Assembly: GCA_016177925.1 (NCBI GenBank)
Contig: JACOUH010000032.1
Location: 1-64,000, forward strand
DNA length: 64,000 nucleotides
Direction of reading: 5' to 3'
Source: Planctomycetota bacterium
GTDB taxonomy: Bacteria; Planctomycetota; Planctomycetia; Gemmatales; Gemmataceae
Shown here: piece after piece, positions 1-64,000 of the stretch
How positions within the stretch are numbered: position 1 is the first letter of the stretch
How the letters are laid out: each line of letters opens with the position of its first letter
Position numbers and translations under genes: made by a program
The notes under the pieces: generated by a model
Seen by the model: only the letters and a program-made list of their open reading frames with translations
What the model was told of the DNA's origin: nothing
Databases searched by the model: none

Positions 1-13
1 GACGTTCAGGCCG

Positions 14-41
14 CGTCAGGCTGGAAAGCCTGACCTACTTT
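14..41. repeat. Partial copy of a palindromic intergenic repeat
   Basis: The first bases of the window carry the word GTCAGGCTGGAAAGCCTGAC followed by CTACTT. This nearly matches the right arm of the large palindrome at 54,907-54,963. It is one arm of a dispersed repeat, cut by the window edge. The downstream gene ends at 59. Confidence 0.6.
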
Positions 42-58
42 CGTGCCGGGGTAATAGC

Positions 59-421
59 TCACTCCTTGTCCTTGACGAACGGCTTCTGCGCGTGGGCCAG
101 TGGACCGCCGGCCTCGGGACGCCACAGGACGACCTCCTCGATCTGCCGCGCCAGGGCGAAGTCCTTGTCGGTGATGCCACCGGCGGAGTGCGTCTTGAGT
201 TTGACCCACACCTTCGCCCAGGTGACGGCCAGGTCGGCGTGGTGCCAGGCGGCCTCGCAGAAAAAGCCGATCGTGTTGACCAGCATCAGGGTCGCCCGCC
301 AGCCGTCGGTGGTGTACTTGCGACGGAGCCAGCCGTCTTCCAGATACCAGCCGTTCAGCTTCAGTTCCTCAAGCTTCACCGGGACTTCCGCGTCGGCGTA
401 GACGTGCAGCGGCTCGGCCAT
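59..421 (-). CDS. 4a-hydroxytetrahydrobiopterin dehydratase (pterin-4a-carbinolamine dehydratase)
   Basis: A 120-residue cytosolic enzyme. The family dehydrates 4a-hydroxytetrahydrobiopterin during cofactor recycling and also occurs in bacteria without phenylalanine hydroxylase. The signature is visible at about residues 56-90: EAAWHHADLAVTW, then LKTHSAGGITDKDFALA, matching the family pattern of paired histidines, an aromatic, a third His and an Asp. The usual HHP is HHA here. Length is typical or slightly long. The start is supported by GGAGG nine bases upstream. It ends beside a repeat arm and is followed upstream by a 35-bp perfect inverted repeat. It appears to stand alone. Confidence 0.85.
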   Translation of the reverse strand: MAEPLHVYADAEVPVKLEELKLNGWYLEDGWLRRKYTTDGWRATLMLVNTIGFFCEAAWHHADLAVTWAKVWVKLKTHSAGGITDKDFALARQIEEVVLWRPEAGGPLAHAQKPFVKDKE

Positions 422-440
422 GTGTGTCCTCCGCTTCGCA

Positions 441-521
441 GGGGTCAGGCTGCTTAGCCCGACGCGCCAGCGAGGAACACAGCGAACCTCGCTGGCGCGT
501 CGGGCTAAGCAGCCTGACCCC
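441..521. repeat. 35-bp perfect inverted repeat
   Basis: Arms at 441-475 and 487-521 are perfect complements with an 11-base loop. The arm contains GCTTAGCCCGACGCGCCAGC, a word related to repeats near 12,143, 15,273 and 49,975. It lies between two leftward genes and could end transcription of the HEAT gene, but no T-tract follows, so it is called a repeat rather than a terminator. Confidence 0.85.
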
Positions 522-528
522 TGACCTG

Positions 529-1299
529 TTACTTGGGCTTCTCGGTCTTTTCCGAGGGTTTCTCGGTCTTTTCCGAGGGCTTCTCGTGACTGGGCGGAAC
601 GATGCCCGGGTCGGGCAGGTCGTCGCCCCGGCGCATGCCAAAGCCGCCGCCGCCCATCATCATCCCGCCGCCGGGGAACCCCCCCATGCCGCCCTGCTGG
701 GCGTCGCTAATGACGTGAGCCAGCGCGTAGGCGGCCCGGCGGCGCAGGTCGCGATCGGATTCCTTGAGGGCCTTGGTCAGCACCGGCACGGCCCCCTGGG
801 CCTGCCCGCCGATCTTGCCAAGGATGTAGGCGGCATTGGCCCGCGCCGCCTTGCTCTTGTCCTTGTCCTTGAGGATGGCGAGCAGGGGCTCGACGGCAGG
901 CTGGCCAATGCGGGCGAGCGTCAGGGCAACCGCCTTGCGGACCTCGCCGTCATCGTCCTCAAGGGCGGCGATCAGGGTGGGGACCACCTCCTTGTAGTCG
1001 ATCTTCGCACCACCCTGGAAGCCGCCCGGGGCCCCGCCAGCGAAGCCGCCACCGCCGGGCGGCTGGCCGCCGAAGCCGCCACCGCCGGGCGGCTGGGGGA
1101 AGCCGCCGGGCGCGGCGCCGGGCCCGCCGCCACCGGGCAGGCCGCCGGGCGCGCCGCCGCCGCCGGGCGGCAGGGCTGGGGGAGCGAGTGCCGCACGGGC
1201 CGGCTCGGTCCGCGGCCTGTCACGGTCGTTGGTTGCCCACAGGGTCGCGCCGGCCACGAGCACCACGGCGAGGGCCGACAGCACGAGACGTTTCTTCAT
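529..1299 (-). CDS. Exported HEAT-repeat protein with Gly/Pro-rich linker
   Basis: A 256-residue protein. The start at 1299 (MKKRLVLSALAVVLVAG) is chosen because AGGAGAG lies just upstream and a clean N-terminal signal or anchor sequence follows; the open frame extends further up without support. Residues about 40-85 are Gly/Pro-rich with repeated PPGGGGFGG words. Residues about 90-185 hold three HEAT-type helical repeats (PTLIAALEDDDGEVRKAV, EPLLAILKDKD, PVLTKALKESDRDLRRRAA), a protein-interaction scaffold. The tail repeats EKPSEKTEKP and is highly charged. The partner is unknown. Low-complexity linkers of this type are common in exported planctomycete proteins (general knowledge). Confidence 0.7.
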   Translation of the reverse strand: MKKRLVLSALAVVLVAGATLWATNDRDRPRTEPARAALAPPALPPGGGGAPGGLPGGGGPGAAPGGFPQPPGGGGFGGQPPGGGGFAGGAPGGFQGGAKIDYKEVVPTLIAALEDDDGEVRKAVALTLARIGQPAVEPLLAILKDKDKSKAARANAAYILGKIGGQAQGAVPVLTKALKESDRDLRRRAAYALAHVISDAQQGGMGGFPGGGMMMGGGGFGMRRGDDLPDPGIVPPSHEKPSEKTEKPSEKTEKPK

Positions 1300-1495
1300 C
1301 GCAGTTCTCTCCTGAAACAATAACGGGAACATGACGGAAGGCTCCCGCGATTCGGGCGGGGGATTGGATGGGTTGAGGATACCGGACGAAGACCCCCCGC
1401 GGCAAGACAATTTGCCTGCTCGATTGCGTGTTCTTACGATAACCGAACTTGGACAGCGGCGAGGAGCGCCGCACTCCAACGAGAGGAGTGTGTGC

Positions 1496-2185
1496 ATGTG
1501 TTTCTCGCCGGAAGCGAGTTTTGGTCTTGGGGCGGTGTTGCTGCCCGCCGGCGCGTACTGCGTGCGGACCGCCCTCAAGCAGAAGGCGTCGTGGTTGCCG
1601 CTGGGCATCACTCCGTTGCTGTTGGGCGTCCAGCAGGTCTGCGAGGGACTGGTCTGGGTCGGGCTGCGATCGGAGGAAGCGACCCTGGTACGGCCAGCGT
1701 CACTGGTCTTCCTGTTCTTCGGCCTGGCCGTGTGGCCGTTCTGGATGCCCGTCGCGGCCGCCTGCATCGAGTCGCGGCCCGCGGCCCGGCGCGTCTGGTT
1801 CGCGATGGCCGTCCTTGGCCTGGGTTGGCTCGTCCTGCTCTATCTGCCCATCCTGCATGATCCGGATCGGTATTTGACCACTCGGGTGGAACACCATTCG
1901 ATTGCTTACGAGTACGCCGAGGTGCCGGTGGTGCGGGCCATTCCGCCGGAATTGTTCCGGTTGCTCTACGCGGTCCTCGGCGGATTGCCGCTGATCGCCT
2001 GTTCGGACGGCCGCGTCCGGCTGTTCGGCATCCTGCTGGGCGTTGCGGCTGTCGTCAGCCGGCTGATGTTCGTCTACGCGTTTGCGTCGGTCTGGTGCTT
2101 CTTCGCGGCGGCGCTGTCGTTCTACCTTTGTTACGCCCTCACGCGAAGGCCCAACCCGCACGGGGGGCCGCCGCTTGCGGCTTAG
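1496..2185 (+). CDS. Multi-pass membrane protein, MCFSPEASF family (DUF6629-like)
   Basis: A 229-residue hydrophobic protein. The start at 1496 is set by GAGAGGAG upstream and the MCFSPEASFGLGAVLLPAG N-terminus, which I recall as typical of a membrane family of unknown function (DUF6629; name from memory). About seven hydrophobic segments are visible, including LGITPLLLGVQQVCEGLVW and LVFLFFGLAVWPFWMPVAA. No catalytic motif is recognised. It is divergent from the HEAT gene and convergent with the peptidase gene. A palindrome overlaps its stop codon. Confidence 0.6.
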   Translation: MCFSPEASFGLGAVLLPAGAYCVRTALKQKASWLPLGITPLLLGVQQVCEGLVWVGLRSEEATLVRPASLVFLFFGLAVWPFWMPVAAACIESRPAARRVWFAMAVLGLGWLVLLYLPILHDPDRYLTTRVEHHSIAYEYAEVPVVRAIPPELFRLLYAVLGGLPLIACSDGRVRLFGILLGVAAVVSRLMFVYAFASVWCFFAAALSFYLCYALTRRPNPHGGPPLAA

Positions 2186-2217
2186 CACCGGCTGCAAAGC
2201 CGCAAGCGGCGGCCCCC
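2163..2217. repeat. 21-bp inverted repeat between convergent genes
   Basis: Arms 2163-2183 and 2197-2217 (core CCGCCGCTTGCGGCTT) are perfect complements with a 13-base loop. The left arm runs into the TAG stop of the upstream membrane-protein gene, and the next gene ends at 2233 on the other strand. The position suits a bidirectional transcription end. Confidence 0.8.
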
Positions 2218-2232
2218 GGCGCGGGTTCACCC

Positions 2233-4533
2233 TCACCCCTTCGGCTTGCCCAGGTGGGTCTGGAAGAAGCGTGCGATGCGACTGTGCAGCCGCTGCGTCA
2301 CGACGGGATCGGGGACCATGTGCGTCAGCCCCGGCAACGGCAGCAACTCGAAGTCCTTGCCGGCGCGGAACAGGGCGTTGCTCAGCCGCAGCGTGTGGCG
2401 GAAGTAGACGTTGTCGTCAGCAGTGCCGTGGACCAGGAGCAGCGGCCGTTCCAGCTTCGGCGCCAGCGGCAAGAGCGATGCCTCCTCGTATGCCTTCTTG
2501 CTCTCCGGCAGCAGGCCGAGGTAGCGCTCCGTGTAGTGCGTGTCGTAGTCCTCCCAGTCGGTGACGGGAGCGCCGGCGACGGCAGCCTTGTAGACGTCGG
2601 GCCGCTTCAGCACCGCCAGCGCCGACATGTAGCCGCCGAAGCTCCAGCCGTGGATGCCGACGCGTTTCAGGTCCATCTCGGGATGCTTCTTGCCCAGCGC
2701 CTTCAGGCCAGCGACTTGATCCTCGAGCGGAACACTGCCGAACTTCTGATAGATGGCCGTCTCCCAATCCTCGCCACGGCCAGGCGTTCCCCGGTTGTCG
2801 ACAGAGACGACGATAAAGCCCTGGTCAGCGAGCCACTGCGGCAATAGCCAGTTGCGCATGGCGGCAACGACCTGGAGGTGCAGCGGCCCGCCGTAGACGT
2901 CCACGATGACGGGATACTTTTTCTTGGCGTCGAAGTCGCGCGGGCGGACCACGGCAGTGTAGTAGCCCTCGCCGTCCCCGACCTTCTCAATGACGACGTT
3001 CGGCTTGAAGGGTGGCTCCTCCGCAACGGATGGAAGCTCACCGATGAGTTTGCCATCGGCCTTGTGGACGGTGCTCCGCGGCATGTTGTCCAGCGTGGTC
3101 GAGGTCAGGACGTGGGCTGTGAAGTCCTTGGCGAAAACGGCCGAGTGGATGCCCGGCGCCCGGGTCATCTGCACCGGTTCTCTGATCCTCTGCCATAGGT
3201 GCCGAATCGGTTGGAACGGGTCTACGCGGAAGACGTGCAGCTGGGTCGGATCAGTGTGTGCGAGAACGTAAACTTCGTGTCCTTTTTCGTCGACATCGAG
3301 TAATTTCTCCAGAGCGGTAGCGGGCACGATGCCCAACCTGAACGCGGCGTCGTTCATGTAGTACAGGTCATAAGTCCCTGTAGGAAGGCCTTCTTTGTGG
3401 GCGGGCCAGGACTTATCTCTCGGGAGCAAGAACAAGACCGTCGAGCCATGTCTGATCCTCTTGGGCGAGCCTTCGGGGAAGCCGAAGCACCGTATCCCTT
3501 CCAGATGGGCAAAGGCGACAGACTTACCGGTTTCCGAATCAACTTGGTAAAAGGCCAGCTTATCCTGAAGCCGTGATTGTACGAGGAACACCAAGCTTTT
3601 TTGCCACCAGCCGACCCGCGTCAGGTACTCATACTTCTTGGTGTCCCACTTCACCCACGTCGTCTTGCCGCCGGTAATGGGAATGATGCCGAGCCGCACG
3701 CGGGCGTTCTTCTTGCCAGGACGCGGGTAGAACTGGTTCGACGGCGGCTGCTCCGGCTTGGCGGCGTCGGCGACGTACCACACCTCGACGCCGTCATGGT
3801 CTGTCTCCTGATACGCGATCGACTTGCTGTCCGGCGACCACCAGTAGCCGCTGAAGCGATTCATCTCCTCCTGGGCGACGAACTCGGCCAGGCCGTGCGG
3901 CTTCATCTCCGTGCCGCCGGTCGTGACGCGGCCCTCCTTGTCCTTCGCCAGGTCGTAGACATAGACGTCGTAATCGAGGACGTAGGCGATCTTCTTGTCG
4001 TCGGGCGAGAACTTCGGATCGAGGAGCGTGCCCTTGCCGGTGGATAGCTCCTTGACGGCTCCCTTTTGGCGATCGTAGGTGTAGAGCTTGCCGCCGAACG
4101 GCACAAGGATCAGGCGGCCATCCTCGCTGAGCTGGTAGTCGGTGAAGCCGCCGACGCTGACGCGCTGCCGCTCGCGGCGGGCCTTTTCCTCCGGGGTCAG
4201 GTGCTCCTCGGCACCCTTGAGCAGGGCCTCGGGTGTCAGCAATTCCTTCGTCTTGCTGGTGGCGACGTCGAACTCGTACAGCCGCAACTTCGGGACGCGA
4301 GCCTCCGCGCGCAGGAACAGCACCGCCTTGCCGTCAGGCGTGAACTTCGGCTTGACGGGCCGGCCGAGCATGAAGCCGCGCGTCTCGGCGTGGCGGCGCA
4401 GGTAGCTGGTGTCCAACGGCTGTTCCTTGGCTGGCCGATCCTCGGCGGCGAGCGGCGACACGACGACGAGGACTGCGCACGGCAGGAGAAAGCGGATGGC
4501 GTATGTCATCTTTGGAGTCGTCCTTGGCGTCAT
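2233..4533 (-). CDS. Dipeptidyl-peptidase IV-like serine peptidase (family S9)
   Basis: A 766-residue exported serine peptidase expected to release N-terminal dipeptides. A signal peptide (about residues 10-31, IRFLLPCAVLVVVSPLAA) is followed by a beta-propeller and an alpha/beta hydrolase domain. The triad is clear: Ser631 in GWSFGG, Asp706 in HGTADDN, His738 in GLTHM, close to human DPP4 numbering. The EE pair in VAQEEMNRFSGYWW matches the residues that hold the substrate N-terminus in true DPP4-type enzymes. The start at 4533 overlaps the stop of the DUF1501 gene as TGATG, suggesting translational coupling. A second ATG at 4509 would give a shorter signal peptide. Confidence 0.88.
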   Translation of the reverse strand: MTPRTTPKMTYAIRFLLPCAVLVVVSPLAAEDRPAKEQPLDTSYLRRHAETRGFMLGRPVKPKFTPDGKAVLFLRAEARVPKLRLYEFDVATSKTKELLTPEALLKGAEEHLTPEEKARRERQRVSVGGFTDYQLSEDGRLILVPFGGKLYTYDRQKGAVKELSTGKGTLLDPKFSPDDKKIAYVLDYDVYVYDLAKDKEGRVTTGGTEMKPHGLAEFVAQEEMNRFSGYWWSPDSKSIAYQETDHDGVEVWYVADAAKPEQPPSNQFYPRPGKKNARVRLGIIPITGGKTTWVKWDTKKYEYLTRVGWWQKSLVFLVQSRLQDKLAFYQVDSETGKSVAFAHLEGIRCFGFPEGSPKRIRHGSTVLFLLPRDKSWPAHKEGLPTGTYDLYYMNDAAFRLGIVPATALEKLLDVDEKGHEVYVLAHTDPTQLHVFRVDPFQPIRHLWQRIREPVQMTRAPGIHSAVFAKDFTAHVLTSTTLDNMPRSTVHKADGKLIGELPSVAEEPPFKPNVVIEKVGDGEGYYTAVVRPRDFDAKKKYPVIVDVYGGPLHLQVVAAMRNWLLPQWLADQGFIVVSVDNRGTPGRGEDWETAIYQKFGSVPLEDQVAGLKALGKKHPEMDLKRVGIHGWSFGGYMSALAVLKRPDVYKAAVAGAPVTDWEDYDTHYTERYLGLLPESKKAYEEASLLPLAPKLERPLLLVHGTADDNVYFRHTLRLSNALFRAGKDFELLPLPGLTHMVPDPVVTQRLHSRIARFFQTHLGKPKG

Positions 4534-5951
4534 CAGGCGATCACGCCAGCGAGTGGTTGGCCGCCGTGGGCGATCGGGATCGGCCGGCCGCTGCGATCGG
4601 GGACCATCAGATGCGGATCGATGCCGAGTAGCCGATAGATCGTCGCCACGAAATCGCCCGGCGAGACGGGGTTGCTGACCGGGTAGGCGGCCTGCTTGTC
4701 GGTGGCACCATAGACGCTGCCCGCCCGCACTCCGCCGCCGAAGAGCAGACTGAAGCCGCACTGCGGCCAGTGATCGCGGCCCGCCTTGGCGTTGACGCGC
4801 GGCGATCGGCCCATCTCGCCCATGACCACCACCAGCGTCGAGTCGAGCAGCCCGCGTGCGTCGAGGTCCTCGATCAGGGCCGGGATGATGCGGTCCAGCA
4901 GCGGCAGGTTGAAGTCCTTGAGCATGCCAAAGTTGTTCTCGTGCATGTCGTAGGAGTGGCCGTACTTGCCGAAGATCTCCTGATGCACGCTGACAAACGG
5001 CACGCCCGCCTCGACCAGTCGCCGCGCCACCAGCAGGCTCGAGCCGGGCAGGCTGCGGCCGTAGCGCTCGCGGATCTTCTCCGGCTCCTTCGACAGGTCG
5101 AAGGCAGCCCGCGTCTTGCTCGACGTCAGCATGGCGAACGCCTTCTGCTGCACACGGTCGAGCCGGTCGACGGCGCCCGAGCGGCACGTCTTCGCAAAGG
5201 CGGCGTCGACCTGGCTCAGCAGCGAGCGGCGGCCGTCGAGCCGGACGTCGGTCAGGCCAGGCAACATGTCGACCGACGGCAGCAGCGGCTCGCCGATCGG
5301 CATTACCGGATCGTAATACTGGACTTTCGGCTCGCGCGCGAACGTCGGCTCGCAGCGCGTGAACAGCGGGTCGTACTGGCTACCGAGGAACCCGCCGTAG
5401 GGCCCGCGCCGCTTCCACTTTTCGCCCCAGCCGGGGTAGCACGGCATGCAGACGGCGCCGGGCAGGTCGGGCGAGCCCATGCCCAGGTACTGGCAGACGG
5501 CACCGACGTCCGGCGGGTCGCTCGGCTTGGCCTGGTCGAGGAAACCCTGGTCGGTGTAGCCGGTCAGGAATGGCAGCGGGTCGTGCGAGTTGAACGTGTG
5601 CGTGAAGGTGCGGATCAGACAGGCCTTGTGCATCAGCCGGGCGAGTTGCGGCAGGTGCTCGCAGATTTGCACGCCGGGGACGCTGGTGGCGATCGGCTTG
5701 AACTCGCCGCGAATCTCCGCCGGGGCCGACGGCTTGAGGTCGAACATATCCTGATGACTGGGGCCGCCAAGCAGATTAAACATGATGACCGACCGGGCTG
5801 GCCCGTGCCACGGTCTGCCCTTGGATTCCGCCGCCTGCAACAGGCGCGGCAGCGTCATGCTCCCAAACAGCGACAGCCCCCCGACCCGCATCAGTTCGCG
5901 GCGAGTGACCCCGTCACACAACTTCGTCCCCGGGCCAAGAATCCGCAGCAT
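4533..5951 (-). CDS. DUF1501 family exported protein
   Basis: A 472-residue protein. The N-terminus TRRELMRVGGLSLFGSM is a twin-arginine-type export signal, as is usual for DUF1501. Sulfatase-like fold landmarks follow: MFNLLGGPSHQDMFDLKP, then THTFNSHDPLPFLTGY and VVVMGEMGRSPRVN. The family is very abundant in planctomycetes and is usually encoded next to DUF1549/DUF1553 cytochrome-like genes, which are absent here. The start at 5951 is supported by AAGGGGGG upstream. It is the first gene of a two-gene unit with the DPP4-like peptidase, so a joint envelope or degradative role is plausible. The substrate is unknown. Confidence 0.88.
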   Translation of the reverse strand: MLRILGPGTKLCDGVTRRELMRVGGLSLFGSMTLPRLLQAAESKGRPWHGPARSVIMFNLLGGPSHQDMFDLKPSAPAEIRGEFKPIATSVPGVQICEHLPQLARLMHKACLIRTFTHTFNSHDPLPFLTGYTDQGFLDQAKPSDPPDVGAVCQYLGMGSPDLPGAVCMPCYPGWGEKWKRRGPYGGFLGSQYDPLFTRCEPTFAREPKVQYYDPVMPIGEPLLPSVDMLPGLTDVRLDGRRSLLSQVDAAFAKTCRSGAVDRLDRVQQKAFAMLTSSKTRAAFDLSKEPEKIRERYGRSLPGSSLLVARRLVEAGVPFVSVHQEIFGKYGHSYDMHENNFGMLKDFNLPLLDRIIPALIEDLDARGLLDSTLVVVMGEMGRSPRVNAKAGRDHWPQCGFSLLFGGGVRAGSVYGATDKQAAYPVSNPVSPGDFVATIYRLLGIDPHLMVPDRSGRPIPIAHGGQPLAGVIA

Positions 5952-6061
5952 GACGCCCCCCTTGCGCAGACCGGACGAACCAGGAACCCAACAATCTCCC
6001 TGAGAATAGGGGACACCCTCCCAGTCGGGCAAGGGGAAACCTCTGCGTGAACGTGGCTCTC

Positions 6062-7606
6062 TTACTTTCCGGTCGTGTCTGAAGACGTTTGCTTCGCGGT
6101 CGGGAGTGAGGAAGGCTGGAGACTCTTGTAACAGAGCACAAGTCCCACGCAGATAAGCAGAGCGGCGCTGATCAAGGGGAGAGCACGGAAGAGGCGGGAC
6201 CGCTCCCAGCGCTTGCCGGCCAGAGCCTTGGTGCGAACGACCAGAATCCCGATCAGCACAAGGACGCCGGCCAGTCCCGCGCTGAAGGCCAGCAGCATCG
6301 GCAACGCCCACAGCACCTTGTTCATAGACACAGCGAGCAGCAAAACCAGCACGGCGTCCCAGCACGGCACGATACCCCCCGTCACGCCCAGGACAATCAG
6401 TCCCCACCAACCGCCCTGCACGGGGAGGGGCGGGTGAGCATGCTCGTGGTCGTGGCGGTGATCGTGGTCGTGATGATCGTGGTGGTGGTGATGGTAGTGC
6501 CCGTCGCCATGATGGTGGTGGCCCGAACCGGGCAGGTGAAAGTGATCGGCCTTCCCGGACAGGCGGCGAAGTAGCAACCAAAAACCCAGGCAGATGACGA
6601 GGAGCCCGCTGACCAGCGCCAGGCCCGAGCCCATCATCGAAGCCAGGGCGGGGTTGATCCAACAAAGTGCCGCCAGCAGCAGGACGATGCCCGTGTGCGT
6701 GAGCGTAGTCACCAGTCCCAGGACGAGAGCGTGCGCGACGGTGCCGCGCTCCCCCACCAGATAGGCCGCGACCAGGGTCTTTCCGTGCCCCGGTTGCAGA
6801 GCGTGGATGGCCCCCACGAGCGCTGAGAGCAGGATCATCACCCAGAACGTGTGTCGCGAATGGAAGAAGAGGCCCACCAGGCTCGAGTCTTCCGCCCCCG
6901 TCGTCCCGGTTTGCCCGTCCTCGTCCTCTGTCTTCGGCTCTTCCTCCAGCTCAGGCGGCTGCCCCTCGGAAAGCCGGAAGACCGTCTTCGCCCGGCGGGA
7001 ACGTTCCTCCGGCGACAGGTCCGGGGCGAGCGGCAGACGCGGCACCACGCGACGCACTCCACGCCCGGCGGCCAGCGCCAAGGTCACCTGTCCGGGCCGG
7101 TCCTTGAAGTTCCCCTCGCGGAAGGCGAGCGTGTGCTCGGTCCCCGGCGCCAACTTCCAGGCGGCGCGGAAGACGAACTCGAAGCGGAGATGGTTTTGCG
7201 GGTCCACCACCTTATAGCGGTGTTCCGCGCAGGTGAAGGCGAGACGCTTGCCGTCGAGGGTTGCCTCCAACCCTCCCGCCAGCCGCGGGGCGAAGACCCG
7301 CGTGAACGCCTCGTAATACTCGTGCTCCTTGGAGAGTTTCTCAAACTCCCCTCCCTGCGCGAGAGGAATCAGATCCTCCAGGACGGCCGTTCCCGGGTCG
7401 ACGTCCAGGCGATACGCCACGACAACGGCCTCGGGGGTGAGCCGCACTTCCAACTTCCGGTCGTGCGTCCCCTTCGGGATCGGGTCGGCCCTGGCCCGCA
7501 GCGGAACCCCGACACAGACCCACAGGCCGACAAGGAGCCCGGCCAGACGGACGCCCGCGTGTCTTCGCGGCGAAGAGAGATCGTTCATTGCGGAATAAAT
7601 GTTCAT
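6062..7606 (-). CDS. NicO/RcnA-type nickel/cobalt transporter with periplasmic N-domain
   Basis: A 514-residue membrane protein. A signal segment and a soluble N-terminal domain of about 220 residues precede an acidic linker and six or more transmembrane helices. The family motif is HALQPGHGKTLVAAYLVG. Between helices lies a loop with over 20 histidines (about residues 375-405, HHHHGDGHYHHHHHDHHDHD), the metal-binding hallmark of RcnA-like Ni/Co efflux proteins. A later motif GGIVPCWDAVLVLLLA fits the second NicO repeat. Efflux rather than uptake is inferred from the His loop. The start at 7606 has GAGGA upstream. It is divergent from the next gene, with an AT-richer gap of 242 bases. Confidence 0.82.
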   Translation of the reverse strand: MNIYSAMNDLSSPRRHAGVRLAGLLVGLWVCVGVPLRARADPIPKGTHDRKLEVRLTPEAVVVAYRLDVDPGTAVLEDLIPLAQGGEFEKLSKEHEYYEAFTRVFAPRLAGGLEATLDGKRLAFTCAEHRYKVVDPQNHLRFEFVFRAAWKLAPGTEHTLAFREGNFKDRPGQVTLALAAGRGVRRVVPRLPLAPDLSPEERSRRAKTVFRLSEGQPPELEEEPKTEDEDGQTGTTGAEDSSLVGLFFHSRHTFWVMILLSALVGAIHALQPGHGKTLVAAYLVGERGTVAHALVLGLVTTLTHTGIVLLLAALCWINPALASMMGSGLALVSGLLVICLGFWLLLRRLSGKADHFHLPGSGHHHHGDGHYHHHHHDHHDHDHRHDHEHAHPPLPVQGGWWGLIVLGVTGGIVPCWDAVLVLLLAVSMNKVLWALPMLLAFSAGLAGVLVLIGILVVRTKALAGKRWERSRLFRALPLISAALLICVGLVLCYKSLQPSSLPTAKQTSSDTTGK

Positions 7607-7848
7607 GGAATCCTCGACACACGCTCCGTGTCGGTGCGGAAACTGCTGAAGAACAGACGGTCCAATTCAGAAAAGCCGTTTTCCCGGAATGTTGGTTGGA
7701 ATGCTTCCTAAGCTTATCCTGTTTTGCTCATTTTCTCCAAATTATTGATTGCAACTCCCTCCGTGCGCCTGTAGTATCTCGCGCTGGGAGATGTTGCCGC
7801 GCTCGGCCGAGCGCGCTCGACTGTCATTCTTTCATCTTGAGGCGCCAC

Positions 7849-9807
7849 ATGAATCTGTTTTTCCGTTCAGTTCGCCGACTTTTCGGGAGAGGGCGTCCTG
7901 CCACCCGGTGCCGCCCGAGAACGTTCCGGCCGACCCTTCAGCTGCTGGAAGATCGATGCGTGCCGGCCGTCAGCGCGACGGAGTTCCCGATCCCGACCGC
8001 CGGCAGCACCCCGACGAGCATTGCGACCGCCGCCGACGGCAACCTCTGGTTCACCGAGTTCGGCTCCGACCGGATCGGCCGCATCAACGCCACGACCAAG
8101 GCGATCACCGAGTTCACGGTGCTCCCCGGCAGCGGGCCGCTCGACATCGTTTCGGCCCCCGACGGCAATCTCTACTTCACCGAGCGGTTTACCGACCGAA
8201 TCGGCCGCATCAATCCGCGTGCCGGCAGCGACGCGGCCATCCAGGCCTCGTTCTCGGATACGTTCGCCACGGGCATCACGGCCGGCAGCGGGCCGACCAG
8301 CATCACGGTTGGCCCGGACGGCAACCTGTGGTTCACCGAGTTCAACACCGACTCGGTCGCCCGCCTCACCCTGGCGACCGGGGCGGTCAACGAGTTTGCC
8401 GTCCCCGGCGCGGGCAGCGGGCCGGCGGGCATCACGAGCGGGCCGGACGGAGCGCTATGGTTCACCGAGGCCGGCTCCGGCGAGATCGGCCGCATCACCA
8501 CCGGCGGCAGTGTCACCAACGAGTTCGCCCTGCCCATCTCGACCAGCGACCCAGAGAACATCGTCACCGCCCCCAACGGGGTGTTGTACTTCACCGAACT
8601 GGCGCAGGACAAGATTGGCCTCATCACGACGGCCGGCGCCATCACCGAGGTCAACCTGGCGCTCGGCGCTGCCCCGAACGACATCACGATCGGGTCGGAC
8701 AACGCCGTGTTCTTCACGGAGGGCGGGCTGGACCGCATCGGCCGCCTCAGCCTCACCGGGAAGCTCGACGAGTTCGACAGCGGCATCACTCCGGGCAGCC
8801 AGCCGGCCGGCATCACCAGCGGGCCGGACAATGCCATCTGGTTCACCGAGAACACGGGCAACCGCATCGGCCGCCTCGCCATCCCGCCGGTCGGCGTCCT
8901 CGTGGTCGGGGCCGACAACACGGGTGGCACTGCCGTCAAGGCGTTCGACGCCAACGGCAATCTCCTGTTCAGCAACCTCGCCTTCCCGGGCTTCAACGGC
9001 GCTGTGCGGGTGGGGAGCGGCGATGTCAACGGCGACGGCATCCTCGACGTCATCGTCGGCGCGGGCCCGGGTGCCCCGGGCGGCCACGTCAAGGTCTTCG
9101 ACGGCACGACCGGCGCCCTGATCCGCAGCTTCCTCTCGTTCCAAGGGTACACGGGCGGCGTCTTCGTGGCCTCGGGCGACGTCAACAACGATGGCTTCGA
9201 CGACATCATCGTCGGCGCCGACGCCGGGGCGACGGGGGGCCACGTCGAGGTCTTCGACGGCAGGACCCAGCTCCTGATCCAGAGTTTCTTCGCCTACCCG
9301 GGCTTCAGCGGCGGCGTGCGCGTGGCCGCCGGCGACGTCAACGGCGACGGCTTCGCCGACCTCATCACCGGCACCGGGGCAGGGGCCTTCGGCGGCCACC
9401 TCAAGGTCTTCGACGCCAGGACCAATGTGCTGCTGCAGAGCTACTTGACCTTCCAGGGCTTCGCCGGCGGTATCTTCGTGTCGTCGGGCGACGTCAACGG
9501 CGACGGCATCACCGACGTCATCGTCGGCGCGGGCCCGGGTGCCCCGGGCGGCCACGTCAAGGCCTTCGATGGCAAGACCCAAGCCTTGGTGTCGAGCTTC
9601 TTCACCATGCCGGGCTTCTCGGGCGGGGTGCGCGTCGCCTCGGTCGACCGCAACCGCGACGGCCGCGCCGACATCGCCGTCGTCCCCGGCCCGGTCCAGT
9701 TGTCCAACGTCAGCATCTTCGACGCCCTGACGACGCAGTTGCTGGGCAACTTCCCGTCGTTCGCCGGCTTCATGGGCGGGGCCTTCATCGGCAGCGTCGG
9801 CCGCTAG
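7849..9807 (+). CDS. Exported double beta-propeller protein (Vgb-like plus FG-GAP/VCBS repeats)
   Basis: A 652-residue protein. A basic N-terminus leads to LQLLEDRCVPAVSA, an LEDR-type motif often seen near the start of very large planctomycete surface proteins. About residues 45-345 hold seven or so repeats of the type GPDGNLWFTEFNTDSVAR, matching the virginiamycin-B-lyase/SMP-30-like propeller. About residues 350-650 hold repeats GDVNGDGILDVIVGAGPG with DxNxDG calcium-binding loops, the integrin-like FG-GAP fold. No catalytic residue of Vgb can be asserted, so this is more likely a structural or adhesion protein. The start at 7849 has TTGAGG upstream; earlier codons in the frame lie in the intergenic region. 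Confidence 0.75.
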   Translation: MNLFFRSVRRLFGRGRPATRCRPRTFRPTLQLLEDRCVPAVSATEFPIPTAGSTPTSIATAADGNLWFTEFGSDRIGRINATTKAITEFTVLPGSGPLDIVSAPDGNLYFTERFTDRIGRINPRAGSDAAIQASFSDTFATGITAGSGPTSITVGPDGNLWFTEFNTDSVARLTLATGAVNEFAVPGAGSGPAGITSGPDGALWFTEAGSGEIGRITTGGSVTNEFALPISTSDPENIVTAPNGVLYFTELAQDKIGLITTAGAITEVNLALGAAPNDITIGSDNAVFFTEGGLDRIGRLSLTGKLDEFDSGITPGSQPAGITSGPDNAIWFTENTGNRIGRLAIPPVGVLVVGADNTGGTAVKAFDANGNLLFSNLAFPGFNGAVRVGSGDVNGDGILDVIVGAGPGAPGGHVKVFDGTTGALIRSFLSFQGYTGGVFVASGDVNNDGFDDIIVGADAGATGGHVEVFDGRTQLLIQSFFAYPGFSGGVRVAAGDVNGDGFADLITGTGAGAFGGHLKVFDARTNVLLQSYLTFQGFAGGIFVSSGDVNGDGITDVIVGAGPGAPGGHVKAFDGKTQALVSSFFTMPGFSGGVRVASVDRNRDGRADIAVVPGPVQLSNVSIFDALTTQLLGNFPSFAGFMGGAFIGSVGR

Positions 9808-9818
9808 CCGTGAGGCGG

Positions 9819-9958
9819 CAAGAGGAAAGCCCTCACGCGGAGGCAAGAGGAGGGAAGAGAGGGTGGAGGAAGAGGGGTCTCGCGCTGTCCGTTTACCTCA
9901 CTCTCCTTCTCTGCGTTCCTCAGCGCCTCTACGGCTCTGCGTGAGGGCTTTCCTCTTG
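9819..9958. repeat. 140-bp intergenic element with 20-bp terminal inverted repeats
   Basis: Arms 9819-9838 (CAAGAGGAAAGCCCTCACGC) and 9939-9958 are perfect inverted complements. Read leftward, the right half repeats short words such as CGCAGAG and TAGAGGCG, a style of intergenic repeat known from several bacterial phyla. The rest of the 9808-10275 gap holds no credible gene. A TATGAT hexamer near 10,217 could belong to the rhomboid promoter but lacks a clear partner. Confidence 0.7.
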
Positions 9959-10275
9959 TCTCAGCCGTGACGAACGGCTTTGTTCTCGCACCTTGCACGG
10001 CGGCTTCGACACGTCTTAGCCCCTGGGAGAGGGTTCTTCTCCAGGTTTCGCCAGGTGTTCCAGCGAGGTCGGGCAACCCTCTGCAAGGCAGAGGCCGCTC
10101 CGGGTGCGCGCCGCGCCGCGGACGCCCACTGACAGAACAGGGAGCGCCGACGCCGGTCACGGCCGTTCCTCAACCCTCGTCCGCGCTCTTCGGACTTTTC
10201 TCCCGCCGCCCTGGTATGATACAACAAGATATGCAACCCTCGTTCCTTTGAGGATGGCTGCCTTCGAGGACAGTC

Positions 10276-11196
10276 ATGGGCATCTACGATCGCGACTACT
10301 ACCGGCGCGAAGGGCCGAGCTTCCTCGGGTCGATCGCCGAACGAGGCAAGGTCTGCAAGTGGCTGATCGTCATCAACGCCGTCGTTTTCGTCCTTCAGCT
10401 CATCACCTTGAACCGCGATCCCCTTGGCACCTCCGAGGGCGAGGTGACGCGCATGCTGTGGCTCGACCCCGACCTGGTGCTGCACGGCCAGGTGTGGCGC
10501 CTTCTCACGCACGCCTTCCTCCATGACTACAACTCCTGGGCCCACATCCTCGTCAATATGGTCGTGCTGTGGTGGTTCGGCAGCGAGGTCGAGGAGATCT
10601 ACGGCTCGAAGGAGTTCCTGGCTCTCTATCTCGTCGCGGCGGTCGTGGCCGGCGTGGTTCAGATGCTGAGCGTGCTCCCGATGCCGGGCCACCACGTCGG
10701 CCTTGGCGCCTCCGGGGCCATCTCGGCAGTGGCAGTCATCTTCGCCTGCCACTATCCCTACCGGCAGGTTCTGCTGTTCTTCATCATCCCGATGCCGATG
10801 TGGCTGATGGTCGCCCTGTTCGTCGGCCAGGACCTTCTGACGTTCCTGCTCAAGATCCCGACGAACATCGGGGTGGGCGCCCACTTGGGCGGGGCCCTGT
10901 TCGGCTTCCTCTACTACAAGCTCCACTGGCGAGTGCTCAACCTCTGGCCGGACTTCAAGAGTTGGCGGAAGCGTCGCGTCCGACCGCAACTGCGCCTCTA
11001 CCGCGAGGACGAGCCGCCGGCGCCCGCCCCAGTCGCCGTCACTGCCCCGGCCAACACCGACCTCGACGAGCACCTGGAGGCCAAGCTCGACGCCGTGCTC
11101 GAGAAGATGTCCCAGGTCGGCAAGGAGAATCTCACCGACAGCGAGCGGCAGATCCTCCTCACGGCGAGCGAGATCTACCGCAAGAAACGCACCTGA
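10276..11196 (+). CDS. Rhomboid family intramembrane serine protease
   Basis: A 306-residue integral membrane protease cutting transmembrane substrates. Six or so membrane helices occupy residues about 28-215. The catalytic pair is visible: Ser146 in GLGASGA and His203 in GAHLGGALFGF. HAFLHDYNSWAHILVNM supplies the conserved His/Asn region of the oxyanion site. A soluble basic C-terminal tail of about 85 residues follows. GAGGAC precedes the ATG. It is first in a three-gene rightward unit with an FmdB zinc ribbon (21-base gap) and a DUF1080 protein. Confidence 0.92.
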   Translation: MGIYDRDYYRREGPSFLGSIAERGKVCKWLIVINAVVFVLQLITLNRDPLGTSEGEVTRMLWLDPDLVLHGQVWRLLTHAFLHDYNSWAHILVNMVVLWWFGSEVEEIYGSKEFLALYLVAAVVAGVVQMLSVLPMPGHHVGLGASGAISAVAVIFACHYPYRQVLLFFIIPMPMWLMVALFVGQDLLTFLLKIPTNIGVGAHLGGALFGFLYYKLHWRVLNLWPDFKSWRKRRVRPQLRLYREDEPPAPAPVAVTAPANTDLDEHLEAKLDAVLEKMSQVGKENLTDSERQILLTASEIYRKKRT

Positions 11197-11217
11197 GAGC
11201 GGAAGAGAGGTGTCGTC

Positions 11218-11439
11218 ATGCCCCTGTACGAGTACGTCTGCCAGGATTGTACCCACGCCTTCGAGGCGCTCGTTTTCAACGGGCAGAGTGCCGAGTGCCC
11301 GGAGTGTCACAGCCAGAAGCTGGAGCGGCAGCTGAGCGTGCCGGCTCGCCCGAAGGTCGACTCGCCCCCGCTGCCGACCGCCTGCAAGTCCGCCGGCCCT
11401 CCCTGCGGGCCGATGTGCAACCGTTGGAACAACTCATGA
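11218..11439 (+). CDS. FmdB-type zinc-ribbon protein
   Basis: A 73-residue protein starting MPLYEYVCQDCTHAFEAL with a second pair CPECHSQ, the four-cysteine ribbon of the FmdB/CxxC_CxxC_SSSS family. The family was named for a putative regulator, but its molecular role is uncertain. The C-terminus has two more cysteines (PPCGPMCNRW). It sits between the rhomboid gene and the DUF1080 gene. Confidence 0.85.
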   Translation: MPLYEYVCQDCTHAFEALVFNGQSAECPECHSQKLERQLSVPARPKVDSPPLPTACKSAGPPCGPMCNRWNNS

Positions 11440-11465
11440 GACCTCGGCCGGACAGGAGGTTCCCC

Positions 11466-12131
11466 GTGCGTGCGCTCCGGTCTGTCTTCACAGCCCTCGT
11501 GCTCCTTCTCCCGGCAGGCGCTCAGTCGCCCAACGCGAAGGAGACGGCCGAAGGATTCGTGCCGCTGTTCAACGGCAAGGACCTCGACGGCTGGAAACCC
11601 ATTGACAGCAAGGCCAACGTTTGGAGCGCCGAGGACGGCCTGATCGTCTGCAGCGGCAAGGGAGGCGGCTGGCTCGGCACGACCCGCGAGTATGACAACT
11701 TCGTCCTGCGTCTGGAGTATCGGCTGAAGCCCGGCGGCAACAGCGGCGTCTACATCCGTGCCCCCGGTCGGGGGTACATCAGTCGCCAGGGCATGGAGAT
11801 CCAGCTGCTTGACGACAATCACCCCAGCTACGCGAAGCTCGACTTCTACCAGTACACCGGCTCGATCTATCACGTCGTTCCGCCGACGCGGCGGGCGGGC
11901 AAGCCGGCCGGGCAGTGGAACGCGATGGAGATCCGGGCCGACGGCCGGCGCATCGTCGTCGTGTTGAACGGCATCAGGATCGTCGACGCCGACCTCGACC
12001 GCTGCCTGCTCGATCCAGCGGTGGCGAAGGAGCACACGGGACTGAAACGGACGACCGGCCTCATCGGCTTGCAGAGTCACACCGACCGCGTCGAGTTCCG
12101 CAACCTGCGTGTCAAGGTCCTGTCGAAGTAG
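11466..12131 (+). CDS. DUF1080 (3-keto-disaccharide hydrolase-type) exported protein
   Basis: A 221-residue protein with a signal peptide (MRALRSVFTALVLLLPAGAQS) and one concanavalin-like domain: FVPLFNGKDLDGWKP, NFVLRLEYRLKPGGNSGVYIR, GMEIQLLDD, GLIGLQSHTDRVEFRNLRV. The family acts on carbohydrates and is greatly expanded in planctomycetes. The start is decided by the ribosome-binding site: AGGAGG lies five bases before the GTG at 11466. An upstream in-frame ATG at 11436 overlaps the FmdB stop as ATGA and would add ten residues. Confidence 0.88.
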   Translation: MRALRSVFTALVLLLPAGAQSPNAKETAEGFVPLFNGKDLDGWKPIDSKANVWSAEDGLIVCSGKGGGWLGTTREYDNFVLRLEYRLKPGGNSGVYIRAPGRGYISRQGMEIQLLDDNHPSYAKLDFYQYTGSIYHVVPPTRRAGKPAGQWNAMEIRADGRRIVVVLNGIRIVDADLDRCLLDPAVAKEHTGLKRTTGLIGLQSHTDRVEFRNLRVKVLSK

Positions 12132-12142
12132 CCGCGCGCCCA

Positions 12143-12197
12143 TTAGCCCGAAGCGCGAGCGAGGTTCGCGGTGTCCCTTGCTGGCGCGTCGGGCTAA
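12143..12197. repeat. Imperfect inverted repeat between convergent genes
   Basis: TTAGCCCGAAGCGCGAGCGAGG on the left is mirrored imperfectly by CTGGCGCGTCGGGCTAA on the right, overlapping the stop codon of the leftward synthetase gene. The words belong to the same family as those at 441-521 and 15,273-15,333. Confidence 0.7.
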
Positions 12198-14551
12198 ACG
12201 GGTGCCGGGCTACCCTGAACTGCCGACAGGGCCATCTCCTTCACCTGCTTCAAATCCAGCTTGCCGCTGCCCAGGACCGGCAGGTGATCGATCGGGTAGA
12301 AGTCACGCTCGCCCGGCACCCACAGGTTCGGCAAGCCGCGCTCGCTCAGCCCCTTGCTCAGTTGCCGTGCGTCGGCGCTGTCCAGCGACAGGTGCAGCAC
12401 GACCAGGCGCTCCCCCTTCTTCTCGTCGGGCACCGACGCCACGGCGAGGACGCGCTCGGCGGTCTGCAACAGCCCGTGCAGTTCTTCCTCGATCTTCTCC
12501 AGTGGCACCATCTCGCCGCCGATCTTCGCGAACCGCGACAGCCGCCCGGTCAACGTGATGAAGCCGTCCTCGTCGATGCGGGCCATGTCGCCCGTCGCGT
12601 ACTCGCCGCCGATCATTACCTTCTCGGTCAGGTCCGGCCGATTGAGATAGCCCGCCATCACGTTCGGCCCGCGGATCAGCAGCAACCCCTCGGTGCCGGC
12701 CGGCAGCGGGACGAACGTGTCCGGGTCGACCACCCGCGCTGCAACGCCCGGCAGCGGTGGGCCGATCGTGCCCGTCTTGTTGTTGATCTGGACGCAGCCG
12801 TCGATCTCCTCATCGGGCAAGTTGGCCGCCGCCGCCGGCGACAACTCCGTGCAGCCGTAGCCCTCCAGTGGCAGCACACCAAAGCGGTCCTTGAATTCCT
12901 CCGCCAGCGCCGGGGGCAGTTTCTCCGCCCCGCACATCAGGATGCGCACCGAGCGGAAGTCGTCCGCCTCGCACTTCTTCAGGCAGAAACGCAGGAAGGT
13001 CGCCGTGTTGAGGAAGATCGTACACTTGTGAGAGTTACAGAGTTCTCCGATCTCCTTTGCCTGGCGCGGGTCGGCGTGGTAGACTGCCGAGGCGCCGACC
13101 GCTAGCGGCGCCCACAGCGTGACCGTGTAGCCGAAGCTGTGGAAAAACGGCAGCACTCCCAGCGCCCGGTCGTACCGGGTCAGCCCGGTCGCCTGCACCA
13201 TCGACTCGACGTTGGATGCCACGTTGCGGTGGGTCAGCACCACGCCCTTGGGATCGCCGGTGCTGCCGCTGGAGAAGATGATCGTCGCCGGGTCTTCCAC
13301 GGCATGCCGGCCCAGGCCGAGCACCCAGCGCTCCAGGACGAAACGCGGCAAGAACAGCACTTTCAGGAACGCCCGCGTCTTCTCGCCGGACGAGATGCGC
13401 GGCAGCAGTTCGTCGAGATAGATCAGCTCGACGCCGGGGCCCGGGTCGAGCGGAACGCGGTGCAGGAAGCGGCGGGCAGTCAGGACGTGGCGGACATGAC
13501 ACTGCCGCAGCGCCGACTGAACCGCCTCCGGCGAGGCGGTGTAGTTGAGGTTGACCGAGGTCTTGCCGAGGAACGCCAGGGCGATGTTGCTGAAGGCGCC
13601 GCCTGCCCCCGGCGGCAGCCACACGCCAACCATCGCCGCATCGCCGAGCACCGGCCGCAGGTGCCGCGTCAGACACAGGGCCCCGGCCAGTACCTTGCCG
13701 TAGGTGAGTGGCGGCTCCTTCCTGCTGCTATCGACCAGGCACGTCCGAAACGGGTGGCGGCAAGCCATCCGCACGAATTGCCGGTGAACGGGACGGTGCT
13801 CGTCGCTGCGGCGAGCGGCGGCGGCGGCGGAGAGCCGCTGCACCGCCTGGCGGACCTCCCCCGCGGGTGTGCCGGGAGGCAGTGCCTCGCCGAATTGAAC
13901 CCATGCCGGGTAGGGCATCTCCTGCGGGCGCATCCACGACGTCTTGCCATCGCCAATGCGGAAGAGACTACCCCACTTCTGTGCGACGCAAACGGGGAGA
14001 ATGGGGACCGCACATCGCCGCGTGACCTGCCGGAATGTACGGGAAAAAGGCAGTGTCAGGCCCCGTGCCGTGCGCTGCCCCTCGGTGAAGACGCAGACCA
14101 GTTCGCCGCGGTGGAGGCAGTCGGCGGCGGCACGCAGGGCGCGGACGAGGTGACGCGGTCCCGCATCGGCGTCGAGGGTGATGGCTCCGGCCCAGCGCAG
14201 CAGGTGGCGGACGCCCCAGCGCCGCGTCCAGCCGGCAAACAGGAAGAAGTGGACCGGACGCCGTACGGCAATCAGCAGCAGGAGCCAGTCGAGGTAGTGG
14301 AGCTGGTTGCAGACGAGCAGGGCGGCTCCGTGTGGCGGTACGTTTCGCCGCCCGGAAACCTTGAGCCGGTAGAGGGTCCGGGTCAGGAGCCAAAGGAAGA
14401 ACCGCACCGGGACGAGGGGCCGGAGCCAGCAGCAGAGCAGGAGCAGGGCGAGCGCAGTCAGACCGAGCGGCAGCAGTAGGCCGCTTTCGCTGAAAGCGGC
14501 TTGCGTCTGGCCGACGGCCCGACTTGCAGCACCGGCGAATGAGGCGGCCAC
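12194..14551 (-). CDS. Acyltransferase / acyl-CoA(ACP) synthetase fusion (Aas-like)
   Basis: A 785-residue bifunctional protein. Residues about 20-80 include a membrane segment. Residues about 75-270 are a PlsC-like acyltransferase, and about 290-780 an AMP-forming acyl-activating enzyme: IIFSSGSTGDPKGVVLTHR (A3), YGCTELSP (A5), YATGDMARIDEDGFITLTGR (A7/A8), GSGKLDLKQVKE (A10 lysine). This layout matches Aas, which re-acylates lysophospholipid. The canonical acyltransferase HX4D reads NQLHYLD, with Gln at the His position, so acyl transfer may be lost or shifted to the nearby His. FTEGQRT replaces FPEGTRS. The GTG start at 14551 is chosen for GGAG seven bases upstream; the frame is open further into a repeat. 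Confidence 0.8.
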   Translation of the reverse strand: MAASFAGAASRAVGQTQAAFSESGLLLPLGLTALALLLLCCWLRPLVPVRFFLWLLTRTLYRLKVSGRRNVPPHGAALLVCNQLHYLDWLLLLIAVRRPVHFFLFAGWTRRWGVRHLLRWAGAITLDADAGPRHLVRALRAAADCLHRGELVCVFTEGQRTARGLTLPFSRTFRQVTRRCAVPILPVCVAQKWGSLFRIGDGKTSWMRPQEMPYPAWVQFGEALPPGTPAGEVRQAVQRLSAAAAARRSDEHRPVHRQFVRMACRHPFRTCLVDSSRKEPPLTYGKVLAGALCLTRHLRPVLGDAAMVGVWLPPGAGGAFSNIALAFLGKTSVNLNYTASPEAVQSALRQCHVRHVLTARRFLHRVPLDPGPGVELIYLDELLPRISSGEKTRAFLKVLFLPRFVLERWVLGLGRHAVEDPATIIFSSGSTGDPKGVVLTHRNVASNVESMVQATGLTRYDRALGVLPFFHSFGYTVTLWAPLAVGASAVYHADPRQAKEIGELCNSHKCTIFLNTATFLRFCLKKCEADDFRSVRILMCGAEKLPPALAEEFKDRFGVLPLEGYGCTELSPAAAANLPDEEIDGCVQINNKTGTIGPPLPGVAARVVDPDTFVPLPAGTEGLLLIRGPNVMAGYLNRPDLTEKVMIGGEYATGDMARIDEDGFITLTGRLSRFAKIGGEMVPLEKIEEELHGLLQTAERVLAVASVPDEKKGERLVVLHLSLDSADARQLSKGLSERGLPNLWVPGERDFYPIDHLPVLGSGKLDLKQVKEMALSAVQGSPAPV

Positions 14552-14654
14552 ATCCAGTCTCCATGCGAAGGTGGGCGGGGTGCGTCCGTTCGATTTAATC
14601 AGAAGGGTATCAGACCCCGTCGCGCCGTCAATACCGGGGTCGACTCTCGATACT

Positions 14655-14735
14655 GGCGAGCGGGGGGTGTCAACCCCCCGGTAGGCGACCGGGGGTCGGG
14701 CACAGAACCGGGGGGGGGTACACCCCCCGCTCGCC
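14655..14735. repeat. 16-bp inverted repeat, GGCGAGCGGGGGG family
   Basis: Arms 14655-14670 (GGCGAGCGGGGGGTGT) and 14720-14735 are perfect complements. Between them are further G and C runs. The same word recurs at 46,644-46,674 and 58,243-58,329. It lies between divergent genes, so a terminator role is unlikely here. Confidence 0.8.
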
Positions 14736-14838
14736 AAATTCGATTGCCCTGCGGGAGGGGCTCGCATACTCCTGAAGGTAATCTGTCGCCCGTTCAGCCG
14801 GCCCCTCCGGCACGCTCTCCCGAGCAAGGAGATATTCA

Positions 14839-15168
14839 ATGGCTGATGAAGCGAAAACACCCGCTGCTGCCCAGGGTCAGGAAGCCCCTCGCCGGGAAGC
14901 ACCGCTCGACCTCAGCAAGGTCACGACGACCTACGCGAACTGGTATCGTGTCACCGGCTCGCCCGAGGAACTGCTTCTAGAGTTCGGCCTGACGCCCAAC
15001 ATGGGACTGGTGACCGACGAGCCAATCCGCGTGGCCCAGCGACTGGTGCTGAGCCACTACACCGCGAAGCGACTCCTCGCCCACCTGCACTACGCGCTGA
15101 AGCGGCACGAAGAGATCTTCGGACAGCTTGAGATGGATTTCCGCAAGCGCATGAGACGACAGGGCTGA
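14839..15168 (+). CDS. DUF3467 family protein
   Basis: A 109-residue protein with the DUF3467 pattern: TYANWYRVTGSPEELLLEFGL, then PIRVAQRLVLSHYTAKRLLAHL and a helical C-terminus KRHEEIFGQLEMDFRKRM. The family is widespread and of unknown function, and it forms small soluble proteins. AAGGAG precedes the ATG by seven bases. It is monocistronic and followed by a large nested palindrome. Confidence 0.85.
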   Translation: MADEAKTPAAAQGQEAPRREAPLDLSKVTTTYANWYRVTGSPEELLLEFGLTPNMGLVTDEPIRVAQRLVLSHYTAKRLLAHLHYALKRHEEIFGQLEMDFRKRMRRQG

Positions 15169-15207
15169 GGAGTGCATCAATTGATCAGGAGCGACGTTCC
15201 CCGGTGC

Positions 15208-15427
15208 TTCGGCCCGGGGTTCCGAGGACTCCACCCCGGGCTCTATTCCCTAGAGCGGTTCACACTTGCGTTGCACACTAACCCGAAGCGTCAGCGAGGG
15301 CCGGTCCCTCGCTGACGCTTCGGGTTAGTGTGCGACCCGGCCGCGAACCGCTCTAAGAGGGACGCGAACCAATTCCTGTCTTTGGGAATAAAGCCCCGGG
15401 TGGAGTCTTCGGAACCCGGGGGCCGAA
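15208..15427. repeat. Three-tier nested palindrome between convergent genes
   Basis: Three inverted-repeat layers share one centre. The outer arms, 15208-15250 and 15384-15427, are about 90 percent complementary by eye. The middle arms, 15251-15261 (TAGAGCGGTTC) and 15345-15355, are perfect. The inner arms, 15273-15300 and 15306-15333, are a perfect 28-bp pair around a 5-base loop. The inner word CGCTTCGGGTTAGTGTG recurs near 50,060. The whole gap between the DUF3467 gene and the next gene is essentially this structure. Confidence 0.85.
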
Positions 15428-15433
15428 CCCGCT

Positions 15434-17380
15434 CTATCTCATCGACCGCTTCAAGACGGCCTTAAACTCCGAGATGGGCAGCCAGTAATCGATCTGCAGG
15501 CGGTCGGGCTCCACCGTCAGGGCAACCGAGGTCAGCGTCTCGCCCGGCCGGATCTTGCCCGGTTTCTCCAGGTCCTCTGCGGCGGCGAGGGCTCCCGCTG
15601 CCTCCAGCGAGACATGGAACTCGAGCTTGCGGGCGGGGTCGCTGCGGCGCGCGAACTCCTTCAGCGACGACGCCTCGGCGAGGCCCGCCTTGCCGTCCTC
15701 GAGGTTCTTCAGCGTCTGCTCGAACAGCTTGACGTCCGAGCCGATCAGCGCCACCACCTGCTTGCCGACGCTCGCCAGGCGCACGCGGTTCCACTCCGGT
15801 CCCAGCAACTGCGCCAGCGGCTGGGCATAGGCCGCGTCCTTCTTCGGCAGCTTCACCGCTACCAGACTGACTTTCCTGCCGCCGATCTCCTCGCCCTTCG
15901 GCAGAAAGGCAAAGCTCGGCTTGACGGCCCGCGCGATGTTGCCGCTGAGCAGCTCCTTGCGGCGCACCTCCGCCGCCTGGACAATCTCCCGCTTGATGCG
16001 CTCGGCGCGGCGGGACGTCTCCAGGTCCGGTGACTTGATCGCCTTCTCCAGGTAGGGCAGGACCGGCTCGCCGATCAGCAGCAGCTTGGTTGTCGCGGCC
16101 TCGCGCACGGCGAAGCGGCGGGCGCCGAGGTCCTTCAGCACCTGTTCGACATCCTTCAAGTTTGCCTCCTTGCCGGCCTCGCTGGTCAGGTCGATACCCT
16201 CACTGCGGCCCAGCTTCACCAGTTGCTGCATTTCTTTCAGGAACGCCTCCGCATCCTCGGTGTCGAGGATGCTGACTGCGCTGAACAGCCCGAACTTCTG
16301 CTCGTTGCTCGTTTTGTACAGGGCCATCCGGCTGCCGCGTAGCCGCGTCCAGACCTCGGTGAAGACGCCGGCGAACATCGGCCGATCGGCCTCCGAGTAG
16401 ATGCCATACTTCTCCAGCAGGTCCCGAAACAGGAACTTGAGCAGGATGCGAGCGGTCGCGGCATTCTTCGAGCCGTCGCCCTGGGCGGCCCAGGCGGCGA
16501 GGGCGGCCCCCGTCGGCAGGCCCTTCAGCGACGAGGCCTCATCGCCGGCGCGCAGCGTGTTCAGGAACTTCTTCGCATCGGGGTCGTCCTTGCGGAACAC
16601 GGCCACGGCATTGGCGCCGCAGCCGCCGTCGAGGCGACAGCCGCACAGGCAGAAACGCAGCGCGGCAAGGGCCTTGAGGAATTCCTGGGCCGCCTTGCGC
16701 TCCGCGTCGTCGGCCGCCAGGCCAGTGAACGCATCTGCCGGCAGCACGTCCGTCCAAGCCTTGCCCCACGCCTCCTCGGCACCCAGCTGCACCACGATGT
16801 CCGACGTGGCGAGTATCTTGCGCTGATTGGCGGTCATCTCGCTGCCAACCGACTTCGCCTTTGCCACGTGGAGCACGGCCTTCTCGTGGGCGCCGAGGAA
16901 GAGATGCTTGCCGCGCACGTAGCACACATTGCCGAAGCGTCCCTTCTGTTCGAGGGACGTGACCTTGTCGGGCTTCAGCTCGCCTTGCTTCAGTCCGAGG
17001 GCCATGCCGATCTTGTCCCGGTCGGCAAACGGGATGGCGATGACGACGTGCTCTTCTCGGGGCAGGCCGAAGCGTCCGAGAGGCTGGCCGATCACCTTCT
17101 CGGCGACAAGCACGATGGCGCACGAGCCGTCTTCGTCGACGACCCCCTGTACGCCGAGCGCCTGGTAGGCCATGTCGAACACCTGGGACAGCCGGATGGG
17201 AATCGGCAGCTCGGTGTCCTTGATGAACTTGTCGCCTTTCGTCTTCAGATCGTTGAGATTGCGGACCGCACAACCCGCCATTGCGTCGGACGGCAGCAGA
17301 TCGAGGGTCTTCTGCGCAGTCGCACTGCCCGCCGTGGCGAACAGCGCGATGAATGGAACCCAGCAAGCGTTTCGCAGCAT
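15434..17380 (-). CDS. Exported protein of unknown function with HEAT-like segment
   Basis: A 648-residue protein with a signal peptide (MLRNACWVPFIALFATAGSATAQ). The mature part begins KTLDLLPSDAMAGCAVRNLNDL, a pattern I associate with large planctomycete proteins of unknown function, possibly surface or periplasmic. Around residues 395-460 a helical stretch (LGARRFAVREAATTKLLLIG, LPYLEKAIKSPDLETSRRAE) resembles a HEAT-like segment often found at the ends of planctomycete WD40 and sigma-factor proteins. No catalytic motif is seen. The start at 17380 has GGAGA upstream. It lies 40 bases after the flavoprotein gene, probably in one transcript. Confidence 0.6.
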   Translation of the reverse strand: MLRNACWVPFIALFATAGSATAQKTLDLLPSDAMAGCAVRNLNDLKTKGDKFIKDTELPIPIRLSQVFDMAYQALGVQGVVDEDGSCAIVLVAEKVIGQPLGRFGLPREEHVVIAIPFADRDKIGMALGLKQGELKPDKVTSLEQKGRFGNVCYVRGKHLFLGAHEKAVLHVAKAKSVGSEMTANQRKILATSDIVVQLGAEEAWGKAWTDVLPADAFTGLAADDAERKAAQEFLKALAALRFCLCGCRLDGGCGANAVAVFRKDDPDAKKFLNTLRAGDEASSLKGLPTGAALAAWAAQGDGSKNAATARILLKFLFRDLLEKYGIYSEADRPMFAGVFTEVWTRLRGSRMALYKTSNEQKFGLFSAVSILDTEDAEAFLKEMQQLVKLGRSEGIDLTSEAGKEANLKDVEQVLKDLGARRFAVREAATTKLLLIGEPVLPYLEKAIKSPDLETSRRAERIKREIVQAAEVRRKELLSGNIARAVKPSFAFLPKGEEIGGRKVSLVAVKLPKKDAAYAQPLAQLLGPEWNRVRLASVGKQVVALIGSDVKLFEQTLKNLEDGKAGLAEASSLKEFARRSDPARKLEFHVSLEAAGALAAAEDLEKPGKIRPGETLTSVALTVEPDRLQIDYWLPISEFKAVLKRSMR

Positions 17381-17420
17381 GATGTGTCTCCGCGGCTCAT
17401 GGGCAGGCGAGCCGCCTGCC

Positions 17421-19052
17421 CTACGGAGAGGATAGCGGCCGGCCGGCCTCCAGGGGAGCATATTTTGCGACAATCGCCTTCGCCGAGCGCAGGCCATCGA
17501 CGGCAGCGCTGACGATGCCGCCCGCGTAGCCGGCGCCCTCGCCGACCGGGTAGAGGCCCGTCAGGCCAGGTGTCTCGCGCGTCGCATCGTCGCGCAAGAT
17601 GCGGACCGGGGCGCTGCCGCGCGCCTCCGGCCCAACCAGCGTCGCCTCCGGCAGGAAACGACCGTGCCAGCGCCGATCCATGATCGGCAGACCATGACGC
17701 AGCGCCCCCACCACCAGAGGAGGCACTAACTCGGCCAGTCGCGCCACGACCGCCCCGCGCAAGTAGGAGTTCGGCGGCACCGACTCGGTGGCGCGGCCGG
17801 CGAGGAAGTCCGTTGCCCGTTGGATCGGGCACAGGTAATCGCGGCGTCCGGCCTCGAAGGCGCGCTGCTCGTACTCCCGCTGCAGCCGCACCCCTGCCAG
17901 CACGTCGGCGCCGCCGAACGCCTCGGCCGGGAGGGTCACCACCAGCCCGCTGTTGGCGAACGGCGAGTCGTGCCTCGACTCGCTCATGCCATTGGTGCAG
18001 AAAGCGCCCGGCTCGGAGACGCTCGGCATGATGTAACCGCCAGCGCACATACAGAACGTGAACAGGTCATGCCGCCCGCCGGCAACCAGGCTGTAGTCGG
18101 CGGCGCCGAGCTTCTCTTCCAGCCGCGCTGCCCCGTACTTGATACGGTTGACGACCTCCTGCGCGTGCTCGATGCGGACACCCATCTGGAACGGCTTCTG
18201 CACCATCGGCACGCCGCGGCGCAGCAGCATCTCATAGGTGTCGCGAGCACTGTGGCCGATCGCCAGGATCGCGGCCTCCGCTGGCAGGTATCCCGACGAG
18301 GTGGCCAGGCCGCGCAGGCGGGCGTCACGCAGGTCGAGGTCCTCGACGCGGCAGGAGAACCGGACTTCTCCTCCCATCGCCTCGATGCGACCGCGGATCG
18401 CCTTGACCACGGCGGGCAGGCGGTTGCTGCCCAGGTGCGGACGGTATTCGTACAGGATCGACGGCTTGCCCTTGCATTCGGCAAACAGCTCCAGGACGCG
18501 GCGCACGTCCGGTCCCGAGCCGCGATAGGTCAACTTGCCGTCGCTGAAGGTCCCGGCCCCGCCTTCGCCGAAGAGGTAGTTACTCTCCGGGTCGAGCGGC
18601 CCGCCCTTGTCGAAGGCGCGGACGTCGCGGATGCGGTCGCGCACAGCCCGACCGCGCTCCAGGACGACCGGACGGTATCCCTGCTGCGCCAGAAAGTAGG
18701 CCGCCACCAGTCCACCCGGCCCCGAGCCGATCACGATGGGCCGGTGTTCGAGGGTGACGACGCCGGGCGTCGGCATCGCGAAGGGCGGCTCGTCATGGAG
18801 GTCGACACGGACCTCGGGACGCGAGCGATTTCTCGCCAGCTCGGCGAGGCGTCCCTCGTCAAGGGGCAGACAGACTTCCGCAGTGTAGACGAAGTGCAAC
18901 GAAGCGGCATCGCGAGCGTCGAGGCTCTTGCGGAGGATGCGCCACTGCCGAACGTCGGACTCGGCGAGGCCGAGCACGCGAGCGAGGCGAGCCGGCAGAG
19001 CGGACTCCGGCTCGTCGATGCCGAGGCGCAGGTTCGAGATACGGAGCGACAT
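17421..19052 (-). CDS. FAD-dependent oxidoreductase (COG2509-type)
   Basis: A 543-residue flavoprotein. An N-terminal domain of about 95 residues precedes the dinucleotide fold IVIGSGPGGLVAAYFLAQQG at about residue 110. Further landmarks are GGAGTFSDGKLTYRG, AILAIGHSARDTYEMLLRRG and the C-terminal GLYPVGEGAGYAGGIVSAA, typical of the uncharacterised NAD(FAD)-utilising dehydrogenase group COG2509. The substrate is unknown. The ATG at 19052 has GGGAGAGG upstream. It leads a two-gene leftward unit with the exported protein. Confidence 0.85.
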   Translation of the reverse strand: MSLRISNLRLGIDEPESALPARLARVLGLAESDVRQWRILRKSLDARDAASLHFVYTAEVCLPLDEGRLAELARNRSRPEVRVDLHDEPPFAMPTPGVVTLEHRPIVIGSGPGGLVAAYFLAQQGYRPVVLERGRAVRDRIRDVRAFDKGGPLDPESNYLFGEGGAGTFSDGKLTYRGSGPDVRRVLELFAECKGKPSILYEYRPHLGSNRLPAVVKAIRGRIEAMGGEVRFSCRVEDLDLRDARLRGLATSSGYLPAEAAILAIGHSARDTYEMLLRRGVPMVQKPFQMGVRIEHAQEVVNRIKYGAARLEEKLGAADYSLVAGGRHDLFTFCMCAGGYIMPSVSEPGAFCTNGMSESRHDSPFANSGLVVTLPAEAFGGADVLAGVRLQREYEQRAFEAGRRDYLCPIQRATDFLAGRATESVPPNSYLRGAVVARLAELVPPLVVGALRHGLPIMDRRWHGRFLPEATLVGPEARGSAPVRILRDDATRETPGLTGLYPVGEGAGYAGGIVSAAVDGLRSAKAIVAKYAPLEAGRPLSSP

Positions 19053-19159
19053 CGCCCTCTCCCTGGCGTGCGGGCTCTCTTGCTCCCCTCGCCCCGCGGG
19101 GTAGAGGGGAGAAGAAGGGGAAATGAAAACGGGAGGCCGAAGCCCCCCGTCGCGCGTGC

Positions 19160-19182
19160 CATGCTTTCGCGGCGAAAGCATG
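19160..19182. repeat. Short perfect palindrome
   Basis: CATGCTTTCGC and its complement are separated by a single G. It lies between the downstream Rrf2 gene and the flavoprotein gene. It could be a small hairpin or a regulator site; nothing decides which. Confidence 0.5.
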
Positions 19183-19233
19183 CCACCCACCGCCCCGCGC
19201 CCGCTCTCCTCCGGGCGCAGGGATTCCGGGAGA

Positions 19234-19665
19234 TCACTTCTTGATCAACTCGGACAGCTTGACTTTCTCAATCTGCTTGCGAACCTGCTCGGCGGTCTGC
19301 TGGCACACGGTGTCGAGCCGGGTGTACAGCGGCTCGCTGTTCTCCGGCTTGTACTGGGGATACTTCTTCTTGTTCGTCGGCTCCGGCGGCGGGGCCTGGC
19401 CGCGGATGGGGCCATCGACCGCCTCGACGATATCCAGCACGGAGATCTCCGTGGCGGGCCGGGCCAGCTTGTAGCCGCCGTTGGGCCCCTTGATCGAGGT
19501 CAGCACGCGGGCCGAAACCAGCGGCTTGAGGACCTTGAGCAGGAACCGCTCGGGAATGCCGCGTTCCTGGGCGATCTTGTGCGAGGCGACGGGGCGGTCG
19601 GTCTTCTGCTGAGCCATGTAGGCCACCGCGTGCAAGGCGTAGCTGGAGGCGCAGGTGAGTTTCAT
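19234..19665 (-). CDS. Rrf2 family transcriptional regulator (copy 1)
   Basis: A 143-residue winged-helix regulator: MKLTCASSYALHAVAYMA, IAQERGIPERFLLKVLKPLV (recognition region), IKGPNGGYKLARPATEISVLDIVEAV. Only one cysteine (TVCQQT) lies in the region where IscR or NsrR carries three cluster ligands, so a classical Fe-S cluster is unlikely. A Pro/Lys-rich insertion (PPPEPTNKKKYPQYKPENSE) replaces the cluster loop. It follows a close paralogue by 17 bases, clearly a tandem duplication. The regulated genes are unknown. Confidence 0.88.
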   Translation of the reverse strand: MKLTCASSYALHAVAYMAQQKTDRPVASHKIAQERGIPERFLLKVLKPLVSARVLTSIKGPNGGYKLARPATEISVLDIVEAVDGPIRGQAPPPEPTNKKKYPQYKPENSEPLYTRLDTVCQQTAEQVRKQIEKVKLSELIKK

Positions 19666-19682
19666 GTCGTTCCTCGTGGGGG

Positions 19683-20126
19683 TTACTTCTTCAGCAGTTC
19701 GGAGACACGGACCTTCTCAAGCTGTTTGCGAACGATATCGGCCGTCTGCCGGCAGAGGTTCTCGAGCTTGTGGAACAGTGGCAGGCTGTTCTCGGGCTTG
19801 TAGTTGGGGTAGTCCTCCTTGATCTTCTTGGGATCGGATTCCGGCGGGGGGGCGGTGCCCTCGATCTTCGCCTGTTCGACGGCCTCGACGATCTCCAGCA
19901 TGGTGATGTCGGTGGCGGGCCGGGCGAGCTTGTAGCCGCCGTTGGGCCCCTTGATCGAGGTCAGCACGCGGGCCGTGACCAGCGGCTTGAGGACCTTGAG
20001 CAGGAAACGCTCAGGGATGCCACGTTCCTGGGCGATCTTGTGCGAGGCGACCGGGCGATCGGTCTTCTGCTGGGCCATGTAGGCCACCGCGTGCAAGGCG
20101 TAGCTCGAGGCGCGTGTAAGTTTCAT
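19683..20126 (-). CDS. Rrf2 family transcriptional regulator (copy 2)
   Basis: A 147-residue paralogue of the next gene, nearly identical through residue 75 and diverged in the C-terminal third (PPPESDPKKIKEDYPNYKPE, ENLCRQTADIVRKQ). One cysteine remains in the effector region, again without the usual three-cysteine set. The ATG at 20126 has GGAGTGAG upstream; an in-frame start at 20183 has no support. The pair may form heterodimers. Mixed dimers and autoregulation from the shared upstream gap are inferences. Confidence 0.88.
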   Translation of the reverse strand: MKLTRASSYALHAVAYMAQQKTDRPVASHKIAQERGIPERFLLKVLKPLVTARVLTSIKGPNGGYKLARPATDITMLEIVEAVEQAKIEGTAPPPESDPKKIKEDYPNYKPENSLPLFHKLENLCRQTADIVRKQLEKVRVSELLKK

Positions 20127-20470
20127 GCGTGGCTCACTCCATCCGGTTGACGAAAACAGCAACACTTCGGGTCGGTCGGACACGGCGCTGGGAGGAAGGC
20201 GATCGGGAAACGCGCAAGGACACCGGGGCCCCTACGAGAAGGGCAGCGGAGGGCCCACGGCCGGCTTGGCGGAAAGGCGGTCCGCTAAGTTCTTCTTGGT
20301 TATAACGGGTTGCCGGCGCTGTGGCAAGAGCATCTTCTTTGATCCGCATTCGTTCCGAGCACATGTACACATATCAAGACACGTTCCAGGGGTCAAGCCT
20401 CCTGCCCTCCGCAACCTCCGGAATCGGCGCCGGCGGGGCCACAGCCCCCGTTGTTCCTACTATTAGTAAT
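20127..20470. other. 344-base gap upstream of the Rrf2 pair
   Basis: No credible gene is visible. It should contain the promoter of the tandem Rrf2 genes and the 3' untranslated end of the membrane protein at 20,471. It is less GC-rich near 20,390-20,470. No convincing -35/-10 pair or palindromic operator was identified. Confidence 0.5.
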
Positions 20471-21865
20471 CTACTTATCGAAAAATTCAACCCCGATGAC
20501 GCAACTGGCGGGGATGCGCCGCCCTTTCACTTCGACGACGCCCCGGCGGAGCTGGACACGCCACTCCCGCTTCCCGCCCGGCTGGGCGGCCAGCGTCTGG
20601 GCCAACTCCTTGTTCTCGGGGTCGGTACAGACGAAGGTCTTCACTTCCTGGCCCGGTTTGAGGGGCCGCTCGTAGGCCTCCTGTCCCTTCACGAACTCGT
20701 TGTTGCCCGTTGTGTTGGCCTGCCTGCTGTCGGCCCAGTCCCCCGGCCCGCCGTAGAAGTGCCGCCCGCCGACGATCAGCTGCGTGTACGGCGGGCGGTC
20801 GCGTGACGGGTCGTATTTGCGGGTGAAATAGCGGTCCAGCGGGCAGAACGTCAGGTCGCGGGAGACGTTCTTCAGGCGCAGCCAGAGCTTGAGAGCCTCG
20901 TGCTCCGTCTCCTGGGTCTTGCCCATTGGCGTGCTGGAGATCTCCAGTCGGCCGCGCTCCACACGAAGCGGCTCGACCTCCAGGTCGCCGACCTGAAGCG
21001 TCTGCCCGAGCGTGGCACGCAGCTGGGGCGGCAAGTCCTCGTTGGGCCCGGGCCGTGGCACGTGCAGGAGCGTGCTCTTGGGTCTCTTCCCCGCCGGGTT
21101 GTCGCCTTCGAGGTCGGGCAGGAACTCCAGCGGATGCGGCTGCTGCTTGATGCCCTCGTCGACGTCCCGCACGAACGTGTAGTAGCGCCACATGTAGATG
21201 CCGGCGACGAGGGTCGCCAGGACGGAGTAGGAGATCAGCGGCATGATGAACAGGGCGATGTACCAGCCGCCACCCTTGGAGGTGCGGACCGGGCCGCCGC
21301 GGAAGACGCTGGCGAGGTCCTCGCCGCCCTCGCCCGGCTGTTCGTCGAAGACCGGGGCCGGGGGCTCCGTCGGGGTTGGCGGGGCGTCCGTCTCCGGCGT
21401 GGCCGAACTCTCTGGAGGGGCCGGCGCGACCCGCTCGCGTGGATACCCAGGCGCCCCGTCCGGCATGTCGCTCAGCGTTCCCTCCGGCGCGGGGGGTGGG
21501 AAGGGGACGGTCGGCGAGACCGGGTGCAGCTCCACCTCCGGCATTAGCGGCAGCGCGGCCGTTGGCGACGGCGGCGGGGGGGGCGGGGCCACGTCCGGCG
21601 GCATCTCGACACGGCCCGACGGGTGGCCGCCGAACAGGTCCTCCGACTCGGTCGGCGCCGAGAAGATGCTCTCGTACTCCTCGGCGGGCGGGCGGTACGG
21701 CACCTCGAGCGTGTCGGGGAATTGCTGCGCGGGGCCGGGCGAAGAGGGCAACGGAGCCACCACCACCTGCTGACAATGCGGGCAGCGGACCTGCTGGCCG
21801 ACGTGCTCCATGCTGACCGCCAACACCTGCCCGCAGTGCCCGCACTGGAAGTTGACCGTCTCCAT
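20471..21865 (-). CDS. Zinc-ribbon, Pro-rich, single-pass membrane protein
   Basis: A 464-residue protein of unknown function. Residues 8-32 form a four-cysteine ribbon (CGHCGQVL, RCPHCQQVV). Residues about 40-215 are Pro/Glu-rich and disordered. One membrane helix follows (WYIALFIMPLISYSVLATLVAGIYMW). The C-terminal 200 residues form a beta-rich domain (LEVEPLRVERGRLEIS, LKLWLRLKNVSRDLTFCPLD), resembling periplasmic proteins that carry an extra Ig-like or DUF4352-like fold; this is tentative. The same ribbon-linker-helix plan recurs in the cargo gene at 27,202. AGGA precedes the ATG. Confidence 0.6.
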   Translation of the reverse strand: METVNFQCGHCGQVLAVSMEHVGQQVRCPHCQQVVVAPLPSSPGPAQQFPDTLEVPYRPPAEEYESIFSAPTESEDLFGGHPSGRVEMPPDVAPPPPPPSPTAALPLMPEVELHPVSPTVPFPPPAPEGTLSDMPDGAPGYPRERVAPAPPESSATPETDAPPTPTEPPAPVFDEQPGEGGEDLASVFRGGPVRTSKGGGWYIALFIMPLISYSVLATLVAGIYMWRYYTFVRDVDEGIKQQPHPLEFLPDLEGDNPAGKRPKSTLLHVPRPGPNEDLPPQLRATLGQTLQVGDLEVEPLRVERGRLEISSTPMGKTQETEHEALKLWLRLKNVSRDLTFCPLDRYFTRKYDPSRDRPPYTQLIVGGRHFYGGPGDWADSRQANTTGNNEFVKGQEAYERPLKPGQEVKTFVCTDPENKELAQTLAAQPGGKREWRVQLRRGVVEVKGRRIPASCVIGVEFFDK

Positions 21866-21877
21866 ACTGATTCCTCT

Positions 21878-21939
21878 CGTCGAACGTCGAACACCCGACG
21901 AAATGCCGGCTTCGGGCGTTGGGTGTTCGACGTTCGACG
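21878..21939. repeat. 19-bp inverted repeat of TTCGACG words
   Basis: Arms 21878-21896 (CGTCGAACGTCGAACACCC) and 21921-21939 are perfect complements built from tandem GTCGAAC words. The word array continues into the last codons of bioD, which encode SNVER. The repeat therefore touches the coding end of a conserved gene. Confidence 0.8.
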
Positions 21940-21940
21940 G

Positions 21941-22633
21941 TCAACGTTCGACGTTCGACATCTGCCACCAGTCGACGGCGGCAACGGCGTCGGCGGCGCT
22001 TTCTCCCGTGGCGCCGTGCGGGACCACCGCCAGCAGGGGCACGGCGAGCCGGCGCCGCAACTCGTCCACGTTGGTCTCGTCGGCCGGCCCGCACGGCGGG
22101 ACCGTCTCGCTGACCACCACGCCCGCCAGCGGCAGGTTGCGCCCCGTCGCCACTTCAACGGCCATCAGCGTGTGGCCAAGGGTTCCCAGCGAGCGGCGTG
22201 CCACCAGCACCAGGGGCAGACCAAGTTCCCGGACGAGGTCGGCCACCGTCTCACGTTCGGTCAGTGGACAGAGGAGGCTACCGACGCCCTCGACCAGCAG
22301 CGCCGCTTCGGGGTGGGCACAAGTGCGGACAGCGGTCACGAGTTCAGACAGACTCAGCGACATCCCCGCCAGGCGGGCCGCCACGGGTGGCGCTGCCGGC
22401 GCCTTGAAGGACCACGGCGTCACGCGGTCCAGCTCCGCCTCCATGCCGGCCGCCGACGCCAGAAGCCACGTGTCCTCGCTGAGCCAGCGGCCGCCGGACC
22501 ATGCGGCGCCCGTCGCCACCGGCTTGCAGACACGGACCGGCCGCCCCTGTCGTCGCAGCAGCCGCGCTACCGCGGCCGTCACGACGGTCTTCCCGACGCT
22601 GGTGTCGGTGCCGGAAAAAAAAAGTCCCCTCAT
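21941..22633 (-). CDS. bioD: ATP-dependent dethiobiotin synthetase
   Basis: A 230-residue cytosolic enzyme forming dethiobiotin from diaminopelargonate, CO2 and ATP. The P-loop GTDTSVGKT is at residues 8-16. VCKPVATG carries the catalytic Lys region and VEGVGSLLCPL the substrate loop, where family members usually have EGAGG. Length is normal. No other biotin genes are in the window, so biotin synthesis must be scattered. The last residues (SNVER) come from an intergenic word repeat. AGGA precedes the ATG closely. Confidence 0.9.
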   Translation of the reverse strand: MRGLFFSGTDTSVGKTVVTAAVARLLRRQGRPVRVCKPVATGAAWSGGRWLSEDTWLLASAAGMEAELDRVTPWSFKAPAAPPVAARLAGMSLSLSELVTAVRTCAHPEAALLVEGVGSLLCPLTERETVADLVRELGLPLVLVARRSLGTLGHTLMAVEVATGRNLPLAGVVVSETVPPCGPADETNVDELRRRLAVPLLAVVPHGATGESAADAVAAVDWWQMSNVER

Positions 22634-22653
22634 GTTCCTATTGTAGATTGTAG

Positions 22654-22714
22654 ATTTCAGATTGCAGATTTGAAGAACGGCCCCTGGGTCTTCTTCAAAT
22701 CTGCAATCTGAAAT
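22654..22714. repeat. 23-bp inverted repeat overlapping the SAM hydrolase 3' end
   Basis: Arms 22654-22676 (ATTTCAGATTGCAGATTTGA and three more bases) and 22692-22714 are perfect complements around a 15-base loop. It is AT-rich, unlike its surroundings. The right arm overlaps the stop codon and last residues (FRLQI) of the SAM hydrolase gene. It lies between two leftward genes. Confidence 0.85.
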
Positions 22715-23540
22715 GGGAGTCGGTGGGAAGCGTGTTTACCACAACCGGCGTGCCAGCGGCGCCGCCCAGCTCGTGGGCGGCGTTGCCCTCGGCGACCGCC
22801 ACCTCGAGCAGTCCGCAGCTAGACACCAGGGCGATCAGCGTGCCGCGGCCGGCCTCTCCATAGGTCCGGACCACTCGCGTCCCCTCGCGCGTCCCGACGA
22901 CGACCCGCACCGCCTCCGACGCCAGGGTCAGGAAGGCCTCGCCCGGGATGTTGGTCAACAGGTTGCCGAAAGGGTCGACGAAGACCACCTCGCCGGCAAG
23001 GCGTTGGGGTTCGAGGACGGGGGCAGGCAAGTCGTGACGGACCCATTGGGCAACGGGACATCCGAGTTCCTTCGGATCGCCGCCGAGGCTGAGGAAGGCC
23101 GCGACCGGCGCAAGGATGTCGCGGCCGTGGAAGGTGGACGAAACCGGGTGGCGCCAGAAGCGCGGCTCGGTCAGGCGGCGCACGGTGAGCGTTGGCAAGT
23201 TGGGGCTCGCTTTCGTGAGTTGGGCTGCGGCGAGCGTCCAGCAACCGTTGTCCGGGGCGAGCAAGTGGTGGCCGCCGGCCTCGATGTGGAGCAGGGCCCG
23301 TTCGGTGCCGACTCCGGGGTCGACGACGATGACGTGGATCGTCCCGGAGGGAAAGTACGGCAGGCAGGAGGCGAGGAAGAACGCGGCGTGCCGAACGTCC
23401 TGTGGCGGGATGCTGTGGCCGAGGTCGACCACCCGCGCCGAGGGGTTGGCGGACAGGAGGACGCCCTTCATGGCGGCGACGTAGGGCGAACCCTCACCGA
23501 AATCAGTGGTCAGCGTCACCAGCCGTTCGGCGTCCTGCAC
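22695..23540 (-). CDS. S-adenosyl-L-methionine hydrolase (adenosine-forming, DUF62)
   Basis: A 281-residue enzyme of the SAM hydroxide adenosyltransferase/fluorinase family, splitting SAM to adenosine and methionine. Landmarks: TLTTDFGEGSPYVAAMKG, DLGHSIPPQDVRHAA, VVDPGVGTER, APDNGCWT, TFHGRDILAPVAA, FVDPFGNLLTNI. The fluorinase-specific insertion is not apparent. The GTG start at 23540 is chosen because GGAG lies six bases upstream; an ATG at 23591 lies inside a palindrome. It is the last chromosomal gene before the tRNA-Gln and integrated element. Confidence 0.88.
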   Translation of the reverse strand: MQDAERLVTLTTDFGEGSPYVAAMKGVLLSANPSARVVDLGHSIPPQDVRHAAFFLASCLPYFPSGTIHVIVVDPGVGTERALLHIEAGGHHLLAPDNGCWTLAAAQLTKASPNLPTLTVRRLTEPRFWRHPVSSTFHGRDILAPVAAFLSLGGDPKELGCPVAQWVRHDLPAPVLEPQRLAGEVVFVDPFGNLLTNIPGEAFLTLASEAVRVVVGTREGTRVVRTYGEAGRGTLIALVSSCGLLEVAVAEGNAAHELGGAAGTPVVVNTLPTDSHFRLQI

Positions 23541-23563
23541 AATCTTCTCCCCTCGATTGGAGG

Positions 23564-23614
23564 ACGGATTTCCAATCCGTCTGGGCTTCACCCACGGACG
23601 GATTGGAAATCCGT
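23564..23614. repeat. 18-bp inverted repeat, ACGGATTTCCAATCCGTC word
   Basis: Arms 23564-23581 and 23597-23614 are perfect complements with a 15-base loop. Each arm also contains an internal GGATT/AATCC mirror. It sits between the SAM hydrolase start and the chromosome-encoded tail of the integrase frame. Confidence 0.8.
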
Positions 23615-23640
23615 GAAGACAGACGAGCCTGTCGTGGATC

Positions 23641-25500
23641 TCATGACTCCTCTCCTTTCCGAGCCGGCTGCGGCGTCCTTGTCGGGGTTTGGCGTTGGCG
23701 ATAAAATGCTGCGCGTGGGCAGCCTCCCCGGACCGTCTGCGAATCGGCAGAAGAAACGGTCACGAGCAATGGTTGATACCCGGTAGTGTAACGGTAGCAC
23801 AAGAGATTTTGGCTCTCTATGTCCAGGTTCAAATCCTGGCCGGGTAGTTTTCTCTCAGCAAGTCTCAGGCGGTCGCAATCCGCCTCAACCCCTGCGATTT
23901 TCAGGGTTTGCGACGGCTCGCCCGTAGAAGCGCTGTCCCCCCTGTCCGTCTCAGCCGCTCTCACCGAATCGCATGGAACCTCACGGCGCAGGTAAGCGGG
24001 CGGTAAGCCAGATACCGACTCGGTAGGTGATTTATCCTCCGTTCCGGTCGCCGCCAGGGCCTGGGCCTCGTCTGCCGGGCCAGCCGGCAAGAGCGCCGGC
24101 AGACCGTCGACGGCGCCGGCGAGGTCGTACAGCCGGGCGTGCGTGTAGACGTTCATCGTCAGGCGGATGTCGGAGTGCCGGGCCAGCTCCTGCGCCAGCT
24201 TGGGGCTGACGCCGCTCCGCTCCAAGAGGGTGATGTAGGAGTGCCGCAGCGCGTGGAAGTCAGCCACGCGCCCCGCCTCATCGCGGTAGGGGATGCCGGC
24301 CGCGGCGAGGTCCTGACGGAGCATCTCGGCCGCGTCCTTGTGCCAGACACCGGGCCAGACGGGGCTATGGGGCGGCCGGCCGGCCAGGTAGTGGCGCAGG
24401 GCCAAGACCACGTCCGGCGGGAGAGGCTGCACCGACTTCTTGCGGTTCTTGGAGTAGGCCGCGGCGACGGCAGCGGTGGGCGTGTCGTCGTCGAGGGCAA
24501 ACGACGACGGGCAGAGGCTGGCCAGCTCGGAGGCGCGGTAGCCCGTCGTCATCGCCACGGCGTACAGCATCATCCGATCACGGCCGGCCAGCTCCAGGAA
24601 GGGAGCCAGGCTCCGGCCGGCGGCGCCCAGCAGCGTTTGCAGCTCCGGCTCCGGCAGCGCCCGGCGCTCGTGTCTTTTGTCTGTCTCGGCGTTGAGACGG
24701 GAGAGGGACACCAGCCGGTCGCGGTCCGTCCGTTCCTTCTCCACCAGCCAGCGGGAGAACCCTTTGAGGGCGGTCAGGTAGCCGTTGCTGGTCGAGATGC
24801 CGATGCCGCGCAGGACGTGCTCTTGCAGCGCCTCGACCGTCGCCCGCGGGTAGCGGCGGGCCGGGCCGTTGCCCCTGGCGGCCAGCCCCTCGCGCCGCAT
24901 CAGGCGGGCCAGTCGGCCGGGGCGAACGCCGCCCAGCGCGGCCACCAGTTCGCGCGGGGTGAACCACTCCTGACCGGGGGACAGCGCGGGCCGGGGCGGG
25001 TCGCGCCGCAACCGATGCAGGAACTCGGACACCTTCTCCGCCGCCAGGTCGAGAAGGAAGACGAACCGGCAACCGTCGAGAATGGCACGGATGCGAGCGC
25101 AGGTCTTGCTGACGTGCTCGGGGCAGTTGCCCTCCGCTTCCAGGTAACGGCGGTAGTCGTCCAGGTGGTCGGTCAGCGGTCGCTTGCGGTGCGCCTCGAA
25201 GGGGTCGGCGATGCCAGCCCGCCCCAGCTCGACCTTCTTGACCAGCTCGGCGAGCAGCTGCTGCGCGGCCGTCTTGTCGGTGGACAGCGGCTCGCGGCGG
25301 ACGGTGCCGTCCGCGTCGCGGTACTCGCCGTACCACTTGGCGGAGAACAGGCGGATGCGGTCGCCCTTCTTCGTCAAGGGCGCGGTCGCCGTGCGGCCGT
25401 CGTCATCGGTGAAGCGGGCGTGCGGCTTGCCCTTGATGGTGACGATTTGGGCCCCTTCGGGGAGGGGCCGGGTGTACGGCTGTCGGAACAGTCTTGCCAT
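23641..25500 (-). CDS. Tyrosine recombinase (integrase) of the tRNA-Gln element
   Basis: A 619-residue site-specific recombinase in its integrated form. Catalytic set: Arg322 in TTGYRASELASL, His416/Arg419 in FHALRHSY, His442 in ARHSDIRL, nucleophile Tyr452 in MNVYTH. A core-binding domain (about 100-260) is interrupted by a helix-turn-helix (about 178-232, FTPRELVAALGGVRPGRLAR). The reading frame crosses the attachment repeat (residues 552-565, LPGQDLNLDIESQN), runs antisense through tRNA-Gln and ends in chromosomal DNA. In the excised circle the same frame would instead continue into 37,101-36,916, giving a 626-residue protein. Three bases separate it from the upstream XRE gene. Confidence 0.92.
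   Translation of the reverse strand: MARLFRQPYTRPLPEGAQIVTIKGKPHARFTDDDGRTATAPLTKKGDRIRLFSAKWYGEYRDADGTVRREPLSTDKTAAQQLLAELVKKVELGRAGIADPFEAHRKRPLTDHLDDYRRYLEAEGNCPEHVSKTCARIRAILDGCRFVFLLDLAAEKVSEFLHRLRRDPPRPALSPGQEWFTPRELVAALGGVRPGRLARLMRREGLAARGNGPARRYPRATVEALQEHVLRGIGISTSNGYLTALKGFSRWLVEKERTDRDRLVSLSRLNAETDKRHERRALPEPELQTLLGAAGRSLAPFLELAGRDRMMLYAVAMTTGYRASELASLCPSSFALDDDTPTAAVAAAYSKNRKKSVQPLPPDVVLALRHYLAGRPPHSPVWPGVWHKDAAEMLRQDLAAAGIPYRDEAGRVADFHALRHSYITLLERSGVSPKLAQELARHSDIRLTMNVYTHARLYDLAGAVDGLPALLPAGPADEAQALAATGTEDKSPTESVSGLPPAYLRREVPCDSVRAAETDRGDSASTGEPSQTLKIAGVEADCDRLRLAERKLPGQDLNLDIESQNLLCYRYTTGYQPLLVTVSSADSQTVRGGCPRAAFYRQRQTPTRTPQPARKGEES
23777..23847 (+). tRNA. tRNA-Gln (anticodon UUG)
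   Basis: A 71-base cloverleaf: acceptor TACCCGG/CCGGGTA, D arm GTGT/GCAC, anticodon stem AGAGA/TCTCT around loop TTTTGGC (anticodon TTG), T arm CCAGG/CCTGG around TTCAAAT, discriminator G; CCA is not encoded. The segment from the end of the anticodon stem to the discriminator (23806-23847) is the duplicated attachment core, so the 3' half was supplied by the integrated element while the gene stays intact. Confidence 0.95.
23806..23847. repeat. Attachment site repeat, left (within tRNA-Gln)
   Basis: A 42-bp segment identical to 37102-37143; it starts ATTTTGGCTCTCTATGTCCA and ends CCGGGTAG. It covers the anticodon loop, variable region, T arm and acceptor 3' strand. Flanks differ on both sides (G before, TTTT after). 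Confidence 0.95.
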
Positions 25501-25503
25501 CGC

Positions 25504-25875
25504 TCACGCTCCCTTCTTTCCTGCCGTGCCCTTGTGCTTGCGTCCCTTGCCCCCGGCAGGCTTCTTCTGCCTCGCTGGGGTTCCGGCCGTCTTGCCCCCT
25601 CTCGTCGCCTCCTGCGCAGCGCCAGACACCTTGCCGTCTCCACCAGCGCCGGGCGGTTCCTCGAAGATGCGGCCGGCCAGCAAGTCCAGGCTGATGCCCA
25701 GCGCCTTCGCCAGCCGGTACGCGGCATCGAGACGGGGAAGTCGCAACCCTTGCTCCCAGTTCTTCAGCGAGGCGGTCGGGATGCTCGCCCGACGCGCCAG
25801 TTGCGACTGACTCAGCCCCGCGGACAGTCGCAAGTCCTGCAACCGCTCTCCCATTGCCGTTGTCCCTTCGCTCAT
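25504..25875 (-). CDS. XRE-family transcriptional regulator with basic tail
   Basis: A 123-residue protein. An N-terminal Cro/C1-type helix-turn-helix (MGERLQDLRLSAGLSQSQLA, SIPTASLKNWEQGLRLPR) is followed by LAKALGISLDLLAGRIF and a Lys/Gly-rich tail of about 45 residues. The ATG at 25875 is chosen for AAAGGGGG upstream; a start at 25893 is possible. Its stop is three bases before the integrase ATG, so the two are co-transcribed. It is likely the controller of the divergent promoter region 25915-26037, where two similar candidate operators sit between -35 and -10 boxes; this is inferred. Confidence 0.85.
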   Translation of the reverse strand: MSEGTTAMGERLQDLRLSAGLSQSQLARRASIPTASLKNWEQGLRLPRLDAAYRLAKALGISLDLLAGRIFEEPPGAGGDGKVSGAAQEATRGGKTAGTPARQKKPAGGKGRKHKGTAGKKGA

Positions 25876-25914
25876 GGTCAACCCCCTTTGCATGGATGAT
25901 GCCCATTCTCCCTC

Positions 25915-25943
25915 ATAGTACGCCAATCGGCGTTCGACGTCAA
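25915..25943 (-). promoter_or_regulatory. Promoter with embedded operator for the XRE-integrase unit
   Basis: On the minus strand, TTGACG (25943-25938), a 17-base spacer and TACTAT (25920-25915). The spacer holds ACGCCGATTGGCGT (25920-25933), a 5-bp inverted repeat around four bases. A closely similar sequence lies inside the opposing promoter at 26008-26037. Confidence 0.75.
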
Positions 25944-26007
25944 TAGATGTTCCAGGCGGATCGGGGGAAAAATTCCAGAAATTCCGAACAATCCATCACG
26001 AATTCAC

Positions 26008-26037
26008 TTGACGTCTAGACGTCGATTAGCGTATAAT
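26008..26037 (+). promoter_or_regulatory. Rightward promoter with embedded operators
   Basis: TTGACG (26008-26013), an 18-base spacer, TATAAT (26032-26037). Within it lie a perfect 14-bp palindrome GACGTCTAGACGTC (26010-26023) and ACGTCGATTAGCGT (26019-26032), which resembles the operator of the leftward promoter. It would drive the gene at 26,269 after a leader of about 220 bases. Confidence 0.75.
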
Positions 26038-26204
26038 GAGAGTGTAGTCGGAACGATGGCTCTTTGACAACTCGGCAAAATGCACGCAACCCCTCAGACC
26101 CGCGGCCGGTGAGTACCACCCGCCGCGGGCAAAGTCGGCCGGGCCAACGAGCGACCGGGGAGGGGCGGAAGAGAGAAGAGACAAGCGGCAAGTGGAAATG
26201 AGTT

Positions 26205-26236
26205 GGGCCGCGCGGTGTTACGAGCACCCGCGGCCC
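26205..26236 (+). promoter_or_regulatory. Strong hairpin in the leader of the SWIM-type gene
   Basis: GGGCCGCGCGGTG and CACCCGCGGCCC can pair (one bulged base) around a 7-base loop, 33 bases before the ATG at 26269. No T-run follows, so it may stabilise or attenuate the long leader rather than terminate it. Confidence 0.5.
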
Positions 26237-26268
26237 GGATCACCCCTGATGTAACCAGGAGATGACCA

Positions 26269-26604
26269 ATGTCCAACGCTACCCAGACCAAGGCCCCGCG
26301 TCAACGCAGGAAGCCTGCCCGGTTCCGCAAGATCGTCCGGAACCCTTCCGGCTTCGGCTACGACGTGCTTGTCATCCGCCAGCCGCGGCCGAAGTCGGCC
26401 GATCGGGTCGATTACTACACCGTCGAGGCGTTCCCCTCCCACATGGGCGAACGCGGCATCGAACTGACCAAGGGCGACGGCACCGTCTATCACGTCAACC
26501 TGGACGGCCAGGCGTCAACCTGCGACTGCAAGGGCTTCGAGTCGCACGGCCACTGCAAACACGTCGAGAGTCTGCTGGCGCTGCAACAGCGCGGCAAGCT
26601 GTAA
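26269..26604 (+). CDS. Small SWIM-type zinc-finger protein
   Basis: A 111-residue protein. Its C-terminal half contains CDCKGFESHGHCKHVESLLAL, the CxCxnCxH SWIM pattern (about residues 84-104), a zinc-binding module for nucleic acid or protein contacts. The N-terminus is basic (KAPRQRRKPARFRKIVRNPS). It is the first rightward gene of the element, behind the regulated promoter and a long leader. AGGAG lies upstream. I recall similar small proteins from planctomycete mobile DNA. The molecular role is unknown. Confidence 0.75.
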   Translation: MSNATQTKAPRQRRKPARFRKIVRNPSGFGYDVLVIRQPRPKSADRVDYYTVEAFPSHMGERGIELTKGDGTVYHVNLDGQASTCDCKGFESHGHCKHVESLLALQQRGKL

Positions 26605-26664
26605 CCGCCACCTTCGGGCCGGGGACGCCTACCCCGGCCCTTCGCTTCAGGAAGGGGGCGGACC

Positions 26665-26976
26665 ATGCTACTGAGACACGCAACACCACTTCGCAATCTC
26701 CCGAATATCCAACGGCACGGGCTGCTCTGCGCGAAGTCGCAAGGCCGGCTCAAGGCCGTGTGGCTCGCCACGAAGGAGAAGTCCAGTTGGGCGGCGATGC
26801 ACGTCGCTTGGCGACACGGGGCACGCATCGAAGCCGTTATCACCCTGGAAGTCGATGTCCCGCGCTCGTGGCTGCGGCGGTCCCGCAAGGGGCTCTGGTA
26901 CTGCACGCGGGACATACCGGCCGACCGCATCCGCCGGTTGTTCGGTTTCGTCGAGTTGGCACGGGCCGCGGGCTGA
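26665..26976 (+). CDS. Small protein with ADP-ribosyltransferase-like N-terminal pattern (function unknown)
   Basis: A 103-residue protein starting MLLRHATPLRNLPNIQRHGLL. The spacing of HxTP, NLPxI and HGLL resembles the NAD-binding start of DarT/Tpt1/PARP-like folds (for example YHxTxxxNLPSIxxxGL). The remainder (VWLATKEKSSWAAMHVAWRH, VITLEVDVPRSWLRR, LWYCTRDIPADRI) gives a compact mixed fold with a Glu in TLEVDV that could serve as the catalytic acid. No antitoxin-like macrodomain gene is beside it. Likely a real gene; the function is a hypothesis. Confidence 0.6.
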   Translation: MLLRHATPLRNLPNIQRHGLLCAKSQGRLKAVWLATKEKSSWAAMHVAWRHGARIEAVITLEVDVPRSWLRRSRKGLWYCTRDIPADRIRRLFGFVELARAAG

Positions 26977-27077
26977 CGCAAACGCACGGATGGACAGACG
27001 GGGCAAGGAAGCCGATGAGAGAACAGGGAGCGGGCGCTGTTGCCCGCCCCCCGACAACAGGGGAAGGGAGACAGACC

Positions 27078-27302
27078 ATGAAGTACGTTCAAGCGATCAT
27101 CGACCTGTTCGGCGGGCTGGCAAGCTTCCGGCATATCCGCCTGGAGTGCGCGGGCTTCATGCCGCTGGCCGTCGAGGCGATCGGACCGGGGCCGCGGGGC
27201 CTTACTTCTCGGCAGGATCGGCGAGCCAGCAATCTTCAAGAAGGATCTTTTGACCCATCCACACTTCAGGATCTTTCTTCATTCCGACAACCCGGCCATT
27301 GA
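27078..27302 (+). pseudogene. Truncated small conserved protein (DUF6908-like N-terminus)
   Basis: AAGGGAG precedes an ATG that opens MKYVQAIIDLFGGLASFRHI, RLECAGFMPLAVEAIGPGPR. The start resembles a planctomycete family (DUF6908, name from memory) whose members continue with a conserved SVAHYxxQNGDLMRDPEM region. Here the match stops at about residue 41 and the frame runs antisense over the next gene. It looks like the 5' remnant of a gene cut at about 27,200, where the OB-fold cargo begins. The missing 3' part was not found downstream. Confidence 0.55.
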
Positions 27303-27912
27303 TGGAAATCATGGAGTCTTTCTTGATGCCGGCGATTTCCGAACGCCGGTTTGAATCGAATCGACACACGATATTGGCGGGGTATCCTTCGTTGTACCAG
27401 CGCTTTTCTTGTGCTGTCATGCGGTCGTAAACATCCTGTGTAACAAGGACACCTGCAACAACACCAAAGCCGATCGAATCACTATTGATTTCACTGATCC
27501 TGCCATTGATAACTACTCGTTGGCCCTTGTAGTCCAGATCAGCCTTGGCCGCGTTTGCTCGGTATTGATTCCAAAGCTCGATCGAGTTGACCCACTTCGC
27601 TGAGCGATCCTCCCTGTCCTGTTCGGCCTTTGTCTTCTTCGCCGGCCCGCGCTGCATGGCGGCGACGATCAGGATTAGCAGCAGAGTGAGCGCGACCACG
27701 CCGCCGACCACGAACAGCGCTCCGCGCCGAACCGGCGGAGGCGGCGGGGCATACTCGGCAGGACTGTCGTCGGGAACGACCGGCGCCAGGGTCTGGCCTG
27801 TCGAGGGAACGAAAGCGGTGTCGCAGCGGGCGCAGGTGATGGACGGCAAGGACAGCTCGTTCGCGGGCAGACGGATCTCCCGGCCGCAACCCGGACAGAT
27901 GACGGTCGGCAT
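27202..27912 (-). CDS. Zinc-ribbon membrane protein with OB-fold (tRNA_anti-like) domain
   Basis: A 236-residue protein. Residues 6-33 hold a four-cysteine ribbon (CPGCGREIRL, CARCDTAF), then a Pro-rich linker, a membrane helix (ALFVVGGVVALTLLLILIVAA), and a C-terminal OB-fold: NAAKADLDYKGQRVVINGRI, IVCRFDSNRRSEIAGIKKDS, ISINGRVVGMKKD, ILLEDCWL. This matches the tRNA_anti-like domain, whose ligand is not established. It is the second gene of a leftward pair (3-base gap) with another anchored OB-fold protein. Base composition looks less GC-rich than neighbouring element genes, suggesting separate acquisition. Function unknown; a cargo or defence role is only speculation. Confidence 0.7.
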   Translation of the reverse strand: MPTVICPGCGREIRLPANELSLPSITCARCDTAFVPSTGQTLAPVVPDDSPAEYAPPPPPVRRGALFVVGGVVALTLLLILIVAAMQRGPAKKTKAEQDREDRSAKWVNSIELWNQYRANAAKADLDYKGQRVVINGRISEINSDSIGFGVVAGVLVTQDVYDRMTAQEKRWYNEGYPANIVCRFDSNRRSEIAGIKKDSMISINGRVVGMKKDPEVWMGQKILLEDCWLADPAEK

Positions 27913-27915
27913 GGT

Positions 27916-28446
27916 TCATCGCCCCCTCACCACGCGACAGCCGCTCAAGACGACGTCCTGGGGCTTGCCTTCACAGAAGCCACAGAGAACTACAGACTGA
28001 CCCGGTTTCAGTTCAGGGGAACCAGATTCGAGATAGCATAAGATGCCAAAAGCGTTCACAGAGGCGGCAGGAATACGCGCAATGTATTCCTCGAACGTTT
28101 CGCTGGCGGGAAGATCGCCAGCGGGAGCCGAAAGGACAAAGGTAATAAAACGACCTCGTTTGTCTTTTCCTTCGCTTCGGAGACGGCCCGTGAGTTCGAC
28201 CGTGCAAGCGCCATACTTGTTGGCGGCTTGCTTGGGGGAACGTAAGAAGTCTTCGTACAGCTTCTGCACGGTGACGAAATGTTCCGCTCGGGGCAGCGGG
28301 CGTTTTTCGTTCTTGCCGAGAGGGGCCTTGTCCACTTTGGCTTTCGGCTGGCGCCGAGCCTCCACTTCGCGAAGGAGGAAGGCTCCGCCGATGATGATGC
28401 CTGCCGTCAGGACGGCCCCGACCGCGAGAGAAAAGAGAAACTTCAT
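27916..28446 (-). CDS. Membrane-anchored OB-fold (tRNA_anti-like) protein
   Basis: A 176-residue protein: an N-terminal membrane helix (FLFSLAVGAVLTAGIIIGGAFLL), a basic linker, then an OB-fold with TVQKLYEDFLRSPKQAANKY, CTVELTGRLRSEGKDKRG, GILCYLESGSPELKPGQSVV, LCGFCEGKPQDVVLSGCRVV. It is the same domain type as the following gene and probably acts with it on the same face of the membrane. The ribosome-binding site GAGG lies inside a perfect 8-bp hairpin (28453-28478), so translation may be switchable. No enzyme motif is seen. Confidence 0.68.
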   Translation of the reverse strand: MKFLFSLAVGAVLTAGIIIGGAFLLREVEARRQPKAKVDKAPLGKNEKRPLPRAEHFVTVQKLYEDFLRSPKQAANKYGACTVELTGRLRSEGKDKRGRFITFVLSAPAGDLPASETFEEYIARIPAASVNAFGILCYLESGSPELKPGQSVVLCGFCEGKPQDVVLSGCRVVRGR

Positions 28447-28452
28447 GGGACA

Positions 28453-28478
28453 CCTCAGACGTCTTTGATGGTCTGAGG
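28453..28478 (-). promoter_or_regulatory. Hairpin enclosing the ribosome-binding site of the OB-fold pair
   Basis: In the minus-strand mRNA, CCTCAGAC pairs with GTCTGAGG around a 10-base loop. The 3' arm contains the GAGG Shine-Dalgarno of the gene starting at 28446, so the structure would mask ribosome binding. Confidence 0.55.
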
Positions 28479-28604
28479 CTAACGCGCCATCAGAGAGGAA
28501 GCTAGAAGAAAACAGTCGGTGTCGGCCCTGCTCGATGTGCGAGACGACGGACCTGTTGCGGTTTTGGCTTGCCTGTCAAGGCCCGCCCCGCCCTCCGCGC
28601 GGCG

Positions 28605-28646
28605 GAAGGGGCCGGGGGTGGCGTTCATCATCCCCCCGGCCCCTTC
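28605..28646 (-). terminator. GC-rich hairpin downstream of the HTH gene
   Basis: Arms GAAGGGGCCGGGGG (28605-28618) and its perfect complement (28633-28646) around a 14-base loop. It lies about 100 bases after the leftward gene ending at 28750, with no T-tract, so termination is likely but unproven. The rest of the 28447-28749 gap holds two weak AT-rich hairpins near 28,670-28,705 and the promoter region of the OB-fold pair. Confidence 0.55.
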
Positions 28647-28749
28647 TGTTCCCTCGCCGTGCGCCACTTGATTTCTTTTTCAAGTTTACTGATTTTTGTC
28701 AGTCCGTTTTTCAAGTTGGGATCGGCCGCGCCGGTGCGAGCGCGGGGGC

Positions 28750-29406
28750 TCATTGCCGCTTCGTCCCGGCTTGTGTGCCAAGCAACCGGATTACCTCCGG
28801 CTCGTGCGCCAGCAACTCCGCCCGCAAGGCGGCGGTGTCGGCGCTCTGGGGGTCGCGGGCGCAGAGGACCAGCTTGCCGTTCCGAACCGACAGGGCGCAA
28901 CCGAGGGCCTTGCAGCGCGCGAGCAGCTCGGCGGCCACGGAGGGCGGCGGGATGCGCCCGCCCGCCGCTTGCACCAGCGCCCGCAGTTCGACCACGTGTG
29001 CCCGGAGGGCCTCCACCAGCTCGTCAGGCCGATCTTTCGCCGCGTGGAACACCACCCCGCCATCCGCCGCGCTCGCCAGGACGTAGCCGCGCCCGCGGCA
29101 ATACTCCAGCAGCTCGGCGGCGGTCATGGCGTCCCAGGCCCGGCCGGGCGCGGCAACCGCCGCGCGTGCCCGGGCCAGCACGCGCCGCACTTGAGTTGCG
29201 GACCAGCGCTGGCCGGGGTATTCCGCACGAGTCTTGACCCCGCGGCGGTCCAGTTCGGCGGCGATCTGCCGGAGGGACCGCCCCGCACGGTGGAGTTGTA
29301 ACACAAGCTCAAGGAGCGGGGCGTAGAACTGGCGCGCAGCCTCGCGGTGGACGGGGGCGGACACCGCCCCGCCCTTCTTGTGAACGCCAGCAGGGAACCC
29401 GGGCAT
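28750..29406 (-). CDS. Recombinase-type HTH protein with TubC_N-like C-terminus
   Basis: A 218-residue protein. Residues about 25-80 (LLELVLQLHRAGRSLRQIAA, ELDRRGVKT, WSATQVRRVLAR) form the helix-turn-helix found behind the catalytic domain of large serine recombinases, but no catalytic domain is present. The C-terminus (AAELLARCKALGCALSVRNG, AALRAELLAHEPEVIRLL) resembles the TubC N-terminal docking module seen in mobile-element replication proteins. The ATG at 29406 is preferred over GTG 29415 because GAGG lies upstream. Probably DNA-binding. Its partner could be the next gene upstream, 18 bases away. Confidence 0.6.
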   Translation of the reverse strand: MPGFPAGVHKKGGAVSAPVHREAARQFYAPLLELVLQLHRAGRSLRQIAAELDRRGVKTRAEYPGQRWSATQVRRVLARARAAVAAPGRAWDAMTAAELLEYCRGRGYVLASAADGGVVFHAAKDRPDELVEALRAHVVELRALVQAAGGRIPPPSVAAELLARCKALGCALSVRNGKLVLCARDPQSADTAALRAELLAHEPEVIRLLGTQAGTKRQ

Positions 29407-29424
29407 GGTCAGCACCTCAAAAAG

Positions 29425-29781
29425 TCAGCTTGTGGTACAGCCGGACTGAGCAGCAGGGGCACCGTCTCCAGCGACGACTTCCTCGACAACACGCTGGCGG
29501 ACGTCGACGTCCGCCCTGAGCGTCGTGGCACTCAACCGGGGATGCTCGTAAGGGGCTGCGTCCTTGGCGATGGCCGCGGCCTTGTCCCAGCGGCGAGCCC
29601 TGACATGGATCTGCATGGCCTTGAGCATGACCTGGAGTGGCGTCAGGCCCTCCTGCGCCAGAGGGGACAGCACCTCGTCAACGGCAATCCTCCCTCGCTC
29701 GGCACGCGCCTTGCGAGCCCCCCGTGTGTCCTTGCTGCCCTTGGGCCGGCCAGCCCCCCTGCGTTTTCCGCCGCGCGGCAT
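29425..29781 (-). CDS. Small phage-type protein (terminase small subunit-like)
   Basis: A 118-residue basic protein opening MPRGGKRRGAGRPKGSKDTR, a GAGRPKG start very common in phage DNA-binding proteins. LTPLQVMLKAMQIHVRARRW and AAAIAKDAAPYEHPRLSATT match the PLxYML...RRxxMAxAAAPYxHPR pattern of small terminase-like proteins. No large terminase, portal or capsid gene is in the element, so it may help a satellite use a helper phage or act as a plain DNA-binding protein; both are speculation. Confidence 0.6.
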   Translation of the reverse strand: MPRGGKRRGAGRPKGSKDTRGARKARAERGRIAVDEVLSPLAQEGLTPLQVMLKAMQIHVRARRWDKAAAIAKDAAPYEHPRLSATTLRADVDVRQRVVEEVVAGDGAPAAQSGCTTS

Positions 29782-29850
29782 GTTGATTCTCGTTGATTTT
29801 CGTCAGCTTGTGATACAGCCGGACTGATCCGCCACCGTCCGGCGGTTCGT

Positions 29851-30330
29851 TCAAGGAACGCTGCTTGTTGCGGCGAGGGCCGCACGAACGGCCTTGGCGT
29901 CTTCCCGGGTCGCGCAGACGATCTCACGGACGGGTTCCTCGGGAGCATCCGGCGGCAACTGGCCGCGCAACACCAAGAGCTTGTCGACGGCAACACCAAG
30001 AGCCACGGCCAATTGCGGCAGGGTGGCCGCATCGATCTTATCGGGCATGGCGTCAACGAGCTGGTGAGCGATGGCTTCCAACTTCGCGTCGAGGGCCTGC
30101 ACCGCTTGCGGCAGAATCTCCGCCACACGCTCCGCCCTTTTTTTAGGTGCCGGATTGCTGCCCGTTTTTTCCGGCACCTGTCCGGCAGCCTGCTTTTGCT
30201 CCCGAATCCAGTCCTGAAGGGTCTGGCGCTTCACGCCACACTCGCGCACTGTCTTGGCAACGTTGCCCCCGTTGGCGACGAGCGCCGCCAAACAGGCGGC
30301 CCGTTCTTCATCCGCATGGTGTTTTGCCAC
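29851..30330 (-). CDS. HTH protein, phage/transposase-like
   Basis: A 159-residue protein. The N-terminal part (ACLAALVANGGNVAKTVREC, GVKRQTLQDWIREQ) is a helix-turn-helix like those of insertion-element orfA or small terminases. The helical C-terminus has no recognised motif (ILPQAVQALDAKLEAIAHQL). The GTG at 30330 has an AGGAG upstream; the frame stays open to 30603, where a TTG would add 91 residues of uncertain reality. It is divergent from the XRE gene at 30,734. Confidence 0.5.
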   Translation of the reverse strand: MAKHHADEERAACLAALVANGGNVAKTVRECGVKRQTLQDWIREQKQAAGQVPEKTGSNPAPKKRAERVAEILPQAVQALDAKLEAIAHQLVDAMPDKIDAATLPQLAVALGVAVDKLLVLRGQLPPDAPEEPVREIVCATREDAKAVRAALAATSSVP

Positions 30331-30663
30331 GGTGACACTCTCCTCTTGCTCGTCCGCGCGGTGTGCGCATGCCCCCATTGTACTCGGGCGTCTGTGTTCA
30401 GCCGTGGCGGCGCCCAGCAGCCCCGCCAGAGCACGCGCGGCCGGGGACAGGGCGGGAACACCCTTGCGGCGACGATCGCGCGTCCTGGCGCTCTTGGGTG
30501 CGTCCTCGAAAGTGAGGACCGTTCCCCAATCGCCGGCCGTGCCCCGCCGGAAGGACACCTCGACGCGGACGGCAAGGCCGCGGTCGGAATCGTCCAGCAG
30601 CAAGCCTGGTCGCGGTCTCAGCGCCGGGCCGCGACTGGTTTCCCCATCCCGGGTTTATACCAC

Positions 30664-30692
30664 TTGACATAATACCAAGGGATGCTATTATG
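30664..30692 (+). promoter_or_regulatory. Promoter with overlapping inverted repeat for the second XRE gene
   Basis: TTGACA (30664-30669), a 16-base spacer, TATTAT (30686-30691). A perfect inverted repeat CATAATA/TATTATG (30668-30674 and 30686-30692) spans both boxes, the expected layout for a repressor site. Confidence 0.7.
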
Positions 30693-30733
30693 CCAACGGG
30701 CACCAAGAGCAGCACCCAGAAAGGGGTGAAGCG

Positions 30734-30997
30734 ATGGAGAAGAACGAAGAGGTACTCCCGCTCGTTGACGAATTGCAGCAGGCGATCAAGCAGAGCGGAC
30801 TCTCTCTCAATCAACTCGGTAAGCAGGCCGGGGTCAGCCAAGCCCAACTGTCCCGCTTCGTGCGCGGAGAGCGCACGCTCACTCTGCCCGCCGTCGCCAA
30901 ATTGTGCGTCTTCCTGGGGTTGCGGTTGGCGAAGGCCAACCGCCTGGACTCCGAAACAGGAATCACCTACTCCCAACCGCCTCCCGGGGCGAAGTGA
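30734..30997 (+). CDS. Small XRE-family regulator
   Basis: An 87-residue Cro/C1-type protein: LVDELQQAIKQSGLSLNQLG, KQAGVSQAQLSRFVRGERTL, VAKLCVFLGLRLAK. AAAGG lies upstream. It heads a rightward three-gene unit (next start 8 bases on) ending in a clear terminator. The inverted repeat over its own promoter suggests autorepression. It is distinct from the integrase-linked XRE protein. Confidence 0.85.
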   Translation: MEKNEEVLPLVDELQQAIKQSGLSLNQLGKQAGVSQAQLSRFVRGERTLTLPAVAKLCVFLGLRLAKANRLDSETGITYSQPPPGAK

Positions 30998-31005
30998 GGT
31001 ACAGC

Positions 31006-31449
31006 ATGTCCGAGCAGCAAAACGCGCCGCTGGCCCTGGCGCTGATCGTGGCCGACCACATCACCCGGGACCTCGGCACGGGGAAACTCTCCGTCCACGG
31101 CATCTTCAACGCCATCGGCGCGTTGAGCTTCCCCTGGACGCACCCGTCCATAATGGTCTACGGCGCCCTCACGGACGGCCGCCTCGGCAAGACGCCGATC
31201 ATGCTCCGCCTGGTGGACGCTGAGGAGGAGCGCCCGCCCGTGGTCGAGGCGCCTGGGGAAGTCGACTTTCCCGACCCCTTCGCCATCGTGGAATTCGTCC
31301 TCGCCCTGAACGGTGTCGTCTTCCCAGAAGCTGGGGAGTACCGCCTGCAGCTGCACGGGGCCGGAACCCCTTTGCTCGAACGACGTATACTGGTAGTCCC
31401 TGTCCCGACACCCCAAGATCCACCCGACAGCCCTCAAACAGGAGAATGA
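31006..31449 (+). CDS. DUF6941-like conserved protein
   Basis: A 147-residue protein: LALALIVADHITRDLGTGKL, SVHGIFNAIGALSFPWTHPS, MVYGALTDGRLGKTPIMLRL, FPEAGEYRLQLHGAG, LLERRILVVPV. I recall this as a small beta-rich family (DUF6941, name from memory) frequent in planctomycete genomes and of unknown function; the fold suggests a C2/Ig-like sandwich. GAGGT lies six bases before the ATG. It is co-transcribed with the XRE gene before it and a 59-residue gene after it. Confidence 0.7.
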   Translation: MSEQQNAPLALALIVADHITRDLGTGKLSVHGIFNAIGALSFPWTHPSIMVYGALTDGRLGKTPIMLRLVDAEEERPPVVEAPGEVDFPDPFAIVEFVLALNGVVFPEAGEYRLQLHGAGTPLLERRILVVPVPTPQDPPDSPQTGE

Positions 31450-31452
31450 GCC

Positions 31453-31632
31453 ATGTCCGCAAACGAGACACCCGAGCCGACCGTCATTGTCACCCCAAGC
31501 CAGCTGCCCACGGGGCGGGTATCCATCACCCTGGCCAACCTGCCGGTTGGCGTACTCAAGAAGTACGCCAGCCCCAAACCCTTGCGCAGGCCCCAGCCCC
31601 TACGGAAGCCGTCATCGGAGGAGAAGGGATAA
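31453..31632 (+). CDS. 59-residue hypothetical protein
   Basis: Starts MSANETPEPTVIVTPSQL four bases after the stop of the DUF6941-like gene, with AGGAG eight bases upstream. The second half is rich in Lys, Pro and Arg (LKKYASPKPLRRPQPLRKPS). It is too short to classify. Position, ribosome-binding site and the terminator 37 bases after its stop support it as the last gene of the unit. Confidence 0.6.
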   Translation: MSANETPEPTVIVTPSQLPTGRVSITLANLPVGVLKKYASPKPLRRPQPLRKPSSEEKG

Positions 31633-31668
31633 GCGGCTTGTGGGGGTTCCGGCCCTAATATCCGCTGA

Positions 31669-31700
31669 GGCCCGGGAGGGGACAGCCTCCTGGGCCTTTT
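31669..31700 (+). terminator. Rho-independent terminator
   Basis: GGCCCGGGAGG (31669-31679) pairs with CCTCCTGGGCC (31686-31696), one G-T pair, 6-base loop, followed by TTTT. It ends the XRE/DUF6941-like unit and faces the leftward HNH gene. Confidence 0.85.
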
Positions 31701-31749
31701 GTCGTTTCTGGTCACAAACCCCGTCCGCAAGGCCCTTGCCTTCCGCCGC

Positions 31750-32154
31750 TCACCGTCGACGATACCGAACGCCCCCAGTCAAGAGTCGTCGTGCCACATC
31801 CTCCCCAGCGGCCGGGTGCAAGCGCTGGAGCAGCGCCAGGAGCAAAGCGAACTCGCCAGCGTCCAGCTTGCCCTTCAGCCGGTTGCACCTGTCGCAGCAG
31901 GCGCGGAGGTTGTCGAGGGCATACGCGCCGCCGCGTGCTGTCGGCTTCGCATGGTCGAAGCGCAGCAAGGCGAGCGTCAGGGGCAACCGGCAGTAGCCGT
32001 AGACCAGCGCGGCGCGGGCCAGCTTCAGCAGCTCGTCAAGGTCGTAGCTCAGCGTGACGCCATCGGCCCGGGCGCGGCGGCGCTGGTCGTTGAAGATGCG
32101 GCGGCAGCGCTTCCGGAGCGCGGTTTCGGCGGGCAGCAGCACGGGCTTGCGCAT
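31750..32154 (-). CDS. HNH endonuclease
   Basis: A 134-residue nuclease: FDHAKPTARGGAYALDNLRA, CCDRCNRLKGKLDAGEF, the Asp-His, Asn and CxxC set of the zinc-containing HNH fold. The N-terminal part is basic and helical. The ATG at 32154 is chosen for AAGGGAG upstream. It lies 11 bases after a small gene and downstream of the primase-helicase, so it may be a packaging- or homing-type nuclease of the element. The target is unknown. Confidence 0.85.
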   Translation of the reverse strand: MRKPVLLPAETALRKRCRRIFNDQRRRARADGVTLSYDLDELLKLARAALVYGYCRLPLTLALLRFDHAKPTARGGAYALDNLRACCDRCNRLKGKLDAGEFALLLALLQRLHPAAGEDVARRLLTGGVRYRRR

Positions 32155-32165
32155 GGTCGCTCCCT

Positions 32166-32387
32166 TCACGCCGCGGGCCGGGGACGGTTCGGGTCGACGC
32201 CGGCGGGCAACACGCACACGTCGCGCATCTTGCCGCGGGCCGGGATGTCGAACACTTTGACACGGGCCTCCGCCTCGGTGTCGCCAGCGGCGACGGGCTC
32301 CCAGCGCCGCGACGGCGGTTCGCGCGTCCAGGCGACGAACCGCCCTGCTGGGGGCGTTGCCAGCCGGCCCTCATTCGGTCGGGTCAT
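32166..32387 (-). CDS. Small conserved hypothetical protein
   Basis: A 73-residue protein: RFVAWTREPPSRRWEPVAAG, DTEAEARVKVFDI, MRDVCVLPAGVDPNRP. The style suggests a compact soluble protein, and I recall similar companions of HNH or replication genes in planctomycete elements. No motif assigns a function. It sits between the primase-helicase and the HNH gene in the same direction; AGAGGG lies upstream. Confidence 0.5.
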   Translation of the reverse strand: MTRPNEGRLATPPAGRFVAWTREPPSRRWEPVAAGDTEAEARVKVFDIPARGKMRDVCVLPAGVDPNRPRPAA

Positions 32388-32429
32388 GGGTTGCCCTCTT
32401 CTTCCGTTCTGTTCCGAACCTTCCTCAGT

Positions 32430-32793
32430 GGACGGTTTGGACAGTGTGGACGGTCGTATCAGGAGGGGAGGGCGGTCAGAACGGACAACGACTATCGTCG
32501 GCTTCCCCCTCGTGTGCATTTCTTCTTCCGCTGGCGCCCCCTCCCCCTGTAGCCGACCGTCCGAACCGTCCGCAGACCGGGTTTTCCGCGGCGTTTGCGG
32601 ACGGTTCCCGCGGACGGTTGTGCGCACCGCGGCCGTTACCGTCCGCACAACCGTCCGCACAACCGTCCGCCGTTTCCGCGGATTCGCCACTTCCTGCGGA
32701 CGGTGCGGACGGTTGCAGGGAGGGGGAGAGGGTGTCCGCGCGCAAGTGCAACACTTCACGGTCGCGGACACCGGCCAGCGTCCGGCGGACGGT
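32430..32793. repeat. Array of twelve 7-mers ACCGTCC/GGACGGT (iteron-like)
   Basis: GGACGGT starts at 32430, 32448, 32599, 32612, 32698, 32707 and 32787, and the complement ACCGTCC at 32556, 32565, 32638, 32650 and 32662. The copies at 32638-32668 have an exact 12-base period (ACCGTCCGCACA). Copies come mostly in same-strand pairs or triplets that alternate direction. Chance would give well under one copy in this span. Most lie inside the 3' end of the primase-helicase gene and encode its low-complexity tail (ADGCADGCADGN); two lie just beyond its stop. A replication-origin role is inferred. Confidence 0.8.
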
Positions 32794-35709
32794 GTTCCGC
32801 TGCCGGGCATCCTCCCAACTTGCCAACAGGCCGCGTTCCTTCAGCCGTTTCCAGAGGGTCCGCGGCGAAACGGGTAGCCCCCCGCCCTGGTCGCGTGCCA
32901 ACTCTTGCGCGGACGCATGACTCGCTTGCGGCTCCAGGTACAAGTCGGCGCCGTCCACCCAGCCGACGCGCTCGCCCTGGGGTTGCCATTCGTCCCGGGC
33001 GTGCTCGCCGGTGCCCATCGTGCGCAACCTCCATCCCCACGCTTCGGGCCTGTCCAGCGCCCCGGGCTCTGCCCCGTCCGGGCCGGCAACGTGCGCCCGC
33101 CCCGAAGCCAGGGCCGCGGCCAGCAGGCGCAGGAAGAGGGCTGTGGGTTCGGCAGCCTGGACGTGTTCCGCCTGCGCCGCGGCCGCCTCCCGAAGCGCCT
33201 CCCAACCGCGGCGAGCCAGGGCGCCCCGCTCCGCGTCCGTGAGGGCGCCGGCTGCGCAAGCGAAGTCGAAGAAGAGCTTCAGCCCCAGCGTCACGTCGGC
33301 CACAATGCCCGGCGTGCGTGCCGATCCGCTGCCGGTCTGGGCGCGATCGCGGAGCGCTGTCCGCTCCCCGGGCAGCCGGCCGCACAGCTCGCCGTACTGC
33401 GGTGCCAGCCAACGGACGAAACCGGCCAGCGCCGCCGCATACTGGCCGGCAGCGGCGGCGTGCTGGTGGGGCGTCAGGCCGGTCAGCAGCACGTCGTCCG
33501 GCGACACTTCCAGCACGAGCATGCGGCCGCGGAGCGACTGGCCGGGCGGGGTATCCTCGCCGGTCGAGAGGATCAGCCCGCGCGGCGGCCGCGACGGACG
33601 CAAGCTCCCGTCAGCGCGCATCCGTTGCCGGCCAGCCCGGTTGCCCTGCGCTCGCAAGAGCCGGTCGGCGTCGCGCTCCAGCCGCTGCCGGTCCCCGACC
33701 GCGCCCGCGGGAGCCCAGTCGTCCACCACAAGAAGCGCGTCCTTGGCGGCGAACGCCAGCCCTTCCAGTGCGTTGGCCGTCGAGGACCAACCGGCGGGCA
33801 GGTGCCGCGCGTCCAGGCCGGCGCCGTAGTGCTGCTGAGCGAGGGCCGCCAGCTCGCTTTTGCCGGCGCTGTGTGGGCCGGCCAGGAACAACGACAGGTC
33901 GATGGCGCCCGGGGCCTCGCCCAACGCCGCGCGGTAGACGGCCCCCACCAGCGGGAAGACGAGGCGGTCGGGTGCCAGACCGTCCAGAAGGGCCAGACTC
34001 GCCTGCAAGTAGTGCCAGCTACCGGCGATCTCGCGCCAGCCCGTATGGGCGTAGACGGTCCGCCGCGCCCGATCCTCCGAGAGCAGTTCGAGGGCGGCGC
34101 GGAGATGGTCGCGCGTGCCCTGCCCGGCGTAGACGACGGCCTCGCCGTGCCAGGCGGTCGTAACCCAGCCCAGCCCGGCGAAGTCGGCCGCGGGTACTTG
34201 GACAGCGGGCAACTCCCGGCCGTCCGCCAAGGCGCCGGCCAGCGCGAAGAAGGCGGTTTGCTCGGCGCCGTCGTCGCGCACGACTACCTCGGTAATCCGC
34301 GCGGTGAAGTTGCAGAGCGGGATAGTAGCCAATCCGCCGTCGTGCGTGGATACCTCGCGCACGATGCGCCCGTTGTCGATGCAGTAGCCGGCTTCGTTCA
34401 GCAGCACGGGCGGCCGCTCCTGCGCCTGTTCGCGCAGGAAGGGCTTCAAGGCGGCGTCGAGGTCGCGCAGGGACACCAGCCCTTTGAGGACGGCGCGGCG
34501 AGCGGCAAAGCCAGCAGGATTCGCGGTCTTCAGACGGGCCAGCGCTTCGAGCAGCGGCTTGTCGTTGAATAGGGCGGCAGCGCCTCCGGCGGCCAGCACG
34601 TCGGGCAGACGGTCCAGCGGACTCGGCTCTTGCGGCAGCTCACCAGCTGTCGCCGCGGCGACGGCCTCGCCGATCGCGACCCGCGCCGCCTCGCCGGTCA
34701 AGACCGCCGGCGCCTTGCCGGCAGCAAGCAGGTCGTCAATCCCCTTGCCGTCGGACAGCTCCCAGCGCTCCAGCTCGACGGCCAGACCAGCGGCGCCCGC
34801 GGCCTCGGCACAGGCCGACAGCGCGCGGGCCACGGTCGGCTTGTCGAGGGCGTCGGCGTCGAGGGCGAGCCGCACGGTCTGGCAACCCAACTCGTGCAGC
34901 ACGTCGAGGGCCGGGCGCCAGGCCAGCCCGGCGGCGCCGATCGTGGGCAGTCCGGACAGTGCGAAAGCGATGTCCGCCTTGAGGGCTCCTTCAGTCAGCC
35001 GGCAGGTAGGGCAGGGGCCGGCCACGCCGAAGGGGACGTGAACCGGGGCGCCGGGGCCGGGGCCTCCGTGTTTCACACTCGACAGGTAGGAGTATTTGCC
35101 CTCGGCGCCCTTGGCGTCGTCCCGCCGCGAGAGCAAAGCAACGATGCGGCCGGCCAGGTCGCGGACCGGCACCAGCAGCCCCGCAGCGCCGGCGATGGTG
35201 AGATAGGGCCGGCCGCCCTCGCCCTGCTTGGTGACGAAGCCAGGAACCGACAAGAGGTTGTCGCCCGGCTGACCTGCCTCGCCGGCGATGTGCGCGAACA
35301 CGTCGCGGGCCACTGCAGCGCGGCCGCGGACGGGCAGGGTGCGGTAGCTGCGGCGGTCCATCTCATCATCGCTCAGGCCGCGCTGGCGAAGTGCCTCGCG
35401 GTGCGCCTTGGAGAGCGCCAGCCGCGCCAAGAGGGCGGAATAGGCGCGGTGCAGCAAGTCGGGGGCGGCCCGTGGGGCTTCCGGGCCGGGCGGCCGCGGG
35501 GGCGGCGGTGGGGCGGGCCGGTCGGCGCCGGCGAGGCGGTGCAGGTGGTAGGGCACGCCGTCCCGATCCGTCTTGGAGCGCCAACATCCTTCTTCGACGC
35601 GCATGCACTTGGCGAGGGCGCCGTCGGCGGAGAGGCTGCACCAGTCCGCATGTTTGCAGATAGGGCAAGGGGCAGACTTGGAGACGCGCTGCCAACGATG
35701 ACTTGCCAT
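32476..35709 (-). CDS. Primase-helicase (zinc finger, TOPRIM, P-loop ATPase)
   Basis: A 1077-residue replication protein of the element. Residues 15-35 hold four cysteines (CPICKHADWC onward) like a primase zinc finger. About 235-330 resembles TOPRIM (RLTEGALKADIAFALSG with the Glu, LALDADALDK with the Asp pair), as in DUF3854-type proteins. About 430-800 is a DUF927-like/superfamily 3 helicase: Walker A GPHSAGKSEL at 611, Walker B DALLVVDDWAP at about 657. The last 70 residues are low-complexity and encoded by the 7-mer array. AAGGGA precedes the ATG. It is expected to start autonomous replication of the excised circle. Confidence 0.8.
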   Translation of the reverse strand: MASHRWQRVSKSAPCPICKHADWCSLSADGALAKCMRVEEGCWRSKTDRDGVPYHLHRLAGADRPAPPPPPRPPGPEAPRAAPDLLHRAYSALLARLALSKAHREALRQRGLSDDEMDRRSYRTLPVRGRAAVARDVFAHIAGEAGQPGDNLLSVPGFVTKQGEGGRPYLTIAGAAGLLVPVRDLAGRIVALLSRRDDAKGAEGKYSYLSSVKHGGPGPGAPVHVPFGVAGPCPTCRLTEGALKADIAFALSGLPTIGAAGLAWRPALDVLHELGCQTVRLALDADALDKPTVARALSACAEAAGAAGLAVELERWELSDGKGIDDLLAAGKAPAVLTGEAARVAIGEAVAAATAGELPQEPSPLDRLPDVLAAGGAAALFNDKPLLEALARLKTANPAGFAARRAVLKGLVSLRDLDAALKPFLREQAQERPPVLLNEAGYCIDNGRIVREVSTHDGGLATIPLCNFTARITEVVVRDDGAEQTAFFALAGALADGRELPAVQVPAADFAGLGWVTTAWHGEAVVYAGQGTRDHLRAALELLSEDRARRTVYAHTGWREIAGSWHYLQASLALLDGLAPDRLVFPLVGAVYRAALGEAPGAIDLSLFLAGPHSAGKSELAALAQQHYGAGLDARHLPAGWSSTANALEGLAFAAKDALLVVDDWAPAGAVGDRQRLERDADRLLRAQGNRAGRQRMRADGSLRPSRPPRGLILSTGEDTPPGQSLRGRMLVLEVSPDDVLLTGLTPHQHAAAAGQYAAALAGFVRWLAPQYGELCGRLPGERTALRDRAQTGSGSARTPGIVADVTLGLKLFFDFACAAGALTDAERGALARRGWEALREAAAAQAEHVQAAEPTALFLRLLAAALASGRAHVAGPDGAEPGALDRPEAWGWRLRTMGTGEHARDEWQPQGERVGWVDGADLYLEPQASHASAQELARDQGGGLPVSPRTLWKRLKERGLLASWEDARQRNTVRRTLAGVRDREVLHLRADTLSPSLQPSAPSAGSGESAETADGCADGCADGNGRGAHNRPREPSANAAENPVCGRFGRSATGGGGASGRRNAHEGEADDSRCPF

Positions 35710-35785
35710 ACAATTCCCTTGTGAGCGCTTTCGGTTCGATCAGACCGGCCCGCGGGAAGCAACCGCGGGCCGGTCGCGTTTCGTG

Positions 35786-36103
35786 TCAGCGCCGCGACGC
35801 CTCCAGCGCCTGCCACGCCTTCCGATCCGGACAACCTGCCTGCACCCAGCGCTTCAGTTCGGCGACGCGCCAGCGCGTGCTGTGCCCCAGCCGGACGGGG
35901 GAGGGTGTCTTGCCGGCTGCGACGAGACGCCACCAGGTCGCCTCGCTGACGCCGCACAGCCGGGCGGCCTCCGGGGCGGGGACCAGCAGGGGCTCGGGGG
36001 CCGGGGCCGGGACCGGCGGCGGGCCGGTAGCCGTAGCTGGCGGATCGGCTGGGACCGGGGCGGCGCCGTTCGCGGTGATAGGCGGGCGGTCAGTCGGCGG
36101 CAT
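35786..36103 (-). CDS. Excisionase-like HTH protein (AlpA/MerR type)
   Basis: A 105-residue protein. The first 45 residues are Pro/Ala-rich; then comes a winged helix LLVPAPEAARLCGVSEATWW, RLVAAGKTPSPVRLGHSTRW, RVAELKRWVQAGCP, the pattern of phage excisionases and AlpA-type regulators. It starts inside the end of the preceding small gene (14-base overlap) and lies upstream of the primase-helicase. A role as the recombination directionality factor for the integrase is likely but unproven. Confidence 0.78.
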   Translation of the reverse strand: MPPTDRPPITANGAAPVPADPPATATGPPPVPAPAPEPLLVPAPEAARLCGVSEATWWRLVAAGKTPSPVRLGHSTRWRVAELKRWVQAGCPDRKAWQALEASRR

Positions 36104-36293
36104 GGTGGGCCTCGCAGTCGGCGGCGGGGGTGTTGTTCCGTTGCCGGGCGCGGGCGGCGCGCAGCAGCACCAACAGCGCCCGGCGCTCGCGGTCCAGTTC
36201 GCGCAGCCGGGCCGTCAGCCGGGCGGCGTCTAGCGACTCCAGCAGGGCTTGCGGGTCGAAAGGTAACGGGGGTGCGGGGGGTGCGGGTGCCAT
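36090..36293 (-). CDS. Small helical protein
   Basis: A 67-residue protein: Pro-rich start, then DPQALLESLDAARLTARLRE, LDRERRALLVLLRAARARQR, an amphipathic helix-rich core. Its 3' end overlaps the excisionase-like gene by 14 bases, a sign of translational coupling. I recall similar short open frames just before excisionase genes in planctomycete elements. Function unknown. Confidence 0.55.
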   Translation of the reverse strand: MAPAPPAPPLPFDPQALLESLDAARLTARLRELDRERRALLVLLRAARARQRNNTPAADCEAHHAAD

Positions 36294-36335
36294 ACCGCAA
36301 GTCTGACAGGTGCGACGCGGGCTAGCGGGAAATGA

Positions 36336-36357
36336 GTGGGCAATTAGTGGGCAATTA
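36336..36357. repeat. Two tandem copies of an 11-bp word before the excisionase unit
   Basis: GTGGGCAATTA is repeated directly at 36336 and 36347 and followed by GTG. It lies in the 73-base gap between the winged-helix gene and the excisionase/primase unit, where a regulator site is expected. Confidence 0.6.
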
Positions 36358-36366
36358 GTGTGCGCG

Positions 36367-36780
36367 CTACTCGGCGGGAAGTGAGGCGAACAACCGCAGT
36401 CCCTCGGCGGTGACGGTGTGGCCTTTCCGCTTACCGCGCGGCTGGTGTGCCAAACCCGCGCTGCGCAAATAGGAGAGGCGCGGGCCGATGGTGCGCCGCG
36501 AGAACCCGGTTGTCGTTTCCAGGTCGTACTGGCTCACGGTTCGCGGATGCGACGCGGCGAGTGCGCGAAGGAGAGCAACGTCTTCGCGGGTGAGGGCGAG
36601 GTCGCCCGTTGCCGGGGCGGCTGGTGGCGTTGACGGGGAGGGCGCCGGCGTATCCTTCTGCTGGACGCCGCCCGCGGCGTCGCGGGCCAGCCACCGATGC
36701 AACCGATCGTACTTCTGCTTCGCCAACTCGCGCTTCCGGGTCGAGGCGGGGGGGTCGAAAAACGGCGGAGCGCCGGCCAT
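36367..36780 (-). CDS. Winged-helix DNA-binding protein
   Basis: A 137-residue protein. A basic N-terminal half (STRKRELAKQKYDRLHRWLA) and a Pro-rich linker precede a winged helix: LTREDVALLRALAASHPRTV, SQYDLETTTGFSRRTIGPRL, SYLRSAGLAHQPRGKRKGHT. The ATG at 36780 has AAGGA upstream; the frame extends further without support. It is the first gene of the leftward unit leading to the primase-helicase and probably its regulator. Confidence 0.7.
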   Translation of the reverse strand: MAGAPPFFDPPASTRKRELAKQKYDRLHRWLARDAAGGVQQKDTPAPSPSTPPAAPATGDLALTREDVALLRALAASHPRTVSQYDLETTTGFSRRTIGPRLSYLRSAGLAHQPRGKRKGHTVTAEGLRLFASLPAE

Positions 36781-36915
36781 GAGACGGGTTCCTTTCGAGA
36801 ACGGCCGCGGCCGCCCCTGCAGGTTCTCGAACGGCAAGAGCGGACGCGCGGCCAAAGGACACGTTCAGCTTATCCGGCGCTTGAGGCGCGGTCCAACCCG
36901 GCCAGCTGCCGGGCC

Positions 36916-37101
36916 TCACCCGCCCGCCGCCTCGACGAGAGCGACGATGCCGCGGCGGATCACTTCCGATAGACTTTCCCAGGCGGCACAGACGCGGGCA
37001 AGATCGGGGTCGGCAGGGGCGCAGGTAAGCGGAGCGGTAAGCGGGTCAGTGCGTTCGCCGGAAGTGTTGTCGGGCAAGGACTTGCGTTCTGCACCGAAGG
37101 C
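36916..37101 (-). other. Detached native C-terminal tail of the integrase frame
   Basis: 61 codons plus a TGA in exactly the frame that continues the integrase across the attachment repeat. The encoded tail starts AFGAERKSLPDNTSGERTDP and ends DLARVCAAWESLSEVIRRGI followed by VALVEAAGG, which I recall as the usual end of related planctomycete integrases. In the integrated state no integrase start lies upstream, so it is silent; in the excised circle it joins residue 565 of the integrase. Confidence 0.88.
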
Positions 37102-37143
37102 ATTTTGGCTCTCTATGTCCAGGTTCAAATCCTGGCCGGGTAG
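37102..37143. repeat. Attachment site repeat, right (3' tRNA fragment)
   Basis: Identical over 42 bp to 23806-23847. Here it lacks the 5' half of the tRNA, so it is the displaced original 3' end and marks the element boundary. Flanks: C before, CTGACAT after. Confidence 0.95.
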
Positions 37144-37228
37144 CTGACATAAAGGCCACACTGTGGGTCCGAGATTCGGGCCCCGTGAGGCGGCGAGCCA
37201 CCAGGGACCTCCGTGGCGTCCCAGCAAC

Positions 37229-37981
37229 TCAGCTGATTTGCTTGAGCAGTTGCTTTGCCTTGCCGATCCAACGGCCGTCGCGCCGGCGGCTCACTCCGGT
37301 CTGGTAGCGATAGTCTGCCAGGGCCTGTGCCACGATCTTCTGCGCCTCCGCTTTTTCTCCTGCCTTCACCAGATGCACCGCCAAGAGACATTTGTTCTCC
37401 AGGCTCGGCGCGATCCGGACAAGTTCCCGACAGCGTCGCACCGCTCCGGCCTGGTCTCCGGACTCCTCGCAAACCGCGATGAGCAAGTGCCAGGCCTTGT
37501 AGTCCTTCCAGCCCGCGTGACGGGCGACGAGTTTTTCCAGTGGCGCGACGGCCTGCTCCGGATGCTCGAGGCCCCGGTGGGCCAGGGCGAGGAGGAACAG
37601 AGACCAGCAATGGTCCGGCTCGCGCTCCAGCGCCGCTTGCAGGTGCGGCAGCGCCTCGGCATACTCCTCCCTCTCCACCAGACGTTGGCCCAACTCTAGC
37701 CAGTTGGCCGGCGTCGGCGACTGCTCCAACCGGTGATGCAGCTCTTCCAGAGACGGCCGGCGATGGAACAGATCGGCAAGCCAGCGGGAGGCCCTGGGGA
37801 AATCCTTCATTTTGTAGACGAAGAAATAGGCCCAGGCGCCGACAGGCTGGACGAGGAGGATGAACCAGCACCAGGAGGACTCCACGCCCCGCCGGGTCGC
37901 GTCCACCAACATCCACACGCTGAACGCCGCCTGGGCCAAGAGAAACAGCGTCCATCCGTTCAGAGAATGCGCGTCGGGCAT
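37229..37981 (-). CDS. Membrane TPR protein with PLD-N-like membrane hairpin
   Basis: A 250-residue protein. Two N-terminal membrane helices (WTLFLLAQAAFSVWMLVDAT and WCWFILLVQPVGAWAYFFVY) resemble the phospholipase D N-terminal hairpin. Residues about 85-240 hold four TPR-like repeats (WLELGQRLVEREEYAEALPH, WSLFLLALAHRGLEHPEQAV). It is a scaffold of unknown partner, probably with the TPR region in the cytoplasm. Before insertion of the element it would have lain directly downstream of tRNA-Gln. The ATG at 37981 is used; a GTG six bases earlier is possible. Confidence 0.65.
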   Translation of the reverse strand: MPDAHSLNGWTLFLLAQAAFSVWMLVDATRRGVESSWCWFILLVQPVGAWAYFFVYKMKDFPRASRWLADLFHRRPSLEELHHRLEQSPTPANWLELGQRLVEREEYAEALPHLQAALEREPDHCWSLFLLALAHRGLEHPEQAVAPLEKLVARHAGWKDYKAWHLLIAVCEESGDQAGAVRRCRELVRIAPSLENKCLLAVHLVKAGEKAEAQKIVAQALADYRYQTGVSRRRDGRWIGKAKQLLKQIS

Positions 37982-38062
37982 GGCCACTCACAGGATGCAA
38001 GACCCTCTCCCAGGACGCGACCGACAAGGTCGACGCGGACAAGATCACGACGGGGAACGGTA

Positions 38063-38296
38063 TCAACCCGCCTCCTGGGCGCCGGTCCCCGGCCGCTCCC
38101 CCGGCTGCCCTTCCGGAGGGGCCTCCCCGATCGTCTCGCCCTCGATGAGCCGCTCGACCTGTTCGAGCGTGACGCCGAGGTCCTGCAGGAGTAATTCCAG
38201 ACAAGCCGGGTCGGGTTGCTCCCCGGTACAGAACCAGGTGCTGCTCAGGTAGGTCGCGTAGACCTCCCACTTCTTGTCGTTACTCAAGCCGGACAC
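38063..38296 (-). CDS. 77-residue hypothetical protein
   Basis: A GTG start at 38296 with an AGGGGG-type site upstream gives LSNDKKWEVYATYLSSTWFC, LELLLQDLGVTLEQVERLIE and a Glu/Pro/Gly-rich tail. The frame is open much further upstream but reads as non-coding there. No family is recognised. Acidic, orderly composition supports coding; the start is uncertain. Confidence 0.45.
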   Translation of the reverse strand: MSGLSNDKKWEVYATYLSSTWFCTGEQPDPACLELLLQDLGVTLEQVERLIEGETIGEAPPEGQPGERPGTGAQEAG

Positions 38297-38624
38297 AACT
38301 GCTTCCCCCTTGTGAGAACCACGCCCAGGGTAGACGGCAACCGGAGCGTTGCCTGGCGTGCGCCCTGGGCGTCTGCATGATCCTCTGTCCGAAATGTGCT
38401 CGTCAAGAGAAATTGGCCCGCAGCGGCGACGGGCCCTCTTCCTGCGATCTTCCGCTTCGTGACCCTTCGCTGGTCTTGCCGTGCCTCTGGGAAGAACGTT
38501 TGCCGTGTGGTCGTCGGCCAGCGAGGATGAATGGGAGGCGAACCGGAAAAAAAAATGGCGCACCGGCCCGTTTGCAACCAGTGTACCGTAGAGGCACCCG
38601 TTGCCAGAGAGCAGAGCAACTGAC
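38297..38624. other. 328-base gap
   Basis: No convincing gene, hairpin or promoter is visible. Short frames on both strands lack ribosome-binding sites. It precedes the degenerate sigma/WD40 remnant. Confidence 0.4.
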
Positions 38625-38976
38625 ATGCCGACGATTCCAAACAAAGAGGTGATGGGGAGCCTTCGCCGGGGACTCCTCTGCGACAGCGGAGGGGTGACCG
38701 ATGGGCGATTGCTCGAGGAGTTCATCGTCCGGCTGTCAACCCGCGCTGGAAATGCGCCGCCGGCTGGAACAACTGATCGACAAGCAAGAACGCCAGCACT
38801 GGTCTTCCTCGCCGGATCGGCTGCGTACAGGGCGAGCGCTGGAAGTGCTGGAGCGGGCCGGCACACCGGAGGCACGGCGCGTGTTGGAGGTGCTGGCTAC
38901 CGGAGCACCAGGAGCTTGGCTCACCCAGGATGCGCAAGCGTCCCTGACACGACTGTCCAGCCGAACGCGACGGTAA
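38625..38976 (+). pseudogene. Remnant of a sigma-factor/WD40-type protein with internal deletion
   Basis: The first frame reads VMGSLRRGLL and GVTDGRLLEEFIVR, the N-terminal signature of planctomycete ECF sigma factors (DxxLLxRFVxR). After about residue 36 the frame shifts by one and reads PALEMRRRLEQLIDKQERQH, LRTGRALEVLERAGTPEARR and VLEVLATGAPGAWLTQDAQA, which resembles the conserved C-terminal end of long sigma/WD40 proteins of this phylum. The whole middle is missing. An out-of-frame deletion of a multi-kilobase gene is the simplest explanation. Confidence 0.65.
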
Positions 38977-39041
38977 GTTGAGCCGCGAGCCTCGGGCGAG
39001 CACGGGCGCCCGCGCTCGCCCGAGGCTCGCGGCTCAACTTA
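38974..39041. repeat. 28-bp perfect inverted repeat spanning both stop codons
   Basis: Arms 38974-39001 (starting TAAGTTGAGCCGCGAGCCTC) and 39014-39041 are perfect complements with a 12-base loop. The TAA of the rightward remnant forms one tip and the TAA of the leftward sigma gene the other, so one palindrome supplies both stops. It is a likely bidirectional transcription end. Confidence 0.88.
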
Positions 39042-41978
39042 CTTTTGCGGGTACGGCTTGGAGGAAATGTTCCCAAGGTCCCGGGTCTGGGCCGGGGTCA
39101 GGGACAGGTTACGGTACTTCGCGCCGATTTCCCGGAACCCGCCGCCGCTGACGAAGGTCAGCCCGAAGGCGAGGCCGGGAAAGACTCCCTCGACGCGGAA
39201 GGCCCCGTTGGCATTGGTCTTTACCGAATCTCTCCCGGCGGGAATCCCACTCTCGAAGAATCCTCGGGCCGAGTCCGCGGCGTAGAAGAGCCACACCCGG
39301 GCCCCGACGATCGGCTTGCCCTCCTCGTCGAGGAGCTGGCCCGTCAGAGTTGCCCCCGGCCGCAGCTGGACCGTGACCGGCCCCGATTCCTTGCCGCTCA
39401 GGGAGACATGCCCGGCCAGCTTGCGGCCGGCATGCACACACGTCACGACCCGCGGCCGCTCGGGGGACAGGGCCAGGGCGGTGAAGGAGCTGCCCTTCAC
39501 GGGGACGAGCCCGCCAAGGGCGGTCATCCCACTCACGGTGGCTCCGGTCAGGGCCTTCCCATCGGGGCCCACGACGTGTACCCGCGCCGTCCGCCCGCGC
39601 TCGAACCGGACGTCGCAGGTCAAGGTTTCGGTGCCAAGGGCCGGCTCGATGAGAAGGTAGCCGTTGTGCCCCAGCAGCGTCTCGATCGCGCCTCCGGACG
39701 ACAGGAAACACGGCCCCATGCCTGGGTCGTCCTCCCGGTAGGCCCGCTTGCGGTGTGCCGGGTCGAGCCCGACCTGGGTGTACGGGTTGGGCCCCTCGAC
39801 CTCCGCCCGAAACTTGATCACGCCGGAGCCGGGCAGTGCGATCAGGCTGTAGGTGCCGTCCTTCTCGGTCCGGAATCCCTGGATGCCGGTGCGGTAGAAG
39901 TCGTTGCCGGGCAGGTCGCGGAAGAACTTGTTGTCCGACAGGGGAAAGTACCACAGGGCCGCCGGGACCGGCTTCCCTTCCTTGTCGGTCACCCGGCCGC
40001 GGACGCGGACGCCGCGCACCATCTCGAAGTCGAGCTTCAGCGGGGTCAGTCCTCCGTCGTCCGCGAGAGACTTCTCCGCCGGGAGATAGCCTCGATCGAG
40101 CCCTGGCGTGGCCCGGAGCCCGTAGCGCACGCCCTTGGGGAGCCCGATCAGGCGGTAGCGACCTTGCGTGTCGGTGCGGGTGGTCGCGAAATCCTCCCAG
40201 GAGGCGCCCGCGCCGTGCCCGCCGATATGCACGTCGGCCAGGGGCTTGCCGGTCGCCCGGTCGATCACCTTGCCGGCGACCGGCCGCGTCGGCCGGGCGA
40301 CATGCTCGAAGCTCGGGGCGTAGAGGGCGGGCAGGGACGGCGGCCCCAAGCCCGGCTCCGGCTCGGGCCGGCGCAGCGCCTTAACGTCCAGGCCAGGACG
40401 ACACAGCACGTAGAGGACGCGGTGCTCGATCGTCGGCCCTTCCAAGCGCAGGACCGCGACCCGATCGGCTCCCACCCCGCGGACCTTGAAACGTCCATCG
40501 GCGTCGGTCTTCACCGCCATCAGCCCGGCCACGGAGGGCTGGTACAGATGCTTGGTGAGCAGAGGGGAGATGCGGTTGCTGTCCGGGCTCCAGCTCTTCA
40601 GCACAGGCGTTAGGTTCTCCTGGGGTGTCGCCTTCAGCGACCGGACACGGACGACGGCGTCCTTGACGGGCCGACCCTCCAAGTCGAGGATTCGGCCGGA
40701 GAGAGGAGTCGCAAGATCACGGACGAGCCGGAGCGTGACCTCGCCCTTGCCCAGGCTATCGGCCTCGACCCAGTCGGGGCCGTAGCCGTCCGCGGCGGCG
40801 ACAAGCTGCCGCCCGCGCACCAGGCCGGTGCGCGCTGCCGTCAGGTGGAACCGGCCGTCCGCCCCACTCGTCGCGGAGACGACTGCCTCAGCCCTGTCAT
40901 CGTCTCGGTCAGAGGAACAGAAGAGCAGCCGGGCCCCGGCGAACGGCTTGCCGTCGGGGCCGAGGATGCGGCCGCGGACCTCGACCATTTCGGCTGACTT
41001 TCCCGGCCCCTCGGTGAGCTTCTCGGCCAGGCGCCCTTTCACTGCTTTTTCCGCTCGGGCTACTCCTTGAAACCCGTTGGCCTGCGGCGTCACCCTGGGA
41101 TCGGCGGCCGCCGGCTGTCGCGCCATCACGCCGGCCCCGGCGACCAGCAGCCCGGCGAGGAGGACGAACCCGGTGACAAGCTTTCCCCTGGTCGTGAACA
41201 TGGTCGGAACGCCTCCTTTCACCAGGGCGGCAACGCCCGGCGAGGTGATGCCCGTGAGGCCACCCTTGGCGGCACAGGCCGACGCGGCCCGGACCGTCGA
41301 CGACGCCAGCGCGGCTGGGACGACCGCACCGGCGGGGCCTCGGGATAGTGCCACTGCCGTCAGCACGGCAGACAGGGACACACCTCGGCGGGCGAGCCGG
41401 CGGAGCAGTTCCTTGCGGGCCTGGCTGAGCCGGGCCGACACGGTGCCGGGCCGGCAGCCTAACTCGCGGGCCACCTCGGCCTGGCAGCGCCCTTCCAGGA
41501 AGCAGAGGACGAACGGCAGGCGAAGCTTCTCCGGCAAGCGCAGGACCTCCTCGTCGAGGGCGGCCTGGACGTCGCGCCAGGTCCCCTCGGAGACGGATTC
41601 CTGGTCGGGCTGCCGCGCCTGCTGCTCACGGGCCCGCCGGCGGGCGGCCCCACGGCGGGCCCGGCGGGCGATCCGGACGGCCACGCCATACAACCAGCCG
41701 GCGAGCGTACCCGCGTCGCGGAGGTAGCCGCCCTTCTTGGCCAGGACGACAAAGGTGGCCTGGAAGGCGTCCTCCGCGTCCTGTTCGTGACCGAGCACCG
41801 CCCGACAGACGCGCCACACCAGCGGCCCGTGCCGCCCAACCAGGGCAGCAAACGCCGCCTGGTCCTGCTCCCCGGCGAAGCGCCGGAGCAGGTCGCTGTC
41901 GGTCAACTCGTGTGCCGACGAGACGAGTGACAGCTGGTGGATGTGGCGCAGGATCGTGCCGGATGATGCCGTGGTCAT
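39039..41978 (-). CDS. ECF sigma factor fused to membrane helix and carboxypeptidase-regulatory-like repeats
   Basis: A 979-residue protein. Sigma region 2 spans about residues 28-105 (DLLRRFAGEQDQAAFAALVG, RAVLGHEQDAEDAFQATFVV) and region 4 about 138-195 (LRLPFVLCFLEGRCQAEVAR, PGTVSARLSQARKELLRRL). A single membrane helix (about 266-286, KLVTGFVLLAGLLVAGAGVM) leads to some 690 residues of repeated beta-sandwich domains (VEVRGRILGPDGKPFAGARL, LSGRILDLEGRPVKDAVVRV, VAGKVIDRATGKPLADVHI). The layout implies a membrane-held sigma factor with an external sensor or binding part, possibly released by proteolysis. GGAGG precedes the ATG at 41978. Its stop lies in a palindrome. Confidence 0.85.
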   Translation of the reverse strand: MTTASSGTILRHIHQLSLVSSAHELTDSDLLRRFAGEQDQAAFAALVGRHGPLVWRVCRAVLGHEQDAEDAFQATFVVLAKKGGYLRDAGTLAGWLYGVAVRIARRARRGAARRRAREQQARQPDQESVSEGTWRDVQAALDEEVLRLPEKLRLPFVLCFLEGRCQAEVARELGCRPGTVSARLSQARKELLRRLARRGVSLSAVLTAVALSRGPAGAVVPAALASSTVRAASACAAKGGLTGITSPGVAALVKGGVPTMFTTRGKLVTGFVLLAGLLVAGAGVMARQPAAADPRVTPQANGFQGVARAEKAVKGRLAEKLTEGPGKSAEMVEVRGRILGPDGKPFAGARLLFCSSDRDDDRAEAVVSATSGADGRFHLTAARTGLVRGRQLVAAADGYGPDWVEADSLGKGEVTLRLVRDLATPLSGRILDLEGRPVKDAVVRVRSLKATPQENLTPVLKSWSPDSNRISPLLTKHLYQPSVAGLMAVKTDADGRFKVRGVGADRVAVLRLEGPTIEHRVLYVLCRPGLDVKALRRPEPEPGLGPPSLPALYAPSFEHVARPTRPVAGKVIDRATGKPLADVHIGGHGAGASWEDFATTRTDTQGRYRLIGLPKGVRYGLRATPGLDRGYLPAEKSLADDGGLTPLKLDFEMVRGVRVRGRVTDKEGKPVPAALWYFPLSDNKFFRDLPGNDFYRTGIQGFRTEKDGTYSLIALPGSGVIKFRAEVEGPNPYTQVGLDPAHRKRAYREDDPGMGPCFLSSGGAIETLLGHNGYLLIEPALGTETLTCDVRFERGRTARVHVVGPDGKALTGATVSGMTALGGLVPVKGSSFTALALSPERPRVVTCVHAGRKLAGHVSLSGKESGPVTVQLRPGATLTGQLLDEEGKPIVGARVWLFYAADSARGFFESGIPAGRDSVKTNANGAFRVEGVFPGLAFGLTFVSGGGFREIGAKYRNLSLTPAQTRDLGNISSKPYPQK

Positions 41979-42100
41979 GCTCGTAGTCCCTCCGACGGGA
42001 TGTGTCTCCGTTATACTCCCCGCCGGAGGGAAAACCCTGCGAGAAAGGATTCGTTGTCGTTGCGGATCGTGTATCAAGCGGCCGATTGGTTACCCCAAAC

Positions 42101-42133
42101 GAAAAGGGCCTTCGGGATTCCCCGAAGGCCCTT
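42101..42133 (-). terminator. Rho-independent terminator of the LTxxQ-type gene
   Basis: On the minus strand AAGGGCCTTCGGG pairs with CCCGAAGGCCCTT around a 4-base loop and is followed by TTTTC. It lies 27 bases after the stop at 42160 and before the sigma-factor gene. Confidence 0.85.
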
Positions 42134-42159
42134 GTTCGTCAGCGCGCAGCGCTCATCGA

Positions 42160-42855
42160 TCACAGCAGTTGCTGGTTGTTGCGCGGACGACGGTTGCCGC
42201 CGCCCGGACGCCGCTGCTCGAACTTGACCTCGAACGGCTCGCCGACCATGTCCGCCCAGGTCTTCTTCTGCTCCGAGGTAAGCGAGGCCGCAATCTTGCC
42301 CTGCGTCGCCTTGCCCACTTTCTGGCGGATCTCGCGGATCTTCTGGCCATCGGTGCGGCGATCCAGACCCTTGGTTTCCTCCTGGATCTTGTCCTCGCCC
42401 TCCTTCAGGGCCGTCTTGATCGTTTCCTTCTGCTCGTCGGTCAGCTTGAGCTGCTTCTGCACGTCCGCATTGGTGAAGGCCCGGGTGCGGAGCTGCTGAA
42501 GTTGGATCTGTCCGAAGCGTTTCTTCTGCTCGCTGGTCAAGTCGGCCGCCTTGGTCAGCTCCTCGGTGGTTTCTTTCTGGAGGGCCTGGAACTTCGCCTG
42601 GCGCTCTTCTTGCTTGAGATCGCGGAACTCTTCCCGCGCCTTCTGCATCTTCTCCTGGATCTTCTTGCTGGCCTCGTCGATCTTCTCTTTCTGTTCCTTG
42701 GTGATCTTCAGTTCGTCCTGCACGCTCTTGTTCGTGAGCAGATTGCCGCCGCCGAAGCCACCGCCCGGCCGCTGGCGCTGGCGTTGAGCCAGCGCGGGGG
42801 AGGCGAGCATGACCACCAGCGCCAGGCTCAGGGACGCCTTGCAAAAGTTACGCAT
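42160..42855 (-). CDS. Periplasmic helical protein, Spy/CpxP (LTxxQ)-like
   Basis: A 231-residue exported protein with a signal peptide (FCKASLSLALVVMLASPALA) and a Gly/Arg-rich start. It is almost wholly helical with repeated LT/K-xEQK words: LKITKEQKEKIDEASKKIQE, ADLTSEQKKRFGQIQLQQLR, LKLTDEQKETIKTALKEGED, ASLTSEQKKTW. The spacing resembles LTxxQ chaperone-like proteins such as Spy, but the protein is longer and more charged. GAGGG lies upstream of the ATG at 42855. A binding role in the periplasm is inferred. Confidence 0.72.
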   Translation of the reverse strand: MRNFCKASLSLALVVMLASPALAQRQRQRPGGGFGGGNLLTNKSVQDELKITKEQKEKIDEASKKIQEKMQKAREEFRDLKQEERQAKFQALQKETTEELTKAADLTSEQKKRFGQIQLQQLRTRAFTNADVQKQLKLTDEQKETIKTALKEGEDKIQEETKGLDRRTDGQKIREIRQKVGKATQGKIAASLTSEQKKTWADMVGEPFEVKFEQRRPGGGNRRPRNNQQLL

Positions 42856-43084
42856 GGGAACCGCCCTCGAAAGAAAAGTTTGGGGAAACACGTTCACTCT
42901 TCCACTCCATCCACTTCTCTCTAACCCCGGCATCTCTGGCGAGTTCCGCGCCCCGTACAATTTCTTTCCGTCGGCGACGCCTGCGGCCGGGCCCGGTTCG
43001 TAAGATAGGCGGAGGGGTCCGCACGCGGGCCGTCGTCGCGGCCGGCGGGAAGGACCAACGGCGAAGAGACGAAAGGGGCGCGGC

Positions 43085-43270
43085 GTGGCAAACGTGAATC
43101 GGCAGACGGCCAACCGGGACGCCAAGCGGAGGCGCCGCCGCCTCGAGGTGCGCAGGACCATCGCCCGCTGGGAGGCCGAGAACCGTGACAGGGCGGCACG
43201 GGGCGAGTTGCCCGAAGACCTCACCGCCAAGATCCGGGCCCTGCGCAAGCAGATGCGCCTCCACGGGTAG
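43085..43270 (+). CDS. Small basic hypothetical protein
   Basis: A 61-residue protein from a GTG with AAAGGGG upstream: NRQTANRDAKRRRRRLEVRR, TIARWEAENRDRAARGELPE, IRALRKQMRLHG. It is strongly basic and helical; nucleic acid binding is plausible. It is divergent from the LTxxQ-type gene and converges on the cyclase gene 14 bases away. It could be chance, but composition and site favour a gene. Confidence 0.5.
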   Translation: MANVNRQTANRDAKRRRRRLEVRRTIARWEAENRDRAARGELPEDLTAKIRALRKQMRLHG

Positions 43271-43283
43271 CCGCCGCGCTGCC

Positions 43284-45569
43284 CTACTTGGATTCCATCA
43301 CCCACACGCCCTTCCACTCGCCGAGAGGTGGGTGTTTCTTCAGGTGCTCGCACCGCTGCACATAGAGTTGAGATGCCTTGTCGGCGGGATGATGGCGGAG
43401 GGCCTCGCGGAACGCATGCACGGCCTTGTCCCAGTTCCCCAAGCGGTATAGCTCGATGCCGTTGCGGAAGTGATTAAGGACGTCCACCATCGCGGGGAAA
43501 GTCCCTTCCGTGTGGTAGTCGAGGACCTCGTAAACCCGAACGGGCTCCGTCTTGCCCTTCACGACGACCGAGTCAATCTCGCGCGTCCGGTAGGTGCCGC
43601 GCAGCTGGTTCAAGGTGTTCTGGCTGATCAGGATGTGGGCGCCATACTGCTTGCACGCGCTCTCCAGCCGTGAGGCCAGGTTGACGCCGTCGCCGATGAC
43701 CGTGTAATCCATTCGCTTCGGGGAGCCGATGTTTCCGGAAACGACGTGATCGGTGTTCAGGCCGATGCCCATGTCGATGAGTTTCCGGCCGCGGCTGGCG
43801 CGATCCCGGTTGTATTCCCCCAACTCGCGCATCATCGAGATGGCCGCCCGAACGCCACGGTCCGGGTCGTCGTCGTGGGCCAGGGGCGTTCCGAAGACCG
43901 CCATGATGGCGTCCCCGATGAACTTGTCCAGCATGCCTCCCTCGCGCTGGATGCACTCCACCATGATGGTGAAATACTCGTTCAGCAGCGCGACAGTCCC
44001 CTGCGCGCCCAGTTCCTCGGTGAGCGTGGTGAAGTTGCGCACATCGGAGAAGAGCACAGTCGCCTGGCGGGCCTGCCCGCCCAGGATGTCCTCCCCGGCC
44101 TGGAGCAGCTTGTCGGCCAGTCCCGGGTCCATGTACCGCGCCATGGTGGACTTCAGCCGCTTCTCGCTGCTGATGTCCTCGATGAGCATCATCGAGCCCA
44201 GGTTCTCCCCCTTGCCGCTGGTCAGGGGCAGCACCGTGACGTTGACCGAGCGTTTCTCCGTTCCGGCGGCGATCTCGGCATCCATCGTGATGGCCGTGGT
44301 GCGATCCTGCTTGACCCGGCGAATGCTCTCGACGACCCAGGCGTTTTTTCCCTGGAAGAAGTCCGCGGCCAGCCGGGCGAGGACCTCCCCCTGGCGGACC
44401 CCCAGGATGCGCAGACCCGCCTGGTTGCAGGTGACGATCCGCTCGTCCACGTCGAACGTGACCACGCCGTTGGACATGCTCTCCAGGATGCTCTCGTTGT
44501 AATTCTTGATACTCTGGATGTCGTCGAAGAGCTTGGCATTTTCCAAGGCGATCGAGATCTGCGCCGTGAACGCCTTCAGCCGCACCTCGTCATCTTTCTT
44601 GAAGGTCCCGCCGATCTTGTTGAGGACCTGGGTGACGCCAATCGCCTTGCCCGCCTTGTTGGTCACCGGCACGCAGAGGAGCGAACGGGTGAAGAAACCG
44701 GTCTGCTTGTCAAAGGCCGGGTTGAAGCGCAGGTCGGCATAGGCATAGGGGATATTGACGGTCTCCCCCGTCTGAAAGACGGTCCCGGCAATGCCCATAC
44801 GGTTGGGGAACCGAATCCGCGTTGCCCCCAGCCCCTCGCCGACCTCGGTGTACAGCTCGTTGGTCTTCTCGTCATTGAGGAACAGCGTCGAGCGCTCGGC
44901 ATTGAGGATCTTCGTGACCATCGACATGATCATTTGCAGCAAGCGGCCCAGTTGAATCTCCGAGGAGATCTCCGCCACCACGTTGAGGAACTCGGCTTCC
45001 TTCCGCTGATTGTCCAGCATCTTGGCGACGGACAGGGTGCCATGCAGGACAATCGACGCCTGCTGCATGACGGCCTCGAGGAAGGTGAGGTCGTCCCGGG
45101 TAAATCTCCCGTTCGTCTTGTTGAGCGCCTGGGCGACGCCGAGCAACTCGCCCCGTCTGGTCCGGATCGGCGTGCAGAGGACGTCCTGCGTTCGGTAGCC
45201 CGTCTTCTCGTCGACCGACGGATTGAACCGCTCGTCGGCATAGGCATCGGGGATCAGCACACTCGTCCCCGTCGTGAAGACGAGCCCGACGATGCCGACG
45301 GTGTCGGGGACGCGGATCTCGGGGACGTGATCTCCCAGGGCGACGCGCGAGTACAGTTCGCCGCTGGAGGCGTCGTGCAGGAAGATGCTGCTGCGGTCGG
45401 CCTCCGTCGCCTCCGACGTCATGGCAACCAGCGCTTCCAGTTGCTCGTCGAGCGAGTTCAGAGCGGCCAGCCGGTTCACGAACGCCAACAGCGCGTCTGC
45501 TTTTCCGTTCCGCGCAGGGCGACGTCGCCTTGGCCGCACGCCGCTCGCAGGGTTATCGTTGCCCGGCAT
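43284..45569 (-). CDS. GAF-GAF-PAS class III adenylate/guanylate cyclase
   Basis: A 761-residue cytosolic signalling enzyme. Two GAF domains (about 40-185 and 205-360) share ADERFNPSVDEKTGYRTQDV and ADLRFNPAFDKQTGFFTRSL, then a PAS domain (about 375-490) and a catalytic domain (500-685). Metal Asp509 is in VLFSDVRNFT and the second Asp in KFIGDAIMAVFG; MDYTVIGDGVNLASRLE supplies the purine-site and transition-state Asn/Arg. A Thr rather than Asp in MDYTVIGD is common in bacterial adenylate cyclases. A TPR-like tail follows. The start overlaps the coiled-coil gene by 17 bases, so the two are translationally coupled. Confidence 0.88.
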   Translation of the reverse strand: MPGNDNPASGVRPRRRRPARNGKADALLAFVNRLAALNSLDEQLEALVAMTSEATEADRSSIFLHDASSGELYSRVALGDHVPEIRVPDTVGIVGLVFTTGTSVLIPDAYADERFNPSVDEKTGYRTQDVLCTPIRTRRGELLGVAQALNKTNGRFTRDDLTFLEAVMQQASIVLHGTLSVAKMLDNQRKEAEFLNVVAEISSEIQLGRLLQMIMSMVTKILNAERSTLFLNDEKTNELYTEVGEGLGATRIRFPNRMGIAGTVFQTGETVNIPYAYADLRFNPAFDKQTGFFTRSLLCVPVTNKAGKAIGVTQVLNKIGGTFKKDDEVRLKAFTAQISIALENAKLFDDIQSIKNYNESILESMSNGVVTFDVDERIVTCNQAGLRILGVRQGEVLARLAADFFQGKNAWVVESIRRVKQDRTTAITMDAEIAAGTEKRSVNVTVLPLTSGKGENLGSMMLIEDISSEKRLKSTMARYMDPGLADKLLQAGEDILGGQARQATVLFSDVRNFTTLTEELGAQGTVALLNEYFTIMVECIQREGGMLDKFIGDAIMAVFGTPLAHDDDPDRGVRAAISMMRELGEYNRDRASRGRKLIDMGIGLNTDHVVSGNIGSPKRMDYTVIGDGVNLASRLESACKQYGAHILISQNTLNQLRGTYRTREIDSVVVKGKTEPVRVYEVLDYHTEGTFPAMVDVLNHFRNGIELYRLGNWDKAVHAFREALRHHPADKASQLYVQRCEHLKKHPPLGEWKGVWVMESK

Positions 45570-46245
45570 AAGCTTGCTCCAGTTGTTGCCGGATGACCGT
45601 AATGTGTTTCTGCAGGTGCTCGATGTCGTCGCGATGCCGGCGTTCGAGTCCTTGCTTCTCTTCCTGAAACGCCAGTCTCTCTCGCTCCAGTTGCTCGCGC
45701 ACCGCGACCACGGTCGCCCGGAGCTGGGCCATTTCGCTCTGTGCGCTGCTGAGTTCTCGTTGCACCCTGGCTTCTGAAGCAGCCCGCAGGCCCTCCAGCT
45801 CGTCGCGCAGCGCGACAATCGTCGCCCGGAGCTGGCTGATCTCGCTCTGGGCCAGGGAGACCGCCGCCTGGACCGCGGCCTCCCTCTCCGCCTGTGCCTT
45901 CTCCAGTTCGTCGCGAAGAGCGGCGGCGATGGCGCGAACCTGAGCGGTTGCCTTGCCCGCCTCGGTGGCCGCCGTTTCCACGCCCAGGTCTTTCGCCGCC
46001 AGCGCCGCCTCCAGCGCCACGCGCACCTCGCTGACCGTCGCCTTGAGATGCAGGCTTTCGCTGCCGGCCACGGCAACCGCATCCTGGACCTTCTGCTGCG
46101 TCCTGGCGGCTTGCAGTTCCAGTTCCAGGCGGAGCGCGCCAATCGTGTCATGCAGCTGGCGAATCTCAGCCTGGGCCAGGCTCAGGTCGCGCTCGAGATC
46201 GCGGGTCCGAACGGGCGTCTCATTCATGGTCACCGTGCTCGGCAT
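45553..46245 (-). CDS. Coiled-coil partner of the cyclase
   Basis: A 230-residue, almost continuous coiled coil made of imperfect repeats: DLSLAQAEIRQLHDTIGALR, VSLAQSEISQLRATIVALRD, LSSAQSEMAQLRATVVAVRE. No other domain is seen. The ATG at 46245 has GAGGAG seven bases upstream. The end overlaps the cyclase start, implying matched synthesis and perhaps a structural or dimerising partner of that enzyme. Confidence 0.75.
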   Translation of the reverse strand: MPSTVTMNETPVRTRDLERDLSLAQAEIRQLHDTIGALRLELELQAARTQQKVQDAVAVAGSESLHLKATVSEVRVALEAALAAKDLGVETAATEAGKATAQVRAIAAALRDELEKAQAEREAAVQAAVSLAQSEISQLRATIVALRDELEGLRAASEARVQRELSSAQSEMAQLRATVVAVREQLERERLAFQEEKQGLERRHRDDIEHLQKHITVIRQQLEQAYAGQR

Positions 46246-46377
46246 GGTGGCTCCTCGTTCTGGCCGCCCGGGGACCGGGACGGCGGGACGGCCGCCGGCC
46301 CGGTACACCCAGGCAGGCCGTGGTCTGGGACGTCGTCTACTTCACGACCTGGGAGGGGGAGGGCTCTCGGGCGAGCC

Positions 46378-46460
46378 GCCGGTCGCGCCAAGCGCTTGCG
46401 GGCGGCACCGCGAATCGCGTGGTCGTTCCAGGCCGCCCGCAAGCGCTTGGCGCGACCGGC
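46378..46460. repeat. 29-bp perfect inverted repeat
   Basis: Arms 46378-46406 (GCCGGTCGCGCCAAGCGCTT and onward) and 46432-46460 are perfect complements with a 25-base loop. It lies in the 463-base gap between the kinase gene and the coiled-coil gene. The rest of that gap carries no visible gene. Confidence 0.85.
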
Positions 46461-46643
46461 GATCAGCGAGCCTGAAACAGCACTCCCCCTGACGAATGGT
46501 GAGCAAGTCGCTCGGACGGCGCAACACCGCCCGGGATGCAGAGCATCAAGCTAGACTTCGTCGCCAGACTTCAAGACCGTACCAGATGCCTGCGCCCCCG
46601 GCAAGGGGCTGGGTGACGGGCGGCGGATGCTCCTCCCGATTGC

Positions 46644-46674
46644 GGCGAGCGGGGGGTGACACCTCCCGCTCGCC
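46644..46674. repeat. Short inverted repeat, GGCGAGCGGGGGG family
   Basis: GGCGAGCGGGGGGTG and CACCTCCCGCTCGCC pair with one mismatch and almost no loop, 35 bases after the kinase stop. It belongs to the same family as 14,655 and 58,243 and could serve as the kinase transcript's end. Confidence 0.7.
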
Positions 46675-46708
46675 AAATCGGCTGAACCGCGCAGCCGCCG
46701 CATCGCGG

Positions 46709-49700
46709 CTAGCGCAGGGTCGGCCGCACTTCCTCTGCCGAGGCGGCCCGCCATAGCCGGACGGTCCCGTCCTCGCACCCCGCGGCCAGGGCTCGGCCGT
46801 CCGAGGAGAACGCCACGGCCCACACGGCTGTCCGCGAGACCGGGAGTGCCGCCCACGGCTCCGCCCGGTCCGCGTCCCACAAGATCACCGTCTGGTCGCT
46901 CGCCCCGGACGCCAGCCGCCGGCCGTCCGGGGAGAACGCCACCGCCCGCACCAGCCCCGTGTGCCCTCGCCCCGTCGCCCGCAGCGCGCCCGTCTCCGCG
47001 TCCCAGAACCGCACCAGCCGCTCCGCCGCGGTCGCCACGGTCCGCCCGTCCGGGGAGAAGCATACCGACCAGACCGTCTGTCGTTCCCCGTGCCCGTCCA
47101 ATGTGACCCGCACGGTCCCGCTCGCCACGTCCCACAGCCGGGCGGTCCCGTCGGCCGCGGCGCTGGCCAGCGTCCGTCCGTCCGGCGCGAAGGCCAGCGA
47201 CCGCACCGGTCCGGTGTGGCCCGTCAGGCGGCCGCGCTCCTTCCCGGCGGCCAGGTCCCACAGGCGGATCGAGTCGTCCCCCGCCCCCAGGGCCAGCGTC
47301 CGCCCATCCGGGCTGATCGCCGCGGCCAGCAGTTCCGCGTCCACCGGGCGGACGTGAAGCCGTTCCTTCCCGGTCCGCGGGTCCCATACGGTCAGCTCTC
47401 CCCCCTGGTTCCGCAAGAGGCCTGGGGCCTGGGACGGGCAGGCCGCCGCCAGGGCCGTTCCGTCCCGCGCGAAGGCCAGGCCATACACGGTCCCGTGCCG
47501 CTCTTCGAGTTCGAGCCCCGGCCGGCCGGTCGCCACGTCCCACAGGCGGACCGTCCGGTCGACGCTACCGCTGGCCAGCGTCTTCCCGTCTGGGGCAAAC
47601 GCCAGGCTGAGCACGAAGTGACCGTGGCCGCGGAGGACCTCGCGCGGCTGCCGGTCCGGGCCGTCCCAGAGGAGCACCTCGCCCCCCGACCCGGCCGAGA
47701 TCATCGTCTGGCCGTCGGGGGTGAAGGCGATCGCCGAGACGCTCGCCGAGTGCCCGCGGAGAATGGTCGCCTTCCGCGACGGGCCGGTTAACTCCCACAG
47801 CCGGACCGACTGGTCGCTGGACACCGACGCCAGCGCACTCCCATCCGGGGCGAACGCGACCTCGTTGACGATCCCGGCATGACCGTCCAAAAACCCCAGG
47901 TGCTTGCCGGTGGCCGGGTCCCACAGGCCGATCCGGCCGTCGTAACTTCCGCTCGCCAGCCGCTTGCCGTCCTTGTCGAACGCCACCGCCCAGACCGGCC
48001 CCCGGTGCAACTCGCGGCGGACCACCCGCTCCCGCCGCGGTTCCACGTTCCACAGCCGAACCGCGGTGTTGATCGTGCCAACGGCCAGCGTCTTGCCGTT
48101 CGGGGCGAAGGCCAGGGAGACGGCGTAGTCGCCGAAGCTGAGCGTCTCCGACGCTGTCTCCCGCCCGGCCTGCGGGTCCCAGAACTTGAGCGTCCCGTCC
48201 GCCCCTGCGCTGGCCAGCAGCCTGCCTCCCGGAGCGAACGCCACGGCCGTCACCCGTTGCTTGTGGCCGGGCAACTCGCGGCGCAGCTCCCCGGTGCCCG
48301 GGTCGAACAGCCGGATCGTTCCGGAGCCGGCCGGCCCCTCCCCGCCGACCGCCAGGAGCCGGCCGTCCGCGGAGAAGGCGAGGCCGTTCACCGTCCCGGG
48401 CAGCGGCGGCAGGGTGTGCAAGAGCCGCCGGCCCGGCAGGTCCCAGATTCGCACCGCCCGGTCGCTCCCGCCGGTGGCCAGTCGGGTCCCGTCCCGGCTG
48501 ACCGCCACCTTTCGGACCGTGCCGATGTGGCCGTCCAGCCTGGCCCGGTGCCGGCTCGACTCGTGCCAGAGGTGATACCACTCGAACCCGCGCAGGTCCG
48601 GGCTCATGCTGCGCAGCAGGTCGCGGACCCCTCCGGCCTGCCCGGACGCGAACGCCTGCTGGGCGAAGGCGAGGTCGCGGGTGTACCGGCTCCGCCGCTC
48701 CAGGTCCTCGGCCCGGGCTCGCTCGGTCTCCGCCTCCGCCTTGCGACGTTCGGCCTCCGCCAGGGCGGCCTCCAGCCGGCCGGCATACGCCCAGCGCACT
48801 CCCAGCGCCACGACCACCGCCAGGGCCAGCACCGAGACGACCATCAGTGCCGCTGCCGCCGGTCGCCGCCGTACCCACCGCACCGCCCGCTCCCATCCCG
48901 GGACCGGCCGGGCGCGGATCGGCTCGTCGTTTAACCAGCGGCGCAAGTCGGCCGCCAGCTCGGTTGCGGTGAGGTAGCGGCGGTCCGGCTTCTTCTCCAG
49001 GCACTTCAGGCAGATCGTTTCGAGGTCACGGGGTACGCGGGGGTTGAGCTTGCGGGGGGCGGGCGGCTCCTCGCGCTCGATCTGGACCACCAGCATCCGC
49101 ACGTTGCCCCGGAACGGCAGTTCCCCGGTCAGCAGCCGGAACAGGATGACCCCCAGGGAATAGATGTCGGTGCGGGCGTCGGCCTGGTGGGCCTCGCCGC
49201 GGGCTTGTTCCGGCGACATGTAGGCCGGCGTCCCAAGGATGCGCCCCTCGACAGTCACCGTGACTTCGCCGGCCGTGCGCCGGGCCAGCCCGAAGTCCAT
49301 CAGGCGCGGCTCGCCGTCCAGGTCGAGCATGATGTTGCCCGGCTTGAGGTCGCGGTGGATCACGCCCGCCTGGTGGGCGTGGTGCAGGGCGTCGGCGACT
49401 TTGGCGCACAGCACCGCTGCTTCGCGGACCGTGGGCTGCTGGCCGGTCAGCCAATCGGCGAGCGTGGCCCCTTGCACGAAGTCGCTGACGATGTAGATGG
49501 TGTCCCCCTCCCGGCCGACCTCGTGGACGCCGACGAGGTGCGGATGCTTGAGCCGGGCGGCCGCGCGGGCCTCGCGGAAGAACATCTCGGCCTCGTCGGC
49601 GGTGAGCTGGCCCTTGCGGGGAATCTTGACGGCGACGGTACGGTCGAGCGCCGTGTCGCGGGCCTTCCACACCGCCCCGAACGCTCCCGCCCCGACCTGC

Positions 49701-49870
49701 TCAATCAACTCGAAGCGGCCGATCCGGCGGACCGGCTCCTCCACGTAGGGAGTCGTTCGCTCGCCAACCAGGCTGAAGGTGCCCCCACAGTAGCCGCAGG
49801 TGATACTCCCGAAGTCGCTATCGTCCTCGACGTCGATGTGCTCATGACAGTGTACGCAACGGACTTGCAT
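46709..49870 (-). CDS. Zinc-ribbon Ser/Thr protein kinase with 14 WD40 repeats
   Basis: A 1053-residue membrane kinase. A four-cysteine ribbon (CVHCHEHIDV, CGYCGGTF) is followed by a Hanks-type kinase (about 49-315): GAGAFGAVWKARD, VAVKIPRK, VIHRDLKPGNIML, MDFGLARR, GTPAYMSPEQARGE. One membrane helix (AAALMVVSVLALAVVVALGV) and a charged helical linker lead to 14 WD40 repeats such as SLAFAPDGKTLASGSVDRTV, enough for two seven-bladed propellers outside the membrane. A sensor kinase role is inferred. The ribosome-binding site is weak. Confidence 0.9.
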   Translation of the reverse strand: MQVRCVHCHEHIDVEDDSDFGSITCGYCGGTFSLVGERTTPYVEEPVRRIGRFELIEQVGAGAFGAVWKARDTALDRTVAVKIPRKGQLTADEAEMFFREARAAARLKHPHLVGVHEVGREGDTIYIVSDFVQGATLADWLTGQQPTVREAAVLCAKVADALHHAHQAGVIHRDLKPGNIMLDLDGEPRLMDFGLARRTAGEVTVTVEGRILGTPAYMSPEQARGEAHQADARTDIYSLGVILFRLLTGELPFRGNVRMLVVQIEREEPPAPRKLNPRVPRDLETICLKCLEKKPDRRYLTATELAADLRRWLNDEPIRARPVPGWERAVRWVRRRPAAAALMVVSVLALAVVVALGVRWAYAGRLEAALAEAERRKAEAETERARAEDLERRSRYTRDLAFAQQAFASGQAGGVRDLLRSMSPDLRGFEWYHLWHESSRHRARLDGHIGTVRKVAVSRDGTRLATGGSDRAVRIWDLPGRRLLHTLPPLPGTVNGLAFSADGRLLAVGGEGPAGSGTIRLFDPGTGELRRELPGHKQRVTAVAFAPGGRLLASAGADGTLKFWDPQAGRETASETLSFGDYAVSLAFAPNGKTLAVGTINTAVRLWNVEPRRERVVRRELHRGPVWAVAFDKDGKRLASGSYDGRIGLWDPATGKHLGFLDGHAGIVNEVAFAPDGSALASVSSDQSVRLWELTGPSRKATILRGHSASVSAIAFTPDGQTMISAGSGGEVLLWDGPDRQPREVLRGHGHFVLSLAFAPDGKTLASGSVDRTVRLWDVATGRPGLELEERHGTVYGLAFARDGTALAAACPSQAPGLLRNQGGELTVWDPRTGKERLHVRPVDAELLAAAISPDGRTLALGAGDDSIRLWDLAAGKERGRLTGHTGPVRSLAFAPDGRTLASAAADGTARLWDVASGTVRVTLDGHGERQTVWSVCFSPDGRTVATAAERLVRFWDAETGALRATGRGHTGLVRAVAFSPDGRRLASGASDQTVILWDADRAEPWAALPVSRTAVWAVAFSSDGRALAAGCEDGTVRLWRAASAEEVRPTLR

Positions 49871-49974
49871 GAGTGGTGGTTCCCAGGAAATACCGAACGC
49901 CAGTGGCCCGGCGGCCCCTGTTTCCTGTTTTTCTCCCCTCGAGCATTTTACAGGCGGGTGGAGCGACGGACACA

Positions 49975-50061
49975 AGCCCCAAGCGCCAGCGACGGAACCC
50001 GAGGTCCCCCGCGCTGGCGCTTGGGGCTGAGGTCCGCCAGCGAGGGCGGCCCTCGCTGGCG
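49975..50061. repeat. Two adjacent inverted repeats
   Basis: Arms 49975-49991 (AGCCCCAAGCGCCAGCG) and 50012-50028 are perfect 17-bp complements. Immediately after, 50035-50047 and 50049-50061 (CGCCAGCGAGGGC) form a second 13-bp palindrome that continues into CTTCGGGTTAGTGTG, the word also seen near 15,320. Confidence 0.82.
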
Positions 50062-50461
50062 CTTCGGGTTAGTGTGGGACGATCATCCGTGCCGGGGGAA
50101 TACACCCGCTCACAAACTGCTCGGGGGGTCGTCGACCTTCGGGGGACGGGTTGGAGTGCCGGATCAAGGGAGGTCTTGGGCAACGGGTCAGGGGCAGTGT
50201 GCCTGCCAGCCTGCCAACGTCAAGGGGTAGTTGGCAGGCTGCCTCAGCCGCCACAAGTGCTTGATTTTCAAGCTACTTGCGTCGTGTCGAAGGGGCAGTC
50301 TGCCAGCCTGCCAGGGGGTCTCAGGTGCTCTCCGCCACGGCTGCGCGGCGGACACACCAATGCCCTGCAAACCGTCCCCGTTCCGAACTGGCTTCCTTGC
50401 CCCTGCACGGGCCGTCAAACTCCTTCATCGGCCGCACCAGGCGGCACGGGTCGCCTTGTCG
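50062..50461. other. 400-base gap with one more inverted repeat
   Basis: No gene is credible. CAGCCTGCCAAC (50207-50218) and its complement (50230-50241) form a hairpin, and nearby copies of CAGCCTGCCA without partners suggest decayed repeats. It may contain the promoter of the kinase gene toward 49,870; no clear boxes were seen. Confidence 0.5.
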
Positions 50462-53400
50462 TTACTGGAGCGTTTCCCAGTACGGCACGACGGGGGCGTA
50501 GGCGGGCGACGTCGGATCGAATAACGGCTGCGGCCCCGGGTTGCCTGGCATCGTGATGCTGAAGCCTTGGCTGTGCGGCCGCAGGAATATGGCCTGGAAG
50601 CTGTTCGCCGGAAGGGTCGAGCCGGGGTCCAGGCTGCTCGCGGTGACGACGACCGTCTCCTCGTTCGCCGAACCGCGGTCGACCACGAGGATCGACCCCT
50701 TCTGTATGCTCCACGTCCCAGAGCCGCCGCCGCTGTAGGTAATTGACCCGCTAAGGCCCGGCGGGGCGTTGACGGTGATCGTCTGGGCCCCGGCCTGCGT
50801 CACCGCGGTCGTCGAACTGGTCAGCTGCGGTGCCAGCACCAGCTGCGTGCGATCGACGATGCAGAAGAAGCGGTGCCGGATGTTCGTGGCCGTGCTGGCA
50901 CCGATCTCCGCCCCGAGCTTGACCGGGATCGTTGAGGGGTCCTTGACCTCGAAGAAGCCGACCGTCAACCAGACACCGAAGGTGTTGCTCCGCGTCGTCA
51001 GGTTGTTGTAGACCTTGGTCAGCATGTCGTACTGGAGGTACGGGTGGGTGATCGTCACATTCCCACTAGGGGTCTGTGAGGTGGTAACCTGGAACAGACG
51101 CTGGGGGTTGGCCCCACTCGGGTCCTGCAAGCGGAAGACCGTGTCCTCCAGGCCGCGCCCTTTGTTGTTGCCGCTGGCAAGGGCGGCCTGCAGATCGGTG
51201 TTGGGCAGGTGGCCGACCCCCGCCAGCTCGAGGAACGGACGATCCCCCGAGTCAATCTTGTTGCTGCCCAGATTGGGCGTGCGCGACGCGAGAAGAGCGT
51301 TCCACATGTTCTTCACGTCGATGTCCGAGAAGGCGTTCGGGCCGGTCGCCGGCGAAATCGCAGCGTCGCACAGGGCCTGGAAGACCTCCAGTTCCCAGAT
51401 GGTGTTGATGTTGAGCTTGCCCGGCGTTCGGCCGCGCGGCGAGATGCGGGCTGCACGATCGGCGACCTCGAGGAAGGAGAACAGCCGCCACAGCCGGTGC
51501 GAGTTGGGAGGGGTCGCAGCCGGCAAATCCTCGTCGAACCACGGGACGCGGTGCCTCTGGGAGGCCCCCGCGTTGATGAACGCGTGGGTCAACTCGTGCG
51601 GCCGGAAGCCGGAGACGTGCAGCAGTTCCGCGGGGCTGACCGGGGTCCGATCGAGGTGGACCAGCCAGTCGGGCGGGCTGGCCGTCGCCGCGGGGTCGTT
51701 GGGTTGGCCGAATGTGTGTGTTGTCGCGTTGCCCTTTCTTGTCTGCTTGCCGACCTGGCTCTTATCCGAGGCATACGGCTGCGACTTGCCGGTCGAGAAA
51801 TTGGTTGGCGCGTTCGACGCGTCCCAGAGCCGCACCCCCTCCAGGTAGTCAACGGTGATGTACGGGTTGTAGGTCGTGTCGACTACCGGATTGCCGGTTA
51901 TCGGATCGAGTTTGGTCTGATTGGGGTTGGGCGGCAGGTGCGGGTTGGCCAGCCGCCGCAGCAGAATCGTCACGCCGTTGGTCTGGTCGGCGAGGAAAGC
52001 TGGGTCCGGGGCGTTGTTGATGCGGGTGCCCTCGTAGCGCATTCCCATGGTCCCGGCCTTATACGGGCACTGATACCAGGGCGTCGCGGCCGGCACCGAG
52101 TCGGGGGCGTTCACGTTGATCGAGTTGTTCCGCGTATTGGGCGCGTTGGTCGCGAGGTTCCCCCCGGTGAGCCCATCAGGCCCCACCAGGAAGGAGCCGC
52201 CAGTCTGCGGGTCGACCTGTGTCGGGGGGTTCACCGTGGGATCGCCAACGGTAATCGCAGGTTGGGACGTGAAGGTCCCCTCGTTGCGAATAGTCCCCGG
52301 AGTACCCGCTACATTGCCGCTTATGTTCCACGGAGTGCCGCTGGTCTCGGTCTGGGAGATCACGACCTTGTAGATGCTGTAGTCGGTCCCCATCTGGTTA
52401 TTGATGGTTTTGTGGTAGAGCGGGATCTTCTGTTCGTTGGCGTCGTTCTCCTGCGGCTGCGTGTTGCCGTTGGTCACCTGCTTCGGGAAGGGGGAGAACA
52501 ATTCGGCCCAGACCTGCACGATGGCGGGGTCGTTGGGGAGGGCAGTGGCCGACACCTGGTACTCGGCGAGGGCTTCATTGAGGACGACGGGCGGCAGCTC
52601 GGTGCCGAACACCCAGTATTTGAGCACCAGCTCGCCGTTGTTGTTCTTATCACTGTTGGCACTGTAGTCCGTGACCGCCAGGTCGTTCCCCGTGAAGAAC
52701 TTGTAGGCGATCGCGTAGTAGTTGAAGGGCGTGCTGATCTCGTCCTCGTCGATGAAGTCAACGATGTTGACCGCCAGCTGACCCAGCCAGCGCAGGCGGG
52801 CCAACTCGTCGGGCGTTGGGGCAGCCGCGTTTTGGGGACCATCGACCCCAGTGACGATGAGCAGCCGGCGGTAGATCTCGGCCGCCAGGCTCTGCCGCGC
52901 CTGCTGGGCGCTCTCATACTGCTGCTGGACCTGGGTCGCCGTGTACGGCAGCCCCGTGCTGGGGTCGATCGCGTAGGCGTTCGAGTTGTCGTACCGGCCG
53001 TTGTAGCCCTTGAGCATTGGGGTCCCTGCCGGGCCGCCCTGGTGCGGGTAGCGCGGCAGGAGCTGGCCGAGGTCGACCTTCTCCAGCGCTGCCGTGAACG
53101 AACGCCAATCGACAGCCGGGTTGGGGGCGCCGCCCGGCAGGTAGTTCGGCTGGCCCGGAGTGCGAAAGTCGCTAATGGCTGGCACGGTCCTGGTGGTGTC
53201 GAGGCGCGTGGCGAGCGACGGGAAAGCGGTCGCCGGACCGTAGGGGACGCCGTCCAGGTTGGCCCCCGGCGAGAGGTACTGCGATGGCTGGTCGCGGTAC
53301 AGCCACGGCGCCAGGCCGAGCCGGTTGACGTCCATGCTGAGCGTGGTGACCATCTGCCGGCGGCGCAAGTTGGCGAGCTGGTCCGCGGCCGGCAGCGCCG

Positions 53401-54844
53401 GATCGGTGGTGAAGTTCTGCGGGCACAGCGTCGCTACCACGGCGGACATCGCATCGCTACCGCTCGCTCCGCTGTACAGGAGCTTCTTCATGTCGGCGAC
53501 GGGCAGCCGCGTGTCGTCAGCGACCGGCTGGAAGTAGTCGTACAACACCGCATGGTTCGTCCGGGCTAACAGGCTGCCATTGTCGTAGCCCTTGGGGAAG
53601 TTCGGGAACGGGAATAGCGCCGTCGCCAGCGGGGACGAGATCGGGCCTGTCGGGGCGTTCGAGTTGGTTTCGTCAGCGCCGTTGAGGTCGACCTGGTTGA
53701 AGAAACGCGGCGCATAAATCGTCGACGCAGAGCCGGTGCCGTCGCCGGGCTGGCTTCCGCTCGTTGGCTGGGCGACCGCCTGCCCGTAGCGGCCCGACGT
53801 CGCCGGCGAGGTGCTGGTGCTGCCCCGGAACAGGTTCCGCCACTCGGTGGGATCGCGCTGGGAGTTGAGCATCTGAGCGAGGCTGACCTCCCACTTGCCG
53901 TAGCCGCGGTTGGAGCTGTGCCAGGGGGTCCCGGAGGTAGAGGCGCCCATCAGGTTGCCGGCCGTGTTGAGGTTGATGCGGTTGTCGAGGTCCTCGACGT
54001 AGAAGGCGAACAGCGGCTTGTACTTGGAGCCATCCGGCGCCGTCTGCACCGGGTAGCCGAGGTCGATCCAGATGCTGTCGTTGCCGCCAGGGGCGTTGAT
54101 CCGATTCTTGACGTCGCCGGTGAGGTCCGAGGGGTAGGGGAAGCTGGGATCCATATCGGCCGGCCGCGGGCGCAGCGTCAGGTACTTGCCGGTGGGGCTG
54201 GTCGCCAGCCAGTTCGGATTGCTCGGAGCGAGTGTCCCGAACAGCCAGGGGCGATGGAACGAGGGCATCATCAGGGTGCCGTTCGCCCGGGCGGCGCCGA
54301 GGAACAGGTTATTCAGATCGGGATAGGTATGGGAGGCGTTGGCCCCCCCCGTGTGCGGGCCGCGTGCGTTGAGATTGGTCGGATCGGTCCGCGTCCCGAG
54401 TCGCTCGGGGTCGCGAAGGATGTTGTCGCTTTTGAAATACGTGTAGTTGACTAGCTGGTAGTCGTCGAGGCCGCCGAAGGCGGCGACCTGGTTGTAGTGG
54501 AGCCGGCCGGTGCCGTTATAGGGCTGGAGGTTGAGCACCTGGTCGTTGTAGCCGTACATGGTGCGGGCGAGGCTGTGTCCGCGCAGGGCCGACTGTACCC
54601 CGCTGAGGTCGTCCGGGACATCGTAGATCAGCTGCCCGATGGCCCAGCGGAACAGGGGGTCCGCCCCACCCCCGCTGTACGGGTTCCGCTGCAGGGCCTC
54701 GCGGAAGTTGACCGAGGCGGAGTGGTTCTTCTGGGCGAAGAAGACGAAGGTGATGCCGACGATGGCAAACAGCGTGAGCAGCGCCAGCACCACCATGAGG
54801 ATCACGGCGCGGCGCCGTTCCTCGGCGTGTCTCGGTCGCAACAT
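50462..54844 (-). CDS. Very large PilX/GspK-like pseudopilus protein
   Basis: A 1460-residue protein. The N-terminus RRRAVILMVVLALLTLFAIV, GITFVFFAQ is the single helix of PilX/GspK-type minor pseudopilins, which lack the GFTLxE peptidase site. The remainder is Asn/Pro/Thr-rich and contains a segment PRGRTPGKLNINTIWELEVF reminiscent of the GspK GKxNLNTA region. GspK is usually near 320 residues, so this is over four times longer. It is last in the leftward secretion/pilus cluster, after five pseudopilin genes. AAGGAG precedes the ATG at 54844. Confidence 0.7.
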   Translation of the reverse strand: MLRPRHAEERRRAVILMVVLALLTLFAIVGITFVFFAQKNHSASVNFREALQRNPYSGGGADPLFRWAIGQLIYDVPDDLSGVQSALRGHSLARTMYGYNDQVLNLQPYNGTGRLHYNQVAAFGGLDDYQLVNYTYFKSDNILRDPERLGTRTDPTNLNARGPHTGGANASHTYPDLNNLFLGAARANGTLMMPSFHRPWLFGTLAPSNPNWLATSPTGKYLTLRPRPADMDPSFPYPSDLTGDVKNRINAPGGNDSIWIDLGYPVQTAPDGSKYKPLFAFYVEDLDNRINLNTAGNLMGASTSGTPWHSSNRGYGKWEVSLAQMLNSQRDPTEWRNLFRGSTSTSPATSGRYGQAVAQPTSGSQPGDGTGSASTIYAPRFFNQVDLNGADETNSNAPTGPISSPLATALFPFPNFPKGYDNGSLLARTNHAVLYDYFQPVADDTRLPVADMKKLLYSGASGSDAMSAVVATLCPQNFTTDPALPAADQLANLRRRQMVTTLSMDVNRLGLAPWLYRDQPSQYLSPGANLDGVPYGPATAFPSLATRLDTTRTVPAISDFRTPGQPNYLPGGAPNPAVDWRSFTAALEKVDLGQLLPRYPHQGGPAGTPMLKGYNGRYDNSNAYAIDPSTGLPYTATQVQQQYESAQQARQSLAAEIYRRLLIVTGVDGPQNAAAPTPDELARLRWLGQLAVNIVDFIDEDEISTPFNYYAIAYKFFTGNDLAVTDYSANSDKNNNGELVLKYWVFGTELPPVVLNEALAEYQVSATALPNDPAIVQVWAELFSPFPKQVTNGNTQPQENDANEQKIPLYHKTINNQMGTDYSIYKVVISQTETSGTPWNISGNVAGTPGTIRNEGTFTSQPAITVGDPTVNPPTQVDPQTGGSFLVGPDGLTGGNLATNAPNTRNNSINVNAPDSVPAATPWYQCPYKAGTMGMRYEGTRINNAPDPAFLADQTNGVTILLRRLANPHLPPNPNQTKLDPITGNPVVDTTYNPYITVDYLEGVRLWDASNAPTNFSTGKSQPYASDKSQVGKQTRKGNATTHTFGQPNDPAATASPPDWLVHLDRTPVSPAELLHVSGFRPHELTHAFINAGASQRHRVPWFDEDLPAATPPNSHRLWRLFSFLEVADRAARISPRGRTPGKLNINTIWELEVFQALCDAAISPATGPNAFSDIDVKNMWNALLASRTPNLGSNKIDSGDRPFLELAGVGHLPNTDLQAALASGNNKGRGLEDTVFRLQDPSGANPQRLFQVTTSQTPSGNVTITHPYLQYDMLTKVYNNLTTRSNTFGVWLTVGFFEVKDPSTIPVKLGAEIGASTATNIRHRFFCIVDRTQLVLAPQLTSSTTAVTQAGAQTITVNAPPGLSGSITYSGGGSGTWSIQKGSILVVDRGSANEETVVVTASSLDPGSTLPANSFQAIFLRPHSQGFSITMPGNPGPQPLFDPTSPAYAPVVPYWETLQ

Positions 54845-54906
54845 GGTCTCGACTCCTTGGGCCGCCAGGGCGAACGGTACTGGCGGGACGGGCGGCACAC
54901 TTTTGC

Positions 54907-54963
54907 AGTAGGTCAGGCTTTCTAGCCTGACAGGTTTTGTCAGGCTAGAAAGCCTGACCTACT
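54907..54963. repeat. 26-bp perfect inverted repeat (CAGGCTAGAAAGCCTGAC family)
   Basis: Arms 54907-54932 and 54938-54963 are complementary around GGTTT; each arm itself contains the mirror CAGGCT/AGCCTG. The same arm appears at the start of the window. It sits between the last two genes of the pseudopilus cluster. Confidence 0.85.
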
Positions 54964-54986
54964 TTTTGAAGCAACGACACCAGGGG

Positions 54987-56057
54987 TCACATATCCTGGA
55001 TAACGGTTATCTGCCGGGTCTGTTCGGTCTTGGCGTCCCAGACTCGGATGGTGATCTGCAACGCACGGATCTGCAGGTTGGCGGCCGGGGTTATGGCCGT
55101 GTCGTAGGCCGTCCCGCCCACATCGGTGAAGCTGTAGTTGTTGGCGTACAGAACCTGGACCTGGAACGAGATCACGTCCGCTAGCACCCGGTCGATCCCA
55201 CTGCTCAGCGGGGTGCGGTCGATGAGGTACAACTGAGTGACCGGATCGAGACGCATCCCGCCGCGGTGGGGGGCGGGCGGTGGCAACGGCGGCGGCTGCG
55301 GCAGCGGGACGACATCCTTGGAGTTGTTGAAGTACAGGAAGTTCGACGCATTTGGGTCGACCTCGCAGCTCACTTCCGGGTAGGAGGCAATGTTGTTGTT
55401 CTGGGCCGATACCCGGTTCGTGGTGTTGATCGCGGTATTGTCCTGTACGAGCAGGCGGACACGCCGGTGCAGGGTGAACAGCTGCGTGCTGCCGCCAGCG
55501 GCGAAGACGTACCCGCCGGTGGCCGGGTCGATCATCGGAGAGAGGAACCAGGCGATCTCGGCCCACGGGCTCAGGAACAGGCCGGACTGCTTGTAGTTGG
55601 GTGGTGACAGCGACTCGAGGGGCGAGCCGCTGGGCACCGAGGTTGACAGGAACTGCCTGATGCGGCTGCTCGGCCCGGCGCCCGTGTTGATGGTGAAGAG
55701 CAGGGCGTGGTCGGTCGCGAAGTACGAGTAGACGAGGTCGGAATCCTGGCCCTCCGGCTGGGAGCTCTTGGTTTGCTCGATGCGGAAGAAGCCCTCTGTG
55801 ACAACCGGGTTGTTTGGGGCCCCCAGTTGGCTCAACTTGACCGGGCCGTTGCCAGCAACGAGGTGCTGCGCGATGAGGTCTTCGCGGAGCGGAACGACAG
55901 CGGTCCGCAGGTTCTCCTGCAAGTCGCCGATGGCCTTGAGCTGGCGGAACGTCCCCAGTCCCTCGACGAACGCCTGGGAAATGATCGACATGATCAGCAC
56001 GATCAGGGCCATGGCGACCAGCAGCTCGACGATTGTGAAGCCTTGTCGACGACGCAT
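54987..56057 (-). CDS. Pseudopilin, PilW/GspJ-like
   Basis: A 356-residue protein with the prepilin motif RRRQGFTIVELLVAMALIVL at residues 2-21; cleavage is expected after Gly. The rest is soluble (EGLGTFRQLKAIGDLQENLR, REDLIAQHLV). Larger than typical GspJ (about 200). A TTG 15 bases earlier is an unlikely start; the ATG at 56057 has GAGAGA upstream. Fourth of the minor subunits in cluster order. Confidence 0.8.
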   Translation of the reverse strand: MRRRQGFTIVELLVAMALIVLIMSIISQAFVEGLGTFRQLKAIGDLQENLRTAVVPLREDLIAQHLVAGNGPVKLSQLGAPNNPVVTEGFFRIEQTKSSQPEGQDSDLVYSYFATDHALLFTINTGAGPSSRIRQFLSTSVPSGSPLESLSPPNYKQSGLFLSPWAEIAWFLSPMIDPATGGYVFAAGGSTQLFTLHRRVRLLVQDNTAINTTNRVSAQNNNIASYPEVSCEVDPNASNFLYFNNSKDVVPLPQPPPLPPPAPHRGGMRLDPVTQLYLIDRTPLSSGIDRVLADVISFQVQVLYANNYSFTDVGGTAYDTAITPAANLQIRALQITIRVWDAKTEQTRQITVIQDM

Positions 56058-56089
56058 GGGAATCTCTCTCAATCCGGCGAGCCGTGTCT

Positions 56090-56126
56090 TCCTCCCCTCT
56101 CCGCCGAAGTGGGGGAGAGGGGAGGA
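56090..56126. repeat. 13-bp inverted repeat
   Basis: TCCTCCCCTCTCC (56090-56102) and its complement (56114-56126) around 11 bases, in the gap between two pseudopilin genes. An A-run follows on the plus strand, the wrong side for a leftward terminator. Confidence 0.65.
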
Positions 56127-56141
56127 AAAAAGCGGGGGCTG

Positions 56142-57239
56142 CTACAACGTCCGCAGGTCGAATACCTCAATGACGCCATCCATGATGACCACGGGGCCCG
56201 GCCCGGTGGCGAGCACCGGCGTCTGCACCTCGACGTCCATGCTGGTGACGCCAGTCTGGTTGACGCTGACGACACGGTAGAAGTAGCCGCCGGGTTCTGC
56301 CGGGGTCCGGTTCGGCTGGACGACCATCGTGGCATCGAGAATCCAGCCGCCGACCGAAAGGTCCGGCGGGTCCTGGCCGGCGTTCCAGCTAATCGAGACG
56401 ACGTTGGGGTCGGAGGTGCCGTCGGTCTTGACGCCGAAGTTGGCGCTGAAGGCCGTCTCGCCGCTAGTGGCCTGCTCCAGGGCCCGGCCGCTATAGACGA
56501 TGACCGTCATGTGGACCGGGCCATTGGTAATTGCCTTGGGCATGCGGCAAAGGTAGGCCCAGGAGTAGCGCACCGTCCGATACACCTGTGCGCCGGTCCC
56601 AGCCCGGCCGGCGTAGTCAACGTCGCGCGGGAAGGTGAGGTCGTCCAGCAGAGTGGTCCATCGCAATAGCTGCCACCGGCGAGTCATTTGACTGCCCATG
56701 TCCGGCGAGGTCGGCTTCAAGGGCTCGCAGTAGACGCGGCGCGGCAACACGACGTTCGGGTTGGCGGGGCCCCCGGCGACCCAGTCCTGCCAGAAAGGAG
56801 CCGTAGGGTTCGTCACTGCCGCCGTCTTGTTCGCCCAGTAACCGTTCGGATCGACGATGACGGGATAGCTGGACATACTGCTCATACTCGGGTTGATGGT
56901 TCCACCAGGGAGGTAGTAACTGACCGGGGCCGTTCCGCCACCATACGGGTCCAGGGGCGCTCCGCCGGGATACGGACTGGGATTCGCGCCGTTCGGATTC
57001 AGCATCCCGTTCTGGACGTCCGGGTCGGTGCGGAGGCCGGTCGGCCCGCCGTTGGGCCAGACGATGCTGGCGAAGGCCGCGGCGTTGTGCTTGACGTGGC
57101 CGGCGCGGTCATCCTTGACGGCCTGGGCCATCTCAAGGGCGCCCAGCGGGAACAGCACCAGCAGGGCCAGCAGACCGACGCCGGTGATCAGGATGGCCAC
57201 CAGCACCTCGACGAGAGTAATGCCCGGACGGCGCGTCAT
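56142..57239 (-). CDS. Pseudopilin, PilV/GspI-like
   Basis: A 365-residue protein opening MTRRPGITLVEVLVAILITG; the prepilin cleavage site is Gly-Ile-Thr-Leu-Val-Glu. The soluble domain includes LFPLGALEMAQAVKDDRAGH and a Pro/Gly/Asn-rich stretch. PilV/GspI type is assigned from ITLVEVLVA. GAGGAG precedes the ATG. It lies 24 bases after the previous pseudopilin gene. Confidence 0.8.
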   Translation of the reverse strand: MTRRPGITLVEVLVAILITGVGLLALLVLFPLGALEMAQAVKDDRAGHVKHNAAAFASIVWPNGGPTGLRTDPDVQNGMLNPNGANPSPYPGGAPLDPYGGGTAPVSYYLPGGTINPSMSSMSSYPVIVDPNGYWANKTAAVTNPTAPFWQDWVAGGPANPNVVLPRRVYCEPLKPTSPDMGSQMTRRWQLLRWTTLLDDLTFPRDVDYAGRAGTGAQVYRTVRYSWAYLCRMPKAITNGPVHMTVIVYSGRALEQATSGETAFSANFGVKTDGTSDPNVVSISWNAGQDPPDLSVGGWILDATMVVQPNRTPAEPGGYFYRVVSVNQTGVTSMDVEVQTPVLATGPGPVVIMDGVIEVFDLRTL

Positions 57240-57263
57240 GGTTGCGTCTCCTCTGCTGCTGCC

Positions 57264-58226
57264 TCACAGCCCGCCGCCGCGCGGGTCGAGCGTAAACGAA
57301 TAGGGATTGCCGCCGCTGGTGTCGACGGCATAGGCGGCAATCTGCCCGGTGCGGGTGACAATGTAAATCAGCGTCTGCTCGCCCGGAGCGCTGGGGACGC
57401 TCCGGTTGCTCAGGTCCTCATCGCGCACCCAGAGAATGATCTTGCCATTCAGGCCGCCGGTCAGAATGACTCCCGACGGCGCGAACAAGATATCGAGGTT
57501 GCCCGTCACCGGGTCGGGCGTAAGCCAGCTGTGATAGGGGTTCGTCTGGGCGTTGTACGGCTGGGTGGGGTCGAAAAGAGAGAGATCGACGATGACATCG
57601 TCGGGCAGCAGGACGGTGTCCTCACCGGGGACCGGCCGCGGCGAACGCGCGATGCGATACTGGATGGTCCCCGTGGAGCCGCCGCCGGCGTAGGGACGGT
57701 CAATCGTTATCGTCGCGCTCGTCGGGGTGCTCACGTTGACGCCAGTGATCTTATAAAAGGGATCTGTGTTGATCTGGATGAAGTCGCCGGGCTGCACGGG
57801 CCAGAGGCTCGGGTCGGAGGTCCCCAGGCCGCCCGAGAGGTCGACGCCAGTAACGGTAATTGTCGTCGAGGGGGGCGTGACCGAAACCGTCCCGCCGGTG
57901 AAGTCGGCAGGCTGCTGGATGTACTGGAAGCTGCGGACCCGGTAGTAGTCGGGGTTCGTCGAGCCGTCCGCGTTGGTCGGATTGTTGCTCTCACGCAGCA
58001 GCCGGATGCCGTAGGGGTTGCGGTCGCGCAGGGCCTGCTGCTTGGCGACGAACAGGATGCCCTGGACCGTCTGGGCGCCGCGCGCCGCCTTCTCACTCTT
58101 GATGATCCCGGGGCCGATGAGCACGAGCAGGCCTAGGAGGGAGGTGATGATGGCGATGACCACCAGCAGCTCGATCAGCGTGAAACCCGGCCGTCGCCGT
58201 GGTCGGTTCTGACAAGGCGTGCCCAT
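57264..58226 (-). CDS. Pseudopilin, GspH-like
   Basis: A 320-residue protein with RRRPGFTLIELLVVIAIITS at about residues 10-29, the class III prepilin signal with Glu5. The soluble part starts IIKSEKAARGAQTVQGILFV, AKQQALRDRNPYGIRL, a GspH-like early region. Larger than typical GspH. The ATG at 58226 is used; the frame extends into a palindrome. Confidence 0.8.
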   Translation of the reverse strand: MGTPCQNRPRRRPGFTLIELLVVIAIITSLLGLLVLIGPGIIKSEKAARGAQTVQGILFVAKQQALRDRNPYGIRLLRESNNPTNADGSTNPDYYRVRSFQYIQQPADFTGGTVSVTPPSTTITVTGVDLSGGLGTSDPSLWPVQPGDFIQINTDPFYKITGVNVSTPTSATITIDRPYAGGGSTGTIQYRIARSPRPVPGEDTVLLPDDVIVDLSLFDPTQPYNAQTNPYHSWLTPDPVTGNLDILFAPSGVILTGGLNGKIILWVRDEDLSNRSVPSAPGEQTLIYIVTRTGQIAAYAVDTSGGNPYSFTLDPRGGGL

Positions 58227-58242
58227 GAGCAGTTCTCTTTTC

Positions 58243-58329
58243 GGGCGAGCGGGGGGCGTGAGCCCCCTGATGACTTTATCTCGCCCCCTCATGACTTTTT
58301 ATCAGGGGGCTCACGCCCCCCGCTCGCCC
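58243..58329. repeat. 29-bp perfect inverted repeat, GGCGAGCGGGGGG family
   Basis: Arms 58243-58271 (GGGCGAGCGGGGGGCGTGAG and onward) and 58301-58329 are perfect complements. The central 29 bases repeat ATGACTTT twice. It lies between two pseudopilin genes, so it may set their relative expression. Confidence 0.88.
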
Positions 58330-58333
58330 ACAA

Positions 58334-59287
58334 CTACCGAACCTGGAAACTGTAAATGTTGTCGTTCGCGTCCGGGGACTGTGGGGTCATGGTGGGGGAC
58401 GGCGGGTTGTTGTCGGAGTTCGGCAGACCGAACTTGCCGTCCTTCCCCGCCGACACCACCACGGGAATGGTAAAGTATGACTGCGGTCCTCCGCCGGTTC
58501 CGGTGATGCTATGGCAGAGGGACTGGAACGTTACGACCGCCTGGGGATAGTTGGATTGCCAACTCGTGTCCATGAGCTTGTGGAACGGGTCCTCGGTGTC
58601 GCGGTCGAGGTTGCCGCGTGCATTGCGCGCCAGGGCATTGAGGTCGGGGTTGCCGGTCCCCCAGCGGAAGAAGGCGATCGGTTTGCCCCAGCCGTCGACG
58701 ATCTCGGGCACGCCGTCATTGTCCGTATCCCTGATTGCGCTGGCGCCGAGGGTTTCTTCTGCGTTGAACTTCATGCCCTTGTGCGGGTGGTTCTGGAGAG
58801 CGATCAGCAAGCAGGCTGCAGATTCGGTGAAGATACCGTTGGAATTCGTGTTGACCGGAATCCTGTTCTGGATAGCGGCGACGTACGAGGAAATCGGGGG
58901 GAGATCGGTGTCGGGGATTATTCCCATTCCGGGGCGCTGGATCTCGGCATAGCTCATCGGGAACTCCCGCCGCAGCAGGAGCTTCAGACAGATGACCTGG
59001 GCTCGCGCTGGATCTCCGCCTGCCAGGTTCGGAAGGACGTAGTTGTACAGGAGACTGGACGAGTCAAGGTTCCGGTATTGTTTGGAGGCCTCGCTCCACT
59101 GCTGCTGCACACCCTCGTGCAACTTGCGGAGCAGGGTTTCGGTGTTCTTCTGCGACTGCCCGCTAATGAGAGGGAAAACCGCCACCGCCACCAACCCGAC
59201 GAGGACGCTGATGATGAGCAGGACCACCAGCAGTTCGAGCGTCGTGAAGCCGCGCTGCCCGGGTCGCTTCTGCATTCGAGGAATCAT
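58334..59287 (-). CDS. Type IV pilin-like protein
   Basis: A 317-residue protein with RGFTTLELLVVLLIISVLVG near residue 13, a prepilin signal with Glu5. The downstream helix (SGQSQKNTETLLRKLHEGVQ) and a C-terminal VVVSAGKDGKFGLPNSDNN, a segment typical of GspG-like pseudopilins in planctomycetes. AGGGAGG precedes the ATG at 59287. It is 12 bases after the next pseudopilin gene upstream. Confidence 0.8.
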   Translation of the reverse strand: MIPRMQKRPGQRGFTTLELLVVLLIISVLVGLVAVAVFPLISGQSQKNTETLLRKLHEGVQQQWSEASKQYRNLDSSSLLYNYVLPNLAGGDPARAQVICLKLLLRREFPMSYAEIQRPGMGIIPDTDLPPISSYVAAIQNRIPVNTNSNGIFTESAACLLIALQNHPHKGMKFNAEETLGASAIRDTDNDGVPEIVDGWGKPIAFFRWGTGNPDLNALARNARGNLDRDTEDPFHKLMDTSWQSNYPQAVVTFQSLCHSITGTGGGPQSYFTIPVVVSAGKDGKFGLPNSDNNPPSPTMTPQSPDANDNIYSFQVR

Positions 59288-59299
59288 CACTCGCCTCCC

Positions 59300-60262
59300 T
59301 TACTTCGAGCCCAGAACGGCGTCGTAGAAGTTCGACATATCATCCTCGAACGCGCCCGATGTGTTGCCGGGGTTCCACGGAGTGGGATTGGGGTCATTGG
59401 GGTCGAGACCGCTTTTTGTGCAGCCGAAAGTAGTGTCCTTACCGGCCGAGATGATCTGGAAGCTTTCCGGGTTGTGGTATTTGCCCTTCGCGGAATAGTA
59501 CGGCCAGACGTTGAGGTTGGCGCAGTCCGAATTCTGATAGGCGTTGTAGTAGCGGTTGTAGCCGTTCTTCGTCTTGTACGAGCTGAAATAGGCATACGGT
59601 CTGCCGTACGGGTCGTTGTACGAGTAGAACCCGTTGCTCGGCGCAAGCCGATTGGACTCGAACTTGTAGAACGGGCCGATGCGATCCCCGCCCAGCGCTG
59701 TCGGATTCCGCGAGTTCGACGAGAAGCCCTGGCAGGTCGGTGGGGTGCCGTCCGTGATCCCGCCCAGGAAGAAGACGAGGCACTGGTCTCCCGACAGTCT
59801 CATGGGCTGGGGGAAGGAGATCGGAATCGGGTTGCCGTTCGCGTCGAAAATGTAGTTGCCGTTCGCGTCGGTTTGGTACCCCGCCCAGGCCAGCGTGTAG
59901 GGAATCGGATTACCGTTCGCATCGTACTTACCAGTGAGCCCGACGCTCGAGCCGAACATCCGCACCAGGAACTCCTTCGACTCTTTTTCCAGCTTGTCGG
60001 TCATGTCGTATTGGAGGATGTTCGAGCGCAGGGCCAAGCGGCTCGGCGGCTGCTCACTCAGTTTGAACGTCACCTTGAACTGCGCGAAGTCCGCTTGAAG
60101 CTGGCTGATGTCGGAACGGCGCTGCGTTTCGGGGCCCTTGCCAAGGATTCTCAGCACCACGCCCGCCGTCAGGCTGACCAGGACGGCGATAATGGCGATG
60201 ACCACCAGCATCTCGATCAGCGTAAAGGCCCACCGCGGGCCCTTCCGGTTGTTGACTTGCAT
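59300..60262 (-). CDS. Type IV pilin-like protein
   Basis: A 320-residue protein: RWAFTLIEMLVVIAIIAVLV is the prepilin signal (Ala rather than Gly before Phe, which some peptidases tolerate). DANGNPIP occurs three times in the middle. The C-terminal IISAGKDTTFG resembles the AGxDxxFG end of major pseudopilins. The ATG at 60262 has GAGG upstream. First pseudopilin gene after the platform protein, separated from it by a palindrome. Confidence 0.8.
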   Translation of the reverse strand: MQVNNRKGPRWAFTLIEMLVVIAIIAVLVSLTAGVVLRILGKGPETQRRSDISQLQADFAQFKVTFKLSEQPPSRLALRSNILQYDMTDKLEKESKEFLVRMFGSSVGLTGKYDANGNPIPYTLAWAGYQTDANGNYIFDANGNPIPISFPQPMRLSGDQCLVFFLGGITDGTPPTCQGFSSNSRNPTALGGDRIGPFYKFESNRLAPSNGFYSYNDPYGRPYAYFSSYKTKNGYNRYYNAYQNSDCANLNVWPYYSAKGKYHNPESFQIISAGKDTTFGCTKSGLDPNDPNPTPWNPGNTSGAFEDDMSNFYDAVLGSK

Positions 60263-60278
60263 GGCTGTCTCGTCCTCT

Positions 60279-60343
60279 GTCCGTGGTCCGTGCTCCGTGG
60301 TCCGTGGCAATGACTTTCTTGCAACGGACCACGGACCACGGAC
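60279..60343. repeat. Imperfect inverted repeat of GTCCGTG words
   Basis: Tandem GTCCGTG units (60279-60310) face tandem CACGGAC units (60319-60343) with two mismatches. It lies between the platform gene and the first pseudopilin gene. Confidence 0.75.
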
Positions 60344-60358
60344 AACGAACGAACCCGG

Positions 60359-61600
60359 TTACTTGCTCAGGCCATCCAGCAGCTTGATCAGCGGCATGAA
60401 CAGGGAGATCACGATGAGGCCGATGATCCCGCCCAGGATCACGATCATCACCGGCTCCAGCAGGCTGAGCAGGCTCTCGACCAGGACGTCCACTTCCTCG
60501 TCGTACACATCGGCGATCTTGTAAAGCATCGTGTCGAGGTCGCCCGTCTCCTCGCCGACGTCGATCATGTTGACCACCATGTCGTCGACCAGCCGGCTCT
60601 CCTTGAGCGGCTGCGCGATCGTGTCGCCCTCGCGGATCGATTCGTAGACGCGCAGGTACATGCGCTCGAAGACGGCATTGGTACACGTCTCGCGGACGAT
60701 GCTGAGGGCCTCCAGGATGGGCACGCCGGACGCGACCAGGGTGCCCAGGGTCCGCGTGGTGCGGGCGATCGTTGTCTTTTCGATCAGCGTGCCCATGATC
60801 GGTATCCACAGGTAGAACCGATCCAGGGCGTAGGCCCCCGTCCTGTTGAGGCGGATGAGTTTGATCAATAACCAGAAGCAGAGCGGGATCAGGGGCAGGA
60901 TGTACCAGTAGTTGGCGAACCAGCGCGACGTCGCCATCAGCGTTTCGGTCATCGCCGGCAGCTTCATCTTGAAGTCCTTGAAGATCTTCTCGAACTTCGG
61001 GATGATGTAGATCATGATGAAGGTCAGGATGCCGACCGCCACGCAGATGACGACGACCGGGTAGACCATCGCCCCGATGATCTTGCGTTTCAGGCTCTGG
61101 GACTTCTCCTTGAAGTCGGCCAGGCGCTTGAGGATGACCTCCAGGGCACCGCCGGCCTCGCCCGCCTTCACCATGTTGACGTACAGCCGGTCGAAGCACT
61201 TGGGGTGCTTGCCGAAGGCCTCGCTCAGGGACGATCCCGACTCGACGTCGTCGACGACGTCGATGAGGGCGTTCTTGAGCACGCCGGGCTTCATCTGGTG
61301 CTCGAGGATCTTGAGGCTGCGCAACACCGGCAGTCCGGCGTCCTGCAAGGTGGAGAACTGCCGCGTGAAGGTACACAGGGACTTCGCCGAGACGCCGCCG
61401 ATGGTGAAGGTCTGGCCCTTCTTGCGCCGGCCCTTGCCCTTCTTGCCCTTGGCCTTCTTGCCGGCCACTTCGGTGATCTTGGTCACGAAGTAGCCCATGT
61501 TGCGGATCTTCTGCTGCGCTTCCTCTTCGCTGGCCGCCTCGACGGAGTCCTTGACCTCTCCCCCCGTCGTGTCCATTGCCTCGAACTTGAACGTTGGCAT
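60359..61600 (-). CDS. Type II secretion/type IV pilus inner-membrane platform protein (GspF/PilC)
   Basis: A 413-residue polytopic protein with two repeated cytoplasmic domains and three membrane helices. Landmarks: LCTFTRQFSTLQDAGLPVLR, MVKAGEAGGALEVILKRLA, AMVYPVVVICVAVGILTFIM, TLGTLVASGVPILEALSIVR, MIDVGEETGDLDTMLYKIAD, LLEPVMIVILGGIIGLIVIS. Length fits the family. A Lys-rich insertion (GKKAKGKKGKGRRKKGQ) follows the N-terminal region. GGGGAG precedes the ATG. It follows the ATPase gene and bridges it to the pseudopilus. Confidence 0.93.
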   Translation of the reverse strand: MPTFKFEAMDTTGGEVKDSVEAASEEEAQQKIRNMGYFVTKITEVAGKKAKGKKGKGRRKKGQTFTIGGVSAKSLCTFTRQFSTLQDAGLPVLRSLKILEHQMKPGVLKNALIDVVDDVESGSSLSEAFGKHPKCFDRLYVNMVKAGEAGGALEVILKRLADFKEKSQSLKRKIIGAMVYPVVVICVAVGILTFIMIYIIPKFEKIFKDFKMKLPAMTETLMATSRWFANYWYILPLIPLCFWLLIKLIRLNRTGAYALDRFYLWIPIMGTLIEKTTIARTTRTLGTLVASGVPILEALSIVRETCTNAVFERMYLRVYESIREGDTIAQPLKESRLVDDMVVNMIDVGEETGDLDTMLYKIADVYDEEVDVLVESLLSLLEPVMIVILGGIIGLIVISLFMPLIKLLDGLSK

Positions 61601-61616
61601 GCGAGTCTCCCCTAAA

Positions 61617-61891
61617 CGGCTGTCGGCTATCGGCTATGCTGGACGTGGCGACGGGGCGTCCCCGCGCTGGCGCTTGGGGCTTGTGTCGGCGTCCCCGCGC
61701 TGGCGCTTGGGGCTTGGGTCAACTCTCCCCGCGTTGAGGCTCTCGGCTGTCGGCTATCGACTGTCGGCCGGGGGTCAGCGGTCAGACGAGGCTTACGATG
61801 AAATTGCGGGCGACCCAATGATAAGGTATTCCCCGCTGACCGCTGACCTCCAGTCGACGGCCGATGGCCGATGGCCGATAGCCGATAGCCG
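61617..61891. repeat. Nested imperfect inverted repeats of GGCTATC/GATAGCC words
   Basis: CGGCTGTCGGCTATCGGCTA (61617 on) faces GATAGCC words ending at 61891, with GCTGGCGCTTGGGGCTT tandemly repeated inside and TCAGCGGTCAG/CTGACCGCTGA as a second layer. It fills the gap between the ATPase and platform genes and ends three bases from the ATPase stop. Confidence 0.75.
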
Positions 61892-61893
61892 CC

Positions 61894-63945
61894 TTAGCCC
61901 TCGTCCTCCAGCACCGTCTCGCGAACCACCTCTTCGAGCGTCGTCAGGCCGGCGTAGATCGCCCGCATGCCCGACTCGCGCAGTGTCGTCATGCCCGTCT
62001 TGCGGGACGCCACCCGCAGCTGGTCGGTCGACACGCCCGCCGAGATCAGGTCGCGCAGGTCGTCGTTCATGACAAGCAACTCGAAGATGCCCATGCGGCC
62101 GCGGAACCCCGTGTTGTTGCAGCGGTCACAGCCCCGGCCGTAATATAACTTCCTTCCCTTGACATCGTCCAGGCGCAGGTTCAGCTCCATCAGCTGCTCC
62201 GCGCTCGGTTCGTACTCGGTGCGGCAGTCCTCGCAGATCCTCCGCACCAGCCGCTGCGCCAGGATCGCCTCCAGCGTCGCCGTGATCAGGTACGGCTCCA
62301 GCCCCATGTCGCGCAAGCGCGTGATCGACGACGGGGCGTCGTTGGTGTGCAGCGTGCTGAAGACGATGTGCCCGGTCAGCGACGCCTGCACCGCGATCTC
62401 TGCGGTTTCCAGGTCGCGAATCTCGCCGACCAGGATCTTGTCCGGGTCCTGGCGCAGGATGCTCCGCAGCGCCGAGGCGAACGTCAGGTCGATGTCGGTG
62501 TTGATCGGGCACTGGCAGATGCCGTCGATCTCGTACTCGACCGGGTCCTCGGTGGTGATCAGCTTGTCGGTGATGACGTTCAGCTCGTTCAGCGCCGAGT
62601 AGAGCGTCGTTGTCTTGCCGGCGCCGGTCGGCCCGGTCACCAGGATGATGCCGTTGGGCTTGGTGATGACGAGGCGGAACGCCGCCAGCATCTTCGAGTC
62701 GAGGCCGACCTTGTTCAGGTCGAGGCTGACCACCGTCCGGTCCAGGACGCGGATGACCACGCTCTCGCCGAACATGGTCGGCAGCACGCTGACCCGCATG
62801 TCGATGGGGTGCCCGCCGACGTTCAACTCGATGCGTCCGTCCTGCGGCAGGCGCCGTTCGGCGATGTCGAGGTTGGCCATGACCTTGATGCGGCTGCTGA
62901 TGGCGCTCGCCAGGTGGCGCGGCGGCGGCACCATCTCGTAGAGGATGCCATCGCAGCGCATGCGGATCTTGTACTCGTCCTCGAACGGCTCGAAGTGGAT
63001 GTCGCTGGACTTGTCGCGGATGCCCAGGAGGAACACCATGTTGATGAGCTTGCGGACGGGAGCGGCCTCGGCCATCTCCATGACGTCCTCGAGATCGATC
63101 GACGTCTCGGCCCGCCGCGAGCCCAGCTCGGGGTTGTTCTCCAGCTCGTTGATCAGGTCGATGATGCTCTCTTCCTTGCCGGCGTAGAAGCGCACCATGT
63201 ACTCGTTGATCGCCTTGGCCGGCGCCAACAGCGCCACCACTTCCGAGATGCTCAGGAGGTTGCGCAGGTCGTCGACGGCAGTCAGGTTATTCGGATCGCC
63301 GATGGCGATGGTCAGGACCTTGTCCTTGAGCGTGATCGGCAGGATCTTGTAGACGGAGGCCATCGTCTCGGGGACCAGGGCCAGCGCCTCGGCCTGCGGC
63401 TTGATCTCCTCGAGGTTAATGACCTTTAACCCGGCCTGTTCGGCCAGCGCTTGCAGCAGCTGCTCGTCGGTGATCAGGCCGCGGGCGACGGCGACCTGCC
63501 CGGCGAACTGCGAGGTGTTCTTGGCTTCCTCGAGGACGTCCCAGAGCTGGTCGTCGTCGACGAAGCCGAGGTCGACCAGCACCTGCCCGATGCGCCGCCC
63601 CCCGCCCTTGGCACCGACGCTCTTGCTGACACGCTTGGGCGTGTCCGCGGAGCGGCTCTTGGCTGGCTTGTCGGCTGGCTTCTGCGCCGCCTTGCCGTCC
63701 CCCGCCGCCTTGGCCTCGCCAGCCGGCTTCTGGGCGGCCGGCTTGCCGTCGCCTGTCGGTTTCGACTCGCTGGCCGGCTTCCCCGTCCCCGGAGCGGGCG
63801 TGGACTTCCCTGTCGCGCCGGGCTTGGACGGCGTCGTCCCTCCCCGGGCGACGGGCGCGGGGCCCTTGGCAGCCTGTGGCGGCGGCACCTTGCCTGTCGG
63901 AGGAGTCGGTTTCTTCGGCTGGTTCGGATCGTTCGGCAGTGCCAT
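61894..63945 (-). CDS. Type II secretion/type IV pilus assembly ATPase (GspE/PilB)
   Basis: A 683-residue ATPase. Residues about 1-110 are Pro/Lys/Ala-rich and disordered, unusual for the family. An MshEN-type domain follows (RRIGQVLVDLGFVDDDQLWD, ITDEQLLQALAEQAGLKVIN). The motor has Walker A GPTGAGKTTT at 438, ITTEDPVEYEIDG, Walker B KILVGEIRD at about 504, His box FSTLHTNDAPSSITR, and a zinc-binding CEDC...CDRC set. It energises pseudopilus assembly with the following platform gene. The ATG at 63945 is used; a TTG 21 bases earlier is possible. Confidence 0.93.
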   Translation of the reverse strand: MALPNDPNQPKKPTPPTGKVPPPQAAKGPAPVARGGTTPSKPGATGKSTPAPGTGKPASESKPTGDGKPAAQKPAGEAKAAGDGKAAQKPADKPAKSRSADTPKRVSKSVGAKGGGRRIGQVLVDLGFVDDDQLWDVLEEAKNTSQFAGQVAVARGLITDEQLLQALAEQAGLKVINLEEIKPQAEALALVPETMASVYKILPITLKDKVLTIAIGDPNNLTAVDDLRNLLSISEVVALLAPAKAINEYMVRFYAGKEESIIDLINELENNPELGSRRAETSIDLEDVMEMAEAAPVRKLINMVFLLGIRDKSSDIHFEPFEDEYKIRMRCDGILYEMVPPPRHLASAISSRIKVMANLDIAERRLPQDGRIELNVGGHPIDMRVSVLPTMFGESVVIRVLDRTVVSLDLNKVGLDSKMLAAFRLVITKPNGIILVTGPTGAGKTTTLYSALNELNVITDKLITTEDPVEYEIDGICQCPINTDIDLTFASALRSILRQDPDKILVGEIRDLETAEIAVQASLTGHIVFSTLHTNDAPSSITRLRDMGLEPYLITATLEAILAQRLVRRICEDCRTEYEPSAEQLMELNLRLDDVKGRKLYYGRGCDRCNNTGFRGRMGIFELLVMNDDLRDLISAGVSTDQLRVASRKTGMTTLRESGMRAIYAGLTTLEEVVRETVLEDEG

Positions 63946-64000
63946 GAGGTGTCCCAATCGGTTCAATCCTCGCCCAGCCTTTCGGCCGGGCGCATCTCGT

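Follow-up and report, generated by a model that had tools for sequence, protein, structure and literature searches.

What becomes of an integrase whose attachment site lies within its own reading frame? This question is raised by an integrase gene in the window, the whole stretch of 64,000 nucleotides that was analyzed (Table 1). An exact 42-bp direct repeat occurs twice with a spacing of 13,296 bp, and on the minus strand the first copy forms integrase codons 552–565 (LPGQDLNLDIESQN). The offset of this core from the int start codon is 1653 nt, and thus it is in phase. This copy also forms the 3′ portion of an intact tRNA-Gln(TTG), and when the flanks were joined in silico to give the empty site, the tRNA-Gln was again intact. 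A 25-bp part of the core, searched with up to 3 mismatches, is present at the two core places only. The integrated form of the enzyme has 619 residues, of which the final 54 are chromosome-encoded and read antisense through the tRNA-Gln. Joining of the element ends in silico gives a predicted circle form of 626 residues, which ends with the 61-residue tail encoded at 36919–37101. The first-pass annotation had described the core as 14 whole codons of the integrase frame, with the same minus-strand phase at both copies and two proteins with these lengths and ends, and all of its coordinates and both translations agree with ours.

Table 1. Positions in the window of the integrase gene, the attachment cores, and associated features.
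Feature	Position	Strand	Basis
Tyrosine integrase gene, integrated form (619 aa)	23641–25500	−	ORF; PF00589; PHROG integrase families
Catalytic domain, residues 303–455, untouched by the swap	24136–24594	−	Pfam match
tRNA-Gln(TTG), attB target, restored by the element	23777–23847	+	ARAGORN; empty site also intact
att core at integrase junction, int codons 552–565	23806–23847		Exact 42-bp repeat, in phase
att core, opposite element end	37102–37143		Exact 42-bp repeat, in phase
Chromosome-encoded end of integrated form (54 aa + stop), antisense through tRNA 5′ half	23641–23805	−	Translation
Orphan 61-aa tail + stop, circle-form C-terminus	36916–37101	−	Translation
Conserved tail motif ADPDLARVCAAWESLSEVIRRGIVALVEAAG	36922–37014	−	Profile A1; family-wide conservation
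Candidate P-arm sites GGTAAGC (23991–23997, 24002–24008)	23991–24008		Inside int codons
Candidate P′-arm sites GGTAAGC (37024–37030, 37036–37042)	37024–37042		Inside tail codons
HTH_3 (Cro/CI-type) regulator, immediately upstream of int	25504–25926	−	Pfam, PHROG
AlpA/HTH_17 excisionase-like protein, candidate Xis	35786–36103	−	HTH_17, E 1.1e-7; phrog_66, E 2e-10

The integrase has the catalytic domain of the lambda-type tyrosine integrases (PF00589, Phage_integrase, E = 1.6e-15). This domain stops about 95 residues ahead of the core, so it is intact after the swap. It might be proposed on these grounds that the swap, though real, plays no part in regulation, with attP located in the gene by compaction, both forms of the enzyme equally good, and the tail dispensable. 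The relatives of the element provide evidence on this point.

Integrase homologues are present in 93 of the 95 genomes of the host's family, and many of them run antisense into an adjoining tRNA, for Gln, Lys, Asp, Met, His, Arg, Phe, Cys, or Ser. Integrases and tails in stitched genome regions were paired if they shared a core of 30 bp or more, giving 19 pairs, 8.8–51 kb apart, at many different tRNAs; locus L055, with an arm-like shared stretch of 21 bp, and L053, with a doubtful one of 26 bp, were left out of this main count. The phase is equal in 18 of the 19 pairs (binomial P = 3e-8 at an expectation of 1/3), and since the in-phase arrangement recurs in this way in other elements, it is not due to chance. 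From the P arm to the tail, 18 of the 19 predicted circle junctions are open in the frame of the tail and none of the 38 other frames is, although the core by itself is open in 21 of these 38. The phase is kept as well in three more elements, whose cores are interrupted. The isolate Tautonia sociabilis, from the Isosphaeraceae, has its integrase and tail on separate contigs, with the tail in phase and the 48-bp core identical in both. The sole pair out of phase, L118 (G011:C1), has an offset of 1 nt between core and tail, which is the result of decay, a sequencing error, or a real exception. A relative in the attP form was not found in viral contigs, searched with integrase and tail queries, or in a plasmid and a phage collection. 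These comparisons argue strongly that integration exchanges the C-terminus of the integrase, and that the free and inserted enzymes differ, both here and in many relatives among the Planctomycetota. The family-wide scale is an addition to the single locus described before.

Which of the two C-termini is the normal end of the integrase? The conserved end is the attR-type tail. One motif, DPDLaRVvaAWptLPepiRRAvlALvga, recurs in the tails at the far core, whether the tRNA of the element is for Gln, Asp, Met, or Arg. The earlier impression that the tail now at attR looks like the normal end of related integrases is strongly supported by the conservation of this motif, its being in phase at the attR of unrelated insertions, and its natural fusion to integrases at tandem junctions. 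The tail of the window matches the profile with E = 2.9e-18, although its own sequence is part of that profile. The profile matches 92 of the 95 genomes of the host's family (E ≤ 1) and 72 of 392 phylum genomes (E ≤ 0.001), other planctomycete families included. Seven matches were found in T. sociabilis, and five non-planctomycete genomes, a small control, gave one weak partial match at E = 0.04. Matches in dihydrolipoamide dehydrogenases (L178, L223, L224) were rejected as false positives. In a single-sequence AlphaFold model, residues 32–60 of the window tail form one helix (mean pLDDT 78). A Pfam search and a PDB sequence search gave no credible relative of the tail.

Of about 100 tail frames that were read, almost every one is a short orphan. 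An antisense tRNA T-arm can be recognized 60–190 nt upstream of the tail in 64 cases, and about one-third of the tails are without one. The tail frame is open through this T-arm in 62 of the 64, with all three tRNA phases used. The tail could be a small gene in its own right next to attR, with a product acting in trans when the element is integrated, and the integrated tail frame does stay open, beginning at a TTG upstream of the core. However, most tails have no start of their own; an in-frame ATG within 90 nt before the motif is present in only 15 of 96, and an SD-like sequence precedes an ATG or GTG in 3 of 96. The continuity of the frame with the antisense tRNA and the existence of fused integrase–core–tail frames also speak against a separate gene, which we consider hardly probable at all.

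The tails are conserved as protein. The entropy at codon positions 1, 2, and 3 of 93 distinct tails is 0.95, 0.65, and 1.52, the pN/pS for pairs at least 80% identical is 0.21, and W and LP are nearly invariant. By these measures, the tails are under purifying selection at the protein level although they are stranded when the element is integrated. Selection on a tail that is stranded in the integrated state suggests that the circle-encoded enzyme is the form that counts. It is also unexpected for a dispensable tail, and the proposal that the swap has no regulatory role thus seems unlikely to us, even with the catalytic domain intact. The distances among integrases and among tails are weakly correlated (Mantel r = 0.22, 216 of 5000 permutations).

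In all 19 pairs, the core is flanked by a 7–9-bp word that is the same on either side. The copies in int codons lie about 160 and 148 bp ahead of the core, and those in tail codons about 58 and 70 bp beyond it. In the window, this word has six plus-strand copies in 64 kb, among them the four listed in Table 1. Of the 19 pairs, 18 have exact 7-bp tandem repeats with a spacing of 10–12 bp in the integrase part, 16 have them in the tail part, and 15 in both, the other four lacking one in one arm by this strict test. The word varies among elements (GGAGCAGCA, GGCGTAGTG, CACATGTAC, CTTGTACC, and others), but it matches within all 19 pairs vs 14% between pairs, and arm words could be used to classify elements. 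The observed repeat score was reached by 0 of 200 codon shuffles in 18 of the 19 pairs, and by 8 of 200 in the remaining pair. At the sequence level, repeats that flank the core in every pair have the layout of the arm-type sites of lambda-type integrases, and we regard them as candidates for such sites. With this layout, a complete attP of about 300 bp would be written inside the integrase gene. These candidate sites in coding sequence are likewise an addition to the first-pass annotation. Some tails contain GAESGAL, GAAPGAA, GRSAGRS, or GCTAGCT peptides, which are echoes of the arm repeats and differ by element group.

Is the tail then conserved as DNA, as a part of the P′ arm of attP, the protein not being needed? 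The position of the P′-arm repeats in the tail coding region, 58–70 bp from the core, is consistent with this idea. However, the repeats are mostly upstream of the conserved motif and are specific to the element, and the motif is kept as protein, with the third codon positions the most variable. The idea, already weakened by these observations, is very unlikely.

Both forms of the enzyme appear side by side, as close homologues, in one tandem array (G400:C270). Two related integrases in this array have 73 bp around the core in common. The inner integrase (27692–28862) runs on into a tail, its N-terminal side being cut by an in-frame stop, and the outer one (35396–37148) runs on into tRNA-Ser. 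The arm word behind the inner core agrees with that of the outer element and not the inner, as expected if the junction joins the integrase of one element to the tail of another. Fused integrase–core–tail frames are also found in G052:C66, G046:C122, and G008:C257. A terminal-overlap test for circularity found none in the first two, so these contigs are not proven circles. On another contig (L113, G088:C251), the tail motif occurs three times within 2 kb (at 692, 1782, and 2601), always in one orientation and with a T-arm upstream of the first only; it looks as if elements had integrated serially at this one site and decayed. At a contig end, L135 (G024:C9) has a tail in frame that closes a 462-residue frame without a tRNA fragment, and this element perhaps targets a protein-coding gene.

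Attachment sites within the element's own integrase gene have been described in very few elements (PMC4701971). The direct precedents, which the earlier annotation had missed, are the integrase of Myxococcus phage Mx8, streptococcal ICEs in rumA, and the archaeal suicidal integrases. The Mx8 tyrosine integrase gene, like the present one, spans attP, and integration replaces its C-terminus, 112 residues being swapped for 13 according to PMC4701971. In the window also, the attP core lies in frame inside int and the C-terminus is changed by integration. Mx8 and SSV are cited by the authors of Islander as integrases reaching across attP (PMC4383910). The Mx8 int gene encodes a tRNA-antisense-like peptide, STGLEPVLLGS, and has an 11-bp-period repeat upstream of the gene end. 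This repeat (L243, AF396866, 6369–6390, TGTGACAGCGG), upstream of the tRNA-like stretch, resembles the P-arm repeats here. Mx8 Int and the window integrase have no significant sequence similarity, with a BLASTP E of 0.27 and no phmmer match, and Mx8 has no tail motif match of note. Thus, the window integrase would work like that of Mx8 without being a member of its group by sequence. Unlike Mx8, it has a family that extends across the phylum, whose members target many tRNAs and have a single conserved tail.

The sources on Mx8 differ. The integrated, modified integrase is less active in PMC4701971, whereas in the review PMC6070905, the swap altered its specificity and did not inactivate it. 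The review's account would fit two forms of equal worth, but it would also fit an integrated form that is specialized for excision, with a specificity gained or changed rather than lost. An Xis-like protein is encoded near attR, matching phrog_66, a family of excisionase and transcriptional regulator, which is in favor of such an enzyme. However, the chromosomal sequence that supplies the new tail is arbitrary and changes from one insertion to the next, and thus this tail cannot carry an evolved function. Specialization for excision is, in our judgment, decidedly doubtful.

As a whole, the evidence is probably best explained by a tail that is needed in the circle, an attP within int, and an integrated enzyme that is weaker or altered. 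A 13.3-kb mobile element in tRNA-Gln would carry a complete attP, with P arm, core, and P′ arm, in the 3′ part of the gene of its lambda-type tyrosine integrase, between the catalytic domain and the conserved helical tail. In the circle, the predicted enzyme is full length, 626 residues with the tail. Crossover with the tRNA at the core would separate the catalytic part from the tail. The catalytic part, at one junction, would gain an arbitrary end of antisense-tRNA and chromosomal residues, and the tail would be stranded at the other junction. The core, its phase, the arm repeats, the conservation of the tail, the tandem junctions, and the recurrence in the family are seen directly in the sequences. 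We infer that the circle-encoded enzyme requires the tail to be fully active, most likely in integration; in that case, the enzyme would lose a working part through the reaction that it catalyzes. The integrated enzyme would be weaker or altered and the integrated state stabilized, until the int gene is rebuilt by excision or help comes in trans from a full-length integrase that is co-resident. That activity, stability, or directionality differs with the state, as proposed before, has only indirect support, from the purifying selection on the tail and the published Mx8 data. It is conceivable, with the balance slightly against it, that Planctomycetota elements evolved a state switch, in which the conserved tail licenses the circle-encoded integrase for integration and the reaction removes the tail, making insertion self-limiting. 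Superinfecting or tandem copies would then regenerate full-length, even chimeric, integrases able to remobilize residents.

In the archaeal suicidal integrases (SSV, pTN3, pT26-2), the att site is translated within the integrase, as it is here, integration breaks the gene, and target switching has to preserve the frame (PMC8371274). The archaeal gene is split so that Int(C) holds the catalytic domain, whereas in the window the N-terminal part keeps the intact catalytic domain on the int side and the tail alone is lost. Self-disrupting tyrosine recombinases are stated in the same review to be exclusively archaeal. In the streptococcal ICEs in rumA, attR is within the integrase gene and the excised element encodes another C-terminus (PMC4701971), but these have a serine integrase and a protein-coding target, without a tRNA. 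The present case is notable for its scale, its conserved tail, and its candidate arm sites, which have to be spelled in codons. Here a bacterial phylum has the arrangement commonly, nature having replicated it dozens of times at different tRNAs, and the directionality of integration becomes a directly testable question. The reading frame constrains the switching of tRNA targets. The annotated C-termini of integrases in genomes should be viewed with caution, as they are often host-encoded by-products of integration.

Two other proteins of the window may be noted. One (28750–29415, minus strand) has an odd pairing of a serine-recombinase 'Recombinase' domain match with a TubC_N docking-like match. 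The other (32476–35709, minus strand), of 1077 residues, has DUF3854 and DUF927 matches near the cut-off and is likely a primase/helicase-like replication protein of the element.

Follow-up and report, generated by a model that had tools for sequence, protein, structure and literature searches.

A candidate replication origin nested in the 3' end of the initiator gene of a planctomycete integrative element

The element and its replication gene

The stretch of DNA analysed here (the window) is 64,000 nucleotides long and belongs to a planctomycete of the family Gemmataceae. Judged from its sequence, the region from a tRNA-Gln gene (ttg; 23777-23847, plus strand) to a 47-nt repeat of the tRNA 3' part is an integrative element of 13.3 kb, which presumably excises. 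The repeat marks the ends of the element at two proposed att sites: (i) the 3' part of the tRNA gene itself, 23801-23847, and (ii) its 96% identical copy at 37097-37143 (plus strand). A tyrosine integrase is encoded on the strand opposite the tRNA, by an ORF (23641-25500, minus strand) that reads through the tRNA/att end. The minus strand also carries an HNH endonuclease (31750-32217), an HTH_17 protein that is weakly AlpA/excisionase-like, upstream of the replication gene (35789-36103), and a possible winged-helix regulator, both Pfam matches of which lie below cut-off (36370-36855). On the question of a PICI-like phage satellite, the element offers the integrase, the att-like repeat and the AlpA/excisionase-like protein; the replication gene itself matches no NCBIfam or PHROG family model. 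A search against Rfam returned the tRNA only. Also inside the element (28750-30603, minus strand) are a fragment of a serine-recombinase domain and, close to it, a transposase-like HTH, which suggest a decayed second recombination module.

The replication gene, rep (32476-35709, minus strand), encodes a putative initiator of 1077 residues, Rep, in which an N-terminal DUF3854 (TOPRIM-like) part is joined to a DUF927 MCM-like helicase. Both profile matches stand exactly at threshold: DUF927 (PF06048) scores 22.6 bits for a cut-off of 22.6, a weak match that is backed by the fold, and DUF3854 scores 23 bits, again equal to its cut-off. An alignment profile built from 15 Rep relatives (A1) finds DnaG chains at E 7e-5 and, only weakly, the chains of Cch (E 0.16) and SaPIbov1 Rep (E 0.19). 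The primase part, a label resting on this weak TOPRIM/DnaG profile match, is putative.

An AlphaFold2 model of Rep residues 440-1077 has a mean pLDDT of 85.5. Over the whole ordered part, its best fold matches are Cch (5dgk) and SaPIbov1 Rep (8tch), followed by archaeal and eukaryotic MCM helicases; for the helicase region, Foldseek gives E values of 9.8e-12 (Cch) and 1.7e-11 (SaPIbov1 Rep). The superposition on Cch reaches Z 19.2 over 436 residues (model 1-562) at a large rmsd of 12.2 Å, and that on SaPIbov1 Rep reaches Z 17.1 over 435 residues (model 1-560) at a similarly large 11.1 Å. Such model-based matches indicate kinship of shape, not of function. The predicted C-terminal winged-helix domain (about residues 907-1005; coding part 32695-32991, minus strand), modelled alone, has a pLDDT of 91. 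Its closest single-domain fold match is TcpK (Z 8.1), and the C-terminus of SaPIbov1 Rep ranks third, as a moderate match (Z 6.7, 3.0 Å, 77 residues) with a Foldseek E of only 0.034. Beyond this domain runs a tail (model residues 565-638; coding part 32479-32700, minus strand) with pLDDT below 50, and thus predicted to be disordered. A plasmid search also found proteins of Rhodococcus plasmids that are distantly related to the helicase core and carry the annotation of telomere-binding proteins.

The word array at the end of rep

The 7-base word ACCGTCC, or its complement GGACGGT, occurs exactly 12 times between 32430 and 32793 (364 bases), as a word search of the window shows. The initial annotation had reported 12 words in this interval, at the 3' end of the replication gene and just past its stop; the recount agrees, with ten words inside the rep ORF and two beyond the stop (32430 and 32448). 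Between these last two lies a one-mismatch word, GGACAGT, at 32439. Enrichment is strong: the whole window holds 31 copies against 13.9 in shuffles, from which about 0.08 copies would be expected per 364 bases. The densest 300 bases near the rep stop (1200 bases examined) contain 11 copies of the word. For any 7-mer, 100 dinucleotide shuffles give at most 5 copies in such a stretch, and the 101 other tiles of the window at most 6.

Same-strand pairs and triplets of alternating orientation had been described from the letters, and they resolve into five blocks and a single word. In the orientation of the gene, outer block 1 (32698-32713, minus strand) is a direct pair at spacing 9 (32707/32698; GGACGGT on the plus strand), inner block 2 (32638-32668, plus strand) an ACCGTCC triplet at 12/12 (32662/32650/32638), inner block 3 (32599-32618, minus strand) a direct pair at spacing 13 (32612/32599) and outer block 4 (32556-32571, plus strand) a direct pair at spacing 9 (32565/32556). 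These four blocks lie inside the rep ORF and overlap the part that encodes the disordered tail. Block 5 (32430-32454, minus strand) is a 9/9 triplet just past the stop, with the degenerate word in the middle. The order of spacings is thus 9, 12/12, 13, 9 and then 9/9 after the stop, and a lone outlying word (32787-32793, minus strand) falls in the coding part of the winged helix. The 12-base period proposed earlier survives as the one triplet at 12/12; overall, 9 is the most frequent spacing.

In the rest of the genome, close pairs form a cluster only at the one other rep copy (contig C305), whose surroundings yielded no tRNA and no credible att repeat as boundaries of a second element. Genome-wide there are 15 matches, the other seven being lone pairs, and 19 matches to a reversed control pattern. 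The window array has the same AT content as its locus (0.33), and the AT-richest 40 bases within 200 bases of it reach 0.45; by this comparison there is no AT-rich melting block in or near the array. A scan of the array region found no terminator, and a scan of 32000-33200 for the sigma-70 consensus alone found no promoter-like site. The window also contains short tandem arrays of 7-base units at 21925-21959, 22640-22670, 60279-60347 and 61738-61891. Heptamer repeats are a separate background feature, because other tiles that pass the array tests described below show mostly spacings of 7 and 14.

Homologous genes: a changing word with a constant spacing

Relatives of rep were collected in a discovery set and in a second set, drawn from named genomes and IMG/VR. 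The window Rep as a single tblastn query found no relative in the first scan of genome contigs, and an alignment query was used afterwards. Eight of 85 loci with the gene running off the contig end were dropped before counting, as was L082. The reading frame at the gene end was taken in the second set as the longest open one, so that some stops in frameshifted assemblies may be wrong. A stretch from -450 to +600 around the rep stop passes the strict test if, inside 350 bases, some 6-mer forms direct pairs at spacing 7-14 in both orientations, one or more in each. In the discovery set 16 of 29 genes pass (shuffles 36/5800; other tiles 20/618), and in the second set 29 of 77 (shuffles 51/7700; other tiles 32/1140), or 26 of 69 new distinct genes after removal of eight duplicates of the first set. 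Because the limits of the region were chosen after the first examples had been seen, an independent test is provided by the second set alone. Combined, 42 of 98 distinct rep 3' ends pass, compared with 0.7% of shuffles and 3% of other stretches. The carriers in the second set include Planctomycetota, Acidobacteriota, Armatimonadota, Chloroflexi, Bacillota and Proteobacteria, among others.

The remaining 56 of the 98 genes fail the strict test, four of them in the subfamily of the window (L043, L085, L087 and L089). Some failures have clusters that the test does not count (for example L154), some have uncertain stops in fragmented assemblies, and some array-less rep genes may be dead copies. 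The distant Reps on two faecal phage scaffolds have no array. The second rep of the same genome, the paralogue L019, is 58-62% identical, shares the core of the word, has four blocks of its own and lies near a serine recombinase. In other genomes the words at the gene ends are different ones: ATCGTCA, GCGACAC, CCGTGAC, CCCGACC, ACCGGGA (the word of L091), CCGGGAC and GGGGTGA. An integrase was found alongside rep in 7 of 97 loci, a count from one tblastn query that says little, integrases being diverse and the flanks short.

Related elements of several phyla keep the spacing pattern while their words differ. With spacings of 7-20 allowed, 31 of the 98 genes have at least three pairs, as against 13 of 1625 other tiles (the upstream side of rep included); the spacings in those 13 are mostly 7 and 14. 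These 31 loci contain 143 word spacings, of which 79 are exactly 9 and 26 fall at 12-13. Spacing 9 is frequent both in coding arrays (45/72) and in non-coding ones (34/70), and rare in shuffles (11/136). The full layout of four blocks, with spacing 9 in the outer blocks and 12-13 in the inner ones, is present in seven of the 98 genes (the window, L019, L091, L092, L108, L110 and L116), from Planctomycetota, Acidobacteriota and Armatimonadetes; its inner core appears in none of 4900 shuffles. From start to start, the inner blocks are 43-44 bases apart in five of the seven, 39 in L091 and 49 in the window, where the triplet permits other choices.

This layout bears on the suggestion that a folded stem-loop serves as the origin, in the manner of pRN1 plasmids, with the words mattering only as makers of stems. 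On either strand the window array does fold much more stably than its shuffles (z -5.5 and -6.2), as do those of L019, L091 and L116, and the part of PMC4234260 that treats the pRN1 origin describes a stem-loop 3' of rep that is required and whose structure, not sequence, is conserved. The inner arms, spacers included, nevertheless pair nearly perfectly in only two of the seven four-block loci (L091 and L116, 25/27); elsewhere the pairing is 14/26 in the window and L108, 20/26 in L019, 19/27 in L092 and 20/27 in L110. What persists is the spacing of the words, and many arrays have triplets or same-orientation pairs for which stems have no need. A purely structural origin is accordingly an improbable account.

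A second question is whether the DNA or the peptide is under selection. The repeats could in principle arise secondarily, from a tail that is repetitive and of low complexity or from GC-rich composition, given that ten of the 12 words lie in coding sequence and that the tail is indeed of low complexity. The words, however, lie on both strands and in several codon phases, so that the peptide is not the repeating unit, and 13-base steps break the frame. Relative to the rep stop, 13 of the 31 arrays are wholly coding, six span the stop and 12 lie wholly after it, and dinucleotide-preserving shuffles rarely yield arrays; an origin of the repeats in tail or composition can hardly be credited. In 13 of 16 coding arrays a word of one orientation occurs in more than one codon phase; together with the predicted disorder of the encoded tail, this identifies the DNA as the selected level. 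The initial annotation had made the same suggestion from the window, and the homologues bear it out: the tail has no conserved sequence in the alignment of Rep relatives, and at the rep 3' end an array persists in which the word differs and the spacing is retained.

Word and winged helix were compared across 32 of the 42 loci with a word. Ten were left out beforehand: L045, L047, L048, L050, L052, L078, L079, L080 and L081, whose proteins are distantly or partly related to the A1 alignment, and L122, by the analyst's choice. Word distance rises with winged-helix distance, a small effect (rho 0.27, p 0.001), and 0.20 remains when helicase distance is removed (permutation p 0.0015); given the winged helix, helicase divergence adds 0.07.

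Two features of the gene end bear on why the reading frame runs through the array. Rep ends in EADDSRCPF (32479-32505, minus strand), which resembles the tip of single-stranded DNA-binding protein (SSB); the host SSB ends in QEDEIPF. If three or more acidic residues among the final ten, with F, L, I or V as the last residue, are taken to define such an end, it occurs in 16 of 98 Reps and in one of 603 other ORFs of the same loci, and PF ends in 6/98 and 0/603, both counts ignoring kinship among Reps. Examples are DEDIPF, NDEDLPF and DDNGLPF (gene ends of L127, L130, L109, L100, L090 and L135). Against a general rule, L019 ends in GEGKHR and the majority of Reps have no tip. SSB-tip-like ends of Rep might recruit partners of the host SSB. 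The second feature is overlap with the next gene: with ATG and GTG starts counted, eight of 18 coding-array genes have a next ORF that starts on the rep stop, as does one of 13 with the array after the stop; with ATG alone, as in the control, the count is 6 of 18 against 54 of 890. This suggests translational coupling, which does not explain the window, because its next ORF begins about 88 bases past the rep stop. Downstream of the array, the window has a small ORF of 73 residues (32166-32387, minus strand), which on inspection by eye resembles the one overlapping the rep stop of L019. In L088, L092, L095, L102, L112, L116 and L125, a small protein that recurs among the loci has its start on the rep stop; by eye, the beginning of this protein is like the TubC_N docking domain, which has a Pfam match in the window at 28750-29415.

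The overlaps place the array inside an operon in the eight coding-array loci that have them, as would suit a Rep-binding control site (for autoregulation, copy control or incompatibility) with the true origin elsewhere in the element. Bound iterons can act as control sites, and P4 crr is an example of a site of this kind. Arrays nevertheless track the 3' end of rep, other tiles rarely pass, the scan for the sigma-70 consensus alone leaves the window array without a promoter-like site, and the dyad layout and the SaPI precedent point to the loading of a helicase. A control function is therefore unlikely, if the least unlikely of the alternatives.

A probable origin read by its own initiator

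It is probable, on sequence, structural models and analogy, that the array serves the 13.3-kb element as its replication origin, lying within the 3' end of the initiator gene whose product would read it. In kind it is best taken as an iteron origin of the SaPI/SCC type, on which Rep would load via the winged-helix domain. The assignment as an origin draws on the published precedent of SaPI and other PICI elements, whose origins consist of iterons directly 3' of rep, read by the C-terminal domain of the protein (as far as the relevant parts of PMC7581432 and PMC6092414 describe them). The initial reading as a nested origin is thus supported by the comparison of homologues and by the kinship with SaPIbov1 Rep and Cch, and the array stands as a candidate origin.

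In the proposed mechanism, Rep would act as an MCM-like (DUF927) helicase that loads itself; it has a TOPRIM-like part at the N-terminus, and its C-terminal winged helix would read one word of 7-9 bases. Alternating pairs and triplets at 9 and 12-13 about a dyad may seat two oppositely facing Rep hexamers, which would melt the DNA and unwind it outwards once the element has excised. Melting in a region with no AT-rich block may rely on the helicase itself. The words would be maintained as DNA sites, and the protein stretch that they encode would serve as a flexible linker.

The closest relatives in design are the staphylococcal systems. SaPI/PICI elements (SaPIbov1 Rep) share the DUF927-type, MCM-like self-loading helicase and the short iterons at the rep 3' end (PMC7581432 and PMC6092414), the first of these papers placing SaPI origins directly downstream of rep. 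They differ in four respects: (i) the window array lies largely inside coding sequence, and its Rep has an N-terminal TOPRIM-like part, (ii) PICI origins are two sets of iterons flanking an AT-rich region, whereas the window array has no such block, (iii) the hosts here are planctomycetes and members of other phyla, and (iv) the words here stand at steps of 9 and 12-13 bases about a dyad. For SCCmec, the protein Cch is the best fold match of Rep. The C-terminal domain of Cch2 binds direct repeats downstream of its operon, a site described in that section of PMC7581432 as three 5-nt iterons downstream of the gene, compared with up to 12 words, mostly within the gene, in the present case.

Two further systems have their origin in or beside the initiator gene. 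Lambda O is not a helicase. The iterons for this initiator sit inside the O gene, at ori-lambda, and provide a precedent for nesting; in the part of PMC7466680 that describes them, there are four in mid-gene, flanked by an AT-rich region. In pRN1 the origin lies directly 3' of a rep gene for a primase-helicase-winged-helix protein and keeps its position while its sequence changes, according to the same part of PMC4234260; it needs a stem-loop, whereas the arrays described here keep word spacing and not stem pairing.

The fold match between the winged helix and TcpK, an oriT-binding protein of pCW3, raises the alternative that the array is a site for partition, transfer (oriT-like) or accessory recombination, read by another protein. 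TcpK binds tandem 9-nt boxes 3 nt apart, a period of 12, through its wing (in the relevant part of PMC6137059). It is a protein of transfer, not replication, and carries no helicase fusion. The ORFs of the element that were scanned include no recognised gene for partition or for a relaxase, and the array follows rep despite differing recombinases (tyrosine in the window, serine in L019). This alternative is very improbable beside an origin read by Rep.

A broader generalisation is more tentative, and rather doubtful as a whole. Rep-nested origins may form a widespread, as yet undescribed class and share a word-independent code (outer spacing 9, inner spacing 12-13, dyad centre of 20-25 bases), with one winged helix per word seating a double hexamer of the self-loading helicase. 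The frame might then be kept open through the origin for an acidic, SSB-tip-like end, an overlap with the start of the next gene or both, and gene and origin would form an inseparable module in which word and reader co-evolve towards new specificities.

Relative to the known SaPI/SCC kind, what is new is the coding position, the spacing rule and the absence of an AT-rich block. Within the open-access literature we found no description of such arrays at DUF927 genes outside staphylococci, and absence from print is not claimed. The candidate origin would carry replication modules of the SaPI/SCC type beyond staphylococci, to integrative elements in planctomycetes and in several further phyla. 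The homologues offer dozens of candidate natural pairs of word and reader with a fixed spacing rule, which opens two questions to experiment: what positions a self-loading MCM-like helicase on the duplex DNA of an origin, and by what route origins acquire new specificities. The arrangement may also serve as a sequence signature for locating the origins of otherwise anonymous elements.
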